This document shows, piece after piece, positions 1-64,000 of a stretch of DNA of 64,000 nucleotides (its first letter is position 1; each line of letters begins with the position of its first letter). The DNA lies in the NCBI RefSeq assembly GCF_001517835.1, contig NZ_LOQG01000003.1, positions 1 through 64,000 on the forward strand, read 5' to 3'. The DNA is from Caviibacter abscessus (GTDB lineage: Bacteria; Fusobacteriota; Fusobacteriia; Fusobacteriales; Leptotrichiaceae). Under the pieces are notes generated by a model, which was not told where the DNA came from, ran no database searches, and saw only the letters and a program-made list of their open reading frames with translations. The position numbers and the translations under genes are program-made.

Positions 1-406
1 AGATACTGTATTTACTCAAATTGATTATGATAAGTTCAGTGTACACCCTGCTATTTTAGGACCACTAGAAGTATTTGAACTTACTAGAGATGGAGATGAT
101 GTTAAAGTTACACCTCAAGAAGGTAAATTAGAAGATATTTTAAGTAAACATATGGGTAGAAAAGTAACATTAATACCTTGCGGTGGTAATGACAGAATTG
201 CTGCTGAAAGAGAACAATGGAATGATGGTTCTAATACTTTATGTATTGCTCCTGGAAAAGTTGTTGTATATGAAAGAAATGATGTAACTAATGCCTTGCT
301 TAGAGAACATGGAATAAATGTAATAGAAATGCCAAGTGCGGAATTATCAAGAGGACGTGGAGGTCCTAGATGTATGAGTATGCCACTTGTTAGAGAAGAA
401 AACTAA
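1..406 (+). CDS. arcA: arginine deiminase, C-terminal part (cut by window edge)
   Basis: The frame is open from base 2 and ends with TAA at 404-406. The visible 134 residues include [12 protein letters not shown], a stretch containing [13 protein letters not shown], and the C-terminal [12 protein letters not shown] with the active-site cysteine of arginine deiminases. The enzyme hydrolyses arginine to citrulline and ammonia in the cytoplasm, the first step of the ADI pathway. An internal ATG at 152 is not the true start, because family homology continues upstream of it. arcB follows 26 bp downstream and arcC and a carrier gene come next, so this is the first visible gene of an arc operon. The N-terminal two thirds lie outside the window. 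Confidence 0.95.
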
Positions 407-432
407 TTAAACATAAAAAAGGAGATAATACA

Positions 433-1425
433 ATGCCAAAAAATTTACAAGGAAAACACTTTCTTAAATTACTAGATTTTTCAACACAAGAAGTAAAAGA
501 TTTAATAAGCTTATCAAAAAGATTTAAAGAATTAAAATTAAGTAGAACACCACACAGATATTTAGAAGGAAAAAATATCGTATTATTATTTGAAAAGACT
601 TCAACAAGAACAAGATGTGCATTTGAAGTAGCAGGAATGGATCTTGGAATGGGAGTTACTTATCTTGATCCTGGTTCATCACAAATGGGTAAAAAAGAAA
701 GTATAGCAGATACAGCAAGAGTACTTGGTAGAATGTATGATGGAATAGAATACAGAGGATTTAGTCAAAAATTAGTTGAAGAACTTGCACATTATGCAGG
801 TGTGCCTGTATGGAATGGATTAACTGATATGTTTCATCCAACTCAAATGTTAGCTGATATGTTGACAATTGAAGAAAATTTTGGAGATTTAAAAGGTTTA
901 AATTTTGTATTTATGGGAGATGCAAGAAATAACGTTGCAAACTCATTAATGGTTGCTTGTTCTATGTTAGGATTAAATTTCACTGCTTGTGGACCAAAAG
1001 AATTAAAACCAGCAGATGAATTAATTGAAACTTGTGAAAAAATAGCAGCAGAAAATGGATGTAAATTAAGATTTACAGAATCTGTAGAAGAAGGTTGTAA
1101 AGATGCAGATGTAATTTATACTGATATATGGGTATCAATGGGAGAACCTGATTCAGTATGGGAAGAAAGAATTAAATTATTAAGTCCTTATAGAGTTGAT
1201 AAAAAAGCAATGGGATATGCTAAAGATACAGCAATATTCTTACACTGCTTACCATCATTCCATGACAGAAATACTACTATTGGTGAAGAAATCTATAAAA
1301 AATATGGTATTGCTGAAATGGAAGTATCAAACGAAGTTTTTGAGAGCCCTCAATCAAAAGTATTCGACGAAGCTGAAAATAGAATGCATACAATTAAAGC
1401 AGTAATGTATGCAACATTAAAATAA
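433..1425 (+). CDS. arcB: ornithine carbamoyltransferase, catabolic type
   Basis: This 330-residue protein has the carbamoyl-phosphate-binding STRTR motif near residue 57, HPTQ near residue 135, and HCLP near residue 273, which is typical of ornithine carbamoyltransferases. In an arc operon it runs in the catabolic direction, splitting citrulline with phosphate into ornithine and carbamoyl phosphate. The start ATG has a GGAGAT ribosome-binding site about 8 bases upstream. It follows arcA by 26 bp and its stop is separated by one base from the arcC start, so translation is probably coupled. Length matches the family. Confidence 0.97.
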
Positions 1426-1426
1426 A

Positions 1427-2368
1427 ATGAAAACTAATAAAAGAATTGTAATTGCTTTGGGAGGAAACGCTTTAGGAAAGACTCCTAGCGAGCAGCTTGA
1501 GCTTGTTAGGGGTACTGCTAAAGCTATTGTTGCTATGGCTAAAGAGGGATATGAAATAATAATAGGACATGGTAACGGACCTCAAGTAGGTATGATAAAT
1601 TTAGCAATGGATTATGCTGCAAATGGAGAAGTAAAAACTCCTTACATGCCATTTGCAGAATGTGGTGCAATGAGCCAAGGATATATTGGTTATCATTTAC
1701 AACAAGCAATTAGAGAAGAACTTAAAGCAGAAAAAGTTGAAAAAGAAGTAGTATCATTAGTAACTCAAGTTTTAGTTGATGAAAAAGATGAAGCTTTTCA
1801 AAATCCAACTAAACCTATAGGTATGTTTTATACTAAAGAACAAGCTGATGAAATTGTTAAAGAAAATGGATTTACTTTTGTGGAAGATGCAGGTAGAGGA
1901 TATAGAAGAGTTGTTCCTTCACCTTTACCAATAGAAATTATTGAATTAAACTCAATAAAAAAATTAGTTGAAAATAACACAATAGTTATAGCTGCTGGTG
2001 GAGGAGGAATACCTGTAATAAAGACAGAAGAAGGTTTAAAAGGCGTTGATGCAGTTATAGATAAAGATAGATCAAGTGCAAAAATTGCTCTTGATTTAAA
2101 AGCAGACATGCTTGTTATTTTAACAGCAGTAGATAAAGTTTGTATAAACTTTAACAAATCAAATCAAGAAGAATTAAGCGAATTAACTTTAGAAAAAGCA
2201 AATGAGTATATAAAAGAAGGACATTTTGCAAAAGGAAGTATGTTACCAAAAGTTGAAGCATGTATTGACTTTGTTAAATCTTGTGAAACAGGTATAGCTC
2301 TTATAACATCACTGGAAAATGCACCAATTGCATTACAAGGAAAAACAGGAACTGTTATAAAAAAATAA
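1427..2368 (+). CDS. arcC: carbamate kinase
   Basis: The 313-residue protein begins with VIALGGNAL, the nucleotide-binding start of the amino acid kinase fold, and contains AAGGGGIPV near residue 190. Carbamate kinase transfers phosphate from carbamoyl phosphate to ADP, yielding ATP, CO2 and ammonia, and completes the ADI pathway. Its ATG lies one base after the arcB stop with no clear independent ribosome-binding site, which implies coupling to arcB. Length is normal for the family. Confidence 0.96.
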
Positions 2369-2388
2369 TTATAGAAGAGGGGAAAAAC

Positions 2389-3840
2389 ATGGGAACAAAG
2401 CAAAAGAAGTCACTATCGGCTTATTCAATTATTATTATATTATTAGTTATATTAGCCCTTATCACTTTAGTACTGCCTAAATTACCGGCAGATGTTACTG
2501 GAGAAATGATAGAATCAGATATTATACTTGCAACAGGAGTAATTCCAGCTAGTGTTGCAACAGTATTTATGGCACCATTTAACGGATTTAAAGATGCTAT
2601 TGATGTATGTGTATTCGTACTATTACTAGGTGGATTTTTAGGTATAGTTACTAAAACAGGAGCTTTAGATGCAGGTATTGCAGCTTTAGTTCGTAAACTT
2701 AAAGGAAATGAATTAATTTTAATACCAATACTTATGATATTATTCTCAATAGGTGGATCAACATATGGAATGGCTGAAGAAACAATTGCTTTCTATATTT
2801 TGATTTGTTCAACTATGGTTGCAGCCGGTTTTGATACTATGGTTGGAGCAGCTACTATATTACTTGGAGCAGGTGTTGGGGTTTTAGGATCTACAATTAA
2901 TCCGTTTGCAACTGGAGTTGCTATGGATGCTGTTAATAAAGTAGGTATACAAGTTAGTTCAGGTAAAGTAATACTTATAGGTATAATATTATGGATAACT
3001 TCATTAATAGTAGCGATTATATATGTTATGAACTATGCTAAAAAAATAAAAAAAGATAAAGGTTCAATTTTCTTATCATTAAGAGAACAAGAAGCAATGA
3101 AAGAAACTTTTGGACATGTTGATTTTAATAATGTTGAATTTAACTCTAAACAAAAAGTTACTTTAAGCGTATTCGTAGTTACATTTATAGTAATGATAGT
3201 GTCATTAATTGCGTGGAAAGAATATGGAATAACTATATTTGAAGGTTGGTCATCATACTTGACAGGTGTTCCTTTAGGTGAATGGTACTTTGGTGAACTT
3301 GCAATGTGGTTTACTTTATCAGGTATAATAATAGCTGCAATAAATGGATTTAGTGAAAAAGAAACAATAGATGCTTTCTTGGCAGGTTGTGCTGACATTT
3401 TATCAGTTGTTTTAATTATTGCTCTATCTCGTGGTGTTTCAGTATTAATGAAAGAAACTTTCTTAGATAAATATATTTTAAATCTTGCTTCACAAGGATT
3501 ACAAGGATTACAAGCGTTTGTATTTGCACCTGTTTCATACTTATTGTATATGGTGTTATCATTCTTAATACCGTCAACATCAGGATTAGCAACAGTATCA
3601 CTTCCAATTTTAGGACCTTTATCTAATAATTTAGGATATAGTCCTGAAGTTATGATAATGATATTTAGTGGAGCTTGTGGATTAATCAACTTAATCACAC
3701 CAACTTCAGGAGTTGTTATGGGTGGACTTGCAACTGCAAAAGTAGAATATAATACATTCTTTAAATGGGTATTCAAATTATTAATAGTAATATTTGTTAT
3801 GAATATAATAATTTTAACAATAGCAATGATGATTATGTAA
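2389..3840 (+). CDS. YfcC/ArcD-type membrane carrier of the ADI operon
   Basis: A 483-residue polytopic membrane protein with about a dozen hydrophobic segments. It resembles the YfcC/C4-dicarboxylate anaerobic carrier superfamily: there are conserved glycine-rich stretches such as GGSTYGMAEETIAFY near residue 122 and the segment SFLIPSTSGLA near residue 396. It lies 20 bp behind arcC with a GAGGGG ribosome-binding site, so an arginine/ornithine exchange role is likely. That role is inferred from context, since YfcC proteins are also found with other amino acid pathways. Confidence 0.85.
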   Translation: MGTKQKKSLSAYSIIIILLVILALITLVLPKLPADVTGEMIESDIILATGVIPASVATVFMAPFNGFKDAIDVCVFVLLLGGFLGIVTKTGALDAGIAALVRKLKGNELILIPILMILFSIGGSTYGMAEETIAFYILICSTMVAAGFDTMVGAATILLGAGVGVLGSTINPFATGVAMDAVNKVGIQVSSGKVILIGIILWITSLIVAIIYVMNYAKKIKKDKGSIFLSLREQEAMKETFGHVDFNNVEFNSKQKVTLSVFVVTFIVMIVSLIAWKEYGITIFEGWSSYLTGVPLGEWYFGELAMWFTLSGIIIAAINGFSEKETIDAFLAGCADILSVVLIIALSRGVSVLMKETFLDKYILNLASQGLQGLQAFVFAPVSYLLYMVLSFLIPSTSGLATVSLPILGPLSNNLGYSPEVMIMIFSGACGLINLITPTSGVVMGGLATAKVEYNTFFKWVFKLLIVIFVMNIIILTIAMMIM

Positions 3841-3862
3841 TTTAATCTGAAAAGAGAAAAAA

Positions 3863-5308
3863 ATGAAAAAAACTGTTTTTACACTTACTTTGTTAATTAG
3901 TGCAATTAATTCAATAGCTTGTACTGGAATGATTGTTGGAAAAAATGCAAGTGCAGATGGAACAATGATATTTGCAAGAAATGAAGATTTTTCAAGCGGT
4001 TTTAATCCAAAAAGGTTTATTGTTGTTAATGCACGAAATATTTCAATGAAAAAAGCTTCGGATATTTTAAAAAATCCTGATACTGGATTTAGTCATGTAT
4101 TACCTAGAAAAACATATAAATATACTTTAATACCTGATGTAGATCAAAATTACGGTATATTTGGAGAAGCAGGAACAAATGAAATGGGTGTTATGGTTTC
4201 TGCAACAGTTTCTGCAAAAGCAGGTGATGAAATTTTAAAATATGATCCGTATGTTAAAGGAGGAATTACAGAACCTGATATGGCATCTTTGGTACTTATG
4301 AGTGCGACAAGTGCTAGAAAAGGTGTAGAAATAATAGCTGATATTATTGATAAAAAAGGTGCGGGAGAAGGAAATATAATATTCGTTTCAGACCAAAATG
4401 AAATATGGTATATGGAAATATATACAGGGCATCAATATGTTGCTGTAAAGGTTCCTGATGATGTTTATGCGTTGGTACCTAATGCTTATTATTTAGGTAA
4501 TGTGGACTTACAAAGTAAAGATACAATTGCTTCAAAAGACATTAAAAATTTACCTTTAAAACATAATTTACTAAAAGAAAATGAAAAAGGATTTCATTTA
4601 GCATTAACTTATAGAGAGCCTCAAAGTAAATATAATCAAATAAGAATTTGGGCAACTCAAAATAGATTAAATCCTTCAACTAAGGAAGAATTTGATAATG
4701 ATAAGACATTTGAATTGTTTAGAAAACCTGACAAAAAAATTGAACTTAAAGAAGTAATGACTATTTTAAGAGATAGATATAAAGGAACAAAATATTATAA
4801 TAATTCTGATTATAGACCAATAGGAATTGAAACTAATTTAGAAACTCATATTTTCCAAGTTAGAAAAAATTTACCTCCTATTATGTGGTTATCATTTGGA
4901 CCTGTTGAACATTCAGTATTTGTTCCACATTATGGTAATATAACAAGTACTCCAAAAGAATATTCTTCAGAACATTATAGCTATAATTCAGGTAGTTTAT
5001 ATTGGACTTCAAAACTTATAAATGTATTTGGTAAGGTTGATAGAGCTACTATAGGGGATAATATAATGAAATATTGGTCATCAATTGAAGATCAATTTAT
5101 AAAAAATTAAGCTTTGGTTGATAAAAAATATATGGAAATATACAAGTTAAAAGGAAAAAATAGTGCAGAAAAATTTGCAACAGATATGACATATAAAAAT
5201 ACTAAATTTATAAAAGATAAAGCGGATGAATTATACTCCGAGTTAGCAATATATATTTCAAGCCAGGCAGAATCAAAACCATTTAAAAAGCCGTTTGAAA
5301 AGAAATAA
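3863..5308 (+). pseudogene. secreted C69-family dipeptidase, interrupted by an in-frame TAA
   Basis: Residues 1-19 form a signal peptide directly before CTGMIVGKNASADG; the cysteine is the N-terminal nucleophile of C69 (PepD-type) dipeptidases. The intact stretch is 415 codons to TAA at 5108-5110. The same frame then stays open to 5308 and encodes a further helical, lysine-rich tail of the kind that ends full-length C69 enzymes (about 480 residues). The terminator at 5314 follows the second stop, not the first. I read this as one gene with a nonsense mutation of a xAA codon. Most of the catalytic domain is upstream of the stop, so a truncated enzyme might still work. The gene is 22 bp behind the carrier gene and may have supplied peptides for arginine catabolism. 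Confidence 0.8.
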
Positions 5309-5313
5309 ATTCT

Positions 5314-5350
5314 AATATACCTAGCAAAAAAAGCTAGGTATATTTAATTT
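5314..5350 (+). terminator. Rho-independent terminator of the arc-dipeptidase operon
   Basis: A perfect 12-bp inverted repeat, arms 5314-5325 and 5333-5344, encloses an A-only 7-base loop and is followed by a T-rich run. It sits 5 bp after the end of the dipeptidase tail. Confidence 0.9.
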
Positions 5351-5377
5351 TGAATATCTAAAAAAATAAGTTATACT
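5350..5377 (+). promoter_or_regulatory. promoter of the AraC-type regulator gene
   Basis: TTGAAT at 5350-5355 and TATACT at 5372-5377 are separated by 16 bases. The regulator's ATG is at 5412 behind GGAGAA. The overlap of the -35 with the terminator T-run shows how compact this junction is. Confidence 0.6.
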
Positions 5378-5411
5378 ATAATATATCAAATATTAAATGG
5401 AGAAAAGTTAA

Positions 5412-6635
5412 ATGTATAATCACATTGATTCAACATCAAAATATGATAAAACTAGACCTATAACAATATCTACACAAATTATTGAAGAAAACTCAACATT
5501 TATACATACTAATTGTAAGTTTATATTTGTACTTGATGGTGTAGGCAGAATAAAAGTTAATGAAAAAGAGTATGAAATTAAAAAGAATTTATTTATTAAT
5601 ATTACGCCTTGGACTTTAGTTGAAGTATATAATATTGAAAAAACAATAAATTGTATTATTTTGTCTTATAATAGAATGTATATTTCAAGAACTATAAATA
5701 ATATAAATAGCAAAGATTCAAAAATTTTTCAAGAAATTGATCAATTTGAAGCACTTGAAATTTGCCGTAAATCATCTGTTAAAATTACAAAATTATTATT
5801 AGAACTTAGAACTGAAATTGGTGATGAAAATATTGTAGAAATTGATGATTATAACGTTGAAGATAATTTTTCTTGTTTATTCGTATTAACGAAGTTTATT
5901 GAAATATTAATACTAATTTCAAGAGATTTAGCACATAATCATCAAAAATCTGAATTTTCAATAGGTCAAGCAATTATTAAATATATATTTGCACATTCAA
6001 GTGAAAAACTTACTGTTGTAAAACTTGCAACTATTTTTTTTATGAGTGAATCAACAGTCAGAAAATACATAGAAAATTTTTCAGATTTAACATTTAACGA
6101 ATTACTTTATAAAATTAGATTACAAAAAACAGAAGAACTTTTATTATATACGAATATGAATTTAGATGAAATAGCTAAAATTTCGGGTTTTGTTGATGGT
6201 TCACACATAACAAAAATATGGAATATGAAAAAAAATATGAATCCTAGTGCATATAGAACAATGTATAGATCGTCATTTAACACATTTAGTGAAGAGGATA
6301 GGACACTTGCATATAATATAATAAACTATGTAATGGAAAACTATATGACTGAAATAAGTATTGAAGTTATAGCAGAAATTTTTAAAATTTCAGAAGTTAA
6401 AATTAACAAATTATTACTTCTTTACGTAAATAGAAATTTTAGTACATATCTTAATTATGTAAGAATTAACAAAGCTTGTGAACTGTTAGAAAAGACAGAT
6501 GATAGTATAGTAGATATTTGTTTTAAGGTTGGATACAATAATATAAAGACATTTAATAATAATTTTAATAAAAATAAGAATATGACACCAACTAATTTTA
6601 AAACTATGATAAAAAATCAAAAGAAAAAAGTTTGA
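5412..6635 (+). CDS. transcriptional regulator with an N-terminal cupin-like domain and two AraC DNA-binding domains
   Basis: The 407-residue protein has three parts. Residues 15-95 look like the cupin sensor half of AraC proteins (FVLDGVGRIKVNEKEYEIKK). Residues about 190-290 form an AraC double helix-turn-helix domain, with a helix containing LATIFFMSESTVRKYI and a second with IAKISGFVDGSHITKIW. Residues about 300-400 form a second complete domain, with IAEIFKISEVKINKLL and ICFKVGYNNIKTFNNNFNK. Most AraC regulators have only one such domain. It may regulate the neighbouring arc operon, but nothing in the sequence proves that. No gene follows it directly; a transposase remnant does. Confidence 0.85.
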   Translation: MYNHIDSTSKYDKTRPITISTQIIEENSTFIHTNCKFIFVLDGVGRIKVNEKEYEIKKNLFINITPWTLVEVYNIEKTINCIILSYNRMYISRTINNINSKDSKIFQEIDQFEALEICRKSSVKITKLLLELRTEIGDENIVEIDDYNVEDNFSCLFVLTKFIEILILISRDLAHNHQKSEFSIGQAIIKYIFAHSSEKLTVVKLATIFFMSESTVRKYIENFSDLTFNELLYKIRLQKTEELLLYTNMNLDEIAKISGFVDGSHITKIWNMKKNMNPSAYRTMYRSSFNTFSEEDRTLAYNIINYVMENYMTEISIEVIAEIFKISEVKINKLLLLYVNRNFSTYLNYVRINKACELLEKTDDSIVDICFKVGYNNIKTFNNNFNKNKNMTPTNFKTMIKNQKKKV

Positions 6636-6659
6636 TATTAAAATAAAGTAAACATCATG

Positions 6660-7230
6660 AAGTGAACTCCTTTCTTTGGATGAATACAAGTTATGTAAAG
6701 GAAAAAGTATTCAAATGAATTTAAGAGATCTGTAATTACGTATATTGGGAATACTTAATAGAATTTAATATTATTCCAAAAAGTATAATCAATATGTCAA
6801 AAAATGAGTTAAATATGCGAGAGAAGAGTTATAAAAAAATGGCAAGGAAAGTCTAATTTAAGAATAGGTTTCAGATGTTAATGAAAGTTAAAATCTTATA
6901 GAAGAAGTTAAGCGTCTTTTTCTTGAAGTTGAATATAAAAAAATTGAATGACTTAATTCAATAGTGGGAAAATAAAGGATAAGATGAACAATAGCTAGCC
7001 TAAGTTATAATATTACCATCAGGTGGAAAATTTGAAAAAATTTTTATTGGACAACAAATCCATGATTGGCGGTATCAACACAAAATGTATAAGAATTGTT
7101 TAAAATAAAAAGAAAACAGGCATAACAATATAACTGTTTAGATAAAATCATGGAGAATTTTTTTTGATTGCTCAAATCAGAATTATTATATTTGTTATAT
7201 ATATGATTATTTAAAAATTAGAAAGAACAA
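6660..7230 (+). pseudogene. decayed IS3-family (IS150-like) transposase remnant
   Basis: No open frame survives, but translated pieces line up in order with an IS3-family transposase. EEVKRLFLEVEYKKIE at about 6900-6950 resembles the coiled end of OrfA. WRYQHKMYKNCLK at about 7068-7108 resembles the OrfB segment after HSDQGW. NCLDKIMENFF-stop-LLKSELLYL at 7132-7194 matches the conserved NCLDNA-MENFFG-LLKSE block, with TGA at 7165 where GGA is expected. Several stops and frame changes lie between the pieces. I see no intact terminal inverted repeats. The remnant ends right beside the leader-distal end of the CRISPR array. Confidence 0.65.
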
Positions 7231-7249
7231 AAAATAATATTGTGTATTT

Positions 7250-7285
7250 ATATTATTAAAATTTAAATTTACATAACTCTTAAAC
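7250..7285 (-). repeat. degenerate terminal CRISPR repeat (leader-distal)
   Basis: The 24 bases at 7262-7285 match the repeat exactly, while the outer 12 bases differ at about half their positions. Degeneracy of the oldest repeat is normal at the trailer end. Here it also marks the junction with the transposase remnant. Confidence 0.85.
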
Positions 7286-7645
7286 GAATTTTATGCTTTA
7301 AATCACCATTTTTTAGTTTTATACCTATTTAAATTTACATAACTCTTAAACCGATACAATTATACCCTTTTTACGCAAAAAGTTTTATACCTATTTAAAT
7401 TTACATAACTCTTAAACGCATTGTTGCATTAATTCCCTTTTCTTTAAGTTTTATACCTATTTAAATTTACATAACTCTTAAACTACTCCCCAACGCATTT
7501 TCAATTGTTCCATGTTTTATACCTATTTAAATTTACATAACTCTTAAACTACTTGTTCCGCTCTTTTGCTCAGTAATTAGTTTTATACCTATTTAAATTT
7601 ACATAACTCTTAAACACACTATCATTGTCTTTAATATACTCTTGT

Positions 7646-7671
7646 GTTTTAAATTTACATAACTCTTAAAC
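7646..7671 (-). repeat. internally deleted CRISPR repeat (26 bp)
   Basis: This repeat lacks the ten bases ATACCTATTT (plus strand) after GTTTT and then continues normally. The lost bases lie in the 3' half of the crRNA repeat. The upper part of the tracrRNA duplex would be shortened, but the GUUUAAGAG lower stem is kept. Confidence 0.95.
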
Positions 7672-10442
7672 ACTAGTGAAAATCCAGAAGATAGCTATGA
7701 AGTTTTATACCTATTTAAATTTACATAACTCTTAAACTTGCACTACTTCTGTTTTCCTGAAATTATTGTTTTATACCTATTTAAATTTACATAACTCTTA
7801 AACAGACGTCGGCTATTGTGTTTTCCAAAATAAGTTTTATACCTATTTAAATTTACATAACTCTTAAACAAAGAATATTATTAAATCTAAAGCTTGATGG
7901 TTTTATACCTATTTAAATTTACATAACTCTTAAACATAAGACTAAAAGATTATAATATAAAAAATGTTTTATACCTATTTAAATTTACATAACTCTTAAA
8001 CCAGTCCATCCACTTTTAAATAAGTCAAGAAGTTTTATACCTATTTAAATTTACATAACTCTTAAACTGCTTTGTTGTGTATTTCCTGCTCTTGCTTGTT
8101 TTATACCTATTTAAATTTACATAACTCTTAAACTAGGCGTTATTCCTTCTAAAATTGGTATTAGTTTTATACCTATTTAAATTTACATAACTCTTAAACT
8201 TTCCACATCCAACTAGAACGTTATTAAAGGTTTTATACCTATTTAAATTTACATAACTCTTAAACAATGGATACGTTACTCAAAGAGCAAACAGGGTTTT
8301 ATACCTATTTAAATTTACATAACTCTTAAACTTTCAAGAAGATATTCAAGTTCTTCGTTCGGTTTTATACCTATTTAAATTTACATAACTCTTAAACTTT
8401 GTTCAGTTAATAACGTTCCTGAGTTATGTTTTATACCTATTTAAATTTACATAACTCTTAAACAAGTATTGTATGTATCTTCATAATAGGAATGTTTTAT
8501 ACCTATTTAAATTTACATAACTCTTAAACTTTTCGCTATTTCTATACTCTCTTTTTCTTGTTTTATACCTATTTAAATTTACATAACTCTTAAACCTAAT
8601 TTATTAACGTTTTTACTTTCTAAGTGTTTTATACCTATTTAAATTTACATAACTCTTAAACTGAAACTACCAGATAATGTACAATTGAACAGTTTTATAC
8701 CTATTTAAATTTACATAACTCTTAAACTGTTTCAAATGCTGTCTTTTCATCAATTATGTTTTATACCTATTTAAATTTACATAACTCTTAAACCCACTGA
8801 CACCAGCCCTAATGTCTTAGGTGGTTTTATACCTATTTAAATTTACATAACTCTTAAACACGATACGGAACGAAATATGTTAAAATTTCGTTTTATACCT
8901 ATTTAAATTTACATAACTCTTAAACACAGCTCTTTTTCTCTGTAACTGTTCAACCGTTTTATACCTATTTAAATTTACATAACTCTTAAACCATTAAACA
9001 TGATAGCATTCTTAAATGAAAGTTTTATACCTATTTAAATTTACATAACTCTTAAACTGGACAGCTGTATCCTCTCTTTCTCTCATAGTTTTATACCTAT
9101 TTAAATTTACATAACTCTTAAACCTGTAGGGCTAATCCCGAACCTCATTTTTAGTTTTATACCTATTTAAATTTACATAACTCTTAAACCGCCTAACACA
9201 AGTTCATATTCTGGATATTGTTTTATACCTATTTAAATTTACATAACTCTTAAACTTCAAGTAACACTTTTTTCCAAGTTTCAGGGTTTTATACCTATTT
9301 AAATTTACATAACTCTTAAACTCTCTCTCATTATCCTATTATTTCTCTCTTGTTTTATACCTATTTAAATTTACATAACTCTTAAACTGACTTGCAAGAA
9401 TTCGCTATTCAATTGCAGTTTTATACCTATTTAAATTTACATAACTCTTAAACGATGTCTTAATGTCTTAGGTGTCAGCTCTGGTTTTATACCTATTTAA
9501 ATTTACATAACTCTTAAACCTCGGTTTGAGCTTTCATCAAATCCCGTCTGTTTTATACCTATTTAAATTTACATAACTCTTAAACAACTGCTTAATTTTT
9601 GCAGATTTTCAGCAAGTTTTATACCTATTTAAATTTACATAACTCTTAAACCCACGCTTCTTTTATTTCTCTCTTTAATTTGTTTTATACCTATTTAAAT
9701 TTACATAACTCTTAAACTCTCTTTATTTTTTAATGTTGAGTACATATGTTTTATACCTATTTAAATTTACATAACTCTTAAACGTACTCGATGGTTTCTT
9801 TGTCTTTTGCCGCGTTTTATACCTATTTAAATTTACATAACTCTTAAACCCTATCGAAGCGTATTTTCCATTTTCGTTAGTTTTATACCTATTTAAATTT
9901 ACATAACTCTTAAACAGTTCCATTTACCTTTAATTAACTTTTTGTGTTTTATACCTATTTAAATTTACATAACTCTTAAACTTATTTTATTTACCGTTTT
10001 TAGTGCCAGAAGTTTTATACCTATTTAAATTTACATAACTCTTAAACTTTCCGCATTTTCTTTTTCTGCATTTTTTAGTTTTATACCTATTTAAATTTAC
10101 ATAACTCTTAAACTTCCTAGACAAGCTTACAATCTTATTTGGAGTTTTATACCTATTTAAATTTACATAACTCTTAAACAATTGATTTCTTGTTGAATTG
10201 AGTTTATTGTTTTATACCTATTTAAATTTACATAACTCTTAAACCTTGTTGCGTTGCTGTTTGCGCTTTCATTAGTTTTATACCTATTTAAATTTACATA
10301 ACTCTTAAACGCATCAAATTCGTTACAAATGGAGTAAATTGTTTTATACCTATTTAAATTTACATAACTCTTAAACATATCTCAAATTGAACAGAACCAA
10401 CTAATAGTTTTATACCTATTTAAATTTACATAACTCTTAAAC

Positions 10443-10510
10443 CTCAAATTAGATTAAGATACTTTTTCAAGTAATGGAAACGACCCCATTTAATGCAAAT
10501 TTAAATAAAA
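10443..10510 (-). promoter_or_regulatory. CRISPR leader with type II-A leader-anchor motif
   Basis: The 68 bp between csn2 and the first repeat end, on the minus strand, in ATTTGAG directly against the repeat (10443-10449). This is the leader-anchoring sequence known from type II-A arrays, where Cas1-Cas2 integrate new spacers. A TTGCAT element about 50 bases before the repeat could be a -35 box, but I see no convincing -10. Confidence 0.8.
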
Positions 10511-11170
10511 TTAGAAAATTTCACATAAATCGTTATCAATAATAATTGTTTTATCAATATATTTTGATACTATTTTATGGTTTTCCAATAGAACTACCTT
10601 AAAATTATTATATAATACAAACTTAAATATTTCAATAATTTCGTTTTCATTAAAATAAATCTGTATATTTGTTAATATAAATATTTCTATTCCTAATACA
10701 TTATTTAATATTTTCATATTATCTAGTAAATTTTCAAGGATATTTCCATTGTTGTTAAATTGCAGATTTATTAATTTAAATAAATTTATATTTTCTAATT
10801 CATCAAAATTTATATTTAAATTTTCAATTTGTAATAAATTAAAAATATATTCATTAATTTTACTTTTCAATTCATATAATTCATGCATAAATTCTGTTTC
10901 AGAAATTAAACATAATTTTTTATAATACTTATTAATCGTTTTTTTATTTATATCAACTGTAAAATAATCATGAAAAACAAATAAATTTAAATCTAATTGC
11001 AAAACTTTATCTTCATCTGATAACAAAAAATTTGTATCTATACCTGAATTATTTACTAATAATTCATTGATCATTTGTCTATATAAAGTTGTCTTTTCTA
11101 TAACTAAATCAATAATATTATGTTTTTCAAAATTTATTTCAAAATCAAATCCAATATAACTTAATTTCAT
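10511..11170 (-). CDS. csn2: type II-A adaptation protein Csn2
   Basis: The 219-residue protein has the size and composition of Csn2, which forms a ring-shaped tetramer on DNA ends and is needed for spacer acquisition in type II-A systems. Support comes from its position as the last gene after cas9, cas1 and cas2 and before the leader, and from the typical start MKLSYIGFDFEINFE. Sequence similarity across the family is low, so the call leans on context. The ATG overlaps the cas2 stop by 4 bp (11167-11170), indicating coupled translation. Its presence separates this locus from types II-B and II-C. Confidence 0.88.
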   Translation of the reverse strand: MKLSYIGFDFEINFEKHNIIDLVIEKTTLYRQMINELLVNNSGIDTNFLLSDEDKVLQLDLNLFVFHDYFTVDINKKTINKYYKKLCLISETEFMHELYELKSKINEYIFNLLQIENLNINFDELENINLFKLINLQFNNNGNILENLLDNMKILNNVLGIEIFILTNIQIYFNENEIIEIFKFVLYNNFKVVLLENHKIVSKYIDKTIIIDNDLCEIF

Positions 11171-11493
11171 AGTATCACTATCCTGTTATCACTATCTAAA
11201 ACTTGTGTATTTTTTTCTCCAATTAAAAAAATCATTTTTTGAAACTGTTTTTCTGTTATTGTTAAAACTGTGATTAAGCCTTTTTTTGGTTTATTACGAT
11301 TCAAATTTTCAACTAATGTATTTTGTGCTGTATTATTTAACACAAGTTTACAATAAACAGATTCTTGTAACATTAAAAATCCACTTTTAATTAAATAATT
11401 TCTAAAATTTCTATAATTTTTTAAATCTAAACTGGTTACTGATGGTAAATCAAATAATACTAATACTCTCATAAATCTATAACTCATATTCAA
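11167..11493 (-). CDS. cas2: CRISPR-associated endoribonuclease/integrase subunit Cas2
   Basis: The 108-residue protein has the Cas2 ferredoxin-like start MRVLVLFDLPSV with the conserved aspartate, preceded by MNMSYRF. Cas2 bridges two Cas1 dimers in the integrase complex. The gene overlaps the end of cas1 by 17 bp and csn2 by 4 bp. A start at the internal ATG of MRVLVLFD, 7 codons later, is also possible. Confidence 0.95.
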   Translation of the reverse strand: MNMSYRFMRVLVLFDLPSVTSLDLKNYRNFRNYLIKSGFLMLQESVYCKLVLNNTAQNTLVENLNRNKPKKGLITVLTITEKQFQKMIFLIGEKNTQVLDSDNRIVIL

Positions 11494-12355
11494 AAAACCT
11501 AATTAATCTATAATTATTAAATTCAAATGCATTTAATATACTTTTAGTGTATATTCTTATACACTCAGATAAATAATGATTTTCATCGTTTATTTTTAAT
11601 TTTTTTTCTAAAATTTCTTGAACTATACGCTTTTCTTCTGTTTTAAATTTTTGAAAATTTTGATTATATACCAATTCATCAATTATTGGTCTAAATGGTT
11701 CCATTAAATCAGATGAAAAATTAAAAAAATTATATTGATTTTTATGATTAATTCCTAATTGTGTTAAGTATCCATTATTTATTACCTCTTTATTAAATTG
11801 AGATAACAATATTTGATAACCATAATTTAAAGCACTATTAATACTATTTTCATTTTTTCTTGAAAATGATTTTCCAAATAGTGCATTAAAATATACTTTA
11901 GCTGCGTGTCCTTCTCTATTGGTTTCATCATTTAATTCTATTTCACATAAATATTTTTCAAGTATTTTATATTCTTCTTTTTGGAATTTTTTTAAAAGTA
12001 ACATTTGATTTTTTATTTTTTCATAAACTATCAAACTCCATACATTTTCTTTAATAAAATCATTCCAATTAAATTGCATTTTTATTTTTGTAACACAATC
12101 GTGAGAACCATAATATGGTATAAGTTCAAAATGAGGGTTAAATTTTTCATCACAAAATATAACTTTAACTTTCTGTTTAATTAATTCACACATTAAAGCA
12201 GCGGTTATTGAAATAGATGTTGTTTCTAAGATTAAATTATCAACTTCTGATATATTTATTAATTTTGTCTCATTTTCTCTTCTCACACAAATATTATTAA
12301 GTTTTAAATCCAACTTACTCCTATTTTCTATAATTACTGTTCTCCAACCACTCAT
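11477..12355 (-). CDS. cas1: CRISPR-associated integrase Cas1, type II
   Basis: The 292-residue protein begins SGWRTVIIENRSKLDL and contains REGHAAKVYFNALFG near residue 148, the segment holding the metal-binding glutamate of type II Cas1 proteins. It inserts new spacers at the leader end together with Cas2. It starts 13 bp after cas9 with a GGAGTT ribosome-binding site. Length matches type II Cas1. Confidence 0.96.
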   Translation of the reverse strand: MSGWRTVIIENRSKLDLKLNNICVRRENETKLINISEVDNLILETTSISITAALMCELIKQKVKVIFCDEKFNPHFELIPYYGSHDCVTKIKMQFNWNDFIKENVWSLIVYEKIKNQMLLLKKFQKEEYKILEKYLCEIELNDETNREGHAAKVYFNALFGKSFSRKNENSINSALNYGYQILLSQFNKEVINNGYLTQLGINHKNQYNFFNFSSDLMEPFRPIIDELVYNQNFQKFKTEEKRIVQEILEKKLKINDENHYLSECIRIYTKSILNAFEFNNYRLIRFFEYEL

Positions 12356-12368
12356 TTTAACTCCATAC

Positions 12369-15300
12369 TTATTTAATTATTATTTTTTTATTAAACAATC
12401 CTGTTATTGATTCATCAATAAATACTAATTTACCTGGATTAAATTTGCTGAATGTCTTAAAAGATCTAGATACTGTTAATATTAATTTTAAATTATCATT
12501 TTTTCCTGTAAATTGCCAGTTTGTATCTTTATTAAAAATTTTAATAATACATTTAAGCATTTTTGCTTTTTCTAACAAAGAATTTTTTTCAAAAATTTCT
12601 TTTTGAGATATTAAATCAATAGAACGTTTATTAAAGCAATAATTAGCATATTCTTTACTTTGTAATTTTTCAATAAAGACATTATATAATTTAATAAATT
12701 CTTTTTCATGTCTTGCTTTTGCTTCTTCATTAGTTTCAGGTCTTGTATTATTATCTCTTTTTAATTTTGGAAAAATATAGCTATTTTCATTATTTTTTTC
12801 ATTTATTAAAACAAATTTTATTGCGTCTTTTAAATATTTAACATAATTATTTTCAAGAAATAAACTTTTAGCATTTTTTAATTCTAATCCTGATTTGTTT
12901 GTATATCCTGATATTCTATAGGGATAATTGTCAAATAAAATTAATTGTTGTTTTTTTATTTTTTTAATTATTTTAGGGTTTTTATACTTAGCTTCATAAT
13001 ATTTTTCTAAATCTTTATGTGTTTTAATTTTTGATAAATCTTTAATAAAAACTCTATCTGCAATCATTTGTTTATTTCCATTTTTATCATCATACTTTAA
13101 AAGTACAAAATACGATGGGTTCAGGCTATCATAATATCCATATTTACTAGTTAATTTTTGACTTTCTCCTGATATTTTTATAGCAGGAATAAAATCCCCA
13201 TCTTTATTTTCTTTTTTCTTTTTTATTGTTAAATTAAATAGTTGTCCTTTATCTTCAATCAACATTCTTGTTATATTAACAGTATTTTTTAATATATTGT
13301 TTCTTACTAAAGATATTGTTCCCTCTTTTAATACTTTTCCATTTTCATCTTTTTTTTCTTTTTTCCATGCAATCAGATTGTTTCTTTCAATATCATAATC
13401 AAATATTTTTTTTAAATTATAACTATCTTTTTTATCAAGGTTTAATTGACTTTTAATAAAATTTGTTGGATTTTTTGTGAATTTAGTATTGTATACATTT
13501 CCTACAACTATATTTAAATATGCATCTTTAGCATGGTGCATATCATTTAATTCTCTGCATTTTATTAAATCAAATTTTTCTCTAAAATCAGATACATTTC
13601 CAGCTTTTGAATAAATTATTTCTGATTCAGGATAAAGTATATTTAAGATTCGAATCACTTCTATTGTGGCTTGTCTAGTTGTAACTAATTGTCTTGCAAC
13701 AAAACCAGATAACTGATCTACAGTCATTTCTTTATCACAAATTAATCTACTGTATTTTTCATTTGATATAAATTTTTTATCCTTAAGAATTTTCCAAAAA
13801 CTTTTCATTTTATTTCTAATATTTGATGATTTAGGATATTTATCTCCTTCTGAAATATTTATCTCTTTTTTTACAAGTATTATATTATCTAAACTATCAT
13901 CTTTAACTTTTGATTGAGGATAAATATGTTCTATATCATAGGTATTACTATTATTTAATTCACTAATGTCAATTGATTCCCCTGAATACATACATTTACC
14001 TAATTGCATGAAATATAAAAACAATTTCTTTTGTCTAAGTTTATTATTATCAAATGATTTTACTTCTTTATTTAGACTATCTATTTCTTCAAATATTAAA
14101 TCTTTATCTTTTTCTACAGATTTATAAAGTTTTTGTATTGCCTCTTGTCTTTTTTCGGTAATTTTACCTTTTACTTCATTAGTTCTAGCAGTTTCAATGA
14201 ATATTTTTTTCGGAACTTTTTTTGTGATCTTTTTAATTTCATTAATTATCTTTATTGTTTGTATAATTGATCTTTTAACAGATGGAGAAACATACGATTC
14301 ATTAACTAATTCTTTATATGTAGAATTTTTGCCTTTTTCATTATTTTCATTATTTTCTTTTTCTATTTTATCCATTAAATCATAATTTGATGACAATAAT
14401 TCCATTAAATTTAAATTATTTGTTCTAAGTGCTTCCATTACGGATTTATATGGACCTTCTCCAGTATTTAAGTTTACAAAATCAAATTGTGAAGTTAATA
14501 ATTTTGCTGATAGCCTTCCCCAACCATTAAAACTTAATTTTAATATTTGATTAAATTCATCTTTATTTAACTCGTTATTTTTATATTCTGAATTAAATTT
14601 TTTTTCGAATATTTTTTTATCATCACCATATAAGCATTTCCATCTTATAATATTTTCTACAATATTTTTATATTTATCTTCTTCAAGTTTATTTCCGATT
14701 ATTTTAAAAAATTTAATATATGTTTTTAAACTTGAATTAAATTTTACTTCTACACCACTTATTTCACTTTTTTCAACTTTAATTCCTTTTGTTTCTAAAA
14801 ATTCAATCAATTTTTTTACAGTTACTGTGACATTTCTTTTAAATAATAAATCTATAATTTCTTGTTTGTATTTTATTAATATATCGGAACTACCATTAAT
14901 TTTAACTTTATTGAGTTCATTTAAAACCATATATTCGCCATATATTAATGAATCTTTAGGTAAAACATCTTCTTCTCTTAAGTAAGTACACTTGTTGGTC
15001 ATTCTTAGTATAAATTTTTCTGCTGATTGTTCTAAGTCCACTTTATCTTCAAAATTTTGTGGGGTTATTTCTCCACTTTTTCTTACAACCCAAGAGTGTT
15101 TACTATTATTATTTAAAGGTCCTACATAGTAAGGAATTCTAAATTCAAATATTTTAATTATTTCATTTTTTCTTATGCCTAAAAATTCATAATACTTACT
15201 TTGATTTTCTAATATTTTTTCTAATTCATATTTATGAATTTGATAAGGTAATATAGAATTATTAGTTGTCCTTTGTCTTGCGAGTAAAGTATGATTTTCT

Positions 15301-16562
15301 GTTTTTTCATATAGTTTTTTAAATATATTTTTATCGGATTCATCTATTATTTCACTAACTACAGTTCCTTCTGTATTAATTTTTCCAAATTTTTGAAATA
15401 TTGATTTAAGATTTTTAAATAAATGTTCTGGTTTTGATATTTCTTCACTATAATTTATTATTTTTCTATTTCCATCTATACTATTTAAATTAATATATGC
15501 CGAATAATTTTTATTGCTATCTCTAAAGATATTATTATATTCTTCTTTGCAATATTTTTTTATAAAGTACTTTAACTGTTTTAATTCAACTTTATGTTGA
15601 TTATAACTATCAATCATAGAACTTGAAATCGAACTACTTTCTTGTTTTAATATTTTTTTCAAAAGTAAATAATCATACATATTTTTACATTTGTCAATTA
15701 AATCAATATCTTCGTCTAAAATATTTACAAGTTCATCTCTTTTATCATCGTAAATAATATCAGAAAAAGAAATATTTATTTCATTGTCTTTTTCTTGTAG
15801 TGTTTCATTTTCTATAAAAATATTTTTAAAATTTGATTTTGAACCAATTACTAATTTAAATATTGCTAAAAGCTGGTTATTTTTTAATATGTTTTTTAAT
15901 TCTTTTTCTTTATCTTTTTTTGTTGTGGTTCTGTTTGTTAAAATACTATTTAAATTATCTCTATCAGCATCCAATTCAAAACCAAGAATTTCTTTAATGC
16001 TATCTTTTAAATTTTCAAATACTATTTGAAAATTTTTGATTTCATCTATACTTAATCCAGAAAATAAAAAATGTCCTCTTCTTTTAAAAATACTATGTAA
16101 TGCTAGGTATATTAACCTTATATCTTTCTTTTCATTTGTATTAATTAAATCATCTCTTAAATGATATATAGTTGGATAATTATTATGAAAATCTTTATCA
16201 GTATAATTATTATCATTAAATAATATAAATTCTTTTTTATACGTTTTATCCTCTAAATGTAAATTACTTTCTTTAAGTCGCATAAAAAATGTGGGATCTA
16301 TTTTAAATATTTCTTCTTCAAAAATTCTTTCTAGTAAGTCTAATCTCCATTTTCTTCTTTTTAATCTTCTTCTAGAATTTCTTTGTACTCTTCTATCTTT
16401 TGCAGTTTGTGCTTCATCAAATAATCTTGATCCCCACATATCTTTTTTGTTAAATTTTAATATGTTGTAATTAGGATCAGTTACTGCCCAACCTACTGAT
16501 GAAGTACCTAAATCTAGTCCGAGATAATAGTCTGTAAATTGTTGTTTTTTTAATTTATCCAT
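12369..16562 (-). CDS. cas9: CRISPR-associated endonuclease Cas9, type II-A
   Basis: The protein has 1397 residues, a usual size for II-A Cas9. RuvC-I is LGLDLGTSSVGWA with D17, followed by an arginine-rich bridge helix at about 57-77. RuvC-II is IFIETARTNE with E790. The HNH motif YDIEHIYPQS carries H879, and RuvC-III is MHHAKDAYL with D1013. These correspond to D10, E762, H840 and D986 of the S. pyogenes enzyme, so both nuclease sites appear intact. The last roughly 280 residues should hold the PAM-interacting domain. The start has AAAGGTGA upstream. The gene is divergent from the tracrRNA, and their promoters must overlap in 16563-16630. Confidence 0.98.
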   Translation of the reverse strand: MDKLKKQQFTDYYLGLDLGTSSVGWAVTDPNYNILKFNKKDMWGSRLFDEAQTAKDRRVQRNSRRRLKRRKWRLDLLERIFEEEIFKIDPTFFMRLKESNLHLEDKTYKKEFILFNDNNYTDKDFHNNYPTIYHLRDDLINTNEKKDIRLIYLALHSIFKRRGHFLFSGLSIDEIKNFQIVFENLKDSIKEILGFELDADRDNLNSILTNRTTTKKDKEKELKNILKNNQLLAIFKLVIGSKSNFKNIFIENETLQEKDNEINISFSDIIYDDKRDELVNILDEDIDLIDKCKNMYDYLLLKKILKQESSSISSSMIDSYNQHKVELKQLKYFIKKYCKEEYNNIFRDSNKNYSAYINLNSIDGNRKIINYSEEISKPEHLFKNLKSIFQKFGKINTEGTVVSEIIDESDKNIFKKLYEKTENHTLLARQRTTNNSILPYQIHKYELEKILENQSKYYEFLGIRKNEIIKIFEFRIPYYVGPLNNNSKHSWVVRKSGEITPQNFEDKVDLEQSAEKFILRMTNKCTYLREEDVLPKDSLIYGEYMVLNELNKVKINGSSDILIKYKQEIIDLLFKRNVTVTVKKLIEFLETKGIKVEKSEISGVEVKFNSSLKTYIKFFKIIGNKLEEDKYKNIVENIIRWKCLYGDDKKIFEKKFNSEYKNNELNKDEFNQILKLSFNGWGRLSAKLLTSQFDFVNLNTGEGPYKSVMEALRTNNLNLMELLSSNYDLMDKIEKENNENNEKGKNSTYKELVNESYVSPSVKRSIIQTIKIINEIKKITKKVPKKIFIETARTNEVKGKITEKRQEAIQKLYKSVEKDKDLIFEEIDSLNKEVKSFDNNKLRQKKLFLYFMQLGKCMYSGESIDISELNNSNTYDIEHIYPQSKVKDDSLDNIILVKKEINISEGDKYPKSSNIRNKMKSFWKILKDKKFISNEKYSRLICDKEMTVDQLSGFVARQLVTTRQATIEVIRILNILYPESEIIYSKAGNVSDFREKFDLIKCRELNDMHHAKDAYLNIVVGNVYNTKFTKNPTNFIKSQLNLDKKDSYNLKKIFDYDIERNNLIAWKKEKKDENGKVLKEGTISLVRNNILKNTVNITRMLIEDKGQLFNLTIKKKKENKDGDFIPAIKISGESQKLTSKYGYYDSLNPSYFVLLKYDDKNGNKQMIADRVFIKDLSKIKTHKDLEKYYEAKYKNPKIIKKIKKQQLILFDNYPYRISGYTNKSGLELKNAKSLFLENNYVKYLKDAIKFVLINEKNNENSYIFPKLKRDNNTRPETNEEAKARHEKEFIKLYNVFIEKLQSKEYANYCFNKRSIDLISQKEIFEKNSLLEKAKMLKCIIKIFNKDTNWQFTGKNDNLKLILTVSRSFKTFSKFNPGKLVFIDESITGLFNKKIIIK

Positions 16563-16600
16563 ATATATTCACCTTTCTTGATTTTTTATTAAGTTAATTA

Positions 16601-16629
16601 TTGACAAATATAAATAATTACTGTATACT
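16601..16629 (+). promoter_or_regulatory. promoter of the tracrRNA
   Basis: TTGACA at 16601-16606 and TATACT at 16624-16629 are 17 bases apart, a near-consensus sigma-70 promoter. The predicted start is near 16636, nine bases before the anti-repeat begins. Confidence 0.85.
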
Positions 16630-16635
16630 AAGTTT

Positions 16636-16738
16636 GTAAATTAAATACCTATTTAAATTTACATAACGAGTTTAAATAAAAATTTATTGAAATCGTCAAA
16701 TTATTTTTGACTAGCCTCTTTTTGAAGAGGTTTTTTTG
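16636..16738 (+). ncRNA. tracrRNA
   Basis: Bases 16645-16667 are identical to 23 bases of the plus-strand repeat, so the RNA is complementary to the crRNA repeat. Then GAG replaces TC and TTTAAAT follows. This rebuilds the known II-A duplex: an upper stem, a GA/GAG bulge, and a lower GUUUAA-UUUAAA stem. Downstream come a small hairpin (GTCAAA/TTTGAC, 16695-16711) and a terminator stem CCTCTT/AAGAGG (16715-16730) with seven T. The RNA recruits RNase III for crRNA maturation and binds Cas9. Length is about 100 nt. Confidence 0.93.
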
Positions 16739-16820
16739 TTTTCAATATATATTTTACCCCTAATTTTGAAAAATGCAATATTTGATTATTATAAATTATT
16801 GCAACCGTTTTTTCACGCTA

Positions 16821-16849
16821 TTGAAATTTATAACTAAAAATGCTAACAT
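16821..16849 (+). promoter_or_regulatory. promoter of the SRP RNA
   Basis: TTGAAA at 16821-16826, a 17-base spacer, and TAACAT at 16844-16849 preceded by TGC (extended -10). The predicted start is at about 16856, exactly where the closing stem of the SRP RNA begins. Confidence 0.65.
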
Positions 16850-16855
16850 ATACTA

Positions 16856-17127
16856 GGTCATACAAATTGGGGAGCTAGCGGTGCCCTGTATCCACAACCC
16901 GCTTTAGTGGAGATTTTATTAATTTTGCGGAATATTTTAGTATCACGCTATATATAGAGATGTTGAGAGTTTAGTCCTATATTGTAGAAATTAGACAAAC
17001 CATGTCAGGTCGGGAACGAAGCAGCATTAAGTCTAGATTTCTAGGTTTATGGGGTTGCTAAACTTGAGTTAATATATATAAAACGGGTGGTAAATTTATT
17101 TCAAGATTTTAATGTATGACCTTTTTT
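16856..17127 (+). ncRNA. ffs: signal recognition particle RNA, large bacterial type with Alu domain
   Basis: The S-domain signature GTCAGGTCGGGAACGAAGCAGC lies near 17005 and carries the GGAA tetraloop; the closing pair is G-C where C-G is usual. The Alu part GGGAGCTAGCGGTGCCCTGT near 16870 matches the B. subtilis scRNA. The ends pair: GGTCATAC at 16856-16863 with GTATGACC at 17114-17121, followed by six T as terminator. The length of about 270 nt equals the B. subtilis form. The RNA is the scaffold for Ffh and directs membrane protein targeting. Confidence 0.93.
17055..17082 (+). promoter_or_regulatory. candidate internal promoter for the downstream transporter operon
   Basis: TTGCTA at 17055-17060 and TATAAA at 17077-17082 are separated by 16 bases, inside the 3' half of the SRP RNA gene. 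Only 21 bp lie between the SRP terminator and the next start codon, so the downstream genes need either this promoter or read-through. Confidence 0.35.
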
Positions 17128-17148
17128 CATAGTAGGAGGATATATAAT

Positions 17149-18333
17149 ATGGAATTTAAAGTAAATAAAATTAATGCTGATATAAGAATAGAGCTTTATG
17201 ATGACAAACTTATAGGTTATGCAATTATAAAAAAAGATACGATAACTGATTTTCTAATATTTGAAGAATATAGAAATATAAGTTATGGTAGAAAATTAAT
17301 TAATTATATATTCAATTACTATGCAATAAATTATGGTGATAGTATGAAAGTTTGCAATTTCAATGAATCAACTTATAATTTTTTTATAAAACATGGTTTT
17401 GAATTAAATGATAATATATTGATAATTAAAAATTTACAACAAAATATAAGACAAAAAAAGGCGATTTATAATGCCAGTTTTTTTTCTTTCATGCTAAATA
17501 TTTTTTTATCTTTAGGTAAAATATTAATAGGATATATATTTGGACTTGTCTCTATAATTGCTGATGGTATAAATTCAACAGCAGATTGTGTAACTAATTT
17601 ATTAGTTGTTATAGGTCTTAAAATTTCGAATACTCCAGAAGATGAAGAACATCCTTTCGGTCATGGTAAAATTGAATCTATTTTTAGTATATTTATTGGA
17701 CTTTCAATAATTATTTCTACTCTTGGGATCCTTTTTAATAATGTAAAGAAATTAATTTTCTTTCATCCAAGCAATATTCAACATTCGCATACAGTATACT
17801 TTTTTGCTACTTTATTTATCATATTAAAAATTTTACAATATCTATATGTCTCATACATTGCAAATAAATATAACAGTATATTATTAAAATCAGTATTAAC
17901 TGATTATTTAGCAGATATATTAATTTCAAGTTCTGTTCTTATTGGAATAATATTAGCTGCCTATTTTTCAAGTATATTTGACATAATATTAGGAATACTA
18001 ATAACTATATATATAATTTATCAAGGAGCTATGATAGTATATGAAAATGGTTCAATTCTTATGGAAACACAAGATAAAAAGCTACTTCAAAAAGTAAGAC
18101 AATTATTAGTTAAAGATGAAAATATATATTTTGTACATGATTTATTTATGATAAGTTCAGGTAAAGATATATATATTTACGGAGATGTTAGAATGGACGA
18201 TAATTTAACAGTTAATGATTCTCATAAAATAGCAGAAAATGCTGGAATTATGGTGAAAAAGAATTATCCACAAATAAAAAGAATAACACTTCATGTTGAA
18301 CCTATATATAAAGGGGGAAATAAATGGATATAG
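17149..18333 (+). CDS. GNAT-like domain fused to a cation diffusion facilitator, probable manganese exporter
   Basis: Start chosen at 17149, which has TAGGAGG 9 bases upstream; an in-frame ATG at 17116 would lie inside the SRP RNA terminator. The product has 394 residues. Residues 1-95 resemble a GNAT acetyltransferase core: FEEYRNISYGRKLINYI at the acetyl-CoA loop, then NESTYNFFIKHGFEL. Residues 105-300 form the six-segment CDF membrane domain with HPFGHGKIE, and a cytoplasmic domain follows. The metal site reads N142-x3-D146 in TM2 and DYLAD in TM5. N/D/D/D sites are known from the Mn exporter MntE, so Mn2+ is the likely substrate. It overlaps the next gene by 10 bp. Confidence 0.8.
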   Translation: MEFKVNKINADIRIELYDDKLIGYAIIKKDTITDFLIFEEYRNISYGRKLINYIFNYYAINYGDSMKVCNFNESTYNFFIKHGFELNDNILIIKNLQQNIRQKKAIYNASFFSFMLNIFLSLGKILIGYIFGLVSIIADGINSTADCVTNLLVVIGLKISNTPEDEEHPFGHGKIESIFSIFIGLSIIISTLGILFNNVKKLIFFHPSNIQHSHTVYFFATLFIILKILQYLYVSYIANKYNSILLKSVLTDYLADILISSSVLIGIILAAYFSSIFDIILGILITIYIIYQGAMIVYENGSILMETQDKKLLQKVRQLLVKDENIYFVHDLFMISSGKDIYIYGDVRMDDNLTVNDSHKIAENAGIMVKKNYPQIKRITLHVEPIYKGGNKWI

Positions 18334-20486
18334 TTGCTCCTGCCGGAAACTATGAAAAACTAGTAGCTGCAATAAAAGCAGGTGCTAATGAAGTTTATCT
18401 TGGTTTAAAAGGATTCGGTGCTAGAAGAAATAATGATAATTTAGGATATCAAGAACTTTTTGATGGAATTGATTATGCACATTCAAGAGGTGTTAAATGC
18501 TTATTAACTTTAAACACCGTTTTAAAAGATGTTGAACTAAAAAATGTGATTAATGCTTTTATTCCTATTTATAAGCATGGTATAGATGCAGTAATTGTCC
18601 AAGATATAGGACTAATGTCAGTTTTACAGGAAAATTTCCCAGATTTAATTATTCACGGTAGTACTCAAACGACAGTTTCAAATCATATTGAAGCAAACTA
18701 TTTTAAAGAATTGGGATTAAAAAGAGTTGTTCTAGCCCGTGAACTTAGTTTTAATGAAATAAAAGAAATAAGGGAAAAAACAGATATTGAATTAGAGGTA
18801 TTTGTTTCAGGGGCTATGTGTATATCATATTCAGGTAATTGCTACATAAGCAGTTTTATTGGTGGACGTTCAGGGAATAGAGGTATGTGTGCTTATACTT
18901 GTAGAAAAAAATTTAAACAAGATTATAATAAAATCAAATATACTTTATCCCCAAACGATCAATTTTTGGAAAATAAAGAAATTGAAATGCTTGAAAGTAT
19001 AGGAATAGATTCAATAAAAATAGAAGGTAGAAAGAAAAATCAAAATTATGTATTTGAAACAGTAGGATATTATAGAAGTGTTATTGATAAAAATCCCAGA
19101 CCATCTATGAGCTATAAACTATTTAATAGAGGATATTCTAAAGGATATTTTTATCTCGATGACAATCTTATGAATACAAAATATCCATCTAATTTTGGAT
19201 ATCTACTTGGTTCTATTTCGAATAATAAAATAAAATTACTTGATGATTTAGAAAATGGAGATGGTATACAATATGTAAATTCAAATTTTGAAACAATTGA
19301 AGGTATATTTGTCAATAAAATATTTAAAAATGATAAAAAAGTAGTGGCAGCGTTTAAAAATGATATTATTTCACTTCCCAATATACCTAAAAATGCAGTG
19401 TATATTTATAAAAACTATTCTAAAGCATTGAACGATAAAATAGAACACGATATTAAAATAAGTAAAAGATATTTAAATATTGATATTATTTTAAAAGCTG
19501 AAAAAAACAACAATATTAGCCTTACATTTTGCACAAAAAACCTTAAAAATGAGTTGATTGAAGTCAATATTAAAGGTAGCATTTTAAATGAATTAAGTAA
19601 AAAAAGTATAAGTTTAGACATGATATCTGAAAAACTATCAGAATTAGGTGATACTACTTTTAAAGCACAAAATATTAATATTCATTACAATGATGGTGTA
19701 TTTATATCATTTAGTGAATTAAAAAATTTAAAAAGACAAGCAGCTTCTCTTTTATATGAAAAATTGATTAATTCATATAGAAGAAATGAAGATATATATG
19801 TAAATTATAAGCAATATGACAAAAATATAGAAAATAAACCATATGTAATTTCTGCTCTTGTAGAAAATGAAGAACAAGAAAAAGCTTGCATTGAAATGGG
19901 GATAACTAAAATTTATAAAAACGGCAAAGATGTTGCTAAACAAAAAAATCTAAATAAACTTACGAAAGCTACGAATCTTGCATATAACTTTTACGATTTA
20001 TTAAAAAATGAAAAATTAGAAAATAAATATTCCATAAATTGGAACTTAAATATTTTTAATAATTATAGTATTGATGCACTTTCAAAATTTAAGAATGTTG
20101 ATACTATATTTTTATCACCTGAATTAAGTTATAAACAAATAAGACATATTACTACAAAATCATTAAAAAAAGGTTTAGTTATATATGGTTATTTGAAAGG
20201 CATGTATATAGAGCATAGTATAATAGAAAAAAATTATATGGAAATTCAAGGTGAATTTTATGATAGATACAAACTTAGAAAAAATGAATTTGGAAATGTT
20301 GAACTTTTCTTAAATAAACCTATGAATTTAATTCCTAAATTATATTTAATAGAAACTTTAGGTCTTGATGAATTAAGGTTAGATTTTGTTTTTGAAACTT
20401 ATGAAGAAACAAAAAAAATTATTAAAAGTATAAAAACAAAGAGTGGAACATATAATCCATATACATTTCAAATGGGTGTTTCATAA
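18324..20486 (+). CDS. U32 family peptidase / RlhA-like protein
   Basis: This 720-residue protein has the U32 signature EVFVSGAMCISYSGNCYISS near residue 160 with its conserved cysteines, plus more cysteines in GNRGMCAYTCRKKF. A long C-terminal part fits the collagenase-like domain of large U32 proteins. Some family members are RlhA-like 23S rRNA hydroxylation factors and others are linked to proteolysis; the sequence alone does not decide. The ATG overlaps the transporter stop by 10 bp and has AAAGGGGG upstream, so the two genes form one operon. Confidence 0.88.
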   Translation: MDIVAPAGNYEKLVAAIKAGANEVYLGLKGFGARRNNDNLGYQELFDGIDYAHSRGVKCLLTLNTVLKDVELKNVINAFIPIYKHGIDAVIVQDIGLMSVLQENFPDLIIHGSTQTTVSNHIEANYFKELGLKRVVLARELSFNEIKEIREKTDIELEVFVSGAMCISYSGNCYISSFIGGRSGNRGMCAYTCRKKFKQDYNKIKYTLSPNDQFLENKEIEMLESIGIDSIKIEGRKKNQNYVFETVGYYRSVIDKNPRPSMSYKLFNRGYSKGYFYLDDNLMNTKYPSNFGYLLGSISNNKIKLLDDLENGDGIQYVNSNFETIEGIFVNKIFKNDKKVVAAFKNDIISLPNIPKNAVYIYKNYSKALNDKIEHDIKISKRYLNIDIILKAEKNNNISLTFCTKNLKNELIEVNIKGSILNELSKKSISLDMISEKLSELGDTTFKAQNINIHYNDGVFISFSELKNLKRQAASLLYEKLINSYRRNEDIYVNYKQYDKNIENKPYVISALVENEEQEKACIEMGITKIYKNGKDVAKQKNLNKLTKATNLAYNFYDLLKNEKLENKYSINWNLNIFNNYSIDALSKFKNVDTIFLSPELSYKQIRHITTKSLKKGLVIYGYLKGMYIEHSIIEKNYMEIQGEFYDRYKLRKNEFGNVELFLNKPMNLIPKLYLIETLGLDELRLDFVFETYEETKKIIKSIKTKSGTYNPYTFQMGVS

Positions 20487-20562
20487 AAAAGAATATTTAA
20501 ATAATAAACAAAAAAAGTCGATTTTAATTATAAAAATGCATCACTAACTTTAAAAAAAAAAG

Positions 20563-20591
20563 TTGCTATATAAGACATAATATGATATAAT
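20563..20591 (+). promoter_or_regulatory. promoter of the cold-shock gene
   Basis: TTGCTA at 20563-20568, a 17-base spacer and TATAAT at 20586-20591. The leader to the start codon is about 40 nt, which is short for a cspA-type thermosensor leader. Confidence 0.75.
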
Positions 20592-20637
20592 CACTGTGAA
20601 GTTTAAAGCAAACTAAACTTACAAGATTGGAGGAGCC

Positions 20638-20835
20638 ATGAAAGGTACAGTAAAGTGGTTTAACGAGAAAAAAGGATTCGGATTTATCTTAGGTGAAGAT
20701 GGTAAAGATTATTTTTTACATTTCTCAAATATTGAAAAACAAGGATTCAAAACAGTTTTAGAAGGCGAAAGAGTTTCATTTGAAGTTGAAAATTCAGATA
20801 GAGGACCTCAAGCAACTAAAATAGTTTCTATATAA
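20638..20835 (+). CDS. cspA: cold-shock-domain RNA chaperone
   Basis: The 65-residue protein is a single cold-shock domain. It has TVKWFNEKKGFGFI with RNP1 (KGFGFI) and a variant RNP2, DYFLHF, where VFVHF is usual. Such proteins bind single-stranded RNA and DNA and melt secondary structure. The start ATG follows TTGGAGGAGCC, a strong ribosome-binding site. The gene stands alone between its own promoter and a terminator. Confidence 0.95.
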   Translation: MKGTVKWFNEKKGFGFILGEDGKDYFLHFSNIEKQGFKTVLEGERVSFEVENSDRGPQATKIVSI

Positions 20836-20861
20836 TCATAGTTTTTTTGGTTAACATAATG

Positions 20862-20894
20862 AAACTTCTTCTAAAATTTAGAGGAAGTTTTTTA
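20862..20894 (+). terminator. terminator after the cold-shock gene
   Basis: Arms 20862-20872 and 20880-20890 pair over 11 bp with one G-T pair, followed by TTTT. Confidence 0.8.
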
Positions 20895-20923
20895 GATAAA
20901 TTTAAGTAATAAAGGAAGTAACA

Positions 20924-22135
20924 ATGACTGATTTAGAGATAAAGCAAGAAGTGGAAAGACAGTTTAATATATTAAAAAGAGGCTGCGAAGAAATAATAAA
21001 TGAACAAGATTTTAAAAATAAATTAGAAAAAAGTATAAAAACTGGTAAAGGTTTAAAAGTAAAATTTGGAATAGATCCAACAGGTTCAGATTTACATATA
21101 GGACATGCTGTACCACTTAGAAAATTAAAACAGTTTCAGGATTTAGGTCATGAACCGATTTTTTTAATAGGAACTTTTACAGCAAGAATAGGAGATCCAA
21201 CAGGGAAATCTGAAACAAGAAAAATGTTAAGTATGGAAACTATTGAAAATAATATAAAAACATATTTGGAACAATTAAAATTAATACTTGATGTTAATAA
21301 ATTAAGAGTTGAGTATAATCATACTTGGCTAGAATCAATGGATTTATCAAAATTTTTAGGTTTACTTTCAAAATTTACTGTATCACAAATGGTAAGTAGA
21401 GAAGATTTTGCTAAAAGACTTGCAGCTAATAAGCCAGTATCTCTAGTTGAGTTTATGTATCCAATATTACAAGCATATGATTCTGTTGATTTAGAAGCAG
21501 ATGTTGAATTAGGGGCAACAGAACAAAAATTTAATATACTAAGAGGAAGAGATTTATTAAGAGATTTTGAAAAAGAACCACAAGTATGTATGTTAATGCC
21601 AATATTAGTAGGTCTTGATGGTACAGAAAAAATGAGTAAATCGCTTAATAATTACATAGGTGTTAAAGATACTCCTAATGATATGTTTGGTAAAATTATG
21701 TCAATATCCGATGAACTTATGTATATATATTACGAACAAATTACGGATGTTAGTATAGAAGAAATAAAACAAATTAAAGAAAATATGCACCCTATGGAAG
21801 CAAAAAAACGATTGGGAGAAGAACTTGTAAAAATATATTATTCAGTTGAAGAAGCAACAAAAGCAAGAGAATATTTTGAAAATGTTTTTTCTAAGAAAAA
21901 TTTAGATATTGAATTACCGACTGTACAAATAACTGAAAATGAAGTAGATGTTATAGAGCTATTAGTTAAAAAATTAGCATTTGCAAATACCAATAGTGAA
22001 GCTAGAAGATTAATAGAACAAGGTGGATTTAAAGTTAATGATACTCCAATAAAAGATGTAAAAGCAAAAATAATAATTGAAAATGACATGATAATAAAAG
22101 CAGGTAAAAAGAAAATAATAAAAATAAAAAAATAG
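20924..22135 (+). CDS. tyrS: tyrosyl-tRNA synthetase
   Basis: The 403-residue class I synthetase has the HIGH motif in SDLHIGHAVPLRKL near residue 55 and KMSKS in GTEKMSKSLNNYIG near residue 233. A C-terminal S4 RNA-binding domain begins near residue 340 (ELLVKKLAFANTNSEARRLIEQGG). It charges tRNA-Tyr. I see no T-box leader; only 30 bp separate it from the cspA terminator. trxB follows 10 bp downstream. Confidence 0.96.
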   Translation: MTDLEIKQEVERQFNILKRGCEEIINEQDFKNKLEKSIKTGKGLKVKFGIDPTGSDLHIGHAVPLRKLKQFQDLGHEPIFLIGTFTARIGDPTGKSETRKMLSMETIENNIKTYLEQLKLILDVNKLRVEYNHTWLESMDLSKFLGLLSKFTVSQMVSREDFAKRLAANKPVSLVEFMYPILQAYDSVDLEADVELGATEQKFNILRGRDLLRDFEKEPQVCMLMPILVGLDGTEKMSKSLNNYIGVKDTPNDMFGKIMSISDELMYIYYEQITDVSIEEIKQIKENMHPMEAKKRLGEELVKIYYSVEEATKAREYFENVFSKKNLDIELPTVQITENEVDVIELLVKKLAFANTNSEARRLIEQGGFKVNDTPIKDVKAKIIIENDMIIKAGKKKIIKIKK

Positions 22136-22145
22136 TGGAGGTAAT

Positions 22146-23117
22146 ATGCAAGGTTTAAATTTAGATTTAAATAGTAAAAAATTCGCTAATATGGATAATA
22201 AAACTTATTATGATGTAATAGTTATAGGTGCAGGACCTGCTGCGATGTCAGCTGCAATTTATTCTATAAGAAAAGGACTTGTAACAGGAATTATAGGAGA
22301 TATAATTGGAGGACAAGTTACAACAACAAATGAAATAGAAAATATAATTGGAATACCAAAAACAACAGGTAGTGACTTTTCGCTATCACTTGAAAAACAT
22401 GCTAAGGAATATGAAATACCATTTTACAAAGGTCATATTGTAAAAGAAATAAAAGTAGATGTAAAAGATAAAATAGTGATTAGTGATGATAATATTAGTT
22501 TTAGAACTAAAACTGTTATTATTGCAACTGGAGCTAAACACAGAGAATTAAATGTTGAAGGTGAAAAAGAATATATAGGAAAAGGAGTACATTATTGCTC
22601 TACTTGCGATGGACCATTTTATAGAAATCTTAATGTAGTAGTTGTTGGTGGTGGAAATTCAGGAGTTGAAGCTGCACTTGATTTATCTAACATTGCAAAA
22701 AGTGTTATTTTAATGGAATTTATGCCAAGTTTAAAAGCAGACAAAGTTTTACAAGAAAAATTATATGAAAACAATAAAATTACAGTAATGCCAAATACTA
22801 AAATAGAAAAGATATCGGGGACACAATTTGTAACAAATTTAGAATTTGTTGATAGAGAAACTAATGAAACAAAAATAATAGATACAGATGGTATTTTTGT
22901 CGAAATAGGGCTTATTGCTAACACAGATCCATTTAAAAATTTAGTAGATGTTAATAAAGCAGGAGAAATTATCATAGATAATTCAAATATGACAAATGTA
23001 CCAGGAATATTTGCAGCAGGAGATTGTACAACAGTTTTACATAAACAAATAATAATTTCAATGGGAGAAGGAGCAAAAGCTGCACTTTCTGCATTTAACT
23101 ATATTTTAAATAACTAG
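22146..23117 (+). CDS. trxB: thioredoxin reductase
   Basis: The 323-residue flavoprotein has the FAD-binding VIVIGAGPAAMSAAIY near residue 25, the redox-active CSTCDGPF near residue 154, the NADPH-binding VVVGGGNSGVEAALD near residue 166, and GIFAAGDCT near the end. It reduces thioredoxin with NADPH. The ATG at 22146 has a GGAGG site; it adds about 20 residues before the usual TrxB start, so a later start (MDNKTYYDV) is possible. It is co-transcribed with tyrS. Confidence 0.95.
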   Translation: MQGLNLDLNSKKFANMDNKTYYDVIVIGAGPAAMSAAIYSIRKGLVTGIIGDIIGGQVTTTNEIENIIGIPKTTGSDFSLSLEKHAKEYEIPFYKGHIVKEIKVDVKDKIVISDDNISFRTKTVIIATGAKHRELNVEGEKEYIGKGVHYCSTCDGPFYRNLNVVVVGGGNSGVEAALDLSNIAKSVILMEFMPSLKADKVLQEKLYENNKITVMPNTKIEKISGTQFVTNLEFVDRETNETKIIDTDGIFVEIGLIANTDPFKNLVDVNKAGEIIIDNSNMTNVPGIFAAGDCTTVLHKQIIISMGEGAKAALSAFNYILNN

Positions 23118-23123
23118 AAATAA

Positions 23124-23170
23124 AAAAGGAGTAAACAACTAATAATAATGCGAGTTACTCCTTTTGTTTT
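23124..23170. terminator. bidirectional terminator between trxB and the HxlR gene
   Basis: AAAAGGAGTAA at 23124-23134 pairs with TTACTCCTTTT at 23155-23165. T-runs exist in both directions, serving the two convergent genes. Confidence 0.8.
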
Positions 23171-23621
23171 ATTCTAGATATTCTTTATTTAATCTTGTTG
23201 AAACTAAATCATCTGTATTAATTTTTTCATTTGTAACAGTATCTATAAGTGAAAATTCAATTTTATGTCCGTTTTTATTAACGATATTCCAAAAACAACT
23301 TTCATTATTTAAATTTTTTTCTCCCCAAATAGCGAAAGCATAAAAAATACTTTTTAATTCTTTTGTTTTTTCAGTAGGTAAATAATTGTATCTAGGAGGG
23401 TTTGATTGGTACATTTCTAATGATAAAAATTCATCTGAAACTAATTCTTTTAACCTTCTAGCAAGTAAATTTGTAGGAATATTTGTAAGTTTATCCTGCA
23501 ATTCCTTATATGTCATTAATCCATGTAGAATATTAAATAAAATAAGCATGGTCCATTTATCACCGATTAGATTCAATGTCTGTGCTAAATTACAAGGCAT
23601 ATCATATCTTATTTTTGTCAT
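23169..23621 (-). CDS. HxlR-family winged-helix regulator
   Basis: The 150-residue protein shows the HxlR pattern: an N-terminal CNLAQTLNLIGDKWTMLILFNIL with the conserved cysteine at position 10, then YKELQDKLTNIPTNLLARRLKEL as the recognition helix region, then a wing. Several family members sense electrophiles or oxidants through that cysteine. It is convergent to trxB; a redox link is possible but unproven. The ribosome-binding site is AAAGGAG. Confidence 0.9.
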   Translation of the reverse strand: MTKIRYDMPCNLAQTLNLIGDKWTMLILFNILHGLMTYKELQDKLTNIPTNLLARRLKELVSDEFLSLEMYQSNPPRYNYLPTEKTKELKSIFYAFAIWGEKNLNNESCFWNIVNKNGHKIEFSLIDTVTNEKINTDDLVSTRLNKEYLE

Positions 23622-23659
23622 ATTATTCTCCTTTTATTAATATTTTAGGTAATTAATAA

Positions 23660-23687
23660 ATTATAGCACATTAATACTAATTTTCAA
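23660..23687 (-). promoter_or_regulatory. promoter of the HxlR gene
   Basis: On the minus strand TTGAAA (23682-23687), a 16-base spacer, and TATAAT (23660-23665) preceded by TGC. The start codon is 38 bp downstream. Confidence 0.7.
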
Positions 23688-23694
23688 AATAAAT

Positions 23695-23720
23695 AAGCTG
23701 TGCAAAAAATGCAACAGCTT
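23695..23720 (-). terminator. terminator of the phosphatase-phosphoesterase operon
   Basis: An imperfect inverted repeat, AAGCTGTGCA against TGCAACAGCTT with one bulge, follows the phosphoesterase stop on the minus strand. The T-run after it is weak. Confidence 0.5.
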
Positions 23721-23727
23721 AAAACAT

Positions 23728-24375
23728 CTAAAATTTTATAAAATATATTTCATGTTTGGCTTGTCCTAGGTCATTAACCTGAGCAATACCTATTCCAGTT
23801 ATTTTAGCTTTAAACTTATTTAGCTTATAATTATCCAAAAATTTTTGTAATTTTTCAGGATCTTGTGGCGTTAAAAGTGTTATATGTGGATCAAAATTTT
23901 CATATACATTAGGAGATCCAAATTTTTTAAATGCTTCAGACTTTTCAGGTATTGATACTGCCCAATTTGGAACTTTAGCATCTAATGCTCTAAGTGGTAT
24001 AAGTTTATTTGCAATTAAATTAGATAATGTTGAAAGTTTGTCTGATTTAATGGCATCAAGCATAAGCCAATTGCCTCCAGTTTTTCTTATTTGATAAAAA
24101 TCAATTTCAAATGGACTTGTTTCTTTAGCAATTAAATCTATTTCTTTTATTATATCATTTAAAGCTTCTTTTTTATATTCAGTAAGGTAAAGCGTAAGAT
24201 GAATCAAATATCCATCTGAATAAAGACTTTTAATTCCTACTTTTTCTAAATTTTTTGATATATCAGAAACAATATTTTCAGTATTTTTATCAAATTTAAC
24301 ATAAACATTGTAATTAGTATTTGAAAATAAATTAAATGTGAAAAAAATATATATAAATATTAATAATTCTTTCAT
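23728..24375 (-). CDS. exported 2H-phosphoesterase-like protein
   Basis: The 215-residue protein begins with a hydrophobic signal peptide (residues 1-19) and has two HxTx motifs, IHLTLYL near residue 58 and PHITLLT near residue 164. These are the paired catalytic histidines of the 2H phosphoesterase / RNA ligase-like superfamily, whose members open 2',3'-cyclic phosphodiesters. Here the enzyme would act in the periplasm. It lies 15 bp behind the class B acid phosphatase with a GAGGTAC ribosome-binding site. The substrate is not known. Confidence 0.75.
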   Translation of the reverse strand: MKELLIFIYIFFTFNLFSNTNYNVYVKFDKNTENIVSDISKNLEKVGIKSLYSDGYLIHLTLYLTEYKKEALNDIIKEIDLIAKETSPFEIDFYQIRKTGGNWLMLDAIKSDKLSTLSNLIANKLIPLRALDAKVPNWAVSIPEKSEAFKKFGSPNVYENFDPHITLLTPQDPEKLQKFLDNYKLNKFKAKITGIGIAQVNDLGQAKHEIYFIKF

Positions 24376-24390
24376 TGTACCTCCTCATTA

Positions 24391-25122
24391 TTACCAAGCT
24401 GAATTAATTACAACTTCTTCTCCATATCCACCGTTCATTTTTTGTGGATTAGTTGAATTATAAGGTCTTTGTACACGTATGCCACGAATGCCAACTTCTC
24501 TAGCAGCTAATATATCGTCATCAGAGTCTCCATAATGAATAGAAACATTATGTTTTTTTATATAATATGATTTATCATATTTAAATCCTGGCATAGGAGT
24601 GTCACCTGTATAATTAACGTAAACTTCATATGGGATATTGAAATATCTTTGTAATGTTTTTGATAATTTTGTAGAAGTATAATTCTTTTGTTTTGAATGT
24701 CCTGTTCTACCTGTAATGAAGAAAATTTTATCTCCTCTATCTAAATGCATTTTAATTATCTTCATAGTAGATTTTTTAGGTATTGAATGTTCATCGCCTT
24801 GTTGAGCTACATAATCCCAATATTTTTGATTATATAAATAGCTTATTTGACCTTTAGGATGGTTAGGAATCTGATAATGTTGACTTCCATATTGGAAATA
24901 TTGGCTAGAAAATAATAAAGTATCATCAATATCAAAACTAACATTTATAGGTTTGGTATCTTCAAGACTTTTCTTTATATCTTCAACAGAAACAAAATGT
25001 ACAGCTTTTTGTGTTTGTTCAGTAGAATAAAATCCTGTGTGAGTATATGGCACTTTTGGACCATATGAAAATGATAAACTAGCAATCGAGATTACTAATA
25101 AAAGTTTGATAAAATTCTTCAT
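24391..25122 (-). CDS. aphA: periplasmic class B acid phosphatase
   Basis: The 243-residue protein has a signal peptide (about 1-19), the HAD nucleophile motif FDIDDTLLFSSQYFQ near residue 64, FFITGRTGHS near residue 135, and the acidic motif HYGDSDDDI near residue 197. This set is typical of AphA, which removes phosphate from nucleotides and other organic phosphates in the periplasm. A GGAGG site precedes the start. It is the first gene of a two-gene operon with the exported 2H phosphoesterase. Confidence 0.93.
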   Translation of the reverse strand: MKNFIKLLLVISIASLSFSYGPKVPYTHTGFYSTEQTQKAVHFVSVEDIKKSLEDTKPINVSFDIDDTLLFSSQYFQYGSQHYQIPNHPKGQISYLYNQKYWDYVAQQGDEHSIPKKSTMKIIKMHLDRGDKIFFITGRTGHSKQKNYTSTKLSKTLQRYFNIPYEVYVNYTGDTPMPGFKYDKSYYIKKHNVSIHYGDSDDDILAAREVGIRGIRVQRPYNSTNPQKMNGGYGEEVVINSAW

Positions 25123-25179
25123 AATTTTTCCTCCTAAATATTTTTAAGCAACTAATTATACTTTGAAATATAAAAAAAG

Positions 25180-25202
25180 CAAAAAAAAAGAAGCTACGCT
25201 TC
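25180..25202 (-). terminator. terminator of the tRNA-ybaB transcript
   Basis: On the minus strand GAAGC-GTA-GCTTC is followed by nine T. It starts 6 bp after the tRNA-Gln 3' end. Confidence 0.85.
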
Positions 25203-25207
25203 AAATA

Positions 25208-25282
25208 TGGTTGGGCTGGCTGGATTCGAACCAACGCATGGTGGAGTCAAAGTCCACTGCCTTACCGCTTGGCTACAGCCCA
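25208..25282 (-). tRNA. tRNA-Gln (UUG)
   Basis: The minus-strand cloverleaf starts TGGGCTGTAGCC; the anticodon loop CTTTGAC gives anticodon TTG. CCA is encoded. It is last in the tRNA cluster, separated from the others by ybaB. Confidence 0.95.
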
Positions 25283-25333
25283 TCAATGACAAAAAAGATT
25301 ATAATGCAAATAAGCTAATTTGTCAATAGTTAT

Positions 25334-25687
25334 TTAAAATAAACCTGGAATTTTAACTCCACCTGTAACAGTTTCCATTTCTTTTTCTGCCATTTCTTCA
25401 GCTTTAGTTAAAGCCTCATTTACAGCAGAAAGAATTAAACTTGATAATTCAGTTGAATCTTTTTCTTCGCAAGCTTCGTTTATTATATCCATTCCTATTT
25501 TAAGATCTACAATTTCCTTTTGACCATTAACTTTTATAGATATTTGCCCACCAGCAACAGAAGTTTCAACGAATTTATCTTTTAATCCTTCTTGAATTTC
25601 CAGCATTGCTTCTTGCATTTGTTTAGCTCTTTTAATAATATCAACTTGACTATTAGAAGAAGTTGAACTTTTTAATTTTCTAACCAT
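25334..25687 (-). CDS. ybaB: nucleoid-associated protein YbaB/EbfC
   Basis: Start chosen at 25687, which has CGGAGGA 6 bases upstream; a longer reading frame would run through the tRNA-Tyr gene and is not credible. The 117-residue product has the YbaB features: a lysine-rich N-terminus with AKQMQEAMLEIQEGL, then VAGGQISIKVNGQKEIVDLKI, and the C-terminal TGGVKIPGLF. The dimer binds DNA without much specificity. It sits between tRNA-Tyr and tRNA-Gln on one transcript, instead of next to dnaX or recR as in many bacteria. Confidence 0.93.
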   Translation of the reverse strand: MVRKLKSSTSSNSQVDIIKRAKQMQEAMLEIQEGLKDKFVETSVAGGQISIKVNGQKEIVDLKIGMDIINEACEEKDSTELSSLILSAVNEALTKAEEMAEKEMETVTGGVKIPGLF

Positions 25688-25713
25688 TTTAAATCCTCCG
25701 ATTAAAAAAAAAG

Positions 25714-25798
<85 letters not shown>

Positions 25799-25812
25799 AA
25801 AAAAATATAAAG

Positions 25813-25888
<76 letters not shown>

Positions 25889-25896
25889 AAATAAAA

Positions 25897-25973
25897 TGGC
25901 GGAAGTGACGAGACTCGAACTCGCGACATCTTGCGTGACAGGCAAGCACTCTAACCAACTGAGCTACACCTCC
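25897..25973 (-). tRNA. tRNA-Asp (GUC)
   Basis: The anticodon loop CTGTCAC gives GTC. Acceptor GGAGGTG pairs with CACTTCC with one G-T; the discriminator is G, as expected for Asp. CCA is encoded. Confidence 0.95.
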
Positions 25974-25978
25974 GCACA

Positions 25979-26054
25979 TGGTGGTCACAACTGGGCTCGA
26001 ACCAGTGACCCCCTGCTTGTAAGGCAGGTGCTCTCCCAACTGAGCTATGCGACC
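25979..26054 (-). tRNA. tRNA-Val (UAC)
   Basis: The anticodon loop CTTACAA gives TAC. The acceptor is GGTCGCA with TGTGACC; CCA is encoded. Length 76 nt. Confidence 0.95.
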
Positions 26055-26065
26055 ATGGGTAAGTA

Positions 26066-26140
26066 TGGTAGGCCCTAGGAGAATCGAACTCCTGTTGCCG
26101 GGATGAAAACCCGATGTCCTGACCACTAGACGAAGGGCCC
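26066..26140 (-). tRNA. tRNA-Glu (UUC)
   Basis: The anticodon loop TTTTCAT gives TTC. Acceptor GGGCCCT pairs with AGGGCCT with a G-T at the end; CCA is encoded. It is the first tRNA after the cluster promoter. Confidence 0.95.
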
Positions 26141-26169
26141 ATACTTTGTGTCGTCTAACGACAAAACTA

Positions 26170-26198
26170 ATAATATCAAAAAATAAATTATTTGTCAA
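26170..26198 (-). promoter_or_regulatory. promoter of the tRNA cluster
   Basis: On the minus strand TTGACA (26193-26198), a 17-base spacer and TATTAT (26170-26175), 30 bp before tRNA-Glu. It is one of the strongest promoters in the window. Confidence 0.85.
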
Positions 26199-26224
26199 CA
26201 AAAATTTTTAATATTTAATTTAAA

Positions 26225-26255
26225 ATTTGAAAAACCTAGATAAATACTAGGTTTT
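26225..26255 (-). terminator. terminator of the nitroreductase gene
   Basis: AAAACCTAG at 26231-26239 pairs with CTAGGTTTT at 26247-26255; on the minus strand it ends in a short T-run. Confidence 0.65.
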
Positions 26256-26328
26256 ATAGTTTAAAAAAGAAAAATATATCAAATAAAAGATAATGATTTG
26301 ATAATATATTTTCAGATTTTATTATTCT

Positions 26329-26829
26329 TTATTTAATCCATTCAACCATTTCTTCCTTGTATGAAATATGAGGTCTTAGGCTGATTGCTTTATGACCAAA
26401 AGCCATAATAGAAATAGGAATTAAGTTTTCTGGTAAATTTATTATTTCTCTTGTTATACTTTCAGCATTTTCATTATCAAGAATACCCATCCATACAGAA
26501 CCTAAATCATAATGTGTTGCCATAAGTGCCATGTTTTGTAATGAAGCACTGCAATCTTGGATTAAAAATGTTAAGTTTGTGTCTTTTTGTTTGTCTCCAC
26601 AGACAAGTATAGCTAATGTTGCTGTTTCAAGTGCTCTTGCATAGGGATGTTTTTGGAAAAATTGTGATAATATTTCTTTGTTTTCAATAACATAAAATTT
26701 ACGTGGTTCTTTTTTATGGGCTGATGGGGCTGCAATTCCTGCACGTAATATTTCCTTTATAATATTTTCATCAATTTTTTCATTTGTAAATTCTCTTATA
26801 CTTCTTCTATTAAAAATTTCTTTCATCAT
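26329..26829 (-). CDS. nitroreductase-family flavoprotein
   Basis: The 166-residue protein begins with FNRRSIREFTNEKI, the FMN-binding start of the nitroreductase family, and has AGIAAPSAHKKEPRKFYVIE and the C-terminal GHKAISLRPHISYKE. It is shorter than classic NfsB-type enzymes (about 215) but fits the small single-domain branch. It would use NAD(P)H to reduce an unidentified substrate. It is divergent from gyrB; a -10-like TATAAT on the minus strand lies at 26848-26853. Confidence 0.88.
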   Translation of the reverse strand: MMKEIFNRRSIREFTNEKIDENIIKEILRAGIAAPSAHKKEPRKFYVIENKEILSQFFQKHPYARALETATLAILVCGDKQKDTNLTFLIQDCSASLQNMALMATHYDLGSVWMGILDNENAESITREIINLPENLIPISIMAFGHKAISLRPHISYKEEMVEWIK

Positions 26830-26888
26830 AACCCCCTTTTTAAGCTGATTATATCATAAAAAGACTGGAAAAAAAAGCCTGAAAATGC

Positions 26889-26894
26889 TATAAT
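26889..26894 (+). promoter_or_regulatory. -10 element of the gyrB operon promoter
   Basis: TATAAT preceded by TGC makes an extended -10. The -35 is poor (CTGGAA at 26865-26870, spacing 18), as is common with extended -10 promoters. Confidence 0.6.
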
Positions 26895-26923
26895 AACTTA
26901 TAAAAATGATTAGGAGAAGATAA

Positions 26924-28888
26924 ATGTCAGAAAAAAAATATGGATCAGATGACATAACGGTTTTAGAAGGATTAGAGGCTGTTAGAAAAAGACCTGGAAT
27001 GTATATAGGAACAACATCATCTAGAGGTTTACATCATTTAATATGGGAAATTGTAGACAATAGTATTGATGAAGCATTAGCAGGATACTGTAATACTATA
27101 AAAATAAGAATGTTACCCGACAATTATATTGAAGTTATAGATAATGGACGTGGAATACCAATAGATATGCACAAAACAGGTAAATCAACAATTGAAGTAG
27201 TTTTAACAATACTACATGCGGGAGGTAAGTTTAGTGATAAAAACTATACTTATTCAGGAGGACTTCATGGTGTAGGTATATCTGTTGTTAATGCGTTATC
27301 AACAGATTTAATTGTTACTGTTACAAGAGATGGTAAAGTTGTAAGACAAAACTTTTCAAAAGGTAAGGCTATAAGTGAATGTGAACAAATAGGAGTTGCA
27401 AATGAAAATGAACATGGAACGACTATAAAATTTAGACCAGATGAAGATATATTTGAAAGTATATTATTTGAATATAGTATTTTAGAGTCAAGATTAAGAG
27501 AGCTTGCTTATTTAAATACAGGTCTTAAAATTATTTTAACAGATGAAAGAGATGACGAAAGTGTAAAAAAAGAAGAATATTACTATGATGGTGGTATAAA
27601 AGACTTTGTTAATGAATTAGTCGAAGATGAGAAAGCGGTTTCACCAGTAATTTATATGAATGATAGAGTAATGATATCAGATAAGACAATTGATGAAAAT
27701 GGAAATGAAATAAACGCTAAATTTGTTGAAGTTGAAATTGCAATGACTTATAAAAATTCACAAGCAACAGTTGAATATTCATTTGTAAACAATATAAATA
27801 CATATGATGGTGGAACTCATGTTCAAGGGTTTAGAACATCGCTTACAAGAACTATGAATGATATTGCTAAACAATTAAATTTAGTAAAAGATAAAAAAGA
27901 TGAAAATTTACAAGGTTCAGATGTTAGAGAAGGACTTGTTTCAATTATAAATATAAAATTCCCTGAACCACAATTTGAAAGTCAAACAAAATCAAAACTT
28001 GGAAGTAGTGAAGCTACATCTGCTGTATCAAGCGTAGTTTCAAGTAAGCTTAAAATGTATCTTGAAGATCATCCAAAAGAAGCACAACTTATGATTGAAA
28101 AAATGCTTCTTAGTAAAAAAGCAAGAGAGGCTGCAAAACAAGCAAGATCTATGATACTTAAAAAAAATGGATTGGAAATAAGCCCATTACCTGGAAAACT
28201 TGCAGATTGTTCATCAAAAATACCTGATGAATGTGAAATTTATATAGTTGAGGGAGATTCTGCGGGAGGTTCTGCAAAACAAGGAAGAGACAGAAAGTTT
28301 CAAGCAATATTACCGCTTAGAGGTAAAATACTTAATGTTGAAAAAGCAGGAATGCATAAAATATTAGAAAATGCAGAAATAAAATCAATGATAACAGCTT
28401 TTGGTACAAACATTGGAGATAAATTTGATATTGAAAAATTAAACTATGGAAAAATAATAATAATGACAGATGCCGACGTAGACGGGGCTCATATTAGAAC
28501 ATTAATGCTTACTTTTTTCTTTAGATATTTAAGAGAATTAATAAATGATGGACACGTGTATATAGCTCAACCACCTTTATATAAAATACAAGTAGGAAAG
28601 AGTATAAAATATGCATATTCAGATGATGAATTAAGAAATGTAACACAAGTTTTAGAAAAAGAAAATAGAAGATATGCAATACAAAGATATAAAGGACTTG
28701 GAGAGATGAATCCTGAACAATTGTGGGAAACAACTATGGATCCTGCAACAAGAACATTACTTAAAGTTACTTTAGAAGATGCGAGTTATGCAGATAAAAT
28801 GTTTAATGTGCTTATGGGAGATAAGGTTGAACCTAGAAGACAATTTATTGAAGAACACGCGAATTATGTAAGAAACTTGGATATTTAA
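26924..28888 (+). CDS. gyrB: DNA gyrase subunit B
   Basis: The 654-residue protein has the GHKL ATPase motif EIVDNSIDEALAGYC near residue 40, the TOPRIM segment EGDSAGGSAKQGRDRKFQAI near residue 440, and DADVDGAHIRTLML near residue 518. Length fits GyrB of this type, without the enterobacterial insert. With GyrA it introduces negative supercoils. It opens a long plus-strand gene run; gyrA begins 11 bp later with an almost identical ribosome-binding region. Confidence 0.98.
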   Translation: MSEKKYGSDDITVLEGLEAVRKRPGMYIGTTSSRGLHHLIWEIVDNSIDEALAGYCNTIKIRMLPDNYIEVIDNGRGIPIDMHKTGKSTIEVVLTILHAGGKFSDKNYTYSGGLHGVGISVVNALSTDLIVTVTRDGKVVRQNFSKGKAISECEQIGVANENEHGTTIKFRPDEDIFESILFEYSILESRLRELAYLNTGLKIILTDERDDESVKKEEYYYDGGIKDFVNELVEDEKAVSPVIYMNDRVMISDKTIDENGNEINAKFVEVEIAMTYKNSQATVEYSFVNNINTYDGGTHVQGFRTSLTRTMNDIAKQLNLVKDKKDENLQGSDVREGLVSIINIKFPEPQFESQTKSKLGSSEATSAVSSVVSSKLKMYLEDHPKEAQLMIEKMLLSKKAREAAKQARSMILKKNGLEISPLPGKLADCSSKIPDECEIYIVEGDSAGGSAKQGRDRKFQAILPLRGKILNVEKAGMHKILENAEIKSMITAFGTNIGDKFDIEKLNYGKIIIMTDADVDGAHIRTLMLTFFFRYLRELINDGHVYIAQPPLYKIQVGKSIKYAYSDDELRNVTQVLEKENRRYAIQRYKGLGEMNPEQLWETTMDPATRTLLKVTLEDASYADKMFNVLMGDKVEPRRQFIEEHANYVRNLDI

Positions 28889-28899
28889 GGAGAAGATAA

Positions 28900-31428
28900 A
28901 TGTCAGATAAAATTATTGATAATAATGAAAATATAGAAGACAGTGAATTAATAAAAGAGATAATGAGCACCAAGAATAATGAAAAAGAAATCCCGGTATA
29001 TATTGAAGATGAAATAAAAGCTTCATATCTTGATTATTCAATGAGTGTAATTGTAAGTCGTGCATTACCAGATGTTAGAGATGGTTTAAAACCTGTGCAT
29101 AGAAGAATTTTATTTGCTATGAATGAATTAGGAATGACAAGTGATAAACCATTTAAAAAATCAGCAAGAATCGTTGGAGAAGTTTTAGGTAAGTATCACC
29201 CTCACGGAGATACAGCAGTATACAACTCAATGGTAAGAATGGCACAAGAATTTAATACAAGATATATGTTAATTGATGGGCATGGAAATTTTGGGTCGAT
29301 TGACGGAGATTCAGCTGCGGCAATGAGATATACAGAAGCAAGAATGTCAAAAGTTACAAATGAATTGTTGGAAGATATAAATAAAGACACAATTAATTTT
29401 AGAAAAAACTTTGATGAAAGTTTAGATGAACCTGAAGTATTACCTGCAAAATTACCTAACTTATTATTAAACGGAACAACAGGAATAGCAGTAGGAATGG
29501 CAACTAATATACCACCTCATAATCTTGCGGAATTATGTGATGGTATAATTGCATTAATTGATAATCCTGATACAAGTATAGAAGAACTTATGACACATAT
29601 AAAAGGACCTGATTTTCCAACAGGAGCAATAATAAATGGTAAACAGGGAATTTATGACGCCTATAAAACAGGTCGTGGTAAAATAAAAGTTATGGGTAAA
29701 GCTGATATAGTAACAAGTAAATCTGGAAAACAAAGTATAATTGTCAGTGAGATACCATATCAAGTGAATAAAGCAAAACTTATTGAGAAAATTGCTGAAC
29801 TTGCAAGAGAAAAGAAAATAGTAGGTATAACAGATTTAAGAGATGAATCTGATAGAGAAGGTATAAGAATAGTAATAGAAATTAAAAAGGGAGAAGAACC
29901 TGAACTAATTTTAAATAGATTATATAAATATACAGATTTAGAAACAACTTTTGGAGTAATAATGCTTGCTCTTGTAAAAAATATACCAAGAGTTTTAAAT
30001 TTAAAACAAATTTTATCAAAATACTTAGAACATAGATTAGAAGTTATTACAAGAAGAACTCAATATGATCTTGATAAAGCAAAAAGAAGAGCACATATAT
30101 TAGAAGGATTTAGAATAGCTCTTGATAATATTGATGAAATAATAAACTTAATAAAAGCTTCGAAAGATGCAAATGAGGCACGTGAAAAACTTATAGAACT
30201 TTATGGATTTACTGAAATACAAGCAAGAGCAATACTTGATATGCGTTTACAAAGACTTACAGGTCTTGAAAGAGATAAAATAGAACAAGAATATAACGAA
30301 ATAATTGCATTAATTGAAAATCTTCAAGCGATTTTAGAAAGTGAAGAAAAGAAATACTCAATAATAAAAACAGAAGTAATTGAACTTAAAACGAATTATT
30401 CAGATAAGAGAAGAACTCAAATTCAAAATATAAGAACAGAAATAGACATAGAAGATTTAATTAAAGAAGAAGATGTTGTTGTAACAATAACAAATAAAGG
30501 TTATGTAAAAAGAACACAAGTAGCAACATATAAACTTCAAAAAAGAGGTGGAGTAGGAGTAAATTCTACAAACACAGTTGAAAATGATGAAGTTCAAAAT
30601 ATATACACTGTTAAAACTTTAGATAAACTCCTTATTTTCACAGATAAAGGTAAGGCATATAGTCTTAAAGTTTATGAAATTCCTGAAGCAAGTAAAACTG
30701 CTAGAGGAAAATTAATGAGTAATATAATAAACCTTGTAGAAGGTGAAAGTGTAAGTGCAATATTAAATATTGCAGGAGCTTCAAAAGATGCAGAATTATT
30801 CTTCTTAACAAAAAATGGAATTGCTAAAAAATGTAAACTTGAATATTTCCTAAACATTAATAAATCAGGACTTATCGCAACTAAATTAGATGATGACGAT
30901 GAGCTAGTTTTTGTAAATCTAAGTGAAGGAAATAAAGATGAAATATTTATTGCTACAAAAAAAGGAAATTCAGTTAGAATAAGTGAAGCAGATGTAAGAA
31001 GTATGGGAAGAAATACAAGAGGAGTAAAAGCTATAAAACTTCATAAAAATGATAGCGTTGCTTCAGCTTGCATAATAGATTCTGTAAAAGATAAAGAAAA
31101 ATTAGAAGTATTAACTATTTCTCAAGAAGGATATGGAAAAACTACAGCACTAAGTGAATATAAATTGCAAAAAAGAGGCGGTTCAGGAATAAAGAATTTC
31201 AAAATTGCAAGTAAAACAGGAGATGTTGTAGCTTCTTTAATAATAAATAGAGAAGAAGATAAAGAAATTATGGTTATAACTAAAGATGGAACATTAATAA
31301 GAACTTCTATATCTTCAATATCAAATTATAGTAGAGCAACATCAGGTGTTAGAGTTATGAATGTCAGAAACGAGGATCTTGTAACTTCTGTTGCATTATC
31401 AACTGAAGGAGATGAAAATAATGACTAA
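28900..31428 (+). CDS. gyrA: DNA gyrase subunit A
   Basis: The 842-residue protein has the catalytic tyrosine Y144 in [12 protein letters not shown], and the C-terminal DNA-wrapping domain with the GyrA-box QKRGGVGV near residue 547, plus other blades. The N-terminus carries about 22 more residues than E. coli GyrA. In the quinolone-determining region, [17 protein letters not shown], threonine and asparagine stand where E. coli has S83 and D87. The stop overlaps the next start. Confidence 0.98.
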
Positions 31429-32185
31429 TAAAAAATTTCTATTTTTATTAACAGATGAACATGAAGTAAATTATGCTATAAAGTTTTCTAAATCAATGAA
31501 AGAAAAATTTGAATCTGCATTAACTTATGCTGTATATGTAAAAGATATTATGAAATATGAAATTTTTCCAACAAGTATAGACGGAATATCTATACATGGT
31601 TCAACATCTATGTTAGTTAATGAATACAAAAATTTGGAAGCAAAAATATATGAAGGTATAAAAGAAAAAGCTTTTGGTAATTTTGATAAAGTATATAGTG
31701 TTGAAGGTGAAACTTGCGAAGTTATATTAGAAGAATTAAAAGCATATGATGCCTTGATAGTAGTTAAAAATGAAAAACTTAGTTATGGAATGCAAGAATT
31801 ATTAAAAACAGCATATAAACCGTTAATAATAATAAGTAAAGAAGATAGAGAATACAAATTCGATAAAATATTAATGTTAAATGATGGTGGTTTCAAAGTA
31901 AATAGAAGTATTTTTGCATATTTTCATTTATTTGGAGAAAGCAATATAGATGTATTAAGAGTAAATGTTGAAGATAAAAACAGACTTACTGAAAGATTTG
32001 GAAATATATGTAATATAATAGATAAAACTGGAGATAATGAAGCACAAATAATAAAGGATTTTGCTAAACCTTATGATATGATAGTTATGGGAGGTCTTAG
32101 TTATTCTTACTTATTAGAAAGATTAACGGGTCAAACAGGACTAAAAGTTATTGAAGATTCTACAAATCCAATATTCATAGGATAA
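31421..32185 (+). CDS. universal-stress-protein-like cytoplasmic protein
   Basis: Start chosen at 31421, where ATGACTAA overlaps the gyrA stop and GAAGGAGATG lies upstream; earlier in-frame starts lie deep inside gyrA. The product has 254 residues and reads as two weak Usp-like halves: [20 protein letters not shown] at the start, [28 protein letters not shown] in the middle, and a final [35 protein letters not shown] resembling the C-terminal nucleotide-binding loop. Function is unknown. Confidence 0.7.
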
Positions 32186-32197
32186 AGGGGAACTAAA

Positions 32198-33556
32198 ATG
32201 GAACACAATATTAATCTTGATAAACAACAATTTAAAGTGACAAAAATTATTGAAACAGTTATGACTTGGTTATTAGGTTTTTGCTTTTTGATAGGATTTA
32301 TAACAGTTGCAAAAATTGCTGATGCGGTATATAGATATTTACATAATACATCATCAAATTATGGTTTTGTAGATATAATAATGCAATTAATTAATCAAGA
32401 AAAGGATTTAAAGGCAATAGAAACATTAGGTACAATTTATAGAGCTTTTATATTTATCCTAATAATAAGTTTTGCTATACTTGTAATATTTAGAATAGTT
32501 TCAAAAGAAATGTCTAAACTTATGCAATTTAGTTCAGTAACAGCAATATCTTCAATACTATTTTCTTGTTATTTGTTGTTTATTACAAAGGATATATTTT
32601 ATGCAATAAAAAGCATTAATAATAGGCTATATAGCAGTGATTTTTCAAAGGCTATTTATCTTATGGCAAAATTACAATATATAAAAGATTTGGGATATAT
32701 AATATATATCGTACTTATTTTAAGTTTAGCTATAACTTTTGTAGCATTTGTTTGCAATTTTTATGAAACAATTTTAAAAACAGATAAGGCTAGTTCAAAA
32801 TATCTAAGTTTACTGGTTTTAAATTCAACAATAATATGTTTAGCAAATTTAGGTATATATAATTATTATGTAATAAGAAATGCAAATATTATTAATCCTT
32901 TTAATTATTTTGTTTTTGGTTACACATTAGATGATAAAGGAGAAATTAAATCAAAAGCATATGTAAATTATAAAAAAATTGAAACCAAGTATATTGATCC
33001 ATTTTTAAGAAATTTTCTTGAAGAAGGTTTAACATTTGATATTGAAAATTCAAAGAAAACTTTAGAAGGAAAAGAAAACTTAAAAATTGAAGCATCTTAT
33101 GATTTAGAAAAAGCAAATGAACTTGGTATAAAAATAAATAAACTTTCAAAGTATGTTAAATTAATTGATAAACCAATTTTAATAAAGAAAAAAGAAGATT
33201 TAATTGAAAAAAAATTAGAGCATTATCTTAGAAAATACGACACTAGATATTTAACAAAATCTACCAAGGATGAACATACCGGTCTTTATTATTTATTAGA
33301 TGAAAACAAAAATTTAGACATAGTATTTGTTCAAAAACTTAAAATACAGTACTTACCATATAATATTACAAAAATGTTATCAAAAGATACAGAATATGTA
33401 TACAATACAATCTATATTGGAAATGTATTTGTAAATTCAAAAAAAGATGTTATTGGCATAAGTGGAACAAATAATATGAATGGTGTTAGATATGCACAAA
33501 ATGAAAAGGAACTAAAAGAATTTATTAAAATGTGGAAACTAAACAAAATTAATTGA
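32198..33556 (+). CDS. membrane protein of unknown function
   Basis: I do not recognise this 452-residue protein. About five hydrophobic segments lie in the first 225 residues (near 22-42, 80-100, 110-130, 165-190 and 203-225). The rest is a lysine-rich soluble domain with no motif I can name. It starts 12 bp after the usp-like gene behind AAAGGGGAAC and ends 10 bp before pheS, so it belongs to the same transcript. Nothing suggests decay: the frame is clean and codon use matches its neighbours. Confidence 0.75.
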   Translation: MEHNINLDKQQFKVTKIIETVMTWLLGFCFLIGFITVAKIADAVYRYLHNTSSNYGFVDIIMQLINQEKDLKAIETLGTIYRAFIFILIISFAILVIFRIVSKEMSKLMQFSSVTAISSILFSCYLLFITKDIFYAIKSINNRLYSSDFSKAIYLMAKLQYIKDLGYIIYIVLILSLAITFVAFVCNFYETILKTDKASSKYLSLLVLNSTIICLANLGIYNYYVIRNANIINPFNYFVFGYTLDDKGEIKSKAYVNYKKIETKYIDPFLRNFLEEGLTFDIENSKKTLEGKENLKIEASYDLEKANELGIKINKLSKYVKLIDKPILIKKKEDLIEKKLEHYLRKYDTRYLTKSTKDEHTGLYYLLDENKNLDIVFVQKLKIQYLPYNITKMLSKDTEYVYNTIYIGNVFVNSKKDVIGISGTNNMNGVRYAQNEKELKEFIKMWKLNKIN

Positions 33557-33566
33557 GAGGTTTGGA

Positions 33567-34583
33567 ATGGAAAATAAGTTAAAACAACTAAAAGACTTTT
33601 TTTCTGAAAAGTTAAAAAATGTAGTTGATATTAATGAATTAAACGAAATAAAAGTAAAAGCTTTTGGAAAAAAAGGTGAATTTACCAATTTAATGAAGGA
33701 AATGGCGAATATAACACCTGATGAAAGAAAAGTTTTAGGAAAACTAATAAATGAAGCCCGTTCAAATGTTGAAGAATTAATTGAGGTAACTTTATGTAAA
33801 ATAAAAGAAGAAATTAAACAAAATAGAATAAAAAATGAAACTATAGATGTTTCTTTACCAGGTAGAATACAACAAACAGGAAGTATGCACCCAATAACAA
33901 AGACAATGAAAGAATTAAAAGATATAGTTTCTGAAATGGGATTTGATATAGTAGATGGTCCTGAGATAGAGTTGGTTAAGTATAATTTTGATGCACTTAA
34001 TATACCTAAGACACATCCATCAAGAGACAAAACAGATACTTTCTATATCACTGATGATACATTATTAAGAACACAAACATCACCAATGCAAATTAGATAT
34101 ATGCTAGAACATAAACCTCCATTTAGGATGGTTTCGTTAGGGAAAGTATATAGACCTGATTATGATATATCGCATACACCTATGTTTCATCAAATAGAAG
34201 GACTTATGATAGGAGAAGATGTTTCTTTTTCAAACTTTAAGGCTATGTTAGAATTAATAGTAAAAAGAATATTTGGTTCTGATAGAAAAGTAAGATTTAG
34301 ACCTCACTTTTTTCCGTTTACTGAACCTTCTGCTGAAATGGACGTTGAATGTGCTATGTGTAAGGGTTCTGGTTGTAGACTTTGCAAAAACACAGGTTGG
34401 CTTGAAATATTAGGTAGTGGTATGGTAAATAACAAAGTGCTTGAAGCAGCTAACATAGATTCTACGAAATATCAAGGATTTGCTTTTGGAATGGGAATTG
34501 AAAGAATAACAATGTTAAAATATGGTATTGATGATTTAAGAGCATTTTATGAAAATGATATTAGATTTTTAGAGCAATTTTAA
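33567..34583 (+). CDS. pheS: phenylalanyl-tRNA synthetase alpha subunit
   Basis: The 338-residue class II synthetase subunit has an N-terminal coiled coil (about 1-85), then motif 2 in SLGKVYRPDYDISHTPMFHQIEG and motif 3 in FGMGIERITMLKYGIDDLRAFYENDIRFL at the end. It also carries the zinc-like cluster CAMCKGSGCRLCKNTGW near residue 265. It charges tRNA-Phe together with PheT, encoded 20 bp downstream. Confidence 0.97.
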   Translation: MENKLKQLKDFFSEKLKNVVDINELNEIKVKAFGKKGEFTNLMKEMANITPDERKVLGKLINEARSNVEELIEVTLCKIKEEIKQNRIKNETIDVSLPGRIQQTGSMHPITKTMKELKDIVSEMGFDIVDGPEIELVKYNFDALNIPKTHPSRDKTDTFYITDDTLLRTQTSPMQIRYMLEHKPPFRMVSLGKVYRPDYDISHTPMFHQIEGLMIGEDVSFSNFKAMLELIVKRIFGSDRKVRFRPHFFPFTEPSAEMDVECAMCKGSGCRLCKNTGWLEILGSGMVNNKVLEAANIDSTKYQGFAFGMGIERITMLKYGIDDLRAFYENDIRFLEQF

Positions 34584-34603
34584 TGGAAAGGATACAATAA
34601 AAA

Positions 34604-36991
34604 ATGTTAATTTCACTTAATTGGTTAAACGAGTACGTTGACATAAAAAATAAAAGTATAAAAGAATTAGAAAATGCCTTAACCATGATAGGTCAAGAAG
34701 TAGAAAAAATAGAAAATAAATACGAATATCTTGATAAGGTTGTTACAGCTAAAATTGTTGAATATAAAATGCATGAAGATTCAGATCACTTAACTGTTTG
34801 TAAAGTGGATAATGGCAAAGAAATATTACAAGTAGTTTGTGGTGCAAGTAATCATAAAAATGGGGACATTGTAGCTCTTGCACAAGTGGGTACTAAACTT
34901 TCTCCTGATTTTGAAATAAAAAAAGGAAAAATTAGAGGTGTTGAATCAAATGGGATGTTATGTTCTCAAAAAGAACTAGGACTTGGAGAAGAACATAATG
35001 GAATAATAATATTTCCACAAGATACCCCTATAGGAGTATCACTTAATAAACTTTTAGGTAAAGATGACATAATTTTTGAGCTTGAAATAACTCCTAATAG
35101 ACCGGATTGTTTATCATATATAGGAATTGCAAGAGAACTTGGTGCATATTATGGGATTAAAGTTAAAAATCCAAGTTGTAAAATAAAAGAAGAAAGTACT
35201 AAAGCAAATAATATAGATGTAAAAATAAATGATGAAAAATTATCAAAAAGATATGTTGCAAGAATAATTGAAAATGTAAAAGTTGGACCTTCACCAAAAT
35301 GGTTAAAAGATAAACTTGAGTCATTAGGTATGAAAAGTATTAATAATATAGTTGATGCTTCTAATTTTGTTATGTTAGAACAAAATCAACCAAATCATAT
35401 ATTTGATTTAGATAAATTAAGTTCTAATAGTATTGAAGTAGATACTGCAACATATAAAGAAAAGTTTATTACTTTAGATAATCAAGAATTGGAATTAGAT
35501 AACCAAGATATTGTAATTAAAGCAAATGGTAAAGCAGTAGCACTTGCAGGTGTTATGGGTGGACTTAATACTTGTGTAGATGACAATACAAAAAATATTT
35601 TATTAGAAGTTGCACATTTTAATTCACAAAACATTAGAAAAACATCAAGAAAATATACAATAATTTCAGAATCATCATATAGATTTGAAAGAAGAGTAGA
35701 TAGTTCTAATTTACATAATGTGGTAAATAGACTTGCAAATGTAATACAAGAAGTTGCAGGAGGACAAATACTTTATAGTATAAAAGAAGATGTTAAAATT
35801 ATTGACAAAGCTTTGGTTTCAACATTAAATTTAGAAAGACTATATAGATTTGTCGGAAAAGTAATTGATAAATCAACTGTAATAAAAATATTAGAAAATC
35901 TTGAAATTAAGGTAGTTGATTTAGGAGATAATTTAGAGCTTATTGCACCAAGTTTTAGAGCAGATTTAGTAAATGAACAAGATTATTTTGAAGAAATAAT
36001 AAGAATGTACGGTTTTGATAACATAGAAAATGTATTACCTAGATTAGATATTAATAAAAATAGAGTGGTAGATACAACAAAATTGAATTATATTATAAAA
36101 GAAATATGTTCAAATTTAGGATTAAGAGAAGTCATTAATTATAGTTTTATACCTAAAAAAGCATTAGAACTTATAAAAACAGAAATAGATGAAACGAATA
36201 TTATTGAAATAGAAAATCCTATTACAGAAGATTTTGCAATTATGAGATCAAATTTAATGTACAGTCTTTTAAAAAATGTTAAGGATAATTTTAATAAAAG
36301 TTTTACAAATATTAGATTTTTTGAAGTTAGTAAAGTTTTTGAAAAATTAAATGATAAAATTACTGAAACTGAAAATCTAGCAGTAGTTCTTGCAGGAGCA
36401 ACTGATAAGAATATCTATGATAAGGGAACTAGTTACGATTTTTATGATATTAAAGGTATTTTTGAAAAAATATTTGAAAAACTTGGAATTAATTCATATA
36501 GATTATTTAGATCTGAAAGTAATAAATTACACCCTGGAAGATCTGCTGATATTTTTATAGGCAAAGAAAAGTTAGCAAGTTTTGGAGAAATACACCCTGA
36601 TATACAAGAAAATTTTGGACTTGAAAATAAAGCAGTAATGTATTTGGAAGTTAATATTTTAAAATTATCAAAATACATAAAAAATGCAATAAAATATAAG
36701 ACTCTTAGTAAATATCAATCAACAACAAGAGATTTAGCTTTAGTTGCAAGGGAAGAAGTTTTAATTGGAGATGTACTAAAAGCAGTTGAAAAAATTGATC
36801 CAATAGTACAAAAAGTTGAATTATTTGACATATATAGAGGTATAGGAGTTGAATTAGGTTATAAGAGTTTTGCAATATCAATACTTATGAGAGATGCAAA
36901 TAAAACTCTTGAAGAAAAAGATATAAATGCTGTACTTGAAAAAATTAAAGAAAAATTAAGTAAGGATTTTGGAGCAATATTAAGACAATAA
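34604..36991 (+). CDS. pheT: phenylalanyl-tRNA synthetase beta subunit
   Basis: The 795-residue protein starts with LISLNWLNEYVDI and an OB-fold tRNA-binding domain with ICGASN-like VVCGASNHKNGDIVALAQVG near residue 85. The B3/B4 editing domain, B5, the core-like domain and a C-terminal ferredoxin-like anticodon-binding domain (KYQSTTRDLALVAREEV near residue 703) follow. Length is normal. It is in an operon with pheS. Confidence 0.97.
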   Translation: MLISLNWLNEYVDIKNKSIKELENALTMIGQEVEKIENKYEYLDKVVTAKIVEYKMHEDSDHLTVCKVDNGKEILQVVCGASNHKNGDIVALAQVGTKLSPDFEIKKGKIRGVESNGMLCSQKELGLGEEHNGIIIFPQDTPIGVSLNKLLGKDDIIFELEITPNRPDCLSYIGIARELGAYYGIKVKNPSCKIKEESTKANNIDVKINDEKLSKRYVARIIENVKVGPSPKWLKDKLESLGMKSINNIVDASNFVMLEQNQPNHIFDLDKLSSNSIEVDTATYKEKFITLDNQELELDNQDIVIKANGKAVALAGVMGGLNTCVDDNTKNILLEVAHFNSQNIRKTSRKYTIISESSYRFERRVDSSNLHNVVNRLANVIQEVAGGQILYSIKEDVKIIDKALVSTLNLERLYRFVGKVIDKSTVIKILENLEIKVVDLGDNLELIAPSFRADLVNEQDYFEEIIRMYGFDNIENVLPRLDINKNRVVDTTKLNYIIKEICSNLGLREVINYSFIPKKALELIKTEIDETNIIEIENPITEDFAIMRSNLMYSLLKNVKDNFNKSFTNIRFFEVSKVFEKLNDKITETENLAVVLAGATDKNIYDKGTSYDFYDIKGIFEKIFEKLGINSYRLFRSESNKLHPGRSADIFIGKEKLASFGEIHPDIQENFGLENKAVMYLEVNILKLSKYIKNAIKYKTLSKYQSTTRDLALVAREEVLIGDVLKAVEKIDPIVQKVELFDIYRGIGVELGYKSFAISILMRDANKTLEEKDINAVLEKIKEKLSKDFGAILRQ

Positions 36992-37001
36992 TGGAGAAAA
37001 A

Positions 37002-37436
37002 ATGAAAAAACTATTAAGTGTATTTGTAATATTTTTATTCCTTTTATCTTGTTCTATATCAGCAAAAACAGTTAAAAATTCAGAATTTTCAAATATTAGT
37101 TTGAAAAATTTAAATACAGAAGTAAAAAATGGTAAAACATACACTAAAATTGAATATATATATTCAGAATTAGGTAGTTTAAGAACAAGTAATAAAGGAA
37201 TTATGACAATTGTATCAGATGTTAAAACTGAAAATAATATTGTTTATGCTAAAGATGCAAAAATAATAGATATTATTAGAGATAATGGATACGTTGAAGA
37301 GCAAAAAGTAAGTCAAGTTATTACAAATCTTGTTTTAAATATATTGACAGTAAAACCTTTGAATGATTTTAATGGTAAATATTATGCTGAAAATATTCAA
37401 TTTACTGATAGTGAGATAGTTGTTGAGGAAGAATAG
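37002..37436 (+). CDS. small putative lipoprotein
   Basis: The 144-residue protein has a signal peptide with the lipobox-like FLLSCS, placing a lipidated cysteine near residue 17; cleavage after SISA is an alternative. The mature part alternates short beta-type stretches and has no motif I recognise, though it resembles small secreted LptA-like or cell-envelope proteins in size. It begins 10 bp behind pheT and ends 8 bp before the broken pepF gene. Confidence 0.7.
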   Translation: MKKLLSVFVIFLFLLSCSISAKTVKNSEFSNISLKNLNTEVKNGKTYTKIEYIYSELGSLRTSNKGIMTIVSDVKTENNIVYAKDAKIIDIIRDNGYVEEQKVSQVITNLVLNILTVKPLNDFNGKYYAENIQFTDSEIVVEEE

Positions 37437-37444
37437 GAAAATAT

Positions 37445-39201
37445 ATGGTAATTGATAGGAAAGATATAAAAGAAAATACATGGGATTTAAAGTATATATA
37501 CGAAAATGATAATTTAATAGAAAAGCTTTATTAATGCTTGATAAAATGAAAGCATATGAGGGAAAAATCACAGATAGTATTCAAAATTTTAAAAATTTTT
37601 TAACAGATTTTGAAGAAATTTCAACACTTATTGATAAAATTTATGTGTATTCACATTTAAAACATGATGAAGATACAACAAATTCATTTTATCAGGAAAT
37701 GTATTCTAAAGCTGTTTCGATTATAACAAACAAAAATGAAGTATTATCATATGTGACAACAGAATATCTTAAAAATTCTGGTAAAATTTTAGAATATTTA
37801 AATTCAGATAAAGAGCTTGAAATATATATACATTATTTTAATGAAATTTTTTCGTTAAAAGAACATACATTATCTAAATCTGATGAAAAGTTAGTTTCAA
37901 ATCTTGGTGAAATTTTAAATTCAGGATATGAAACATTTAATACACTTTGTCATGCAGACATGAATTTTCCTAATGTTGATGGTGAAAAAATAGGTAATGA
38001 AAGTTTTACTTCAATACTTGCTGATATAGAGGATAGGGAAAAAAGAAGAAGAATATATGAAGCTTACTATAATGAATATCATAAATACGGAAACACATTT
38101 GCAAAAACCTTATCAACAAATGTAAAAGTTAATAATGTACTTGCAAGAATTAAAAAATATGATAGTGCAAGACAAGCTTCCATGAGTTCAAATTTTATTG
38201 AAAAAAATATATATGATAACTTAATTGAAGTAATAAATAAAAATTTAAATAAATTGCATGAATACATGAATTATAAAGCAAAAGTATTGGGTTATGACAA
38301 ACTGTATATGTATGATATGTACAAGAGTATATCTAAAAACATTAATCTTAAATTTAGTGTAGAAGAAGGAAAAAAACTAGTATTAGAAGCTCTAAAACCA
38401 TTAGGTCAAGAGTATCTTGATATAGTACAAAAATGTTATGATGAAAATTGGATAGATTTTATGCCTAATAAAGGTAAAGCTGGTGGAGCATATTCAAGTG
38501 GAAGTTATACGACAAGACCCCATATTTTAATGAGTTGGCAAAATAATATAGATTCTGTATATACTCTAGCACATGAAATAGGACATAGTATACACTCATA
38601 TTATACAAGACATACACAACCGTATGTATATGGTTCATATACTATGTTTTTAGCTGAAATAGCATCGACGACTAATGAAAATTTATTAACACAATATTTA
38701 TTAGAAAAATATAAAGATAATAAAGAAGTAACAAACTATATATTAAACGAATATTTAGATGGATTTAGAGGTACAGTATTTAGACAAACACAATTTGCTG
38801 AGTTTGAAGATTTAATCCATAATTTAGAACAAAAAGGCTAAGTACTAACTAAAGACAGACTATGTAAGGAATACTATGAAATAAATAAAAAGTATTATGG
38901 AGAAAATGTTGTTACTGATGAGTTTATTTCTATAGAGTGGGCGAGAATACCGCATTTTTACTATAATTTTTATGTATATCAATATGCAACAGGATTTAGC
39001 TGTGCTTGTGCTTTTGCAAAAGATATATTGGAAAATAAAGAAGAAGCTGTTAAAAGATATATTAATTATCTAAAATCAGGAAGTAGTGCAAATTCAATTG
39101 AAATATTAAAAACAGCAGGACTTGATGTTAATACAAGTGAAGTATTTGAAAAAGCACTTAAAGAATTTAGTGATAAATTAGAGGTTTTAAAAAGCTTATG
39201 A
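37445..39201 (+). pseudogene. pepF: oligoendopeptidase F, broken by a frameshift and a nonsense codon
   Basis: Codons 1-29 from ATG 37445 read MVIDRKDIKENTWDLKYIYEND, the usual PepF start, then stop at 37532. The next frame takes over at 37534 (LDKMKAYEGKIT), consistent with a one-base deletion near 37531. The main frame has the M3 zinc motif HEIGHSIHSYY near 38570 and stops at TAA 38839-38841. Reading through, VLTKDRLCKEYYEINKKYYG and IEWARIPHFYYNFYVYQYATGFS continue PepF homology to TGA 39199-39201. TAA stands where family members have a glutamate codon (GEALT). Two independent lesions make this a likely pseudogene or a region with sequencing errors. Confidence 0.88.
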
Positions 39202-39944
39202 CAAATATTATAGAAAAAATAAAAGAAGATGGAGCATATGCTGTATTTGATTGTGATGAGACAATAATAAATGGTGATGTAGGAAGAATTACAGTTAAAT
39301 ATCAATTAGAGTATGATGAATATATTTTAACTCCTGAAGAAATAAAACAAAAATTACTTTTGATGTATCCTGATTTAGAAGAAGGTATCTTAAATTTAGA
39401 TATGAAAACTAATTTTATAGCTCTTTCAGATAAAATATATTCAAAATATGAAAAAGATATTAGTTTGCTTCTTATAGAAGGTATGACAAGTGATGAAGTA
39501 TATAATTTAACTAAAAAGAGTATAAAAGCTTATCCTAATGATTTAACAAAAAGAATTGAAATGGAAAATCTTTTTAATTTATTAAGAGAAAATAATATTG
39601 AAATATATATATGTTCTGCATCACAAAAAGATATGGTAAATGTAGCAGCAGATATTTATGGTATTCCAAGAGAAAATGTTAGAGCAGTAAATTTAAAAAT
39701 GGATAATAACAATAAATATATCTATGAAGAAACGGGTATAGTAACAAGAGGAGTTGGCAAAATAGAAAGTATAAAATCTTTAGGTAAAAAAGAACATCCT
39801 GTTTTAATAGCTGGAGATAGTGATGGAGATTATGCAATGTTAAATTATTTTAAAATAAAACATGGTATGATTATTAATCCTAAAGAGAATACAAAAGTTA
39901 AGTATTTAGTTGACAATGTTACATATTTTGAGTATAGAATATAG
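39198..39944 (+). CDS. HAD-superfamily phosphatase, phosphoserine-phosphatase-like
   Basis: The 248-residue protein has the HAD nucleophile motif VFDCDETIINGD near residue 16, motif II-like IYICSASQKDMV near residue 136, and motif IV AGDSDGDYAMLNYF near residue 213. A helical cap lies between the first two, which fits the subfamily of phosphoserine phosphatase and small-molecule phosphatases. The substrate is unknown. The ATG overlaps the original end of pepF by 4 bp (ATGA), so its translation was coupled to pepF, now broken upstream. Confidence 0.85.
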   Translation: MTNIIEKIKEDGAYAVFDCDETIINGDVGRITVKYQLEYDEYILTPEEIKQKLLLMYPDLEEGILNLDMKTNFIALSDKIYSKYEKDISLLLIEGMTSDEVYNLTKKSIKAYPNDLTKRIEMENLFNLLRENNIEIYICSASQKDMVNVAADIYGIPRENVRAVNLKMDNNNKYIYEETGIVTRGVGKIESIKSLGKKEHPVLIAGDSDGDYAMLNYFKIKHGMIINPKENTKVKYLVDNVTYFEYRI

Positions 39945-39954
39945 TTATTTAATT

Positions 39955-39984
39955 AGCACTGAAATTATTTTTAGTGCTTTTTTG
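39955..39984 (+). terminator. terminator of the gyrB-HAD gene run
   Basis: AGCACT at 39955-39960 pairs with AGTGCT at 39973-39978, followed by TTTTT. Confidence 0.75.
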
Positions 39985-40008
39985 TTAAATAAAAAAATAG
40001 TGTTTTTA

Positions 40009-40038
40009 TTGCAAAATAGCGATATGTTATGTTACTAT
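40009..40038 (+). promoter_or_regulatory. candidate promoter of glmS
   Basis: TTGCAA at 40009-40014 and TACTAT at 40033-40038 with an 18-base spacer. The predicted start lies 20-25 bases before the ribozyme cleavage site, consistent with glmS leaders, in which only a short 5' piece is removed. Confidence 0.5.
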
Positions 40039-40063
40039 CATATGACAAGAGAGAAAAATATTA

Positions 40064-40226
40064 GTGAAGCGCCAGAACCTTTTATGGTTGACGAGGAGTG
40101 AGATTATCGAAAATTCGGCGGATGTCTCAAAGGTTTCACAGCCTAAGGAATATACAAAAAACAAAAGAAATTTTGTAATAAAATTATTTCAGTGACTCTC
40201 TGTATAATAGAAGGCAAAAAGGTATA
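40064..40226 (+). promoter_or_regulatory. glmS ribozyme (glucosamine-6-phosphate-dependent self-cleaving leader)
   Basis: The conserved core is plain: AGCGCCAGAAC at 40068-40078 (cleavage expected after A40068), GGTTGACGAGG near 40086, GATTATCGAAAATTCGGCGG near 40103, CACAGCCTAAGG near 40138 and CAGTGACTCTC near 40190. These match the B. subtilis glmS ribozyme in order and spacing. Glucosamine-6-phosphate acts as the cofactor; cleavage leads to mRNA decay, so glmS is repressed when its product is plentiful. The glmS start follows about 40 nt later. Confidence 0.95.
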
Positions 40227-40268
40227 AAACCTTAATTTTTGCTACTAAAAATATAGGAGGCTTTTTTT

Positions 40269-42095
40269 ATGTGCGGAATAGTAGGGTACATTGGAAATAA
40301 AAATGCAACACAATTTGTGTTGAATGGTTTAGAAAAATTAGAGTATAGAGGTTATGATTCATCAGGAATTGCAACTATTTATAATGGAAAAATTAATGTT
40401 AAAAAGAAAAAAGGAAGAATACAAGTATTAAAAAATGAACTTAGTAAATCTCAACTTCTTGGAAATATTGCAATAGGTCATACAAGATGGGCAACTCATG
40501 GTGAACCTTCTGATATAAATGCACACCCTCATGTTGATGAAAAAGGAGAATTTGCGGTTGTTCATAATGGAATAATTGAAAATTATACTGATTTAAAAGA
40601 AATGTTAGAAAAAAAAGGATATCATTTTATTTCATGTACAGATACTGAAGTAATAGTTCATTTATTGTCTTATTATAAAAAAGATAGTTTATTAGAAACT
40701 GTATATGAAATAAAAAAGCATTTAAAGGGAGCATATGTACTTGGAATAATCTCAAAAAATGATCCGGATACATTAATCGCAGTAAGAAATGAAGGAGCAT
40801 TAATAGTTGGTAAAGGTTATGAAGAAAATTTTATTTCATCTGATATATCAGCAATTTTAGAGCACACAAAAGATGTTTATTTTATTGAAAATGGAGAAAT
40901 TGTAGTTTTAACTAAGGATAATATAAGTATATTTAATGAAAATTTATGTGAAATAAAAAGGGAGTTATGTCATTTAGATTTAGATGTACAAGCTGCAAAT
41001 AAAAATGGATATCCACATTTTATGTTAAAGGAAATATTTGAACAACCTCAAGCAGTTGAAAATACAATTAAAAGAAAATTAAATGAGCAAGGGACTGTTG
41101 ATATATCAAATATACAAATATCTAAAGAATACTTAAAAAATATTAATAAAATATATATTGTGGCTTGTGGAACTGCGTATAATGCAGGGTGTATAGGCAA
41201 ATATGCTGTTGAAAAACTAGCGAAAATACCCGTTTATACTGAGATAGCTTCTGAATTTAGATATAACTGTCAGTTTATAGATGAAAAAACTCTTGTAATA
41301 ATTGTAAGTCAGTCTGGAGAAACAGCAGATACACTTGCTGCACTTAGACAAGCTAAACAAATGGGAGCCAAGATTTTTTCTATAACAAATGTGGTTGGTT
41401 CATCAATTGCAAGAGAATCAGATTATGTATTTTATACTTGGGCAGGACCTGAAATTGCAGTAGCTTCAACAAAAGCATATATAACGCAATTGGTTGCTAT
41501 GTATTTAATAGCTATGGATTTTGGATATAAAAATGAGAATTTAGATATAAAAGAGTATAAAGAACTATTAAATGAATTATTAACTTTACCAAGTAAAATA
41601 GAAAAAATATTAAGTGAAAAAGATAAATTTAAAAAAATAACAAATAGAATAAAAGATAGTAAAGCTGTTTTTTATTTAGGTCGTGGCATTGACTATATGA
41701 GTGCAATGGAAGCAGCTTTAAAATTAAAGGAGATTTCATATATATTTACAGAAGCTTTTGCTGCTGGAGAATTAAAACATGGTACGATAGCCTTAATAGA
41801 AAAAGATATTCCTGTTATTACAATAGCAACTCAGGAAAATTTAGTAGATAAAATATTTTCAAATATACAAGAAGTTAAGGCAAGAAAAGCAGACACTATT
41901 TCTATAATTAAAGAAAATTATACAAATATTTATAATATTTCAGATGAAGTAATTATTATACCAGATACAATTGATTTATTTATGCCAATATTAAGTATAA
42001 TTCCTACACAATTAATGGCTTATTATGCTTCAATATTAAATGGAAATGATGTTGATAAACCAAGAAACTTGGCAAAATCAGTAACAGTTGAATAG
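40269..42095 (+). CDS. glmS: glutamine-fructose-6-phosphate aminotransferase (isomerizing)
   Basis: The 608-residue protein starts with MCGIVGYIG, so Cys2 becomes the N-terminal nucleophile of the glutaminase domain (about 1-235). Two SIS sugar-binding domains follow: ACGTAYNAG near residue 301 and SQSGETADTLAALRQAK near residue 349. It ends in DKPRNLAKSVTVE. It makes glucosamine-6-phosphate for peptidoglycan and LPS. GGAGG precedes the start. It is a single-gene unit controlled by the upstream ribozyme. Confidence 0.98.
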   Translation: MCGIVGYIGNKNATQFVLNGLEKLEYRGYDSSGIATIYNGKINVKKKKGRIQVLKNELSKSQLLGNIAIGHTRWATHGEPSDINAHPHVDEKGEFAVVHNGIIENYTDLKEMLEKKGYHFISCTDTEVIVHLLSYYKKDSLLETVYEIKKHLKGAYVLGIISKNDPDTLIAVRNEGALIVGKGYEENFISSDISAILEHTKDVYFIENGEIVVLTKDNISIFNENLCEIKRELCHLDLDVQAANKNGYPHFMLKEIFEQPQAVENTIKRKLNEQGTVDISNIQISKEYLKNINKIYIVACGTAYNAGCIGKYAVEKLAKIPVYTEIASEFRYNCQFIDEKTLVIIVSQSGETADTLAALRQAKQMGAKIFSITNVVGSSIARESDYVFYTWAGPEIAVASTKAYITQLVAMYLIAMDFGYKNENLDIKEYKELLNELLTLPSKIEKILSEKDKFKKITNRIKDSKAVFYLGRGIDYMSAMEAALKLKEISYIFTEAFAAGELKHGTIALIEKDIPVITIATQENLVDKIFSNIQEVKARKADTISIIKENYTNIYNISDEVIIIPDTIDLFMPILSIIPTQLMAYYASILNGNDVDKPRNLAKSVTVE

Positions 42096-42187
42096 ATAAA
42101 TTGGCACAAGCTCTAGTAAAATAAGAAAAAGAAAAAAATAGTAATTATTATAGAAATAATTCAAACTCAACAATAGTTGAGCTTATA

Positions 42188-42222
42188 AAAATGAGCTTTA
42201 TTAAATATAGCTCATTTTTTTT
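42188..42222 (+). terminator. terminator of glmS
   Basis: AAAATGAGCT at 42188-42197 pairs with AGCTCATTTT at 42209-42218, followed by further T. A smaller hairpin CTCAAC-AATA-GTTGAG lies just upstream at 42166-42181. Confidence 0.85.
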
Positions 42223-42454
42223 AAATTTTATAATTGCATACAAGAAAAAATCTATGATGTTATAAAGTCAATACAATAAAAATTAAATTAGATATTATAA
42301 TTTTTATTATATAATAAAAAAACTTAATTTATTGACTTTTAAAGCCGTTATTTTTTATAATAAATTTATATTATAAATTAAAAGTTTAGATAAATTTACT
42401 TTTTTTCCGTTTTCATATGTTATAATTTAATATAAATAATAAAGAGGTAAAGTT
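42223..42454. other. AT-rich intergenic stretch with nested inverted repeats and a -10 element
   Basis: No gene is visible. AAAGTCAATA (42264-42273) is repeated inverted at 42330-42339, and inside it AATAAAAATTA (42275-42285) pairs with TAATTTTTATT (42298-42308). An extended -10, TGT-TATAAT, lies at 42418-42426 in front of the next gene. Confidence 0.6.
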
Positions 42455-42925
42455 ATGGAAAAAATGATATATGATTTACTTAAAGCTTTAAAGATTGAAT
42501 ATGAAAAGTTAGAACATGAACCTATAACTTCTGTAAAAAATGCACCGAAATTAAAAGGACAACAAGTTAAAAATTTAGTATTAAAAGCTAAAAGTAGTAA
42601 TAAAATATATCTTGTTATACTACACGATGAAAAATCTGTGAATTTAACTAATTTAGCAGAATTATTGAATGAAAAAAGATTATCATTTGCAAGCGAAAAA
42701 GTATTAGAACAATGTTTGCATTGTAAACCGGGTGTTGTAACTCCATTTGGTTTAATATATGATACTGAAAATATTATTAATGTAATTATTGATACTCAAA
42801 TAGATACAAATACAACAGTTGGTTTTCATCCGTTTATAAACACAATTACCCTTAATATACAATTTTACGATTTTGAAAAATTTTTAAAATATGCTAATCA
42901 TAAACCTATATTTTTAAATTTATAA
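42455..42925 (+). CDS. prolyl-tRNA editing deacylase of the YbaK/PrdX (ProXp-ala) type
   Basis: The 156-residue protein has the YbaK-fold pattern: LEHEPITSVKNAPKLKGQQVKNLVLKAK near residue 19, with the conserved lysine, then GVVTPFGLIYD near residue 92 and VGFHPFINTITL near residue 122. This is the stand-alone relative of the ProRS editing domain that clears Ala-tRNA-Pro or Cys-tRNA-Pro. The exact substrate cannot be told from sequence alone. A 49-residue ORF follows 9 bp later. Confidence 0.85.
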   Translation: MEKMIYDLLKALKIEYEKLEHEPITSVKNAPKLKGQQVKNLVLKAKSSNKIYLVILHDEKSVNLTNLAELLNEKRLSFASEKVLEQCLHCKPGVVTPFGLIYDTENIINVIIDTQIDTNTTVGFHPFINTITLNIQFYDFEKFLKYANHKPIFLNL

Positions 42926-42934
42926 AGGAGAGAT

Positions 42935-43084
42935 ATGGACTACTATAGAAAATTAATTATAAAAATATTAGACAAAAGCCTAGTTGGAAGTAATGATCCT
43001 ATACTTAAAAAGCTTAAAAATAACGTTGATTTAAGTCAAGAAGATAGACGTTATTTGGAAGAGTTATTAGAAAATATATTGTAA
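42935..43084 (+). CDS. small protein of 49 residues, unknown
   Basis: The ATG at 42935 has AAAGGAGAG just upstream, and the frame ends at TAA 43082-43084. The product is MDYYRKLIIKILDKSLVG followed by a charged helical stretch ending YLEELLENIL. It is probably all-helical and soluble. It lies 9 bp after the editing deacylase and 15 bp before the M20 dipeptidase, which has its own GGAG site. The good ribosome-binding site and tight packing argue for a real gene. Confidence 0.65.
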   Translation: MDYYRKLIIKILDKSLVGSNDPILKKLKNNVDLSQEDRRYLEELLENIL

Positions 43085-43099
43085 AAGGAGAGTATTTAT

Positions 43100-44554
43100 A
43101 TGGAATTAGAAAAGTTATATCCAGAAAGAGTATTTCACTATTTTCGTGAAATATCAAAAATACCTAGAGGCTCAGGTAATGAAAAAGAAATAAGTGATTA
43201 TTTAGTTAAATTTGCAAAAGATCACAATCTTTATGTTTATCAAGATGAGAAATACAATATTTTAATAAGAAAAGAAGCAACTAAGGGATATAAAAAATAT
43301 AAACCAATTGCACTTCAAGGACATATGGATATGGTTTGCGAAAAAAATAAAGACGTAGAATTTGATTTTGAAAAAGATGAAATTAAAATACTTGTTAAAG
43401 ATGGATTTTTAGTTGCAGATGGAACAACTTTAGGTGCTGATAATGGAATATGTGTTGCTATGGTACTTTCAATATTAGAATCTAACGAAATTAAGCATCC
43501 AAAGCTTGAGATACTTTTAACTACTGATGAAGAGGTAGGTATGTCTGGAGCTATATTTTTTGATGTATCAAAATTGGAATCGGATATTTTAGTAAATGTT
43601 GACAGTGAACAATACGGTACAATTTGTGTAAGTAGTGCAGGTTGTGCAAGAGTTAGAACTATGATTGATTTTGAAATGGAAGAAATAATAAATAAAGACA
43701 AAATTTATTCACTTGAGCTAAAAGGTTTAAGTGGTGGTCATAGTGGTGCTGATATAAATGAAAATAAGGCAAATGCAAATAAAATTTTAAATGAAATTAT
43801 AAGAAGATTATCTATAACAAAAGATGTAAATATAATAGACTTTAACGGTGGTAATAAAAATAATACAATACCTAGAGAATCACATGCACATATAGTATGT
43901 GATGAAAATTTTGAAACTGTAAATGAAATTGTACAAATGGCAATGGATTCACTTAGTTATGAATATAAAGAAAGTGAAAGTACAATGCAAGTAATTGTAG
44001 AAAAAATAGAATATACAGGTCAAAAACAAATGACAATATCTTCAACATATAAATTCATGCAATATATATCTGGGTATTTAACAGGTGTAATCAGAAAAAG
44101 TAAAGATATAGAAAATCTAATACAAACTTCTTTAAATTTAGGTGTTGTAGAATTAAATAACGGTCATTTAATGATTAATACTTTAGTTAGAAGTGCTATA
44201 TTAAAAGAACAAAATGATTTATGTGATTATGTTGTTGAATACGGAAATAAATTTGGTGGAGAAAGCATTATTGATGATACTGCAAATCCTTGGGAATATA
44301 AAAAAGATTCAAAGATAAGAGACTATTTTGCAAAAGTATTTAAAGAGCAAACAGGACAATATCCTAAAATAGAAGCAATACATGCAGGACTTGAATGTGG
44401 TATTTTTTATGAAAGTAATGATAAATTAGATATAATTTCAATAGGACCTGATATTAAAAATCCGCATACGCCTGATGAAAGAATGAGTATAAGTGCAGTA
44501 GCCCAAACTTGGGAATTTTTATTAAAAGTATTAGAGGAGTACACAATTGTTTAA
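43100..44554 (+). CDS. pepD: aminoacyl-histidine dipeptidase (M20 family, PepD-type)
   Basis: The 484-residue metallopeptidase starts YPERVFHYFREISKIPRGSGNE and has the zinc motifs ALQGHMDMVCEK near residue 73, TTLGADNGICVAM near residue 111 and LTTDEEVGMSG near residue 143. A lid domain sits in the middle and AIHAGLECGIF lies near the end. It cleaves Xaa-His and other dipeptides in the cytoplasm. The terminal codons overlap the next gene's TTG start. Unlike pepF and the C69 enzyme, this peptidase gene is intact. Confidence 0.94.
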   Translation: MELEKLYPERVFHYFREISKIPRGSGNEKEISDYLVKFAKDHNLYVYQDEKYNILIRKEATKGYKKYKPIALQGHMDMVCEKNKDVEFDFEKDEIKILVKDGFLVADGTTLGADNGICVAMVLSILESNEIKHPKLEILLTTDEEVGMSGAIFFDVSKLESDILVNVDSEQYGTICVSSAGCARVRTMIDFEMEEIINKDKIYSLELKGLSGGHSGADINENKANANKILNEIIRRLSITKDVNIIDFNGGNKNNTIPRESHAHIVCDENFETVNEIVQMAMDSLSYEYKESESTMQVIVEKIEYTGQKQMTISSTYKFMQYISGYLTGVIRKSKDIENLIQTSLNLGVVELNNGHLMINTLVRSAILKEQNDLCDYVVEYGNKFGGESIIDDTANPWEYKKDSKIRDYFAKVFKEQTGQYPKIEAIHAGLECGIFYESNDKLDIISIGPDIKNPHTPDERMSISAVAQTWEFLLKVLEEYTIV

Positions 44555-45611
44555 TGTAGATGGTATAGTTGTTGTTGAGGGAAAAGATGATAAAACAGCA
44601 CTAAGTCGGGTTATATCAGCAAATATTTTTGTATTAAACGGTATGACTGGAGCAAATCAGAAAAAAATTGATTATTTAAAAGATTTGAGTAACAATAATA
44701 CAATATACTTATTAACCGATCCTGATTTTGCAGGTGAAAAAATAAGAGAAAAAATAAATAAAAATATACCCAATATTATTAATCTATATGCATCAAGAAA
44801 TTTATGCCTTAGAGATGGTAATGTAGGAGTAGAGAATTTGCTTGATGAGGCTATACTTAATATTTTTAAAAATATTAGACATAGTAAAAATCAAAAAGAT
44901 AAATTTTCAATGCAAGATTTAATAGATAACGGTTTAACTTTAACAGATGATTCAAGTATTAAAAGAGCAGTTTTAGGGGATGTTTTATCAATTGGATATT
45001 CTAATACTAAGGGATTACTTAAAAAATTAAATTTACTTAATATTAGTAAAGAAGAATTTGAAAATGCAATGACAATAGTAAATAAAATGTATGATAAAAA
45101 AGATAAAATTGCATGTATTTTCGGTAAATTTTTTCCTGTACATAAAGGTCATATTTCGTTTATAAAATACGTGAGTAGATATTGTAAAAAACTATATGTC
45201 TATGTTTGTGAAGAAACAAAAAGAGATATAAAATTACAAGAAGAGTCAAAATTAAATAAAAACATGACAATTAAAGATAGAAAATTATTTGTTGAAAAAG
45301 AGTTAAAAGGATATAAAAATATATACGTTAAAGTTTTAAATGAAGATGGAATAGAGTCATATCCTAATGGTTGGCAAAAATGGAGTGAAAGAGTTAGGCA
45401 AACTTTAGATAAAGATAATATAAAAATAGATTGTATATTTACAAATGAAGTACAAGATATTGAAAATTATTCTAAATATCTTAATACACCTGCGTATTTA
45501 GTTGACCCTAAAAGAATAGGATATTACATATCATCAACGAAAATAAGAGAAAATCCTGAAAAATATATAGATTTTATACCTGATAGTGTAAAAGAATTTT
45601 TAGGTCTATAA
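44547..45611 (+). CDS. RNase M5 (TOPRIM) fused to a NadR-type NMN adenylyltransferase
   Basis: Start is TTG 44547, overlapping the previous stop, with GAGGAGT 7 bases upstream; no ATG fits before the TOPRIM motif. The product has 354 residues. Residues 1-180 are a whole RNase M5: VVVEGKDD with E11, LLTDPDFAGEKIR with D58 and D60, and VGVENLLDEAI near 90. M5 matures 5S rRNA. Residues 187-354 match the NadR adenylyltransferase domain: FGKFFPVHKGH (H199, H202), NEDGIESYPNGWQKWSERV and VDPKRIGYYISSTKIRENPEKY. The NadR kinase domain and repressor domain are missing. Both active sites look intact. A terminator follows. Confidence 0.88.
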   Translation: MFNVDGIVVVEGKDDKTALSRVISANIFVLNGMTGANQKKIDYLKDLSNNNTIYLLTDPDFAGEKIREKINKNIPNIINLYASRNLCLRDGNVGVENLLDEAILNIFKNIRHSKNQKDKFSMQDLIDNGLTLTDDSSIKRAVLGDVLSIGYSNTKGLLKKLNLLNISKEEFENAMTIVNKMYDKKDKIACIFGKFFPVHKGHISFIKYVSRYCKKLYVYVCEETKRDIKLQEESKLNKNMTIKDRKLFVEKELKGYKNIYVKVLNEDGIESYPNGWQKWSERVRQTLDKDNIKIDCIFTNEVQDIENYSKYLNTPAYLVDPKRIGYYISSTKIRENPEKYIDFIPDSVKEFLGL

Positions 45612-45638
45612 AAAGCGATTCATTTGAATTGCTTTTTT
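45611..45638 (+). terminator. terminator after the RNase M5-NMNAT gene
   Basis: Arms 45611-45621 and 45626-45636 pair over 11 bp with one G-T pair around a 4-base loop; the second arm ends in a T-run. Confidence 0.85.
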
Positions 45639-45756
45639 TAATTATTGCATAAAAATAATTTTTTTTATAAAAAAATAGAAAAAATTTTAAATTTTAATCA
45701 TTAAAATATTAATAGATCTTATTAAAAATTGATATAATTGAAACTTATGTAAACTG

Positions 45757-45785
45757 TTGCATAATGAAATAATTTACTATACAAT
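45757..45785 (+). promoter_or_regulatory. promoter of the outer-membrane protein / autotransporter operon
   Basis: TTGCAT at 45757-45762, a 17-base spacer and TACAAT at 45780-45785. The ATG at 45816 follows AAGGAGG. Confidence 0.7.
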
Positions 45786-45815
45786 TAATCTAAAAAATTT
45801 AAATAAGGAGGATAA

Positions 45816-48251
45816 ATGAATAAAACTAGATTATTTGTATCAATACTACTACTAACAAACTTAGCTTATTCATTAGAAGGTGAACTTAAAACTGGTATAA
45901 AAATATCTCCGGAATTTACATCAAAAGAAAATAATACTAGCACTAATACTAATGAAGAACGGTTTACTTATAACAAAACTGGCTATAACTTTACTATTTT
46001 AGATTTAACTTTAAAAGATAAAATACACGGTTTTACATTTGGAACTGTAACTAAATCAAGTAGAAAAAACATTTTGATTAATGATTGGGCTAGTGAACAA
46101 TACAATAAGGAAGCAGAAAGAAAAGAAAAAAATCATGATTTTCAATCAAAATTGTTTGTTGATTGGAAATATCCCAAAGAAGGTAAAATCGGTGCTAATC
46201 TAGGAATTGATTATTATATCGATAATTATTTTAAAAAGAAATTAAGCGATAAAGGGAAAACTTTAGAAGAAGAGACATATGATTTAGAATTTATTGAAAA
46301 TGATAAGAAGAAGTATTTGGGTGGAGATGTTAAACTTAGAGCAGGATTAAAATTAAAGCCTATTGAAAAATTAAATATTGAGATAGACTCTGAATATTAT
46401 GCAAATAACTTTGTTAATTATACTAAAGGATATCCATACTTTTATTTAAAAAACAAATTGAATTATGATAATTTTAATTTTAGTCATGATTTCAAGTATA
46501 ACCTAAGATCTTTATCAGTTAAGTATACAGAAGAAAAAGAAAATGAAAAAGATGAATCATTTTCTTACCTTAACAATTTTGTAAGAAGATATACTCAAGA
46601 TATTAAGTCAGATTATACTCATAAGGTAAATGAAGATACGTATAAGATTAGTGTAGAACTTAATGATAAGGGTTATTTTATTGGCGGACCAAAAAAAGAA
46701 GATAAAACAGACATAATAAATCATAAAATTGATTTTAATACTAATTTAGACATAAACAATAAATTGGAATATGGAATAAATTTAGTAAATAAAATTGGAC
46801 TTGAAAATAGATTTGAAACTTCAAAATATCTTAATAATAAAAATTACGAATTATGGTCTGTTGTAAAACCATTTCATAAAATAGAACTTAGAAAAGACTT
46901 TTATTACAACAATTTCACATTTAAACCAAACATCAATTTTGAAACAAAATTAATTTTCCCAACAACTAAAGATATGTTTATGAGTGAATATTTTGTGAGT
47001 AAATATACTTTAAATGCAAACTTAGATAATTCATATGAAAAAGATAATATAAATGCAAGTGCTAAATTTAATAATAAAATTAATTTTAATCTTTTAGGAA
47101 AGATACTAAAGGAAGTAAATTCAGAATTTAGTCAATCATATGATGTTAAATATAAATATAATGATAAACTTACATTTACAAGTAAAGGAAAAAATACAGC
47201 TGTATTAAAAACCGTAAATGATGTGCAAGAAAGAGTATATTTTGATAACTTACAATTAGCATATTCAGTAAATGCAGGAGCAGATTATACAATAATTAAT
47301 AATAATAAAACATCAGAAAAAATGAATTTAGTAGTAGATTTAGGACTGAGTCATAAATATGAGATCAGTTATGTTTTAGATGGAGGAAATGTTCCATTTA
47401 TACCTGATGATAAGTTTCCAAAGCAACCTGAAGAAAAACCACATAAAGATAAACCTGAAATTAACTTCCCAGAAAAATCAAAAGATACAAATAATAACAC
47501 AGGAAAAAAAGAACAAGGAGGAACAAATATACCACCTGCACCACCATTACCTAAAACTCCAGTGCCTCCAGCTCCGCCATTACCAAGTACGCCTGGAACA
47601 ATACCGCCTGCACCACCATTACCAGGTGCAAAAACAGTATCAGAAGAAGTGTTTACTGCGGGCTTAGCTTTACTAAAAAAAGATAATAACGAAACTGAGA
47701 AGGATAAAAATAAGAAAAAGATAGAAGAACTTGTTAAACCTGAAATTGATTTGAATAGACTCAATGAACCTCAAAAAAGAAAATTTAAAAACGATCCAAG
47801 GCTTTTATTATTCATTCAAGAATATACAGCTAATGCACAATTAAATTATACAAAGGTAATAGATAAATTAACACTAGAAACAGGTGTTAAAGTGCTAGCA
47901 AAATTAGATGTTATTTCACTTATGAAAGAAAAACAAACCAAGGAAAGAAAATCTGAAGAAGATACAAAAGAAAATAGAATTGATTTAGAAACTTCAAGTT
48001 ATTACAACATGAAATACAATGTTGGGGGTAAAATAGAAATAGTTCCTAAAGTGAAGGTAAAATATGACTTTATTGAAAATTTCAATTTAAGCGGATTATT
48101 AGAACTTAATATAGACTTTGGTAGAAAGGTCTTAAATAAAATTGAAGATAAAAAAAGAACAGACTATGGAACTTATGGACCAGTTGATAGAGTATTTAAG
48201 TTAAGAAAAATATCCCCTAAGGTAGGTTTAGAATTAGAGTATAAGTGGTAA
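45816..48251 (+). CDS. predicted outer-membrane beta-barrel protein with a proline-rich tract
   Basis: The 811-residue protein has a signal peptide (about 1-19, ending LAYSLEG), a long series of alternating beta-type strands rich in K, N and D, and a C-terminal aromatic (LELEYKW), the pattern of a barrel recognised by BamA. Residues 572-606 hold three near-repeats of the unit PPAPPLP, flanked by highly charged stretches; this resembles surface-exposed proline-rich linkers. I cannot assign a family. It lies 16 bp before the S8 autotransporter gene, so the two proteins are made together. It could be a processing substrate, a partner, or an independent adhesin. Confidence 0.7.
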   Translation: MNKTRLFVSILLLTNLAYSLEGELKTGIKISPEFTSKENNTSTNTNEERFTYNKTGYNFTILDLTLKDKIHGFTFGTVTKSSRKNILINDWASEQYNKEAERKEKNHDFQSKLFVDWKYPKEGKIGANLGIDYYIDNYFKKKLSDKGKTLEEETYDLEFIENDKKKYLGGDVKLRAGLKLKPIEKLNIEIDSEYYANNFVNYTKGYPYFYLKNKLNYDNFNFSHDFKYNLRSLSVKYTEEKENEKDESFSYLNNFVRRYTQDIKSDYTHKVNEDTYKISVELNDKGYFIGGPKKEDKTDIINHKIDFNTNLDINNKLEYGINLVNKIGLENRFETSKYLNNKNYELWSVVKPFHKIELRKDFYYNNFTFKPNINFETKLIFPTTKDMFMSEYFVSKYTLNANLDNSYEKDNINASAKFNNKINFNLLGKILKEVNSEFSQSYDVKYKYNDKLTFTSKGKNTAVLKTVNDVQERVYFDNLQLAYSVNAGADYTIINNNKTSEKMNLVVDLGLSHKYEISYVLDGGNVPFIPDDKFPKQPEEKPHKDKPEINFPEKSKDTNNNTGKKEQGGTNIPPAPPLPKTPVPPAPPLPSTPGTIPPAPPLPGAKTVSEEVFTAGLALLKKDNNETEKDKNKKKIEELVKPEIDLNRLNEPQKRKFKNDPRLLLFIQEYTANAQLNYTKVIDKLTLETGVKVLAKLDVISLMKEKQTKERKSEEDTKENRIDLETSSYYNMKYNVGGKIEIVPKVKVKYDFIENFNLSGLLELNIDFGRKVLNKIEDKKRTDYGTYGPVDRVFKLRKISPKVGLELEYKW

Positions 48252-48267
48252 TAATAAAGGAGAAAAC

Positions 48268-51200
48268 ATGAATATCAAAAAGATAAGTAATATAATTTTT
48301 GGGGTAGTTGCTTTAACAAGTTGTAGTACTGCTGTCAAAAATGACGGATACAGTAAGCCTACCTTAGTAATGTATAAAGAAGAAGATACTAATCTTTCAG
48401 ACTATACAAAAGAATATGATTCAAAGAATTTTGAAATTAGAGGACCTAAATATGTATATAAAGGTGAACAATTTAAAACTCAATATATAGATTCAGAAAC
48501 TGTGGTTTATAAAACAAAAGTAGAATTAGCTGAAAAAGTTATTAAAGAAGGAGAAGCTGAATATTCAAACTATCCTGATAAATCAAATGAACAGTATACA
48601 GTTAGGATTGAAGAAATAAAAGATCCTAAAGATAGCAAAAAGACAATTAAACAAAAAGTTGTTTTTGAAAATAATGATAAAAATGTAAAAATGATTTTAA
48701 AAAGTACAGATACAGGAAAAGAAAGAGAAGTAAATTTAACTCAAAAAATAAAAGTAATCGATCCTTTAGATGTATTTAATAAACAATATCCAGGAGTAGT
48801 AAGATATACTGATTTAAAAAAAGGACTTGATAATGGAAGAATATCTTTAGATGTAGCATCAGCTGACGGACTTAGTAGATTAACATTTAAAATTAAAGAT
48901 ACAAATATAAATAAATATGAAGATTTAGATGATATGGTAGGAGAACATGAAGTTCTTGTAAGAATAAGAGTTGATGGTTTTGCTTCTGAAAGAGATGTAT
49001 TTGTTAAGAAAAAAGTATATTTTGGTGAAAAATTAGAAGACTATAAAAAAGACTATTCAAAATTACTTTCAAATCTTGATGAAAATTCATTAAGATTTAG
49101 TAAAGACGGGAAAGAAGTTTTAGGTGGATTTAATGAAGAGATAACATCAAAATTATTAGCAAATGAAAATAAAGATTATCATGGTAAAAATACAAAAGAT
49201 TTAGCATTTGTTACAAAAATAATTGATGAAGATCCTACTAAACCTACAGTTGGTAATCATAAAGTTGTAAGACAAATAATAGAAAATGGAAAAGTTGTTT
49301 ATCAAAAATATGATGAAAGTTTTGTAGGATTTAATGGACCTACTGTATTAGTTACAGATAATTCATTTTTTGATTTATCACCTGAAATTGAAAGAAGAAC
49401 ATACAGACAAACACCATATTATTCAGACCCTAAATTTAACTATATTGATATGAATAAGAATAACCCTAATGAATATGCAAAAGAGCAATCAAAACTTGAA
49501 AGAACACATGGAGCTACAGTTATAGGTTCTATGATAGATGAGTTAAGTTATGGGGATCATTATTGGTGGAGAGCTAATACTATAGCTCAAATAGGAAAAG
49601 TTGGAAAAGATGCGGGAGAAAAAACAAAACAAAAATTAGATGATAAAAAGTTATTTGATTTACTTAACGGTATACTAGAATCACTTGAAATAAAATATCC
49701 GGATAAAGTTAATGTAAAAAACGTTGTAAATGAAATTAGAGCAGAAATGGAGAAAACGCTAAAACCTGCAATAGAAGGTAAAATGAAACCTATTGGGCAG
49801 CAAGAGCAAACATTAACTGAGGAACAAAAAAAGAAAAAATTAGAAGAATATTATGATTTTGTACTAAAAAAAGGTTTAGAACTTAGAAATATTACAGAAG
49901 TTGATAAAATACCTTATACAGACATTAATTTTCATGTTATTTCAATGGGGAAAAAAGATGGTCGTTCAGTTGATCCTGTTAAATCAGGAAAATATATTGC
50001 AAAAGCTTTAGAAGAAAATAAGAATATTAAAATAGTTAATATGTCTTATGGTTCAGATCAAAGTTTTGATGAATATGTTAATCTTGATACTGTAAGTGAT
50101 GAAAATGTACAAAAGGCAGCTGATTACTATAATCAAAATCCATTATACAGATTTTTGATACAAGCTTGGCTTAAAGCTGAAGATGATAAAATATCAGAAT
50201 TAATACGTAAAAGATATACAGATGCCTTTGATGCAACAACTTTATACAATTATTTTAAAAATAAAGAAACAATAACAGCAGAAGATTTTAAAAAATTAAT
50301 AAGATTTAAAAAATATCATTTGGAGTCAGCATTAGAAAATGCTCCAGAACTTATTGCAGCAAATAATGATGTGCTTTTTGTAAGAGCTTTAGGGAATACA
50401 TATTCACATGCTAATGTAGATTTAACAACTTTTAAATCTAATGGGCAAAAAAGAATTATATCAGATCCTAATTTAAAGTATAATAACAATTTAGGAAGTA
50501 TCCCAAGTATGTTAAATTATATAAGAGCAAAAGAAGCAGAAAAAGAAGGAAAAGAATATAAATACGACTATACTTATAGAAAAAATTTACTTGGAGTAGT
50601 TGGAGTAAGTAGTAAATCATCATTTTATGGATCAAAATCAACTGATGATTTTTGGGGATATGGTATAGGAACAGGAGCAATACCTAAATTAAAAAATAAG
50701 GATTTAACACCTGGAATGTATGATATGTATATTTCTTTAGTTAAAAAGTTAAATGAAATGAGAAAAGATCCAACTAAATATCCTAAAGAAGAACAGGAAG
50801 AAGTTGAAAATCAAATAAAAGCAATTGAAAGTTTCAGTTCATCAACTAACGGTAAAGCGGATTTATTCTCACTGACAAGAGCAGGTTCATCAAAATTATG
50901 GTCTATTGCAGCTGAAGGAGAATATGCATATGTAAGTAAAACAGCAACAGATGGTACAAAATTAGATGATGATAAGAATTTTAATATAAACTTTGGGTCA
51001 AGTTTTGCAACACCAAGAGTTACAGCAGTAGCTGCAAAAGTACAAAGTCTATTTCCTTGGATGACAGCACATCAAATAAAGCAAACAATTTTAACTACAG
51101 CTAAAGATGATTTTAGAATAGTAGAAGTTAAAGATGGAAAAAAAGAAATTAAAGGTATTTATGGAGTAGATGAAAATATAGGTTGGGGTCTACTTGATAA

Positions 51201-53310
51201 AGAAAAAGCATACAAAGGTCCTGCAAGATTTGTTAAAGCTTTAACTCATGAAACAGGAAGCGATTACTTTAATGCAAATATAAAATCAGGTGTGTCTGTA
51301 TTTTCAAATGACATAGCTGGAGGATTTAGTGTTATAGAACATATGTTATCAAGAGGGAAATTACCTCAAGAGGAAATAACAAAACTTAATAATTCAGCAA
51401 GTCAAGATGATTTTAATAAAAAATATGCTGATAAACTAAAAGAATATCTGTCAAGTCTATCTTTTGAGGAAAGAGAATTATTCTTTGATGCTGGTCTTGA
51501 AAAAACAGGAAAAGGAACATTAATATTAGCAGGAAAAAATAATACTTATACAGGAGATACAAATGTAAAAGAAGGAACTTTAGTTATAAGAGGTGGTATG
51601 AAATCTAATATAAATATATTTAAAGGTGCTAAATTAAAATTAGATATTAACTATGAAGATAATGTAATAACTAAAAATGATCCTGAAGGTAAGTATAAAC
51701 CGATAGATGGAGAAATACAAAATGCAGGTTCTTTATACTCATATTCTAATTCAGACACAATTACGAAAAAATACCTTCCTTACACAGGGTCAAAAACATA
51801 TGTTTCACCTATATCTAAATTAAGTATAGGAGCATTAGATTTACGTTTTACAGATGATTTTACTATTGATATATTCCAAGTAAAGGGTATAAGTAATAAA
51901 ATAACACAGTTTAAAACAGAATCTTTAATATTTGAAGCAAAGGCAAATGCTACTGAAATGAGCAAAGTAAGACTAGGAATATTTCCTGTAAGTGAAAAAT
52001 TATCTCTTAAATTAGAATATAAAGACGGATATTTAAAAGGGACAATAATGAAAGGTGGTATATATGAAAAAGCCGAGGATAAAAGATCAGGCGGAGATAA
52101 ATTACCTTACTTATCAGAATTAGAAAAGAAACTTGAAGAAACAAGAAAAAAATTAGATGAAGAAGCAGAAAAAAGACGTAAAGAACAAGACGAAAAAAAT
52201 AGTAAAAATAAAAAATCATCTGATAAACCAAGTACAAATACTGTATTAGCTACAATAAATTCTTTAGAAAAACAAGAAGGAGAATATGTACCTACTGCAC
52301 TTTCATTGTCAGAATCTATGACAACAGAAATGTTAGAGTACAAGCGTTCTAAAGTAAGTGATGCACTAGATGCCATTTTATATGCAAAAAAGAATGATAT
52401 TAAAGCTATGAATGGTCAAACACTTGTTGACTCTTTATCTGTAGGATTTGATGTAGCAAGCTTAAATAAAGATATATCTGATGATATTTTAAAAGTTAGA
52501 TTTACAAATAAAAAAGTAAATTTATTTACACAAGGATTAACAGATTTAACAGTTCATAAAGATATTAAAGATGATATTGTATTAAAATCTCATTTAACAG
52601 GAGGATATTTAGGTGTTGGTACTAAAATGAATGATATTAATTTTGGTATTTATGGTAAATATTTAAATGGAAGTGTATATAATGATGATATTCAAGCAGT
52701 AAAATTAAACAGTATTGGAATAGGAACGTTTATGAAACTTGATAAAAAGAATGTTGAGTTTGATGCCGTGTTGTCAACTGATGTGATTTATAAAAAAGTG
52801 GTAAAAGATGTTTTATATGAAAATAGAAGTGAATATTCGCAAAATCAATATAATTTATCATTTGCAGTAGGACTTGGATATAGATTCAATATTAATAATA
52901 TTGCTACAATTAAACCTAAGTTAACCCTAGATAATCATTTATTTGTATTTGATAAATATAAAGAACAAGATTCATTTTTAGGATTACAATATGATTTACA
53001 AGCAAAATATAAAGTTTGTGCAAAAATTGGAATAGAAAGTAATGTTAAATTTAATGATAAGTTAGATTTAGACTTGGATTTTGAATACAGTAAATGGATT
53101 ACAAATACTAAATTTGATTTGAAAGTTAGTTCATCAGAATTTACTGATATACAAAATACCGTTAATACAGTAAAATTGAAGGATAATGAGTTCAAGTTTA
53201 AAGCAGGATTAAATATTAGACCTACAAATAAATTAAATTTAAACATTAATTATACTAATAAAAATATAAAATCAAATAAAATTGGTTTTGGTTTAAATTA
53301 CGTATTTTAA
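48268..53310 (+). CDS. lipobox-bearing autotransporter with an S8 (subtilisin-like) protease domain
   Basis: The 1680-residue protein starts with a lipoprotein-type signal (VVALTSC, Cys19). An N-terminal charged region runs to about 350. The S8 domain has D364 (LVTDNS), H414 (RTHGATVIGS) and S912 (FGSSFATPRVTAVAA), so the triad is complete, with far more sequence between His and Ser than usual. A PATR-type autotransporter repeat (LAGKNNTYTGDTNVKEGTL) lies near 1090, a coiled coil (LEETRKKLDEEAEKRRKEQ) near 1290, and a C-terminal barrel from about 1400 ends in NYVF. Lipidated S8 autotransporters are known from NalP of Neisseria, which sheds other surface proteins. It is co-transcribed with the preceding outer-membrane gene. 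Confidence 0.88.
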   Translation: MNIKKISNIIFGVVALTSCSTAVKNDGYSKPTLVMYKEEDTNLSDYTKEYDSKNFEIRGPKYVYKGEQFKTQYIDSETVVYKTKVELAEKVIKEGEAEYSNYPDKSNEQYTVRIEEIKDPKDSKKTIKQKVVFENNDKNVKMILKSTDTGKEREVNLTQKIKVIDPLDVFNKQYPGVVRYTDLKKGLDNGRISLDVASADGLSRLTFKIKDTNINKYEDLDDMVGEHEVLVRIRVDGFASERDVFVKKKVYFGEKLEDYKKDYSKLLSNLDENSLRFSKDGKEVLGGFNEEITSKLLANENKDYHGKNTKDLAFVTKIIDEDPTKPTVGNHKVVRQIIENGKVVYQKYDESFVGFNGPTVLVTDNSFFDLSPEIERRTYRQTPYYSDPKFNYIDMNKNNPNEYAKEQSKLERTHGATVIGSMIDELSYGDHYWWRANTIAQIGKVGKDAGEKTKQKLDDKKLFDLLNGILESLEIKYPDKVNVKNVVNEIRAEMEKTLKPAIEGKMKPIGQQEQTLTEEQKKKKLEEYYDFVLKKGLELRNITEVDKIPYTDINFHVISMGKKDGRSVDPVKSGKYIAKALEENKNIKIVNMSYGSDQSFDEYVNLDTVSDENVQKAADYYNQNPLYRFLIQAWLKAEDDKISELIRKRYTDAFDATTLYNYFKNKETITAEDFKKLIRFKKYHLESALENAPELIAANNDVLFVRALGNTYSHANVDLTTFKSNGQKRIISDPNLKYNNNLGSIPSMLNYIRAKEAEKEGKEYKYDYTYRKNLLGVVGVSSKSSFYGSKSTDDFWGYGIGTGAIPKLKNKDLTPGMYDMYISLVKKLNEMRKDPTKYPKEEQEEVENQIKAIESFSSSTNGKADLFSLTRAGSSKLWSIAAEGEYAYVSKTATDGTKLDDDKNFNINFGSSFATPRVTAVAAKVQSLFPWMTAHQIKQTILTTAKDDFRIVEVKDGKKEIKGIYGVDENIGWGLLDKEKAYKGPARFVKALTHETGSDYFNANIKSGVSVFSNDIAGGFSVIEHMLSRGKLPQEEITKLNNSASQDDFNKKYADKLKEYLSSLSFEERELFFDAGLEKTGKGTLILAGKNNTYTGDTNVKEGTLVIRGGMKSNINIFKGAKLKLDINYEDNVITKNDPEGKYKPIDGEIQNAGSLYSYSNSDTITKKYLPYTGSKTYVSPISKLSIGALDLRFTDDFTIDIFQVKGISNKITQFKTESLIFEAKANATEMSKVRLGIFPVSEKLSLKLEYKDGYLKGTIMKGGIYEKAEDKRSGGDKLPYLSELEKKLEETRKKLDEEAEKRRKEQDEKNSKNKKSSDKPSTNTVLATINSLEKQEGEYVPTALSLSESMTTEMLEYKRSKVSDALDAILYAKKNDIKAMNGQTLVDSLSVGFDVASLNKDISDDILKVRFTNKKVNLFTQGLTDLTVHKDIKDDIVLKSHLTGGYLGVGTKMNDINFGIYGKYLNGSVYNDDIQAVKLNSIGIGTFMKLDKKNVEFDAVLSTDVIYKKVVKDVLYENRSEYSQNQYNLSFAVGLGYRFNINNIATIKPKLTLDNHLFVFDKYKEQDSFLGLQYDLQAKYKVCAKIGIESNVKFNDKLDLDLDFEYSKWITNTKFDLKVSSSEFTDIQNTVNTVKLKDNEFKFKAGLNIRPTNKLNLNINYTNKNIKSNKIGFGLNYVF

Positions 53311-53315
53311 ATTTA

Positions 53316-53352
53316 GATTATCCCTAAAATTAATTAGGGATAATCCTTTTTG
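53316..53352 (+). terminator. terminator of the autotransporter operon
   Basis: GATTATCCCTAA (53316-53327) pairs perfectly with TTAGGGATAATC (53334-53345) and is followed by CTTTTTG. Confidence 0.9.
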
Positions 53353-53357
53353 TTTTA

Positions 53358-53386
53358 TAGACTTTAAGTATCATTTGTGATATAAT
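53358..53386 (+). promoter_or_regulatory. promoter of eno
   Basis: TAGACT at 53358-53363, a 17-base spacer and TATAAT at 53381-53386. The leader is about 55 nt. Confidence 0.65.
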
Positions 53387-53404
53387 TAATTATGAAAAAT
53401 AGTG

Positions 53405-54758
<1,354 letters not shown>

Positions 54759-54766
54759 GAATAAAT

Positions 54767-54811
54767 TAAAATACAATCCTTATAAAATTTTATAGGGATT
54801 GTATTTTTTAT
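54767..54811 (+). terminator. terminator of eno
   Basis: AAAATACAATCC (54767-54778) pairs with GGATTGTATTTT (54796-54807); the loop itself contains a TATAAAATTTTATA palindrome. T-run follows. Confidence 0.85.
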
Positions 54812-54840
54812 AAAAAATAGAACCTAATTTTGGTTCTATT
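54812..54840 (-). terminator. terminator of the MFS-mutS-alaS-yqgF operon
   Basis: On the minus strand AATAGAACC-loop-GGTTCTATT is followed by a T-run. The yqgF stop codon (54836-54838) lies inside the first arm, so translation ends within the hairpin. Confidence 0.8.
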
Positions 54841-55255
54841 TAATGTATTTATCAAGAAAACTTTGCAATATAATTGTTGCAGCAACCATATCAACAATTT
54901 TTCTTCTGTCTTTTCCATTTTTTTTGGAAAAATTTTTAAGATAATATTCTGCTTCTTTTGTTGTATATCTTTCATCTACAAAATTTATTTCAATTTTTGA
55001 ATTTAGTTTTTTTAATTCATTTGCGAAAGCTTCAACTTTTTCTACTTGTATTTCAGAAGCTCCAGTTAACCTTAATGGTTTTCCAATAACCAATTTGTAT
55101 GTCCCTTCATCTTCACAAATTTCTAATATTCTTTTGAGAGCATCTTCTTTTGTTCTATCAATAACAACTAATCCTGTTGCCAGTATACCTAAAGGATCAC
55201 ATTTTGAAATACCTATTCTAACATCACCTAAATCAATGCCTATATATTTTTTCAT
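54836..55255 (-). CDS. yqgF: YqgF/RuvX family nuclease
   Basis: The 139-residue protein begins IGIDLGDVRIGIS, the RNase H-like fold start of YqgF, and has VIGKPLRLTGASEIQVEKVEAFANEL and INFVDERYTTKEAEYYL with the conserved aspartate and glutamate. The family is involved in 16S rRNA 5'-end maturation and possibly in Holliday junction processing. It starts within one base of the alaS stop. Length is standard. Confidence 0.95.
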   Translation of the reverse strand: MKKYIGIDLGDVRIGISKCDPLGILATGLVVIDRTKEDALKRILEICEDEGTYKLVIGKPLRLTGASEIQVEKVEAFANELKKLNSKIEINFVDERYTTKEAEYYLKNFSKKNGKDRRKIVDMVAATIILQSFLDKYIK

Positions 55256-57861
55256 TATAATTCCTTAATATATTTTATTGTAGATTGTAGAGCATCTTCT
55301 AATTTAGAAATATCTTTACCACCGGCTTGTGCAAAGTTAGGTTTTCCTCCACCATTACCACCAGTTAAAATTGCAGCATATTTTACAATATCTCCAGCTT
55401 TATATTTCTTAGTTAAATCATTTGTAATACCACAAGCAAAGGTAATTTTGTCATTAGATGTTACAGCAAATAAAACAATAGCAGATTTTAATTTATCTTT
55501 AGCTTTGTCTATGATATTTTTGATATCAGAAGTACCAATATTTAATTTTTTTACTAAAAGTTTAGAACCATTTAAATCAGTAGCTTCATCAAGTAAATCG
55601 TTTATTTGGTATTTAACTAAATCATTTTTTAATTCTTCTATAGTTTTTTCTAATTCTTTTTGATTTTCTTTATGTTTTGTTAAAGTTTTTTCAATAGAAT
55701 TTACATCAGTTTTAAATTCTTTTGATATATTTGATAGAGTTTCTGATAAATTAATACAATGATCAAATGCACCTGTACCTGTTACAGCTTCAATTCTTCT
55801 AATTCCTGATGCCTTTGCTTGTTCTGATAAAATATAAAATGAGCCTACATTACCAGTATGAGGACAATGTGTACCTCCGCAAAGCTCAGCAGAATAACCA
55901 ACTATATCTACAACTCTTACAGTTTCTTTATATTTTTCCTCAAATAAAGCAATAGCTCCCATTTTATCTGCTTCTTCTTTTGTAGTATATGTAACTTCAA
56001 CTTGTAAATTTTCAAGTATTATTTCATTAACTCTTTTTTCTATTTTTCTAATAGTTTCAAGATCAAGAGCTTTTTCATAAGTATAATCAAATCTTAACCC
56101 TTTATCATAAACAAGTGATCCAGCTTGATTTACATCATTTCCAAGAATTTCTTTTACAGCTCTATGTAATATATGAGTAGCAGTATGATTTCTCATAGTT
56201 GCTTTTCTAAATATTTTATCAACTGATAAATTAACAATATCGTTTACTTTAGGTAATTGTCCATTTAAAAGTTCAATATAGTGTATAAATATATCAGATT
56301 TCTTAGTCATATCTACTACATTTGCTTTAAAATTATCACCAAAAATATATCCTTTATCACTTACTTGCCCACCTTGTGCACTATAAAAAGGTGTTTTATC
56401 AAGTATTAATTGGTAAATATTTTCATTTTCAGTTTCTGAAATGTGTAATATTTTGGCTGTATCCTCAAGAGTTGTATAACCTGTAAATTGTGTGCTGCCA
56501 TGTTCTTTATAGAATTTATCTATAAATTCATCTTTTATCATATCACTTATTACAGTTCTTGCAGATTTAGATCTATTGATTTGTTCAGCTAATTTTTCAT
56601 TAAATTCTTCCTCATCAACTAATATGTTGTTTCTTTCGCAAACAAGTTTAGTCAGTTCAAAGGGAAACCCAAAAGTATCATATAACTTAAATGAAATATC
56701 ACTATTTAATTTATTTTCATTTTTATTATTTAATGAATTAATTTCATCAAGTAGTAAATTAGCACCAACTTTTAATGTTTTTGCAAATTTTTCTTCTTCA
56801 GATTTTATAGTGTTTTCTATAAATTCTTGTTTTTTAACTAATTCAGGATAAGCTTCCTTCATAGTTTCAACAACGCTTTCAACTACTTTGTATAAAAAGC
56901 AAAGACCATTGTCAAATATTTCTTTATTTGCAATACTTCCAGCACCATAAGCTCTTCTTATTAATTTTTTTAATATATACCCTCTACCTTCATTTGAAGG
57001 GAGAACACCATCACATATTAAAAATACAGATGCTCTGATGTGGTCTGCTATAATTTTAGTACATACGTCTTCTTCATTTTCTTTAAGAGAAAGTATTTTT
57101 CTAATATTTTCAATTATAGGCATAAAAATATCAGTATCAAAGTTAGTTTTCTTATTTTGTAAAACACTTGCTATTCTTTCAATTCCTGCACCGGTATCTA
57201 TATTTTTTTCAGGTAGCGGTACTAAACTGCCATCTTCTAATCTATTCCATTCAGTAAATACAAGATTCCAAATTTCTAAAAATCTATCTCCATCATCTCC
57301 AGGTTTACAATTTATTTCTTCATTGTTTTTACCCATATTTTGTGTATCAAAATAGATTTCACTACAAGGACCGCAAGAGCCAACAGGACCAGCAGCCCAC
57401 CAGTTATCACTATCTCCAAGTCTTACTATTCTATCTTTACTTATTCCTACCTCATTAACCCAAATATCATATGCTTCATCGTCAGTAGTATATACAGTAA
57501 CCCATAATCTATCTATATCTAATTTTAAATGTTTTGTAATATATTCCCAAGACCACATGATTGCTTCTCTTTTAAAATAATCTCCAAATGAGAAATTACC
57601 TAACATTTCAAAGAAAGTATGATGTCTAGGTGTTATACCAACATTTTCCAAATCATTTGTTCTAATACATTTTTGATATGTAGTAACTCTTTTAGTCGGT
57701 GCTTTTTTTTCTCCTAAGAAAAAAGGCTTAAAAGGAACCATACCTGCTACTGTTAGTAGAAGTGTTTTGTCATCAGGTATTAATGATGCACTTTCATAGT
57801 GTGTATGTCCTTTTGATTTGAAAAAGTCAATAAAGCTTTTTCTAAGTTCGTTACCAGTCAT
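55255..57861 (-). CDS. alaS: alanyl-tRNA synthetase
   Basis: The 868-residue protein starts TGNELRKSFIDFFKSKGHTHYESASLIP. The class II core has FFEMLGNFSFGDYFKREAI and the editing domain has HTATHILHRAVKEILG near residue 565 and CGGTHCPHTGNVGSF near residue 665, supplying the zinc ligands. The C-terminal C-Ala domain ends with GGNGGGKPNFAQAGG. It charges tRNA-Ala and clears mischarged Ser and Gly. It lies 21 bp behind mutS. Confidence 0.97.
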   Translation of the reverse strand: MTGNELRKSFIDFFKSKGHTHYESASLIPDDKTLLLTVAGMVPFKPFFLGEKKAPTKRVTTYQKCIRTNDLENVGITPRHHTFFEMLGNFSFGDYFKREAIMWSWEYITKHLKLDIDRLWVTVYTTDDEAYDIWVNEVGISKDRIVRLGDSDNWWAAGPVGSCGPCSEIYFDTQNMGKNNEEINCKPGDDGDRFLEIWNLVFTEWNRLEDGSLVPLPEKNIDTGAGIERIASVLQNKKTNFDTDIFMPIIENIRKILSLKENEEDVCTKIIADHIRASVFLICDGVLPSNEGRGYILKKLIRRAYGAGSIANKEIFDNGLCFLYKVVESVVETMKEAYPELVKKQEFIENTIKSEEEKFAKTLKVGANLLLDEINSLNNKNENKLNSDISFKLYDTFGFPFELTKLVCERNNILVDEEEFNEKLAEQINRSKSARTVISDMIKDEFIDKFYKEHGSTQFTGYTTLEDTAKILHISETENENIYQLILDKTPFYSAQGGQVSDKGYIFGDNFKANVVDMTKKSDIFIHYIELLNGQLPKVNDIVNLSVDKIFRKATMRNHTATHILHRAVKEILGNDVNQAGSLVYDKGLRFDYTYEKALDLETIRKIEKRVNEIILENLQVEVTYTTKEEADKMGAIALFEEKYKETVRVVDIVGYSAELCGGTHCPHTGNVGSFYILSEQAKASGIRRIEAVTGTGAFDHCINLSETLSNISKEFKTDVNSIEKTLTKHKENQKELEKTIEELKNDLVKYQINDLLDEATDLNGSKLLVKKLNIGTSDIKNIIDKAKDKLKSAIVLFAVTSNDKITFACGITNDLTKKYKAGDIVKYAAILTGGNGGGKPNFAQAGGKDISKLEDALQSTIKYIKEL

Positions 57862-57882
57862 AATTTTATTAATATCCTTTCA

Positions 57883-60471
57883 TTATTTATCAATATTATT
57901 TACTAATTCTTTTAATTTTTCAAGTGTTAAAAGAGCTTTCACAGGAGTAGTAGAGTTTATGTCTATATTTGCTATTTCTTCTTTTAAGTTAACAAGATCT
58001 TCGAATAATTGTTCTTTGTTATCTTCTTCATTTTCTATAAACATATTATCAAATAGTGATAATTGCCCTATGTCTTCATGTTTTTGTATTAGTATATGAC
58101 GATTTTCAAGTTTTTTTAGTAATTTTTTTGATTCTTTTAATACATCATATGGAAGACCTGCAAGTTTAGCAACATAATTTCCATAAGACCTGTCAGCACT
58201 TCCTTTAGAGATAGTTCTTAAAAATATTACTTTTGAATTTTTTTCTTCTACATTTATACGATAATTAACAATTTTGTCATATTTGTCTTCAAGTTCATTT
58301 AATTCATGATAATGTGTTGCAAATATTGTATTAGCCCCAATTTTATCATGAATATATGTTGAAATTGCTGTTGCAATAGATAAACCATCATAAGTAGAAG
58401 TTCCACGTCCAACTTCATCTAATATGATAAGACTTTTTTTAGTAGCATTATTAAGTATATTCGCAACTTCACTCATTTCGACCATAAAAGTACTCTGACC
58501 CGTAATAATATCATCTGAAGCACCAATTCTTGTTAAAAATTTGTCGATAATTGATAAATTAGCACTTGCCGCAGGTACATACATACCAATTTGAGCCATA
58601 ATACAAATTAATGCAATTTGCTTCATATATGTTGATTTACCAGCCATATTAGGACCAGTTAATATTATGAAATTTTCATTTTCAGTAAAATGAACATCAT
58701 TTTCAATAAATGGTTCATTAATTAATTTTTCAACAACAGGGTGTCGACCATTTAATATTTGTATTTCACCTTTTTGATTAAAAATTGGTAATGTATAACC
58801 ATTAGTTAAACTTACATAAGCAAATGAACCTATTACATCTATGTATGATATTATTTTGGATATATCTAAAATTAAGTCTTTATGTTCTTTTATTTTTTCT
58901 GATATATCTTTAAATAATTTATATTCTAACTCACTATTTCTTGCTTTTGCATTTAAAATTTTATCTTCATATTCTTTAAGTTCTTGAGTTATATATCTTT
59001 CACAATTAGATAAAGTTTGTTTTCTTATATATCTATCCGGAACTTCTGAAATATTTGAATTTGATATTTCAATAAAATATCCAAAAATTCTATTATATTT
59101 TATTCTTAAGTTTTTAATACCCGTTTGTTCTTTTTCTTTCATTTCAATATTAACAAGTATATCTTTACCATTTGTTAGTATATTGTGAAGTTCTGATAAT
59201 TCATCATTATATTCAGGTTTTATCATACCACCTTCTCTAACTGAAAAAGGCGGCTCATCTACTATACTTGTATCAATTAAATTTATTAATTCATTTATTT
59301 TTGTAAAATCAATATCTGAAAACATTTCAGACCATTTATTATATATATTAATACAACTTTTAAATGTTGATTTTATTGCAATTAAATCTTTTGCATTTTC
59401 ATTTCCAAATATTAATTTACTAAGTAATCTTTCAATATCATAAACATTTTCAAGCTCATCTCTAATTTCTTCACGAATTAATATATTATCTATTAAATAT
59501 TTGGTATGTGTTTGTCTTTCTTGAATTTTATCTAAATCAATTAAAGGTAAATTTAGAAAACTTTTTAAAAGTCTTGTACCCATTGAAGTTTTACATTTAT
59601 CAAGTATCCAAAGTAAAGTACCGTAACTTGTGTTATCTCTTTGGTTTTTTATAATTTCTAAATTTTTAGCTGTTGACATATTAATGTCAGCATAATTGCT
59701 TTTTGAAATTACAGATATTTTAGGTATATTTAATTCAACATTAACCTGAGTTTCAAGTACATATTGAAGTAGTATAGCACAAGAATCTATAAGTCCTTTA
59801 TCAAATAGACCGAAACTGTCAAGAGATGTTATATTAAAATATTGTGTTAAAAAGCCACCTGAATTTTTTACTTTTTCTATTATCGTTGTACTAATCTTTT
59901 GTTTTTGAGTATATTCAGATATTCTTGAATGTGTTTGTTTATTTGTTATAATTTCTTTAACATTTAATTTATATAAGTATGAGTAAAGATCATTTATATA
60001 TGTTGAACTTGTATTAAATAAACCCGTAGTTATATCAACATAAGAAATATATGCTGTATCTTGTTCTATTATTACAGATAATATGAAATTGTTGCTTTTA
60101 CTATCTAAAGTATCAACATCAATAACTGTACCTGGAGTAATTACTTTAATTACCTCTCTTTTAACTATACCTTTAGCCTCTTTAGGATCCTCAACTTGCT
60201 CACATATTGCAACTTTATATCCTTCATTAACTAATTTGGAAATATATTGTGAAGCACTATGATAGGGTATCCCTGCTAGAGGAATATCAGTACCTTTTTC
60301 TTTATTTCGTTTAGTTAAAGTAAGTCCTAAAACTTTAGAAGTAATAACTGCATCATTATAGAACATTTCATAAAAATCACCAAGTCTAAAAAAGAGTATT
60401 TCATTTTGATAGTTATCTTTTATTTCTTTATATTGTTTCATAAGTGGAGTTGTTGTGCTATCCAAACTCAT
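57883..60471 (-). CDS. mutS: DNA mismatch repair ATPase MutS
   Basis: The 862-residue protein has the mismatch-binding FRLGDFYEMFYNDA near residue 28 with the Phe-x-Glu motif, core and clamp domains, and the ABC-type ATPase with Walker A LTGPNMAGKSTYMKQ near residue 610, Walker B LIILDEVGRGTSTYDGL near residue 690 and ATHYHEL near residue 725. It recognises base mismatches. No mutL is in the window. The ATG overlaps the transporter stop by 4 bp. Confidence 0.97.
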   Translation of the reverse strand: MSLDSTTTPLMKQYKEIKDNYQNEILFFRLGDFYEMFYNDAVITSKVLGLTLTKRNKEKGTDIPLAGIPYHSASQYISKLVNEGYKVAICEQVEDPKEAKGIVKREVIKVITPGTVIDVDTLDSKSNNFILSVIIEQDTAYISYVDITTGLFNTSSTYINDLYSYLYKLNVKEIITNKQTHSRISEYTQKQKISTTIIEKVKNSGGFLTQYFNITSLDSFGLFDKGLIDSCAILLQYVLETQVNVELNIPKISVISKSNYADINMSTAKNLEIIKNQRDNTSYGTLLWILDKCKTSMGTRLLKSFLNLPLIDLDKIQERQTHTKYLIDNILIREEIRDELENVYDIERLLSKLIFGNENAKDLIAIKSTFKSCINIYNKWSEMFSDIDFTKINELINLIDTSIVDEPPFSVREGGMIKPEYNDELSELHNILTNGKDILVNIEMKEKEQTGIKNLRIKYNRIFGYFIEISNSNISEVPDRYIRKQTLSNCERYITQELKEYEDKILNAKARNSELEYKLFKDISEKIKEHKDLILDISKIISYIDVIGSFAYVSLTNGYTLPIFNQKGEIQILNGRHPVVEKLINEPFIENDVHFTENENFIILTGPNMAGKSTYMKQIALICIMAQIGMYVPAASANLSIIDKFLTRIGASDDIITGQSTFMVEMSEVANILNNATKKSLIILDEVGRGTSTYDGLSIATAISTYIHDKIGANTIFATHYHELNELEDKYDKIVNYRINVEEKNSKVIFLRTISKGSADRSYGNYVAKLAGLPYDVLKESKKLLKKLENRHILIQKHEDIGQLSLFDNMFIENEEDNKEQLFEDLVNLKEEIANIDINSTTPVKALLTLEKLKELVNNIDK

Positions 60472-61751
60472 TTTTTTATTACTCCTTTACTAAGTAGATT
60501 AACAGATCCTAAAATTATTGATAGAACTGTAATTGAACTTACGATTAAAAATATTGATTTTGAACTGTCAAAACCTAAAATACCGTATGGAATTGATTTT
60601 GCTATAAATACATAAATTCTATCTCCAAAAAATATTCCAAAAGAAAAGAATGCTTGAAATATTCCCATACTGATATTTCTATATTCTTTATCAAAATATT
60701 GTAATGCAATAGATATAAGGGCAATGTATGTCCCTCCATATCCAAAGCCATTGAATATATTTGACACAAATATTATATTTGGATTATTTGTAAATAGGAT
60801 TATGATATAAAAAGTAAGTAGTGAGAATAAACTTAAAATTAAAGTTTTTTCAATACCTATTTTTTTAGTAAAATATGTTCCAACTAAAATACTTGCTATA
60901 AGTTGTGGTGTTGCAAACATAGTATCTAAATATGCAACCATAATAGGACTCATGTTAAGTGATATTTTGGCATATGAAACTAAGTTTGGACCACTTGTTG
61001 AAAATTTTACAAATGATACTACAACAGAAATAAAACAAATAGTTATAAATTTTTTATTAGAAATAATATGTATAACTTTTTCTTTTGAAAATTGTTTAGT
61101 ATTAAAATGTAGTTCTTTCATAAATAAAGTAAGGATTAGAGTCAACATTGCAATAATACCTGAAGCAAGCCATAGCAATGAATAATTTTTTAAAACTTCA
61201 TGAGTTCCTAAATATTGTATTGGTGCAGCAATAAATTCTGCTAATAGCGGTGCAACTGCAAGGATAGACGCAGACACAGCAGCATTTTCACTTGAAAATG
61301 TTTCAGAAAATAAAACATTAAATATTGCAAGCATAGAAGCACCTATACCCATTGCAAATGAAGAATAATATAAAGTGTTATATGTTGGTTTAAAATACAC
61401 TGTAAAAGAGGTAATAACCATAAATATCATTGCCATTTGAATAAATATTTTTCTTTTATTAAATATATCACTTGCTATAAATAAAGGTAATCTTAGGATA
61501 AAGCTAATAAGACCATATGCTGAAGTTATGGTAGCACCCATAATTAAAGAAAGTCCAAGTCCTCCAAATTCTAATGAATCAATAGCATAAAGTTTTCTAT
61601 AAGCCCTAATTATACAAATACTAGACCAAAATAGAACCAGTATCCAGAAAATTATCATTTGATTTTTATTTAATTTATATTTTTTTGATAGGAAAAGAAC
61701 TATAAATAAAATAAAAATTATCATAGTAAAAGCTAATAAAATTTTTGTCAT
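60468..61751 (-). CDS. major facilitator superfamily transporter
   Basis: The 427-residue protein has about 12 hydrophobic segments. The stretch FRLRL-like FILRLPLFIASDIFNKRK near residue 85 is an MFS loop 2-3-type motif, and charged loops separate two six-segment halves. The substrate cannot be predicted. It is the first gene of a minus-strand operon with mutS, alaS and yqgF; its stop overlaps the mutS start. The ribosome-binding site is AAGGAG. Confidence 0.85.
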   Translation of the reverse strand: MTKILLAFTMIIFILFIVLFLSKKYKLNKNQMIIFWILVLFWSSICIIRAYRKLYAIDSLEFGGLGLSLIMGATITSAYGLISFILRLPLFIASDIFNKRKIFIQMAMIFMVITSFTVYFKPTYNTLYYSSFAMGIGASMLAIFNVLFSETFSSENAAVSASILAVAPLLAEFIAAPIQYLGTHEVLKNYSLLWLASGIIAMLTLILTLFMKELHFNTKQFSKEKVIHIISNKKFITICFISVVVSFVKFSTSGPNLVSYAKISLNMSPIMVAYLDTMFATPQLIASILVGTYFTKKIGIEKTLILSLFSLLTFYIIILFTNNPNIIFVSNIFNGFGYGGTYIALISIALQYFDKEYRNISMGIFQAFFSFGIFFGDRIYVFIAKSIPYGILGFDSSKSIFLIVSSITVLSIILGSVNLLSKGVIKK

Positions 61752-61785
61752 TTATATATTTTACTCCTTATTTTTTTATAAGTGT

Positions 61786-61815
61786 ATTATATCACATTAA
61801 TAAGTTTTTGTGTAA
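61786..61815 (-). promoter_or_regulatory. promoter of the MFS-mutS-alaS-yqgF operon
   Basis: On the minus strand TTACAC (61810-61815), an 18-base spacer and TATAAT (61786-61791). It is divergent from the OmpA gene promoter, about 40 bp apart. Confidence 0.6.
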
Positions 61816-61853
61816 TAATGCGAGCTTAAAAATATAAAAAATGAATTTTTTAT

Positions 61854-61882
61854 TTGTGTTTTTTTTACATTAAGTGTATAAT
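61854..61882 (+). promoter_or_regulatory. promoter of the OmpA-family gene
   Basis: TTGTGT at 61854-61859, a 17-base spacer and TATAAT at 61877-61882, with the start codon 35 bp downstream behind AAGGAG. The promoter position rules out a start at 61854. Confidence 0.7.
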
Positions 61883-61916
61883 TTTCAATATAGAATATAA
61901 AACAAGGAGTGAAACA

Positions 61917-62897
61917 ATGAAAAAATTTCTTATTTTAACTATTACACTAGCCAGTATAAGTTCATTTGGATTTAAAAAATATAGTGAACCGGAATTTAAA
62001 GACTTTGAATTTAAAGTATTAATTCATGGTGGATATGATATAAAAAATAGCTTAGGGCATATAGCTTTAGATGGAGCAGGATATAAAACATTTTATGTTC
62101 CAAATATAAACACTTTGTTTAACTTAGGGGTTGGATTAGAATTTGGAAGTTCATTTAAAGCAGGACAATATAAACCATCATTTATGCCGTATGTAACAAC
62201 TGAAATTGCAGGATATGTTCATGAAGATGTAAGACTTTACGGAGGAATAGATCTTGGTGCAGGATATGATGGAACTAACGGTGGAAAATCTTTAGTAGGA
62301 AAAGTTGGAGCATACATGGGACTTACATATGATGAAAGATTTACAGTTGAATTGGGAGGTAAATACCCTGGAGTTATAACTTTAGGTCTTGGTGCAAGAT
62401 TTGGATATAGTCCTAAACCTAAGATAGTTGAAAAAATAGTGGAAGTTGAAAAAGTTGTAGAAAAAATAGTAGAAAAAGAAGTAATTGTTGAAAAGCCTAA
62501 AGTAATTGAAAAGAAAATTGTTGTATCTTGTTTTTCAACAGAGAAAAAATGTTTAATCCATGGATTTGCAGTTGATGGAAGAATACCTAATGAAGAAGAA
62601 CAAAGACAATTAAGAGATGTTGCAAATCAAATAAATCATTTTGCAGAATCAGGTAAAATTAATATAATTGGACATACAGACAGTGATGGTTCAGATGCTT
62701 ATAACAATAGATTATCAATAACAAGAGCTGAAACTGTAAGTAAATTATTACAAGAAGCAGGACTTAAAAAAGAACTGATTATAAATTCAGTAACAGGTCA
62801 TGGAGAAAGAGAACCGATGGTTCCAAATACAACTCCTGAAAATAAATATAGAAATAGAAGAGTTGAACTTATATTTGAAGATGTTGTTATTAAATAA
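61917..62897 (+). CDS. OmpA-family outer-membrane protein with peptidoglycan-binding domain
   Basis: Start chosen at 61917 with AAGGAG 8 bases upstream. The 326-residue product has a signal peptide (about 1-18), a small beta-rich N-terminal domain (to about 165), then a hinge made of VEKIVE-type repeats (about 170-200), and a C-terminal OmpA domain with NIIGHTDSDGSDAYNNRLSITRAETVSKLL and NKYRNRRVEL. The last part binds peptidoglycan and the N-terminal part likely sits in the outer membrane. A cysteine pair lies at the hinge/OmpA border (CFSTEKKC). Confidence 0.93.
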   Translation: MKKFLILTITLASISSFGFKKYSEPEFKDFEFKVLIHGGYDIKNSLGHIALDGAGYKTFYVPNINTLFNLGVGLEFGSSFKAGQYKPSFMPYVTTEIAGYVHEDVRLYGGIDLGAGYDGTNGGKSLVGKVGAYMGLTYDERFTVELGGKYPGVITLGLGARFGYSPKPKIVEKIVEVEKVVEKIVEKEVIVEKPKVIEKKIVVSCFSTEKKCLIHGFAVDGRIPNEEEQRQLRDVANQINHFAESGKINIIGHTDSDGSDAYNNRLSITRAETVSKLLQEAGLKKELIINSVTGHGEREPMVPNTTPENKYRNRRVELIFEDVVIK

Positions 62898-62932
62898 AAA
62901 ATGAAGAATCCTTCAATCGGATTCTTCTTTTT
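62893..62932. terminator. bidirectional terminator between the OmpA and ZinT genes
   Basis: GAAGAATCC (62903-62911) pairs with GGATTCTTC (62919-62927). A T-run follows on the plus strand and an A-run precedes it, serving both convergent genes. Confidence 0.8.
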
Positions 62933-62943
62933 ATATATAGTTA

Positions 62944-63975
62944 TTAATGTGCAAGCATATCATGAATTATGTCTTGTTTAGTGCTATTTACTGGATAATA
63001 TGTAGGCCAGTGTTCTAATTCTTTTAGTAATTCTTCATGATTTTCATTACCGAAGTATAAATGGAAGTGTGAAGGTTTTGAAGGATAAATATTATGATCA
63101 CTAAATTGAATATGTAAAGGAGCCCATGATACTTTTTTTGTAGCTGTAAATAAGAATCTTACACCACGATTTCCTTTTGGATATGTTAATATTCTATATC
63201 CTTCATATTTATATTCAGCAGTAACTTTTTTTCCTTTTTTATAGAAAGTTGCTTTATTACCGTTAAATACAATTTTTGTTACATCTGCTTTGTATCCATT
63301 TTTATAATATTTTTTGTATGCATCTTTATCCATTGTAGTACTTGACTTTGCTTTATGTTCCATTACAACATCAAGAGTTCCGTCTAATAAATATGGATAA
63401 ACAGATTTCCATTGACCTTTCCATTCATCTAAAGTAGGTCTATCTTTAACCATAGAATCTTCAAAGAACCCTTTATATATATTGTGTTTTGTCATGTTGA
63501 ATACATTAATTTGACTAGCACTTACTGCTTTATTTTGAGCATCATATATTTTATAATCAAGAGCTTCACCAGGTGCAATATCTGCATTTAAAGTATATAT
63601 TCCTGCTTCTTTTACAACAAATTTAACTTCACTATTATAGTGTGCAAGTTCAATATTATATAATACATGATTTTCTAATTCAAATGTTTCTTTTTGTGCT
63701 ACAGTTTTTCTATCGATTATTTTATTGTCATCATTAGAAAAGAAGATTGAAAAACTATGTTCGTGTGTATGAGGTGCCTTAATTGAATAAGTACCTTTTT
63801 CTAACATATATTTTGCTTTATATGCTACCTTTATTTCGTCACTTTTTTTCATTGTTTGGCTTTCCATATGATGATGTTCACTTTTCATCATTTTATCGCT
63901 CATAGTTTCTGCAAAAGTATAATAAGAAAATACATTTATTATACTAAGTAAAACTAGTAATTTAGCTTTTTTCAT
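62944..63975 (-). CDS. exported ZinT-domain metal-binding protein with an extra N-terminal domain
   Basis: Start chosen at 63975 (MKKAKLL), 11 bases after AAGGAG; the ATG three codons earlier is only 2 bases from that site. The product has 343 residues. A signal peptide is followed by a His/Met-rich stretch (MMKSEHHHMESQTM) and a domain of about 110 residues with APHTHEHSF. The C-terminal half is ZinT: YKGFFEDSMVKDRPTLDEWKGQWKSVYPYLLDG and SHFHLYFG. ZinT binds Zn2+ or Cd2+ in the periplasm and helps zinc import. Known ZinT proteins are about 215 residues, so the front domain is additional. Confidence 0.85.
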   Translation of the reverse strand: MKKAKLLVLLSIINVFSYYTFAETMSDKMMKSEHHHMESQTMKKSDEIKVAYKAKYMLEKGTYSIKAPHTHEHSFSIFFSNDDNKIIDRKTVAQKETFELENHVLYNIELAHYNSEVKFVVKEAGIYTLNADIAPGEALDYKIYDAQNKAVSASQINVFNMTKHNIYKGFFEDSMVKDRPTLDEWKGQWKSVYPYLLDGTLDVVMEHKAKSSTTMDKDAYKKYYKNGYKADVTKIVFNGNKATFYKKGKKVTAEYKYEGYRILTYPKGNRGVRFLFTATKKVSWAPLHIQFSDHNIYPSKPSHFHLYFGNENHEELLKELEHWPTYYPVNSTKQDIIHDMLAH

Positions 63976-64000
63976 GTAAATCATTTCTCCTTGAAATTTT

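Follow-up and report, generated by a model that had tools for sequence, protein, structure and literature searches.

A single reading frame of Caviibacter abscessus, located in the 64,000-nucleotide stretch of contig NZ_LOQG01000003.1 that was analysed here (positions 1 to 64,000, forward strand; hereafter the window), joins an RNase M5 to the NMN adenylyltransferase (NMNAT) domain of NadR. The fusion is genuine, old and conserved, and it appears to be an undescribed architecture built from two known enzymes. It is likely a bifunctional protein whose halves are independent and keep their ancestral activities, and which originated once by rearrangement and has been retained without need of coupling.

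Gene structure and domains

The earlier note on this DNA, which was made from the letters alone, described one clean frame that encodes both complete enzymes, and the frame, the TIGR00334 and Pfam matches and the matches to PDB 1lw7 and 6tpq all agree with it (Table 1). The frame is uninterrupted from its TTG start through the last sense codon to a TAA stop, and its start overlaps the stop of the preceding pepD-like gene by 8 nt. The signature residues and motifs of both enzymes (E11, D58, D60, GVEN, HxGH, YPxGWxxW and SxTxxR) are all present.

Table 1. Features of the fusion locus in the window (residues are those of the fusion protein)
Feature	Coordinates	Strand	Remarks
pepD-like aminoacyl-histidine dipeptidase	43100..44554	+	5' neighbour of the fusion
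Shine-Dalgarno-like AGAGGAG	44532..44538	+	8 nt before the TTG start of the fusion
Fusion ORF, RNase M5 :: NadR-type NMNAT	44547..45608	+	354 aa; stop codon 45609-45611
RNase M5 part, residues about 4-175	44556..45071	+	Toprim (about 7-74) and C-terminal DUF4093 (92-175)
Inter-domain connection, residues 183-187	45093..45107	+	last M5 helix (168-182) to first NMNAT strand (188-193), AlphaFold2 model
NadR NMN adenylyltransferase domain, residues 186-352	45102..45602	+	HKGH 199-202, YPNGWQKW 272-279, SSTKIR 329-334
Terminator-like hairpin and T run	45613..45638	+	read by eye; directly 3' of the fusion stop

Regarding the N-terminal half, residues 4-175 matched the RNase M5 model TIGR00334 with 112.7 bits (curated cut-off 110.65), both Toprim and DUF4093 were recognised by Pfam, and residues 4-177 matched RNase M5 PDB 6tpq at the sequence level with an E-value of 1.7e-18. 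The best structures returned by Foldseek were likewise those of RNase M5 (6tpq, E 7.7e-12, TM-score 0.75 by target length), and the TM-score against RNase M5 PDB 6z2b was 0.89. The signature acidic residues E11, D58, D60 and E96 are invariant in all nine fusions found and in the eight other M5 rows of the comparison. With RNase M5 (rnmV, TIGR00334; PDB 6tpq, 6z2b) this half shares the two domains, the acidic signature, the fold and a score above the cut-off, whereas the fusion adds a C-terminal NMNAT to a protein which in the other genera of the family has a length of about 180-200 aa. As an RNase M5, this half would cleave the 5S precursor with uL18; when 5S precursor flanks were folded as a test for M5 substrates, they were able to pair in some genomes, a result that did not discriminate.

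Regarding the C-terminal half, residues 186-352 matched NadR of Haemophilus influenzae (PDB 1lw7, E 2.6e-37 by sequence), which was also the best structure in Foldseek (E 1.3e-15, rmsd 1.4 over 168 columns, 42% identity). The signature positions of HxGH, YPxGWxxW and SxTxxR are invariant in 9/9 fusions. The ribosylnicotinamide kinase (RNK) domain of NadR is absent, the chain stopping after the NMNAT domain, and the models for bifunctional NadR remained below threshold (TIGR01526, 124.8 of 341 bits; NF005988, 157.8 of 201 bits). The fusion has the NMNAT domain with all signature motifs in common with NadR (NMNAT plus RNK; PDB 1lw7, 8x7f), but it lacks the RNK and the N-terminal DNA-binding domain, and its NMNAT sits behind RNase M5. 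The junction between the halves comprises about 5 residues in the AlphaFold2 model (mean pLDDT 89.6, pTM 0.73). Purifying selection on the two halves is strong among the genomes of the genus Streptobacillus, with dN/dS values of 0.11-0.18 for the M5 half and 0.09-0.15 for the NMNAT half.

Upstream of pepD the window encodes a protein with a YbaK/ProX-type aminoacyl-tRNA editing domain (42455-42925; Pfam tRNA_edit, 91 bits). Downstream of the fusion lie genes for a beta-barrel-like protein of the outer membrane, 811 aa long and containing a proline-rich stretch (45816-48251), for which no NCBIfam match was obtained, and for a 1680-aa putative subtilisin-type autotransporter, recognised by eye only (48268-53310).

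Distribution and origin

The genome sample comprised 98 genomes across the phylum, 33 of them from the family Leptotrichiaceae. The whole fusion was found without internal stops in 9/33 family genomes, representing four genera (g1, g7, g10 and g11, the last being Streptobacillus), with identities of 48-65% to the window protein; no other searched genome of the phylum contained it. The fusion is present as a single copy in the genome of the window (G000, 1.22 Mb, 99.4% complete). In a genome-contig scan for fusions outside the phylum, the 80 best loci included one fusion, that of a Streptobacillus. An error of sequencing or assembly, which the note had named as a possible source of the continuous frame, is excluded because 9 genomes from 4 genera share this open frame. 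A phage origin was also considered and rejected: no phage record covered 80% of the fusion protein, the scan of viral contigs was empty, and the phage rows listed matched the NadR and M5 halves only singly. The note had been unable to connect the architecture to a described system; in agreement with this, no paper combining RNase M5 with NadR, or ribonuclease M5 with Fusobacter, was found among the open-licence papers searched, and a comparative-genomics paper on Sneathia covers NAD synthesis in general terms only.

The fusion arose once: the nine sequences form one clade both in the NMNAT tree (support 98/95) and in the M5 tree (support 100/98). In the family genera without the fusion (Leptotrichia and others) rnmV and nadR are separate genes, which is the ancestral state. 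The note had regarded separate genes in close relatives as evidence against a real fusion; they do exist in these sister genera, but not in the four fusion-bearing ones, and the fusion is not refuted by them.

Gene order records both ancestral neighbourhoods. The gene pepD is the 5' neighbour in 9/9 fusion loci and precedes the free rnmV in most other inspected loci of the family, the order being dinB-small ORF-pepD-rnmV in several genera. One of the NadR-type genes, nadR2, stands before rpmG, tRNA-Trp, secE, nusG and the L11/L1 genes in the non-fusion genera g2, g4, g6 and g8. The order in Streptobacillus is pepD-[fusion]-rpmG-tRNATrp-secE-nusG, with similar sequence immediately ahead of rpmG, while genus g10 has dinB-small ORF-pepD-[fusion], which equals the ancestral rnmV site. 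Both ancestral neighbourhoods meet at the fusion, and the genera differ in which side they kept. Since the Streptobacillus order joins the pepD-rnmV and nadR-rpmG loci, the fusion marks the place where a rearrangement brought the two together. Regarding the donor of the NMNAT domain, the NMNAT tree alone leaves nadR1 and nadR2 undecided; the gene order and the identity of the fused domain (about 53% versus about 35%, the higher figure on the nadR2 side) favour nadR2 as the probable source.

The rearrangement would have set pepD-rnmV directly before the nadR of the rpmG-tRNATrp-secE-nusG locus in the ancestor of the four genera, upon which rnmV would have read into nadR, and the kinase domain of NadR would have been lost as the lineage gave up the salvage of nicotinamide riboside.

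Leptotrichiaceae without the fusion (e.g. G001, G010 and G017) encode two NadR-type proteins per genome, the RNK domain being strong in nadR1 and weaker-scoring in nadR2. The open frame of nadR2 is shorter in G009 (259 aa) and G013 (280 aa).

NAD synthesis in the fusion genomes

Targeted family searches found no true NadD in any of the nine fusion genomes. PnuC was absent from all nine, a NadR-type RNK was represented by weak P-loop matches only (with no AAA_28 match in the genome of the window), and true NAD synthetase was likewise absent from 9/9, with weak matches only, as across the whole family. Every fusion genome does encode a PF04095 protein (NAMPT) of about 480 aa, which in the genome of the window has the N-terminal domain PF18127 NAMPT_N in addition to PF04095. 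The PF01467 proteins of that genome are limited to CoaD, RibF, a TmcAL-type HIGH nucleotidyltransferase and the fusion. The earlier note had raised the question of another NMNAT or rnmV, and the fusion proved to be the only recognisable copy of each in this genome.

As NadD, RNK, NAD synthetase and PnuC are missing while NAMPT is present, the fused domain is probably the sole NMNAT of these genomes and would belong to a two-step route; the genomes are drafts (that of the window 99.4% complete), in which another enzyme for this step may have escaped detection, and an NMNAT of non-homologous type is possible. The gene content supports a predicted route from nicotinamide to NMN by NAMPT and from NMN to NAD by the fusion. 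In Haemophilus ducreyi, NadV makes NMN from nicotinamide (PMC4081464). This NadV-dependent type of nicotinamide salvage has NAMPT/NadV and an NMNAT in common with the fusion genomes, but in the latter the NMNAT is one half of an RNase M5 fusion.

Function of the fusion

The N-terminal half would be the RNase M5 of the genome, trimming the 5S rRNA precursor, and the C-terminal half its only NMNAT, converting to NAD the NMN supplied by the separate NAMPT/NadV. That only NMNAT would now be translated from the start signals of rnmV, so that the loss of either half would be difficult. To judge from the genes present, the NMNAT half probably makes the fusion essential, and the fusion most likely persists through this indispensable enzyme in the same chain rather than through a required coupling of the two activities. 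The physical linkage of the halves is best read as an accident, although the 5-residue connection and the unbroken conservation could mean that the joint itself was selected.

A functional link between the halves, raised in the note as a tie of ribosome production to NAD status, is one alternative. It is doubtful that the 5S maturase carries the sole NAD-making adenylyltransferase so that 50S maturation and the supply of NAD (or energy) adjust together; equally unlikely are the forms such a link might take, in which the fusion anchors the sole NMNAT to the 50S subunit or pre-5S rRNA, or the binding of NAD, NMN or ATP controls cleavage by M5, ribosome maturation in either case tracking the NAD or energy status. 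Such coupling would be in line with the retention of the fusion across 4 genera at 48-65% identity without re-splitting in 9 genomes, with the very short connection in the AlphaFold2 model, with the 50S-bound precursor being the substrate of M5 (PDB 6tpq), and with the closely spaced tandem 5S genes of the fusion genera. Against it, the gene order can account for the fusion as an accident, the protein shows no additional regulatory domain, and elsewhere in the phylum M5 has gained an unrelated domain resembling arsenate reductase. Moreover, Listeria tolerates the loss of M5, its rnmV mutant having shown wild-type-like growth on plates at low temperature (PMC12774634), so that the enzyme is a weak control point there.

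The same dispensability of M5 in Listeria (PMC12774634) might suggest that one half is an inactive scaffold, e.g. that the M5 half only provides start signals and solubility for an essential NMNAT; this is very unlikely, as the M5 signature residues are all invariant, the dN/dS of that half is low (0.11-0.18) and no second rnmV was found. Internal initiation near the junction, by which a free NMNAT would be made beside the fusion, is likewise very unlikely, though it may occur in single species. Most fusions do have Met codons in this region (M175 and M181 in the window protein), and one Streptobacillus-genus genome (L008) has GAGG before the internal Met codons, but the predicted ribosome pairing at those of the window is -1.0 to +0.7 kcal/mol compared with -8.6 at the true start, pairing upstream of them is weak in most relatives too, and the junction stretch of L005 contains no start codon at all. 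The note had also suggested that the NMNAT half may cap or adenylate RNA ends. Action on RNA, e.g. NAD-capping or adenylation of RNA ends near the M5 site, has nothing in its favour except that the domain is joined to an enzyme that cuts RNA, and is highly improbable: the fused domain retains the NadR signature residues, and NAMPT is present while any other NMNAT is absent, so that ordinary NAD synthesis needs the domain. The pathway content explains it as an ordinary NAD-making enzyme.

Under the preferred reading of independent halves kept together by the NMNAT, the fusion links a ribosome-maturation nuclease to the probably sole, and therefore indispensable, NAD-making enzyme of a clade of host-associated bacteria to which Streptobacillus belongs. 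Rat-bite fever has two agents, and the type species of Streptobacillus is one of them (PMC4529157). The prediction follows that M5, dispensable elsewhere, would not be removable as a whole gene in the fusion species, because the NMNAT would be lost with it. The locus also provides a well-resolved case in which a rearrangement in a small-genome lineage led to a lasting fusion of unrelated enzymes, and it lends itself to testing whether fusions of this kind acquire a function.

Tandem 5S rRNA pairs with spacers of 5-11 nt were located at G000:C19:68-293, G018:C1:1013279-1013501, G027:C1:56-282 and G028:C1:212646-212868, and a pair with a spacer of 89 nt at G030:C1:1582980-1583286, in a genome of the genus Streptobacillus; no such pairs are listed for genera without the fusion. 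These pairs are possibly tied to processing by M5.

Another M5 fusion in the phylum is a 313-aa protein that joins RNase M5 in one frame to a domain resembling arsenate reductase or low-molecular-weight phosphatase (G063:C24, L069:1670-2608; G065:C1, L070:1476-2414). It occurs in two of the seven genomes of one genus, which belongs to another family of the same order; the other five genomes encode a free RNase M5, with no arsenate reductase-like gene adjoining rnmV. Both this protein and the fusion of the window carry an enzyme domain at the C-terminus of RNase M5, but the partner in the former is unrelated (LMWPc or arsenate reductase type). By analogy, RNase M5 appears to tolerate C-terminal additions.
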